From contig JAPLYR010000080.1 in NCBI GenBank assembly GCA_026395455.1, forward strand, positions 1-11,035: DNA of 11,035 bases. Direction: 5' to 3'. Positions 1-11,035 of this stretch are shown in pieces. This DNA is from Candidatus Roizmanbacteria bacterium. GTDB lineage: Bacteria > Patescibacteriota > Microgenomatia > UBA1406 > GWC2-37-13. The translations under genes were made by a program, and so were the position numbers. Numbering within the stretch: position 1 is the first letter of the stretch; every line of letters starts with the position of its first letter. The notes beneath the pieces are model-generated. The model saw only the letters and a program-made list of their open reading frames with translations, was not told the origin of the DNA and ran no database searches.

Positions 1-3000
1 GCTAATGGTACTGGTGCTGCCGGTGGTGGTGGAGCATATTCATTCTCTGTTCTTCCCGTTATGCCAGGAGAAACTATTACTGTAAGTGTTGGTGGAGGTG
101 GATCAACAGGTGCCTGTGGAGCTGGTACCGCAGGTGGAGTTGGAGGTAGTGGAGGGTATGGAACTGGAGGAAGAGGTGGTGCAGCGGGCTCAACTGGATC
201 CTCATGTAGTGGCGGTGGAGGTGGAGCTGGAAGTTTTGTATTAAGAGGTTCAACTGTTCTTCTTGCTGCTGCTGGTGGTGGAGGTGGAGCTGGAGCTGAA
301 GGCGGTTCAGCAGGACCTGGTGGTGGAGGCGGCGTAAATGGTGGAGCTGGAGCATATGGAGCAGGAGGAACAACAAATGCAAATCAAAGTGTTAATGGTG
401 CAGTGGGAGGAAGTGTCGGAGGTGGAGATGCGAGTGGTGGAGGTGGGGCGGGAGGTGGATATAATGGAGGAACAGGTGGTGCAGCGCCAAGCGGTGACAG
501 TTTAGGAGGTGGAGGTGGTGCTGGAGGAGCAAGTCTTGGTGTCGCAGTTTTAAATGGCTCCGGAACTACGCCAGGTAATTCTTCTGATGCGGATAGAGGC
601 ACAGCTGGGAATGGTGGAGCAATTTATGCAGCTGGAACTGCAGGAAAAGTAGTTATTAGTGCAGTTTCTCTCAAACCAAAACAGGGAAAAATGGGAAAAG
701 CCGGAACTTTTAATGGAACAAGTGATTATATTTCTGTTCCAGACAATTCCTCATTTGATTTGGGAACTGGAGATTTTAATATTTCGTTTTGGGCAAATCA
801 TAATTCTCTATCTACATATAATACTTATTTTGAAATGGGTCTATATACGGCTGGCATACTCATGAGACAAGATACTCCAACAACATTAAATATATATTTA
901 CAATATTTAACGTCAGCCGATGTTTATTCTTACTCTTTAGCTCCCCAATTAAATCAGTGGTATCACTTCTCTCTTAATCGCCAAGGCGGATATCTTAAGT
1001 TATATGTTAATGGTCAACAAATAGGAACGACTACAGCTTCAAGTCAAAATATACAAGTTTCCGGACCACTATACATTGGGCATTCTGCACATGCTGCAGC
1101 TACTCAGTATTTAAATGGTTCACTCGATGAATTTGTTATTAGTAATACTTACAGATCAGCAGATGATATTCGTCAGGCGTATGAAATTGGAACACGCACT
1201 CACAAAGTTACCATTGATTTTGGAGCCAAATTGGATGGTGGAAATCTTATCGCGAATAGCTCTGATAAATTGTTTACGGTTGATGCGACATATTACGGAT
1301 TAAATAGTAAAGGAAGTAATATCTATCTTGGAGATAAAATTATCGTTCGTGAAAGTTATGGTGGTGTTGAGTATATAGCGCAAGGGACTGTCAATTCAGT
1401 AGTCGAAAGCACTGGGGTTGTTACTGTTGCTGCATGGGATGGTGGGAGCACCTTCCCTATTGGAGGATTTACTGCTGATGCTTCTGTTTTTAAATGGCAA
1501 AAAGAATACTTTGATATTACCGGTTCACTTGGAACACAGAGAAGTGCTATAAGTCGCCTCTCATTGAGACCAACAAATGGAAACGAAGGACGAACAATTT
1601 GGCTTGACGATATTCGTTCATCAGGAAACTACCTCACAAGTCCAACTGGTAGTACTATTACTTCCAGTATTGGCAACCGTTATTTCCAATATAGGACTAT
1701 TTTATCTTCATTTGATTCAGCTGTTTCTGCAACTCTTTCGGCAGTAACAATTGATTATTCCTCAAATAATGCCCCCAACACACCTTCTCTTGACTTACCT
1801 GTTGATGCCTCCATTAATCAAAGTGTCACGCCCGTTTTTAAAACAACTACGACCGATTTTGAAACGAATTATATTCGCTATAAAATTTTGTTATGTACCA
1901 ATCTTGCCATGACCACTGATTGTCAAACGTTTGATCAAACATCCACTCAAACAGGTTGGACCGGACAAGATACACAAATGGGAACTGCATATGTAAGTGG
2001 AACACAGGCGACTTATACTATTGCTACGGAATTAAATCCGAGCACAACTTATTATTGGCGAAGTTATGCAATTGATCCTGCAGGAAGTGGAAATTGGAGT
2101 ACAACTCAAGCTGTCCCAAAATCTTTTACTACTACTTCTGCTCCTTCATCCCCTACTTCGCTTCAGGCTCAAGGTCTCACAAACCCTACAGTATCAACGC
2201 TTACTCCGTACTTCTCTGCACTTCATAATGATCCAGTTGGGAATGCTGCAAATAAATATCAAGTCCAAGTAAATACAAACAACACATTCACTGGAACGAC
2301 AATGTGGGACTCCGGTCAAGTAAGTATGGCAACTACTGCTAGTGGTGCGCGTATTCCTAATGTAACCTATGCAGGAACTTCTCTTGTGTTTAATGGAACC
2401 ACATATTATTGGCGAATTCGTCTTACCAACATTCTCAATGCTACAGGTACTTGGTCATCACCAGCATCTTTCAAGTTAAGTACTCCACCCAACACTCCTG
2501 TTCTTGATTTGCCAAGTAATACAGCTATAGACGTTACCGTTCAACCAATGTTGAGAATTACAGCAACTGATGTTGATTCCGATTATTTACAGTATAAAAT
2601 TCAAATTTGTACCAATCTAGCTATGACTTCAAATTGTCTTGTGTTTGATCAAACCTCATCTCAAACGGGTTGGTCCGGACAAGATGCACAAACAGGGACT
2701 GCATATGTAAGTGGAACACAGGCAAGCTTCACACCTTCCTCTCCACTCTCTATTGTTACCGCTTACTATTGGCGAAGTTATGCAATTGATCCGGGCGGAA
2801 GTAATGTGTGGAGTGGGACACAATCCAACATTTATTCGTTCACTACCACGAATGCTCCTCTGTACGGGACTGGTTGTGTTGTGAGAGAATCGAATAATGA
2901 TTCCTCCCTTCTTGTTCGTTGGAGTGATAATGCATTTGATGAAAATGGATATGAAGTCAGAAGAAGTGTTGATGGAGGAGCTTATGTAGAACTCGCAACA

Positions 3001-3177
3001 AACATTCCTCCCAATTCTACTTCTTATCAAGATATATCTATCACCACAGGACACACGTACTCATATCAAATTGCCCCCTATTTTACTGCAGGACCCACGT
3101 ATGGTACATGGTGCACCACAGTCCCATTATCCATTCAACGTGGCACCTTCACTATAAAGGGTGTTAAATTGAACTGA
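1..3177 (+). CDS. Giant glycine-rich / LamG-like / FN3-like surface protein (5' partial)
   Basis: The frame is open from base 1, so the true start lies upstream; the ATG at 61 is internal because Gly/Ala-rich coding sequence continues before it. Order of regions: a glycine-rich segment (about bases 1-640) with long runs of GG, GGG and GGA; a LamG/concanavalin-like beta-sandwich (about 700-1200) recognisable from FNGTSDYISV, WYHFSLNR, LYVNGQQIG and LDEFVIS; an unassigned beta-rich segment (about 1200-1760); two related Ig/FN3-like modules (1771-2146 and 2485-2860) with another module between them; and a C-terminal FN3-like domain (about 2870-3120). Such domains usually bind glycans or proteins outside the cell. 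A secreted or cell-surface adhesin role is inferred. No membrane anchor or sorting motif is visible at the C-terminus, which ends in a short beta-like tail. The pilin-like gene follows 73 bases later on the same strand. The exact ligand cannot be told. Confidence 0.85.
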   Translation, partial: ANGTGAAGGGGAYSFSVLPVMPGETITVSVGGGGSTGACGAGTAGGVGGSGGYGTGGRGGAAGSTGSSCSGGGGGAGSFVLRGSTVLLAAAGGGGGAGAEGGSAGPGGGGGVNGGAGAYGAGGTTNANQSVNGAVGGSVGGGDASGGGGAGGGYNGGTGGAAPSGDSLGGGGGAGGASLGVAVLNGSGTTPGNSSDADRGTAGNGGAIYAAGTAGKVVISAVSLKPKQGKMGKAGTFNGTSDYISVPDNSSFDLGTGDFNISFWANHNSLSTYNTYFEMGLYTAGILMRQDTPTTLNIYLQYLTSADVYSYSLAPQLNQWYHFSLNRQGGYLKLYVNGQQIGTTTASSQNIQVSGPLYIGHSAHAAATQYLNGSLDEFVISNTYRSADDIRQAYEIGTRTHKVTIDFGAKLDGGNLIANSSDKLFTVDATYYGLNSKGSNIYLGDKIIVRESYGGVEYIAQGTVNSVVESTGVVTVAAWDGGSTFPIGGFTADASVFKWQKEYFDITGSLGTQRSAISRLSLRPTNGNEGRTIWLDDIRSSGNYLTSPTGSTITSSIGNRYFQYRTILSSFDSAVSATLSAVTIDYSSNNAPNTPSLDLPVDASINQSVTPVFKTTTTDFETNYIRYKILLCTNLAMTTDCQTFDQTSTQTGWTGQDTQMGTAYVSGTQATYTIATELNPSTTYYWRSYAIDPAGSGNWSTTQAVPKSFTTTSAPSSPTSLQAQGLTNPTVSTLTPYFSALHNDPVGNAANKYQVQVNTNNTFTGTTMWDSGQVSMATTASGARIPNVTYAGTSLVFNGTTYYWRIRLTNILNATGTWSSPASFKLSTPPNTPVLDLPSNTAIDVTVQPMLRITATDVDSDYLQYKIQICTNLAMTSNCLVFDQTSSQTGWSGQDAQTGTAYVSGTQASFTPSSPLSIVTAYYWRSYAIDPGGSNVWSGTQSNIYSFTTTNAPLYGTGCVVRESNNDSSLLVRWSDNAFDENGYEVRRSVDGGAYVELATNIPPNSTSYQDISITTGHTYSYQIAPYFTAGPTYGTWCTTVPLSIQRGTFTIKGVKLN
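1771..2860 (+). repeat. Intragenic 714-bp-offset duplication of FN3-like modules
   Basis: Two modules of the surface protein, 1771-2146 and 2485-2860, align at a constant offset of 714 bases (238 codons). Both contain NTP-LDLP near the start, then CTNLAMT, a Q-T-GW-GQD stretch, GTAYVSGTQA and YYWRSYAIDP. Two 26-base blocks are identical: 1984-2009 with 2698-2723, and 2053-2078 with 2767-2792. The material between the modules (2147-2484) is a different FN3-like domain. The repeat unit is therefore a two-domain pair whose second half has diverged or was replaced. Confidence 0.85.
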
Positions 3178-3250
3178 ACAAAAAATTATGAAAACATATA
3201 CAATAGATATTGTGAAGTGTGGTTTTTGTATTTAATTACTTTGCACATAT

Positions 3251-3835
3251 ATGAATCATTCTGTCCATAAGGGTGTTACTCTCGCAGAAATCCTCCTCGT
3301 AGTTACCCTATTAATTACTCTCATGTCAGTTACTTTGATTTCTGTTACTGCACAAATTGGACGAGCGCAAGACGCACAAGCTAAAGCGGCATTAGCACAA
3401 CTCAAACGAGTGTTTGAAGAGTATTATAGCGATCATAATTGTTATCCACCTATTGAATGGTTTGATGGTCATGAAGATTGTAAAGGAAATATGATGAAGC
3501 CATATTTGGAGTCAATCCCTTGTGATAACCATACAAAAAGACCATATCAATTGCAAACAGATAGAACAGGATGTAAGTGGTATGGACTCTATACTAAACT
3601 TGTCAATCCAACAGGCAATTCATATTGTGTAGATACAATCCCTTTTAATTATTTTATTGGCTCAAATAATGCAGTCCCACAAGTTACTTGTCCACTCAAT
3701 TACTATTGTCAAAGTGTAGGCAACTGTCTGAAATTTGATTCAGTATCATGGGACTGTGTTCCTGCATATCCTGATAATAAATGTACTGGATCTAATGGAT
3801 GTGTTATTACTGGCTCTTGTTCACTTCGACAGTAA
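3251..3835 (+). CDS. Type IV pilin-like / pseudopilin protein, cysteine-rich
   Basis: This 194-residue protein has a class III (prepilin) signal. A short leader ends in KG (residues 7-8), then VTLAE with Glu at mature position +5, followed by a hydrophobic helix (about residues 9-34). Prepilin peptidase would cut after Gly8, and the helix would anchor and assemble the subunit. The rest is a small globular domain that starts with an amphipathic helix (about 35-60). It has 12 cysteines (64, 77, 91, 108, 126, 147, 153, 159, 169, 178, 184, 190), enough for six disulfides in an exported domain. The start is the ATG at 3251; no good Shine-Dalgarno is seen. The gene follows the large surface protein on the same strand, so co-expression is possible. 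It could be a minor pilin, a T2SS-type pseudopilin or a competence pilin; the sequence does not decide between these. Confidence 0.8.
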   Translation: MNHSVHKGVTLAEILLVVTLLITLMSVTLISVTAQIGRAQDAQAKAALAQLKRVFEEYYSDHNCYPPIEWFDGHEDCKGNMMKPYLESIPCDNHTKRPYQLQTDRTGCKWYGLYTKLVNPTGNSYCVDTIPFNYFIGSNNAVPQVTCPLNYYCQSVGNCLKFDSVSWDCVPAYPDNKCTGSNGCVITGSCSLRQ

Positions 3836-3844
3836 TTCGTTCCT

Positions 3845-4915
3845 TTATCTCAAATACTCCTGAGGATTTTGTAGTACTCCATTTAAGCGAATTTCAAAAT
3901 GGAGATGAGGCCCAGTAGATCGACCTGTTGATCCCATATTTCCAAGTTGTTGACCCTGATTTACAGCCTGTCCTGCATTAACAGAAATAACTGACATATG
4001 TCCATAGAGTGTCTGATATCCATTTCCATGATCAACCACTACATGACATCCATATCCCCAATTTATACACCCTGCATAGGTAACAGTTCCTGTATCTGCC
4101 GCAATAATGGCTGGTCCACCGTTACTAGCAATATCAAATGCTTGGTGGTACCACGTTGGATACTGTGTGATAATACCAGTTGTTGGCCAAATAAAGGTGG
4201 TTGATCCACGAACTCCAGCGATTGCATTTGCATACTGTGGTGCTTGTGCAAAGTACTTAGGTTGTTCTGGCTCAATAACGCCATCAGGGACAAAAAGAGT
4301 CTGTCCAGCACGAAGCGCAAAGGTATCAATATCTGCAAAATCATTAAAGATAAAATTTACAATGTTCTGAGCAGTTGTTTTATATTTCTTTGCAATTGAA
4401 TATACCGTTTCTCCTGATACAACAGTATGCACTACGCCTGTGACAGGTGGTATCTTCAACGTTTGTTCTGGTTTTATAGTGTCACTTTTTAAGTCGTTAG
4501 CCCATTTGATAGTGTCAACTGAAACACCAAACTTTTTACCGATTGAGGCGAGTGTGTCACCCGATTTCACCACATAGTTCTCTACTTTATCACGTGGTTT
4601 TGAAGATATAACTGTTGAAAGCGCTGTTTCATATGGATTGTAGCTCACGACACTCGATTGATTTTGTTGATTGATAGGCTGAGTGAAAAGTGGAGTAAAT
4701 GGATTATTTTCTGCAATAATGGGACCTGCAACAATAGCAATAGCAACAAGAATTATAAGTGAGCTATTTAAGAAAGATGAAGAGTACTTCCCTCGTTTTG
4801 CAATTAAAAAAGACACGATAATATCTTTTACAGCTTCAAACTGCTGGCTCAAAAGAAGAGTCTTCTGCACAACGTACTGCTTGATGAACGACAAGAATAA
4901 CGATACATCTGTCAT
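3845..4915 (-). CDS. Membrane-anchored LysM / M23-family peptidoglycan endopeptidase
   Basis: This 356-residue protein has a cytoplasmic N-terminal part (1-49), one membrane segment (about 50-68), a linker, and two LysM domains (about 113-156, starting YVVKSGDTLASI, and about 163-210, starting HTVVSGETVYSI). A C-terminal M23 metallopeptidase domain follows (about 250-350). The zinc site is intact: HxxxD at His257/Asp261, His306 in YGHMS, and HLH at 337-339. M23 enzymes of this kind cut peptide bonds in the peptidoglycan stem or cross-bridge, and LysM binds glycan strands. The likely role is cell-wall remodelling at the outer face of the membrane. The start is the ATG at 4915, directly after AGGAGG; that spacing is too short for a normal ribosome binding site. 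The gene converges on the pilin gene with a 9-base gap and lies 26 bases downstream of the broken ligase/TPR gene. Confidence 0.9.
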   Translation of the reverse strand: MTDVSLFLSFIKQYVVQKTLLLSQQFEAVKDIIVSFLIAKRGKYSSSFLNSSLIILVAIAIVAGPIIAENNPFTPLFTQPINQQNQSSVVSYNPYETALSTVISSKPRDKVENYVVKSGDTLASIGKKFGVSVDTIKWANDLKSDTIKPEQTLKIPPVTGVVHTVVSGETVYSIAKKYKTTAQNIVNFIFNDFADIDTFALRAGQTLFVPDGVIEPEQPKYFAQAPQYANAIAGVRGSTTFIWPTTGIITQYPTWYHQAFDIASNGGPAIIAADTGTVTYAGCINWGYGCHVVVDHGNGYQTLYGHMSVISVNAGQAVNQGQQLGNMGSTGRSTGPHLHFEIRLNGVLQNPQEYLR

Positions 4916-4921
4916 CCTCCT

Positions 4922-4927
4922 ATTATA
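4922..4927 (-). promoter_or_regulatory. -10 element of the M23 peptidase gene, probably leaderless
   Basis: The minus strand reads TATAAT, a perfect consensus -10. Six bases (AGGAGG) then separate it from the ATG at 4915. Transcription normally starts about 6-8 bases after the -10, so the message would begin at or next to the start codon. The AGGAGG may be promoter sequence rather than a ribosome binding site. No good -35 is found 16-18 bases upstream. Confidence 0.5.
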
Positions 4928-4941
4928 CTAAAGTTGCACCA

Positions 4942-6150
4942 TTATTTCGCCTCTGGGCTTGCAGTTGGGGGAAGGTTTATCTTTGGTTCAATTTGAGGTA
5001 CTCCTGTTGGTGACAAAGATAATGATTCCTTTTTCTGCGTTGCTTCAGTATTGTTTGTTTGTGTCGTTTGTGATTCTGTTGGGATCTTTTTCTTAAATTC
5101 TTCTAGATCTGCTACTGCCTTTTTATAATCAGCTGCATCTTTTGAAGGATTAAGAAGTGAAACGCACGCTTGCATGGCTGTTGCTGCTTTTGTATAGTCA
5201 CCCTTTTGATATTCTGCCCATGCATAGTTATATTCTGCATTTGGCCAATCTGGTTTCAGTGCAACTGCTTGTTCGAACAATCGTGATGCGTCATCGTACT
5301 GTTTATATCCATACAACACCCCTCCAAGACCTAAACGATAGGAAGGATTTTGTGGATCAAGAACAATTGCTCGTTGATATGCAGAAACTGTCCATGTGTC
5401 TGCTCCTTGGACAACTCCTGCAATACTTCTGTACACTGTTGCTAATAATTCCCAATTGGTTGCTTTATTTGGATTGAGTGATACAACGGCTTTTGCTTCA
5501 TCAATTGCGGCTTGTATAGCTTGACTTACTGTTTGTCTATCTGTCTCAGAAAGCTGTGGCTGCCCTTGTTCATTTTTTGTTGTTCGACCTGCTATTGTGT
5601 TTGCAATAAGTAAGTGTACTTGTGCAAAGTTTGTTCTCATTCGTTCGTTATATGGATTGTAAGAAACAGCAGTTCTCATTGTTTCGTACACACTCTTTAA
5701 GTTGTTGTTGGTTAATGACTTTTGGAACATGTATTCAGACATGTATAGTTTTCCCAGCATAAAACATCCACCACCAATGCCGACTAATCCCACCAGAATA
5801 ATAAGTGCATAGGCAGGAATAATTTCTCCAAAATCGATAGAGACTTCCTTATTTCTGTGGTGAGATTGTTCCATACCAATCCACACAAAGAGAAGAAAGA
5901 AGAGAAGGAATGAAGGTGGAGTCAATAAAAACGCTCCAACAAAATAAATAGAAACCAACTTTGCCATAACTGATCCTTCTGCTGAAAATGCTTTTTTGAC
6001 CAGTAATGAAAGAATGAGAAAGAGACTCCCAATTCCAAGCAATCCCATCTCAGTCATTATATGAAATGTCGCTGTTCGAGAGAGTGAAAATGTTGGAATC
6101 TGCCATAAAGGTGAATTGTTATAACTGAGGTCCTTCATTTTTACAAACAC
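4942..6150 (-). CDS. C-terminal part of O-antigen ligase-like protein with TPR domain (broken gene)
   Basis: The reading frame is open back to base 6192; the GTG at 6150 is only the first usable start codon. Codons upstream of it encode LTAFFGVGIDNFQS, which together with the following FVKMKDLSYNNSPLW resembles the conserved core of the O-antigen ligase/Wzy_C family, normally in the middle of the protein. Next come about three or four membrane segments, then a soluble TPR region with repeats recognisable from YQRAIVLDPQNPSYRLGLG and ASRLFEQAVALKPDWPNAEYNYA. The tail is low-complexity and Pro/Thr/Gln-rich. Family members ligate or polymerise glycans on lipid carriers at the outer membrane face. 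The N-terminal helices are encoded by the adjacent upstream frame (6856-6164). Without them this piece is unlikely to be a working ligase, though the TPR part could still fold. Confidence 0.8.
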   Translation of the reverse strand: MFVKMKDLSYNNSPLWQIPTFSLSRTATFHIMTEMGLLGIGSLFLILSLLVKKAFSAEGSVMAKLVSIYFVGAFLLTPPSFLLFFLLFVWIGMEQSHHRNKEVSIDFGEIIPAYALIILVGLVGIGGGCFMLGKLYMSEYMFQKSLTNNNLKSVYETMRTAVSYNPYNERMRTNFAQVHLLIANTIAGRTTKNEQGQPQLSETDRQTVSQAIQAAIDEAKAVVSLNPNKATNWELLATVYRSIAGVVQGADTWTVSAYQRAIVLDPQNPSYRLGLGGVLYGYKQYDDASRLFEQAVALKPDWPNAEYNYAWAEYQKGDYTKAATAMQACVSLLNPSKDAADYKKAVADLEEFKKKIPTESQTTQTNNTEATQKKESLSLSPTGVPQIEPKINLPPTASPEAK

Positions 6151-6163
6151 TGACTGAAAGTTA

Positions 6164-6856
6164 TCAATTCCTACTCCAAAAAATGCAGTAAGCTAATATT
6201 GAATTATTCTTTACGAGCGTAAATAATAAAACAATTGCAGTTAGTGTGGTCACCACGAATCCGACAAATGAAGCAATATTTTTTTCTGTATCATCATCCT
6301 TTTTTAATAAGTGACTAAGCGATATAACTGAGACTAAACCAAGGAAAATAAGAGCATCAATTAATGTTCCTGCGAGCGTTATGTTTTGAAACTTCTGCAA
6401 AGCACTTGGAAGCAGAGCTGTAAGAAATGGCACTGTCTCTACAAGGACAGTAATACTGAAAAGTACTGAGAAGGCTGCTAGAACAGTCCCTCCATGAGGA
6501 AGTTTTTTGTGTGATCGAGAGATATAGTAATAGATAATGAAAAGAAATACGAACATCAACAATCCAAACTGTGGATTAATGAGCGCCTGCACTTTGTTTG
6601 TAGAACCAAATAGCACTGAAAGAACTCCTGCAACAATAAATAGTGTAAATGGTGTGTCAAACTCTCTTTTTTTCCATGTTGCTTTTTTTGAAAGTAAAAA
6701 ATCACCCAACGAAGTAAGGAGAAGTAAAAGTGCAAAAAATCCAACTAAATACCATTTTGATGTGGTAAAAAAATCCTGTTGAAAAGGAAGAAAGAAAACC
6801 ACAACCAACAATGCAAATACAGAAAGAGCATAAGATCGGATGGTATTAAGAGACAT
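6164..6856 (-). CDS. N-terminal membrane part of O-antigen ligase-like protein (broken gene)
   Basis: This 230-residue frame is nearly all membrane helices: about seven hydrophobic segments near residues 8-25, 33-53, 68-84, 93-112, 124-150, 160-183 and 192-216. It begins MSLNTIRSY and has the charged, short loops expected of the N-terminal half of O-antigen ligase/TPR membrane proteins. After KNNSILA the frame runs into a few unrelated residues and stops at TGA (6166-6164). The family core continues in another frame of the same strand from 6192. The start is the ATG at 6856, with a TATATT -10-like hexamer just upstream. The glutamate dehydrogenase gene ends 82 bases upstream. Alone the fragment is probably non-functional. 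Confidence 0.75.
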   Translation of the reverse strand: MSLNTIRSYALSVFALLVVVFFLPFQQDFFTTSKWYLVGFFALLLLLTSLGDFLLSKKATWKKREFDTPFTLFIVAGVLSVLFGSTNKVQALINPQFGLLMFVFLFIIYYYISRSHKKLPHGGTVLAAFSVLFSITVLVETVPFLTALLPSALQKFQNITLAGTLIDALIFLGLVSVISLSHLLKKDDDTEKNIASFVGFVVTTLTAIVLLFTLVKNNSILAYCIFWSRN

Positions 6857-6863
6857 AGAATGT

Positions 6864-6869
6864 AATATA
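6864..6869 (-). promoter_or_regulatory. -10-like element of the ligase N-terminal gene, possibly leaderless
   Basis: The minus strand reads TATATT, then 7 bases, then the ATG at 6856. This is the same close spacing as upstream of the M23 and sugar transferase genes. The -35 region is weak. Confidence 0.35.
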
Positions 6870-6904
6870 CAAATTCTTAACTGCTTACAAATTACAGTCT
6901 ACAG

Positions 6905-6929
6905 AAAAATAAAAAAAATGACAAGGTCA
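6905..6929 (-). terminator. Weak intrinsic terminator after glutamate dehydrogenase
   Basis: Starting 9 bases after the TAA of glutamate dehydrogenase, the minus strand has TGAC-CTT-GTCA, a 4-bp stem with a 3-base loop, followed at once by eight T, an A and five more T. The U-tract is strong but the stem is short, so termination may be partial. It would end the repressor-trxB-gdh transcript before the membrane gene. Confidence 0.4.
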
Positions 6930-6938
6930 ATATATATA

Positions 6939-8213
6939 TTATTTTGCTTTTCGAATGATTCTGCGAATTGCGGTTTCAAAGGCGGCTTGTTTAAGACTTG
7001 ATTTCTCTTTTGTATACGTCTGCCAAATTTCCTCAAAGGCATCGCTCATCATTCCAAAAAGCTTCTTATTTACTTTTTCTTCACTCCATACTTGTCCTTT
7101 CATATTCTGAAACCATTCAAGATATGACACTGCTACACCTCCACTATTGGCAAGTACATCTGGAACGATGAGCACTCCTTTTTTTGTTAAATAGTCATAC
7201 GCTTCTTCGCTAACAGGTCCATTTGCCATTTCGATAATTATTCTTGCCTGGATTTTGTGCATGTTTTCTTTATTAATCACATTTTCCAAAGCTGCAGGAA
7301 CAAGAATGTCCACTGGAAGTTCAAGAAGTTCTCCATTAGTTATCTTTTTCCCTTGTTGTATGTCACAAACCCCGCCGACGCAATAACAACCGGCAACTTC
7401 ACCTTTTTCTTTTTTACAGTTCATTATTTTTTCAATATCTAAGCTTTTTTCTCCAGTCACTCCTCCCTTTGAATCAGAAACTGCCACAATTTTCATTCCT
7501 CTATCTGATGCAATTTTTGCAAAATAATATCCCACATTTCCAAATCCCTGTACTGCCACCTTCATTTCAGATTTTTCTTTCTTTAATTTGCTCAAAAGAG
7601 CTTCAGTTATTGCGACTCCTCCACGACCAGTTGCCTCTGTTCTCCCAAGCGTCCCTCCAAACTTAACTGGTTTCCCAGTAAAGGTTGCTTTTAGCTTTTC
7701 TAGGTCAGCTTTTTTTAACTGTTTCTTGTTTATTTTGATCAGCTCATCCAACATCCACTTCATGATCTGTCCATTGGTATTCACATCAGGTGCGGGAACG
7801 TCTTTTGTAGGTCCAATGATGGATGCAATTGCACGAACGTATTCTTTTGAAATTCTCTCTAGCTCCCCCTCAGACATTTCTTTTGGATTAAATATAATTC
7901 CACCCTTTCCTCCCCCATATGGCAAGCCAGCGACAGCACATTTAATAGACATGAGTGTGGCAAGTGCTTGTACTTCATCTCGAGATACATTTGGATGAAA
8001 ACGAATTCCCCCTTTATAGGGACCTAAGTTGTCATTATGTTGAATGCGAAATGCAGTAAATAATTTATTTTTTCCATTATCCATCTTTACCTGTAGCGTG
8101 AATTCATGAATTCCATCTGGCTGTACTAAACGATCAATAACGTCTTGCGCCAATCCCATTGCTTTTCCTGTTTTGATAATAGTATTTTGAGCTGTCTTTA
8201 ACATGTCATTCAT
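6939..8213 (-). CDS. gdhA: Glutamate dehydrogenase (Glu/Leu/Phe/Val dehydrogenase family)
   Basis: This 424-residue enzyme interconverts glutamate with 2-oxoglutarate and ammonia using NAD(P)(H). Substrate-site lysines lie in PYKGGIRFHP (Lys67), SIKCA (Lys91) and the family signature LPYGGGKGGI (Lys103); the catalytic Asp is in PAPDVNT (Asp143). The Rossmann domain has VQGFGNVG (221-228). NSGGVAVSYLEW (about 356-367) matches the C-terminal substrate region. Length is normal for the hexameric bacterial/archaeal type. The ATG at 8213 is chosen because upstream codons do not resemble the family and would overlap trxB; a second ATG at 8204 is also possible. An odd cysteine cluster (266, 276, 278, 283) sits in the nucleotide domain. 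The gene lies 37 bases after trxB and probably shares its transcript. Cofactor choice between NAD and NADP is not settled. Confidence 0.95.
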   Translation of the reverse strand: MNDMLKTAQNTIIKTGKAMGLAQDVIDRLVQPDGIHEFTLQVKMDNGKNKLFTAFRIQHNDNLGPYKGGIRFHPNVSRDEVQALATLMSIKCAVAGLPYGGGKGGIIFNPKEMSEGELERISKEYVRAIASIIGPTKDVPAPDVNTNGQIMKWMLDELIKINKKQLKKADLEKLKATFTGKPVKFGGTLGRTEATGRGGVAITEALLSKLKKEKSEMKVAVQGFGNVGYYFAKIASDRGMKIVAVSDSKGGVTGEKSLDIEKIMNCKKEKGEVAGCYCVGGVCDIQQGKKITNGELLELPVDILVPAALENVINKENMHKIQARIIIEMANGPVSEEAYDYLTKKGVLIVPDVLANSGGVAVSYLEWFQNMKGQVWSEEKVNKKLFGMMSDAFEEIWQTYTKEKSSLKQAAFETAIRRIIRKAK

Positions 8214-8250
8214 AGAAAATAGTGAAAAAATAATAAATCTTATTAGTATA

Positions 8251-9234
8251 TTACTGACTCTCAATCCATCTTTCTGCATCAAGTGAGGCTTGGACTCCCA
8301 TCCCTGCCGCAGTTGATGCTTGCTTATATACGTGATCAACGCAGTCCCCCGCTCCAAACACCCCTGGGAGTGAAGTCATCGTTTGATAATGAACATCATA
8401 TGTGTGGGTTTTTGTCTGTTCTACTTTATTGCTCAATTGTTGCAATGCATACATTGCTGTTGTGAGAACATATCCTTTTTGGTCAAGATCAATCTGATTT
8501 TTAAAAAGATCAGTGTCTGGTCTATGCCCAATAGCTACAAATACCCCGTCAAGTTTTACTGTTTTTTCTCCTTCTGGAGTTTTTAATTTAAGACCCTCAA
8601 CTTTGAACTGACCTAAAACTTCTTCAACAGCAGCATTCCATATAACCTCTATTTTTTCATGTTCGAGTACTCGTTTTTGCATGATTTTTGATGCTCTAAA
8701 TTCTGCTCGTCTGTGAATAACATATACTTTTGAAGCAAATTTTGTTAAGGTGAGAGCTTCTTCTAACGCGCTATCTCCACCTCCAATAATGGCGACAGTT
8801 TTATTCTTAAAAAAGAATCCATCGCAGGTTGCACACGCAGATACTCCTTTTCCTCGTAGACGTGTTTCACTTTCAAGCCCCATCCAAAGCGCTTTTGCAC
8901 CAGTGGCAATAATAACTGCCTTTGTTTTATATTCTGTACCCCCACCAGCTAATGTAACTAATTTAACTGGTTTAACCAATTCAACTGACCCTACGTTTTC
9001 ATCAACAATAGTTGTTCCAAATGCGCTAGCCTGTTTTCGCATAACATCAATAAGCTCGCCGCCTAGTATTGATTTTTGTCCAGGGAAGTTTTCAACTTCA
9101 CTTGTGAGCATGAGTTGCCCTCCAGGAGGTGACCCTGCAAGAAGAATGGGTGAGAGTCCCGCTCTCCCTAAATATATAGCTGCAGAAAGTCCCGCTGCTC
9201 CCCCTCCGATAATAACTACATTGTGTGTATCCAT
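8251..9234 (-). CDS. trxB: Thioredoxin-disulfide reductase
   Basis: This 327-residue flavoprotein moves electrons from NADPH through FAD and a redox disulfide to thioredoxin. Motifs in order: FAD-binding VVIIGGGAAG (6-15), PPGGQL, redox centre CATC (134-137), NADPH-binding IIGGGDSALEEA (149-160), HRR (174-176, typical of NADPH preference), AIGHRPDT, and FAD-binding GVFGAGDC (291-298). It is slightly longer than the usual 310-320 residues. An extra stretch at about 258-283, rich in Gln, Lys and Thr, lies before the final FAD motif, which remains intact. The start is the ATG at 9234, 24 bases after the stop of the repressor gene. The pairing with a thiol-containing repressor suggests a redox-responsive operon. 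Confidence 0.95.
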   Translation of the reverse strand: MDTHNVVIIGGGAAGLSAAIYLGRAGLSPILLAGSPPGGQLMLTSEVENFPGQKSILGGELIDVMRKQASAFGTTIVDENVGSVELVKPVKLVTLAGGGTEYKTKAVIIATGAKALWMGLESETRLRGKGVSACATCDGFFFKNKTVAIIGGGDSALEEALTLTKFASKVYVIHRRAEFRASKIMQKRVLEHEKIEVIWNAAVEEVLGQFKVEGLKLKTPEGEKTVKLDGVFVAIGHRPDTDLFKNQIDLDQKGYVLTTAMYALQQLSNKVEQTKTHTYDVHYQTMTSLPGVFGAGDCVDHVYKQASTAAGMGVQASLDAERWIESQ

Positions 9235-9258
9235 GAATTTAATATTTATATTGATAAT

Positions 9259-9486
9259 TTATAAATTGATAGCACGCTCGATCATTCTACTAACCTTTTC
9301 AACATCTTTGTGAGGCAAATATTCACAAATATTGGAAACAACAATCTCCTTGGATAGTGCATCAATTGCCTTTTTAACCGCTGACACTTGTTGTAGTACA
9401 TCTCCACAATCTCTCTTCTCCTCAACCATCTTTTGAATGCCCTTTAGTTGTCCAATTACTCTACTGATTCTCTGTGATAGTTCCAT
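9259..9486 (-). CDS. CsoR/RcnR/FrmR (DUF156) family transcriptional repressor, atypical ligand set
   Basis: This 75-residue all-helical protein has the family pattern RISRVIGQLKGIQKMVEE, then RDCGDVLQQVSAVKKA. Family members are tetrameric repressors that leave DNA when they bind Cu(I), Ni/Co or formaldehyde, or are modified by persulfides. Cys27 matches the invariant first Cys. Counting from it, the usual second ligand at +25 (His in CsoR, RcnR and FrmR) is Asn52, and the usual +29 Cys/His is Tyr56. The only other cysteine is Cys54 at +27. A canonical Cu(I) site is therefore absent. A thiol, persulfide or electrophile signal is possible; this is inference. The gene is first in a unit with trxB and gdhA and has a strong promoter with an operator-like palindrome upstream, so it probably represses itself. 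The start is the ATG at 9486; no Shine-Dalgarno is seen. Confidence 0.88.
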   Translation of the reverse strand: MELSQRISRVIGQLKGIQKMVEEKRDCGDVLQQVSAVKKAIDALSKEIVVSNICEYLPHKDVEKVSRMIERAINL

Positions 9487-9515
9487 AGGTTAAGAAATAA
9501 ATAATAATAAATGAG

Positions 9516-9537
9516 TACTCCCTACTAGTACCCAGTA
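9516..9537 (-). promoter_or_regulatory. Candidate operator of the DUF156 repressor
   Basis: The minus strand reads, in order, TACT, GGG, TACTAGTA, GGG, AGTA. The outer TACT and AGTA are inverted copies, the central 8-mer is a perfect palindrome, and two G-tracts lie between them. G-tracts flanked by TACT/AGTA are the known layout of RcnR-type sites and are close to CsoR sites. The site shares four bases with the -10 hexamer and covers the expected transcription start, so binding would block transcription. Confidence 0.65.
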
Positions 9538-9563
9538 TAGTCTTTTACAAAATATTTTGTCAA
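9534..9563 (-). promoter_or_regulatory. Sigma-70-type promoter of the repressor-trxB-gdhA unit
   Basis: On the minus strand a perfect -35 TTGACA (9563-9558) is followed by an 18-bp spacer and TATACT (9539-9534). Transcription would start near 9527, giving a leader of about 40 bases before the ATG at 9486. This is the best promoter match in the window. Confidence 0.75.
9547..9560. promoter_or_regulatory. 14-bp perfect palindrome within the promoter spacer
   Basis: ACAAAATATTTTGT is a perfect palindrome lying between the -35 and -10 and sharing three bases with the -35. It could be a second regulator site or a chance AT-rich palindrome. Confidence 0.35.
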
Positions 9564-9677
9564 GGGATAAAAATGATAAAAGATATGCTGTGAAGGATGT
9601 CTTGCATATATCAACGTCGTTAATTGTAGTATTTCCCGCAACCCACCATTTTACACAAGTTATACACAAAGAGAAAA
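9564..9677. other. Intergenic stretch with paired DnaA-box-like sequences
   Basis: This is the first part of the 372-base gap between the repressor gene and the sugar transferase. No gene is seen. TTATACACA (9660-9668, plus strand) fits the DnaA box consensus TTATNCACA, and TTTTACACA (9650-9658) is one base off, ten bases away in the same direction. No dnaA, dnaN or other origin gene is present in the window. Confidence 0.3.
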
Positions 9678-9712
9678 CCCTAAACTTTAAACTCTAAATT
9701 CTAAACCGTAAA
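9678..9712. repeat. Heptamer array A (NNNTAAA x5)
   Basis: Five consecutive 7-base units end in TAAA in strict phase: ccctaaa, ctttaaa, ctctaaa, ttctaaa, ccgtaaa. Read on the minus strand the units are TTTAGNN-like. A second, shorter array at 10472-10499 has the same period and near-identical units. The 36 bases that follow, up to 9748, are AT-rich with nothing else recognisable. Confidence 0.75.
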
Positions 9713-9750
9713 TGAATGAGTAAATAATAAAATCCCTCTATCAAATTTAT

Positions 9751-9858
9751 GCAATTCGAAACAGCATGCTCAACACGTGACCTTTTTGCCAGTGAGATTT
9801 TAAGGTGGGTGGGAAAAACGAAGCAAAAGACGTCACTGTGAGCATGTGTGAGAATTGC
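9751..9858. repeat. Element A: 108-base imperfect inverted repeat abutting the sugar transferase stop
   Basis: GCAATTC (9751-9757) pairs with GAATTGC (9852-9858), CATGCTCA (9765-9772) with TGAGCATG (9839-9846), and GTGAC (9777-9781) with GTCAC (9832-9836). This gives about 20 bp of stem broken by small internal loops, with a roughly 50-base central part that includes GGTGGGTGGG (9804-9813). The right end touches the TAA of the sugar transferase (9859-9861). The left 20 bases match element B at 10583-10602 with two transitions. It could be a 3'-end RNA structure, a small non-autonomous element or a remnant of one. A 30-codon plus-strand frame (9749-9841) starting MQFETAC exists but has no clear support. 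Confidence 0.65.
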
Positions 9859-10449
9859 TTATCTATTAAATACCATTTTCCCAACCAAATAAGCAGTTTT
9901 TAATAGGATTAAAACGTCTTTTATTATTGACTTCTTCTTAGCATATTGACAATCTAACTCCATCCATTTCTTAAATGATAATAAGTGTGATCCTTGCACA
10001 ACCCATTCAGAAGTCATCCCAGGAAGCACCATAAAACGAGTTTGATATCGAGAAGGTATTTTATTTGCCTCTGAGCGGGGTAATGGTCGTGGACCTACAA
10101 ATGCCATTGAGCCTTCAATAATGTTCATCAATTGGGGTAATTCATCGATTGCAATGCGTGAAAGAATTTTTCCTACGCGGGTATATCGAGGATCATTTTT
10201 GATTTTAAATACTGGCCCATCAGCCTCATTTTTCTTTATATATCGCTTTTTAAGTGCCTCTGCGTTCCACACCATTGTTCGAATCTTATAGATCCAAAAC
10301 AGTTGTTTATTTTTCCCTACTCTCAATTGGAGAAAGAGAAAGGGACCAGGAGAATCAAGACGAACCACAATATAGAGTATTCCCAATAGAGGAAGCGATA
10401 AGATGAGGAAAATAAATGCGAATAATCGTTCTAATGCTCTATATACCAT
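9859..10449 (-). CDS. Bacterial sugar transferase (polyprenyl-phosphate phosphoglycosyl transferase)
   Basis: This 196-residue monotopic membrane enzyme transfers a sugar phosphate from a nucleotide sugar to polyprenyl phosphate, the first step of many surface glycan pathways. It has an N-terminal hydrophobic re-entrant helix (about 8-30), SPGPFLFLQLRVG (33-45), KIRTM (55-59), the catalytic Asp-Glu in IDELPQLMNI (Asp102-Glu103) and VGPRPLP (118-124). It is the minimal PglC-like form and lacks the extra N-terminal helices of WbaP-type proteins. The usual W-x-x-SGR segment reads WVVQGSH (149-155), an unusual variant. The ATG at 10449 is preferred over the in-frame TTG at 10467, which lies upstream of the -10-like TATACT. 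No glycosyltransferase neighbour is seen in the window, but the broken O-antigen ligase-like gene could belong to the same pathway. Confidence 0.92.
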   Translation of the reverse strand: MVYRALERLFAFIFLILSLPLLGILYIVVRLDSPGPFLFLQLRVGKNKQLFWIYKIRTMVWNAEALKKRYIKKNEADGPVFKIKNDPRYTRVGKILSRIAIDELPQLMNIIEGSMAFVGPRPLPRSEANKIPSRYQTRFMVLPGMTSEWVVQGSHLLSFKKWMELDCQYAKKKSIIKDVLILLKTAYLVGKMVFNR

Positions 10450-10457
10450 TGAGGGAT

Positions 10458-10463
10458 AGTATA
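10458..10463 (-). promoter_or_regulatory. -10 element of the sugar transferase gene, possibly leaderless
   Basis: The minus strand reads TATACT, then 8 bases, then the ATG at 10449. The expected -35 position falls in heptamer array B and has no good match to TTGACA. Confidence 0.45.
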
Positions 10464-10471
10464 ACAAAAAA

Positions 10472-10499
10472 CCTTAAATACTAAACTCTAAATCCTAAA
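10472..10499. repeat. Heptamer array B (NNNTAAA x4)
   Basis: Four phased 7-base units: ccttaaa, tactaaa, ctctaaa, tcctaaa. The third is identical to a unit of array A and the others differ by one or two bases. The array lies just upstream of the sugar transferase -10. The following stretch to 10581 is almost pure A/T with no recognisable gene. Confidence 0.7.
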
Positions 10500-10581
10500 C
10501 AAATCAATACAAAATTTTAAATTTTTAATCAATATCAAATATTAATTATTAAATTTATAAACTATAAAATAGGATTTAGGC

Positions 10582-10765
10582 GTGCAATTCGAAGCAGTAT
10601 GCCAGGCATGTGGATCTTCAAGCGGGAGAGGTAACTAACTAGAGGAACAGATGGCACGAGTAAAGGGTACCCAACAGCGCGCACAAAACTCCAGCCAGCA
10701 GGCATTGGAGGTTTTGGAGCACTGGTGGGGGAAATTACGAGTGACAGAATCTGGAAAATCAACTC
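10582..10765. other. Element B: GC-richer non-genic block downstream of rho, related to element A
   Basis: This block is clearly richer in G and C than the AT-rich sequence beside it and ends at the rho stop codon. Its first 20 bases (from 10583) match element A with two transitions, and similarity continues weakly through CAYGTG. A second similar patch is TGGTGGGGGAAATTACGA (10723-10740) beside the GGTGGGTGGG region of element A. It contains GGGTACCC, GCGCGC and a stable hairpin at 10684-10716. On the plus strand one frame runs from GTG 10582 to TGA 10806 with a single TAA at 10636; an ATG at 10651 has AGAGGA four bases upstream and would give a 51-residue product overlapping rho. I do not recognise this product. 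Confidence 0.5.
10684..10716 (-). terminator. Hairpin 50 bases downstream of rho, possible terminator or RNA structure
   Basis: CAAAAC and TCCA pair with TGGA and GTTTTG around one bulged G, and the loop adds an inner GCC/GGC stem, for about 13 bp in all. On the minus strand the 3' arm ends in TTTTG, a short U-run inside the stem and not a clean U-tract after it. Termination is therefore only one possibility. Confidence 0.4.
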
Positions 10766-11035
10766 TTACCCTTTTAGACTTCCCAAGAACTCTTCATTTG
10801 TCTTGACCTTTGTCAACTTATCGATCATGGCGGTCAATCTTTCCTCTGGGGTAAGAAGTGACAACATGCGGCGTAAAGTTGTTATTTTCTTCAATTGGTC
10901 AGCACTAAAGAGTAATTCTTCGTGTCGAGTTCCTGATTTTTCAATATCAAGAGCTGGGTAAAGTCGTTTATCTGCAAATCCTCGATCAAGGTGAACTTCC
11001 ATGTTGCCAGTTCCTTTGAACTCCTCATAGATAAG
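10766..11035 (-). CDS. rho: Transcription termination factor Rho, C-terminal part (5' partial)
   Basis: The frame enters from the right edge of the window and ends at TAA 10768-10766, so about 89 C-terminal residues are visible. They match the end of the Rho ATPase domain: YEEFKGTGNMEVHLDR, then DKRLYPALDIEKSGTR, then EELLFSADQL, and the last helix ending KVKTNEEFLGSLKG. The Arg in SGTR corresponds to the ATPase arginine finger (Arg366 in E. coli), and the Arg in DKRLYP to E. coli Arg353. Rho is a hexameric RNA helicase that ends transcription of untranslated RNA. The N-terminal RNA-binding domain and Walker motifs lie outside the window. The ATG at 11002 is an internal Met, not the start. 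Confidence 0.95.
   Translation of the reverse strand, partial: LIYEEFKGTGNMEVHLDRGFADKRLYPALDIEKSGTRHEELLFSADQLKKITTLRRMLSLLTPEERLTAMIDKLTKVKTNEEFLGSLKG

Follow-up and report, generated by a model that had tools for sequence, protein, structure and literature searches.

The window, by which we mean the whole stretch of 11,035 nucleotides analysed here, is contig C28 of a draft genome (G000) of 976,606 bases in 151 contigs, which is 84.75% complete; its relatives include a sister genome (G002) and a 99% complete genome of the same genus (G001). Two intergenic gaps at one end of the window are flanked by three minus-strand genes: a CsoR/RcnR-like metal-sensing repressor gene (9259-9486; NCBIfam RcnR 4.2e-12, FrmR 1.7e-10 and RicR 2.3e-10, all below cut-off), a sugar-phosphate transferase gene (9859-10467; TIGR03025, 4.3e-60, under the curated cut-off) and the 3' part of rho (10766-11035; TIGR00767, 2.7e-31 over 89 aa inside the window). 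A tRNA/tmRNA search found none. Rfam covariance models gave no match on the window at gathering score, and the three matches at E-values up to 5 were at chance level, none of them overlapping the hairpin described below. Elsewhere in the window, two adjacent minus-strand ORFs (6164-6856 and 4942-6150) seem, on inspection by eye, to be parts of a single membrane-protein-plus-TPR gene interrupted between them (4942-6856), and positions 1-3177 hold a large, open-ended glycine-rich ORF with duplicated coding repeats of 173 and 98 bases, perhaps encoding a surface protein.

In each gap the original prediction had seen phased NNNTAAA heptamers, an AT-rich spacer and an element with a 19-base head running to the stop codon of the next gene, and it had joined them into one duplicated module. 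The arrays, at 9678-9712 and 10472-10499, are real and beyond chance: exact matches to TAAA(N3TAAA)x3 lie at 9681-9712 (two, overlapping) and 10475-10499, three in the window compared with a mean of 0.00 over 200 dinucleotide shuffles. So are the heads, matched with no mismatch at 9751-9769 and 10584-10602 and differing, as claimed, by two transitions; allowing up to three mismatches brings no third site in the window (shuffle mean 0.01). The joining of these parts did not hold. The AT-rich stretch leading from the first array to its head (9713-9750, plus strand) is unlike the other spacer, with a local score of 11.0 compared with a shuffled mean of 11.2 (p=0.65), that is, no similarity beyond shuffles, and an exact three-unit array lies within 200 bp of one of the 19 complete copies of the head-bearing element in this genome, namely the window's. 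Array, spacer and head are therefore not a unit; the arrays (family H) and the head-bearing element (family E) belong to separate families.

The claim about the stop codon is right for the first element, at 9751-9858, where the transferase ORF ends at 9859, whereas at 10584 what it describes is a composite. There a left-end fragment of E of about 48 nt (10584-10631, plus strand), recognised by local alignment to complete E and missed by our covariance model R1, meets a third repeat, C (10629-10764), a reverse-complement match to the region beside E on contig C80 (L018). The same intergenic regions also contain two more dispersed repeats, D (around CGTTTATTATYATTTT) and F (around AATTCGAGYGCTCAAACAGG). 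Within 200 bp of the 37 E copies of G000 and G002 we counted D 10, C 8, H 3 and F 3 times, compared with D 1, C 4, H 5 and F 4 in 135 distant 400-bp windows, which partly overlap one another. H, at 3/37 and 5/135, is not clearly commoner near E than far from it, and the two families would meet in the window because repeats of this kind cluster at shared intergenic positions.

The hairpin family E

Dispersal of the head through the genome was borne out by 20 head-like sites (up to three mismatches), with none for the reversed control. Reading them out gave 18 E elements, 17 complete and the one truncated at 10584, and two unrelated sites (C42, C51); all 17 complete heads have their own end about 110 bp downstream. 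The window copy (9751-9858, plus strand) is a complete imperfect hairpin of 108 bp, with a predicted fold of -36.4 kcal/mol and 126.7 bits under R1, which was built from 17 complete copies, this one among them. A scan of 57 genomes with R1 yielded 19 complete copies in G000 and 18 in G002; the remaining 55 genomes, G001 with its 99% completeness among them, gave none under the stricter filters that apply to scans of more than 40 genomes, at the cost of some weak matches. Further copies and conservation in relatives had been named as the points on which the prediction would turn; the copies exist, and conservation extends to one relative only. An exact 18-base E pattern, by itself, matched 17 stretches in a genome contig collection, seven from one Roizmanbacteria MAG and ten from other bacteria, and one exact-pattern scan of viral contigs found none.

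Copies are 107-112 bp long with paired ends, and their individual folding energies range from -28.7 to -42.5 kcal/mol. The results show that the arms covary. Among 36 of the 37 copies, aligned with MAFFT (L118 was left out, its E being identical to that of L115), 19 of 27 pairs carry changes on both sides compared with 6.5 in shuffles, double-change cells number 78 compared with 19.8, and 96.1% of cells are paired compared with 89.0%; in the rows of L115, L126 and L163 the 5' end is visibly out of alignment. Slid versions of the structure reach at most five double-change pairs, a comparison that favours the true register because the structure was derived from the same sequences. The number of further pair types is not unusual (33 vs 30.3; 41/500 shuffles). 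The two outermost base pairs vary yet remain complementary (31/36 at each end position), and pairing extends to the first base flanking E in 25/36 compared with a shuffle mean of 17.5, a figure that orthologous rows inflate and for which one of the 37 copies has no flank. The apical sequence is conserved. By eye, the flanks carry no consistent direct repeat that would mark a target-site duplication; the outer bases pair instead.

REP/REPIN sequences associated with RAYT are likewise intergenic palindromic repeats. E differs from them in that no Y1 transposase was found in G000 (84.75% complete) or G001 and that of G002 sits among other palindromes, and a REP/RAYT identity for E was therefore ruled out. 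The G002 gene (L164, G002:C90:4281-4517) has a palindrome around TTAACTGACGCAGTTAA on each side (at L164:1274 and 2066, alike, not identical) and likely forms with these a RAYT/REP pair unrelated to E; R1 has no match in its 3.2-kb locus. Copying of E by a resident reverse transcriptase was also rejected, as PF00078 has no match in G000 (84.75%) or G001 (99%); G002 has one, barely over the cut-off. Two other identities were dismissed as well, a known RNA family on the absence of Rfam matches and an intrinsic terminator on the absence of any terminator-like call at E within 9200-11035.

By its sequence, E appears MITE-like, being short and multicopy with terminal inverted repeats, and it is ordinary in kind, a lineage-limited hairpin repeat. 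Its length falls in the 50-500 bp range that the review PMC10969869 gives for MITEs and ERIC-like repeats, and it shares with them inverted ends, a location at AT-rich intergenic sites, hairpin formation and many copies per genome. Unlike the MITEs of that review, E has no visible target-site duplication and no parent transposase was found for it in the search for Y1.

Comparison with the sister genome gave eight matched pairs of E sites, with identities of 98.1, 86.2, 98.1, 100, 91.8, 98.2, 71.7 and 85.6%. Four of the eight pairs are thus 98-100% identical, while the surrounding aligned stretches show a divergence of about 6-18%; long aligned stretches around E loci range from about 75 to 94% identity between the two genomes. 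The window copy matches its G002 counterpart at 106/108 positions, in a stretch with the transferase and rho genes that is 89.6% identical. Other matched G002 sites hold a different E subtype, an E in opposite orientation or other repeats, and the own copies at L110, L119, L121, L123, L129, L131 and L017 have no aligned counterpart in the G002 loci compared. At the two E copies on C121 the G002 contigs end; G001 is without E at both matched sites, but its divergence prevents the edges from being placed. The comparisons revealed no exact empty site for E.

A separate observation concerns the drafts themselves: L023:3275-3979 and L067:1-705 are 100% identical over 705 bases next to an N run, while identity nearby is about 83%. 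The drafts may therefore share strain-mixed pieces, and we do not rely on the conservation of E. Unless they do share mixed strains, E is more conserved at four of the eight site pairs than a passive relic should be.

The heptamer family H and its gene-bearing form

The first H copy of the window (9675-9712, plus strand), identified by its pattern matches and present in G002 as well, is a single heptamer arm whose inverted partner was not found. The second (10468-10579, plus strand) is a decayed copy, recognised by its array pattern, with a 5' array at 10472-10499, an AT-rich core and a 3' remnant, AGGATTTAG at 10571-10579, read by eye. In the genome, the heptamer pattern with up to one mismatch has 78 matches compared with 53 for the reversed control, which is not independent because TAAAT units fit both patterns. 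The layout is more telling than the count: short copies consist of a plus array followed, about 35-90 bp on, by a minus array, and most of the heptamer arrays are arms of inverted-repeat elements. Reading gave 13 short two-armed copies, two with a gene and five single-armed, the latter being the two window copies (in the second, 9 bases of the other arm survive), C104:3889 and two pieces in a kinase gene; four matches with one mismatch (C21, C61, C96, C143) do not resemble arrays and were left out.

The gene in the longer form is that of the 23S rRNA intervening-sequence protein (IVP, PF05635). Both PF05635 matches in the draft, C37:8712-9176 and C44:19009-19490, lie between inverted arrays, and Rfam, rRNA models included, has no match at gathering score in the 3.2 kb around each (L055 and L056; 6441 bases). 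The C37 protein exceeds the cut-offs of PF05635 (52.3 bits vs 33.8) and TIGR02436 (70.5 vs 24) and matches PDB 2rld (E 3.9e-15), with no match to any known transposase. H is thus more unusual than E, having a gene-bearing form without a recognisable transposase.

We searched for remnants of the IVP gene start in 14 short copies (the 13 two-armed ones and C104) and in the two window copies. Five of the 14 (L029, L032, L042, L048, L054) have one at p<=0.003; in three it is marginal (p 0.013-0.027), with the best match in array-like or AT-rich sequence, and in six it does not go beyond shuffles. In the window, 9661-9752 gives no match (p=0.99) and the core of 10468-10579 a weak one (7 mismatches of 23, p=0.077). 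It therefore seems that one dispersed family includes reduced copies of a small element carrying the IVP gene; from sequence comparison, a deletion-derivative origin looks good for part of the family, and for the window copies the arrays alone would point to it.

Two H copies are absent from the sister genome: at C116:2157-2279, G000 has 135 bases between matched flanks and G002 has 15, and at C37:3646-3788 the numbers are 202 and 9. At C37:1414 and 7286 G002 holds other AT-rich sequence, and at C104:3889 its array is shorter. Both genomes contain the window copies and the C37 IVP element. The latter is identical at 477/480 positions (its ORF at 377/378) and its near flanks at 88/90 and 65/70, with 379/507 over 500 bases of the next gene and 126/140 over a kinase stretch; this near-identity may reflect recent exchange or strain mixing.

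Beside the C37 IVP element lies a PfkB-family kinase ORF (L036:232-1362, G000:C37:7443-8573, minus strand), whose frame is open over 377 residues in G000 and contains two in-frame H pieces; a third stretch, STEVEKSQRLRSLDS, is present in G000 and missing from relatives. The G002 kinase has a different repeat (LDSRLRGND peptide) at both H-piece places, the second beside an H remnant. In an alignment that left out G009, also a match, the kinases of G021, G012 and G011 are without these inserts, and at the second place that of G008 carries an insert of dissimilar sequence.

Flanks of IVP genes in the family and the phylum

In a survey of IVP loci, 36 of 60 given loci matched the query and 32 of these, all of the same family, had full flanks, with one gene included twice (L074/L167) and one orthologous pair (L036/L166). 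The lag-7 excess over shuffles at these 32 loci was 0.106 upstream and 0.093 downstream compared with 0.007 in control segments, with further autocorrelation peaks at lags 14 and 21. Upstream flanks aligned to reverse-complemented downstream flanks with a score of 23.7, compared with 13.9 for mismatched loci and 11.1 for shuffled sequence.

PF05635 at E<=1e-10 occurs in 178 of 379 genomes of the phylum. From these we took 30 loci in 30 genomes, which are among the best-scoring, and found a lag-7 excess of 0.064 and 0.057 and an inverted score of 16.5 compared with 9.1; 21 of the 30 lie above the 95th percentile of mismatched pairs. Compared with 42 flanks of neighbouring genes, the difference is significant (p=2e-5), but taken one at a time only 14 of the 30 loci rise above the 95% level of those flanks on one side or both, and four on both. 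On average, IVP genes of these 30 genomes have inverted flanks of period 7. The heptamer unit varies by lineage while the period stays 7.

Origin of the two families

Based on these results, we propose that the two gaps hold two unrelated, dispersed, palindromic MITE-like families that share intergenic sites, H being related to an IVP element outside rRNA, and we give this reading a probability of about 0.7. E would have spread, probably as a MITE-like non-autonomous element moved in trans by some enzyme, in one branch of the genus, and selection, or copying through a folded strand, would keep its arms complementary. The parent of H would be a heptamer array, a four-helix-bundle gene (PF05635) and an inverted heptamer array, from which short copies would have arisen by loss of most of the IVP gene, the protein or the arrays presumably mattering for the family. 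The window copies would share this gene-bearing origin despite little or no trace of the gene; our confidence is slightly reduced because a clear remnant of the gene is missing from these and from many of the short copies. The original suggestion of a small mobile element is compatible with the data, from which we infer present or past movement of both families as elements.

Three other explanations were weighed against this one. E might instead be a functional, structured multicopy RNA, such as an mRNA 3'-end or RNase III processing hairpin, with the H arrays a separate matter. Covariation, the conserved apical sequence, the 98-100% identity at four of eight site pairs and the closeness of 7/19 own copies to the 3' end of a mechanically called ORF (within 20 bp) all speak for it. 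We nevertheless hold it to be fairly unlikely: E has no Rfam match and no terminator-like call in the window, was found in only two of the 57 genomes under the stricter filters, lies between divergent ORFs in 3/19 own copies (4/19 overlap an ORF, not necessarily a real gene), and can be replaced at matched G002 sites by another subtype or other repeats.

An immobile H, in which IVP would be a normal gene of the host, its heptamer arrays would serve regulation and the short copies would be independent decayed duplicates or slippage products, we regard as unlikely. It would fit a protein that resembles no known transposase, the difference in array length at C104 and the existence of single-armed copies such as those of the window, but it leaves unexplained the two-armed copies missing at two matched G002 sites, the in-frame kinase pieces absent from the aligned G021, G012 and G011 and the phylum-wide recurrence of inverted period-7 flanks with different unit sequences. 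A single duplicated module of array, spacer and head is highly improbable; the same order does occur twice within 1 kb and both are kept in G002, but the spacers are dissimilar, the second element is truncated, and the rarity of H near complete E copies tells against it.

Our reading of H as related to an IVP element can be set beside several known systems. In Coxiella burnetii, according to PMC4990558, tandem heptameric repeats precede the S23p gene of the 23S rRNA intervening sequence (IVS), an insertion with inverted ends that RNase III cuts; the same paper cites the old suggestion, from rRNA insertions, that IVSs are transposition remnants or mobile elements. The H element resembles the IVS described there in its PF05635-type gene, inverted stem-forming ends and heptamers directly before the start codon, and differs from it in having no rRNA match within 3.2 kb around either gene, arrays on both sides of the gene and dispersed gene-less copies. 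Unlike MITEs as PMC10969869 outlines them, the gene-bearing form encodes a four-helix-bundle protein and not a known transposase. The in-frame pieces in a metabolic gene recall the Rickettsia palindromic elements by their description in that paper, with the difference that here one gene is concerned and the pieces are half-elements, not whole ones. PMC10053308 mentions a resemblance of PF05635 to Avd, a protein of diversity-generating retroelements. For CPR bacteria, PMC11270868 records IVP genes inside rRNA insertions and describes the IVP/S23p family as functionally uncharacterised; H shares with these genes the protein family and the bacterial group. That paper concerns rRNA insertions, and its main text does not contain the terms 'inverted repeat', 'heptamer' or 'intergenic'. 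Among the literature matches listed, none reports dispersed heptamer-flanked IVP elements or a gene-less H family outside rRNA.

More broadly, and tentatively, since we think it doubtful as a general statement, the IVP genes of Patescibacteria, encoding a four-helix-bundle protein and set between inverted, lineage-specific heptamer arrays, could be the core of a transposase-free class of mobile elements, which would move outside rRNA, shed gene-less copies and seed in-frame peptide insertions, with the rRNA IVS as one special landing site. E, for its part, is a covarying family of hairpins that has so far turned up in a single branch of one genus. If true, IVP elements outside rRNA, together with gene-less relatives and empty sister sites, would make the old suggestion of mobility directly testable and would account for the period-7 arrays in the intergenic DNA of these bacteria.
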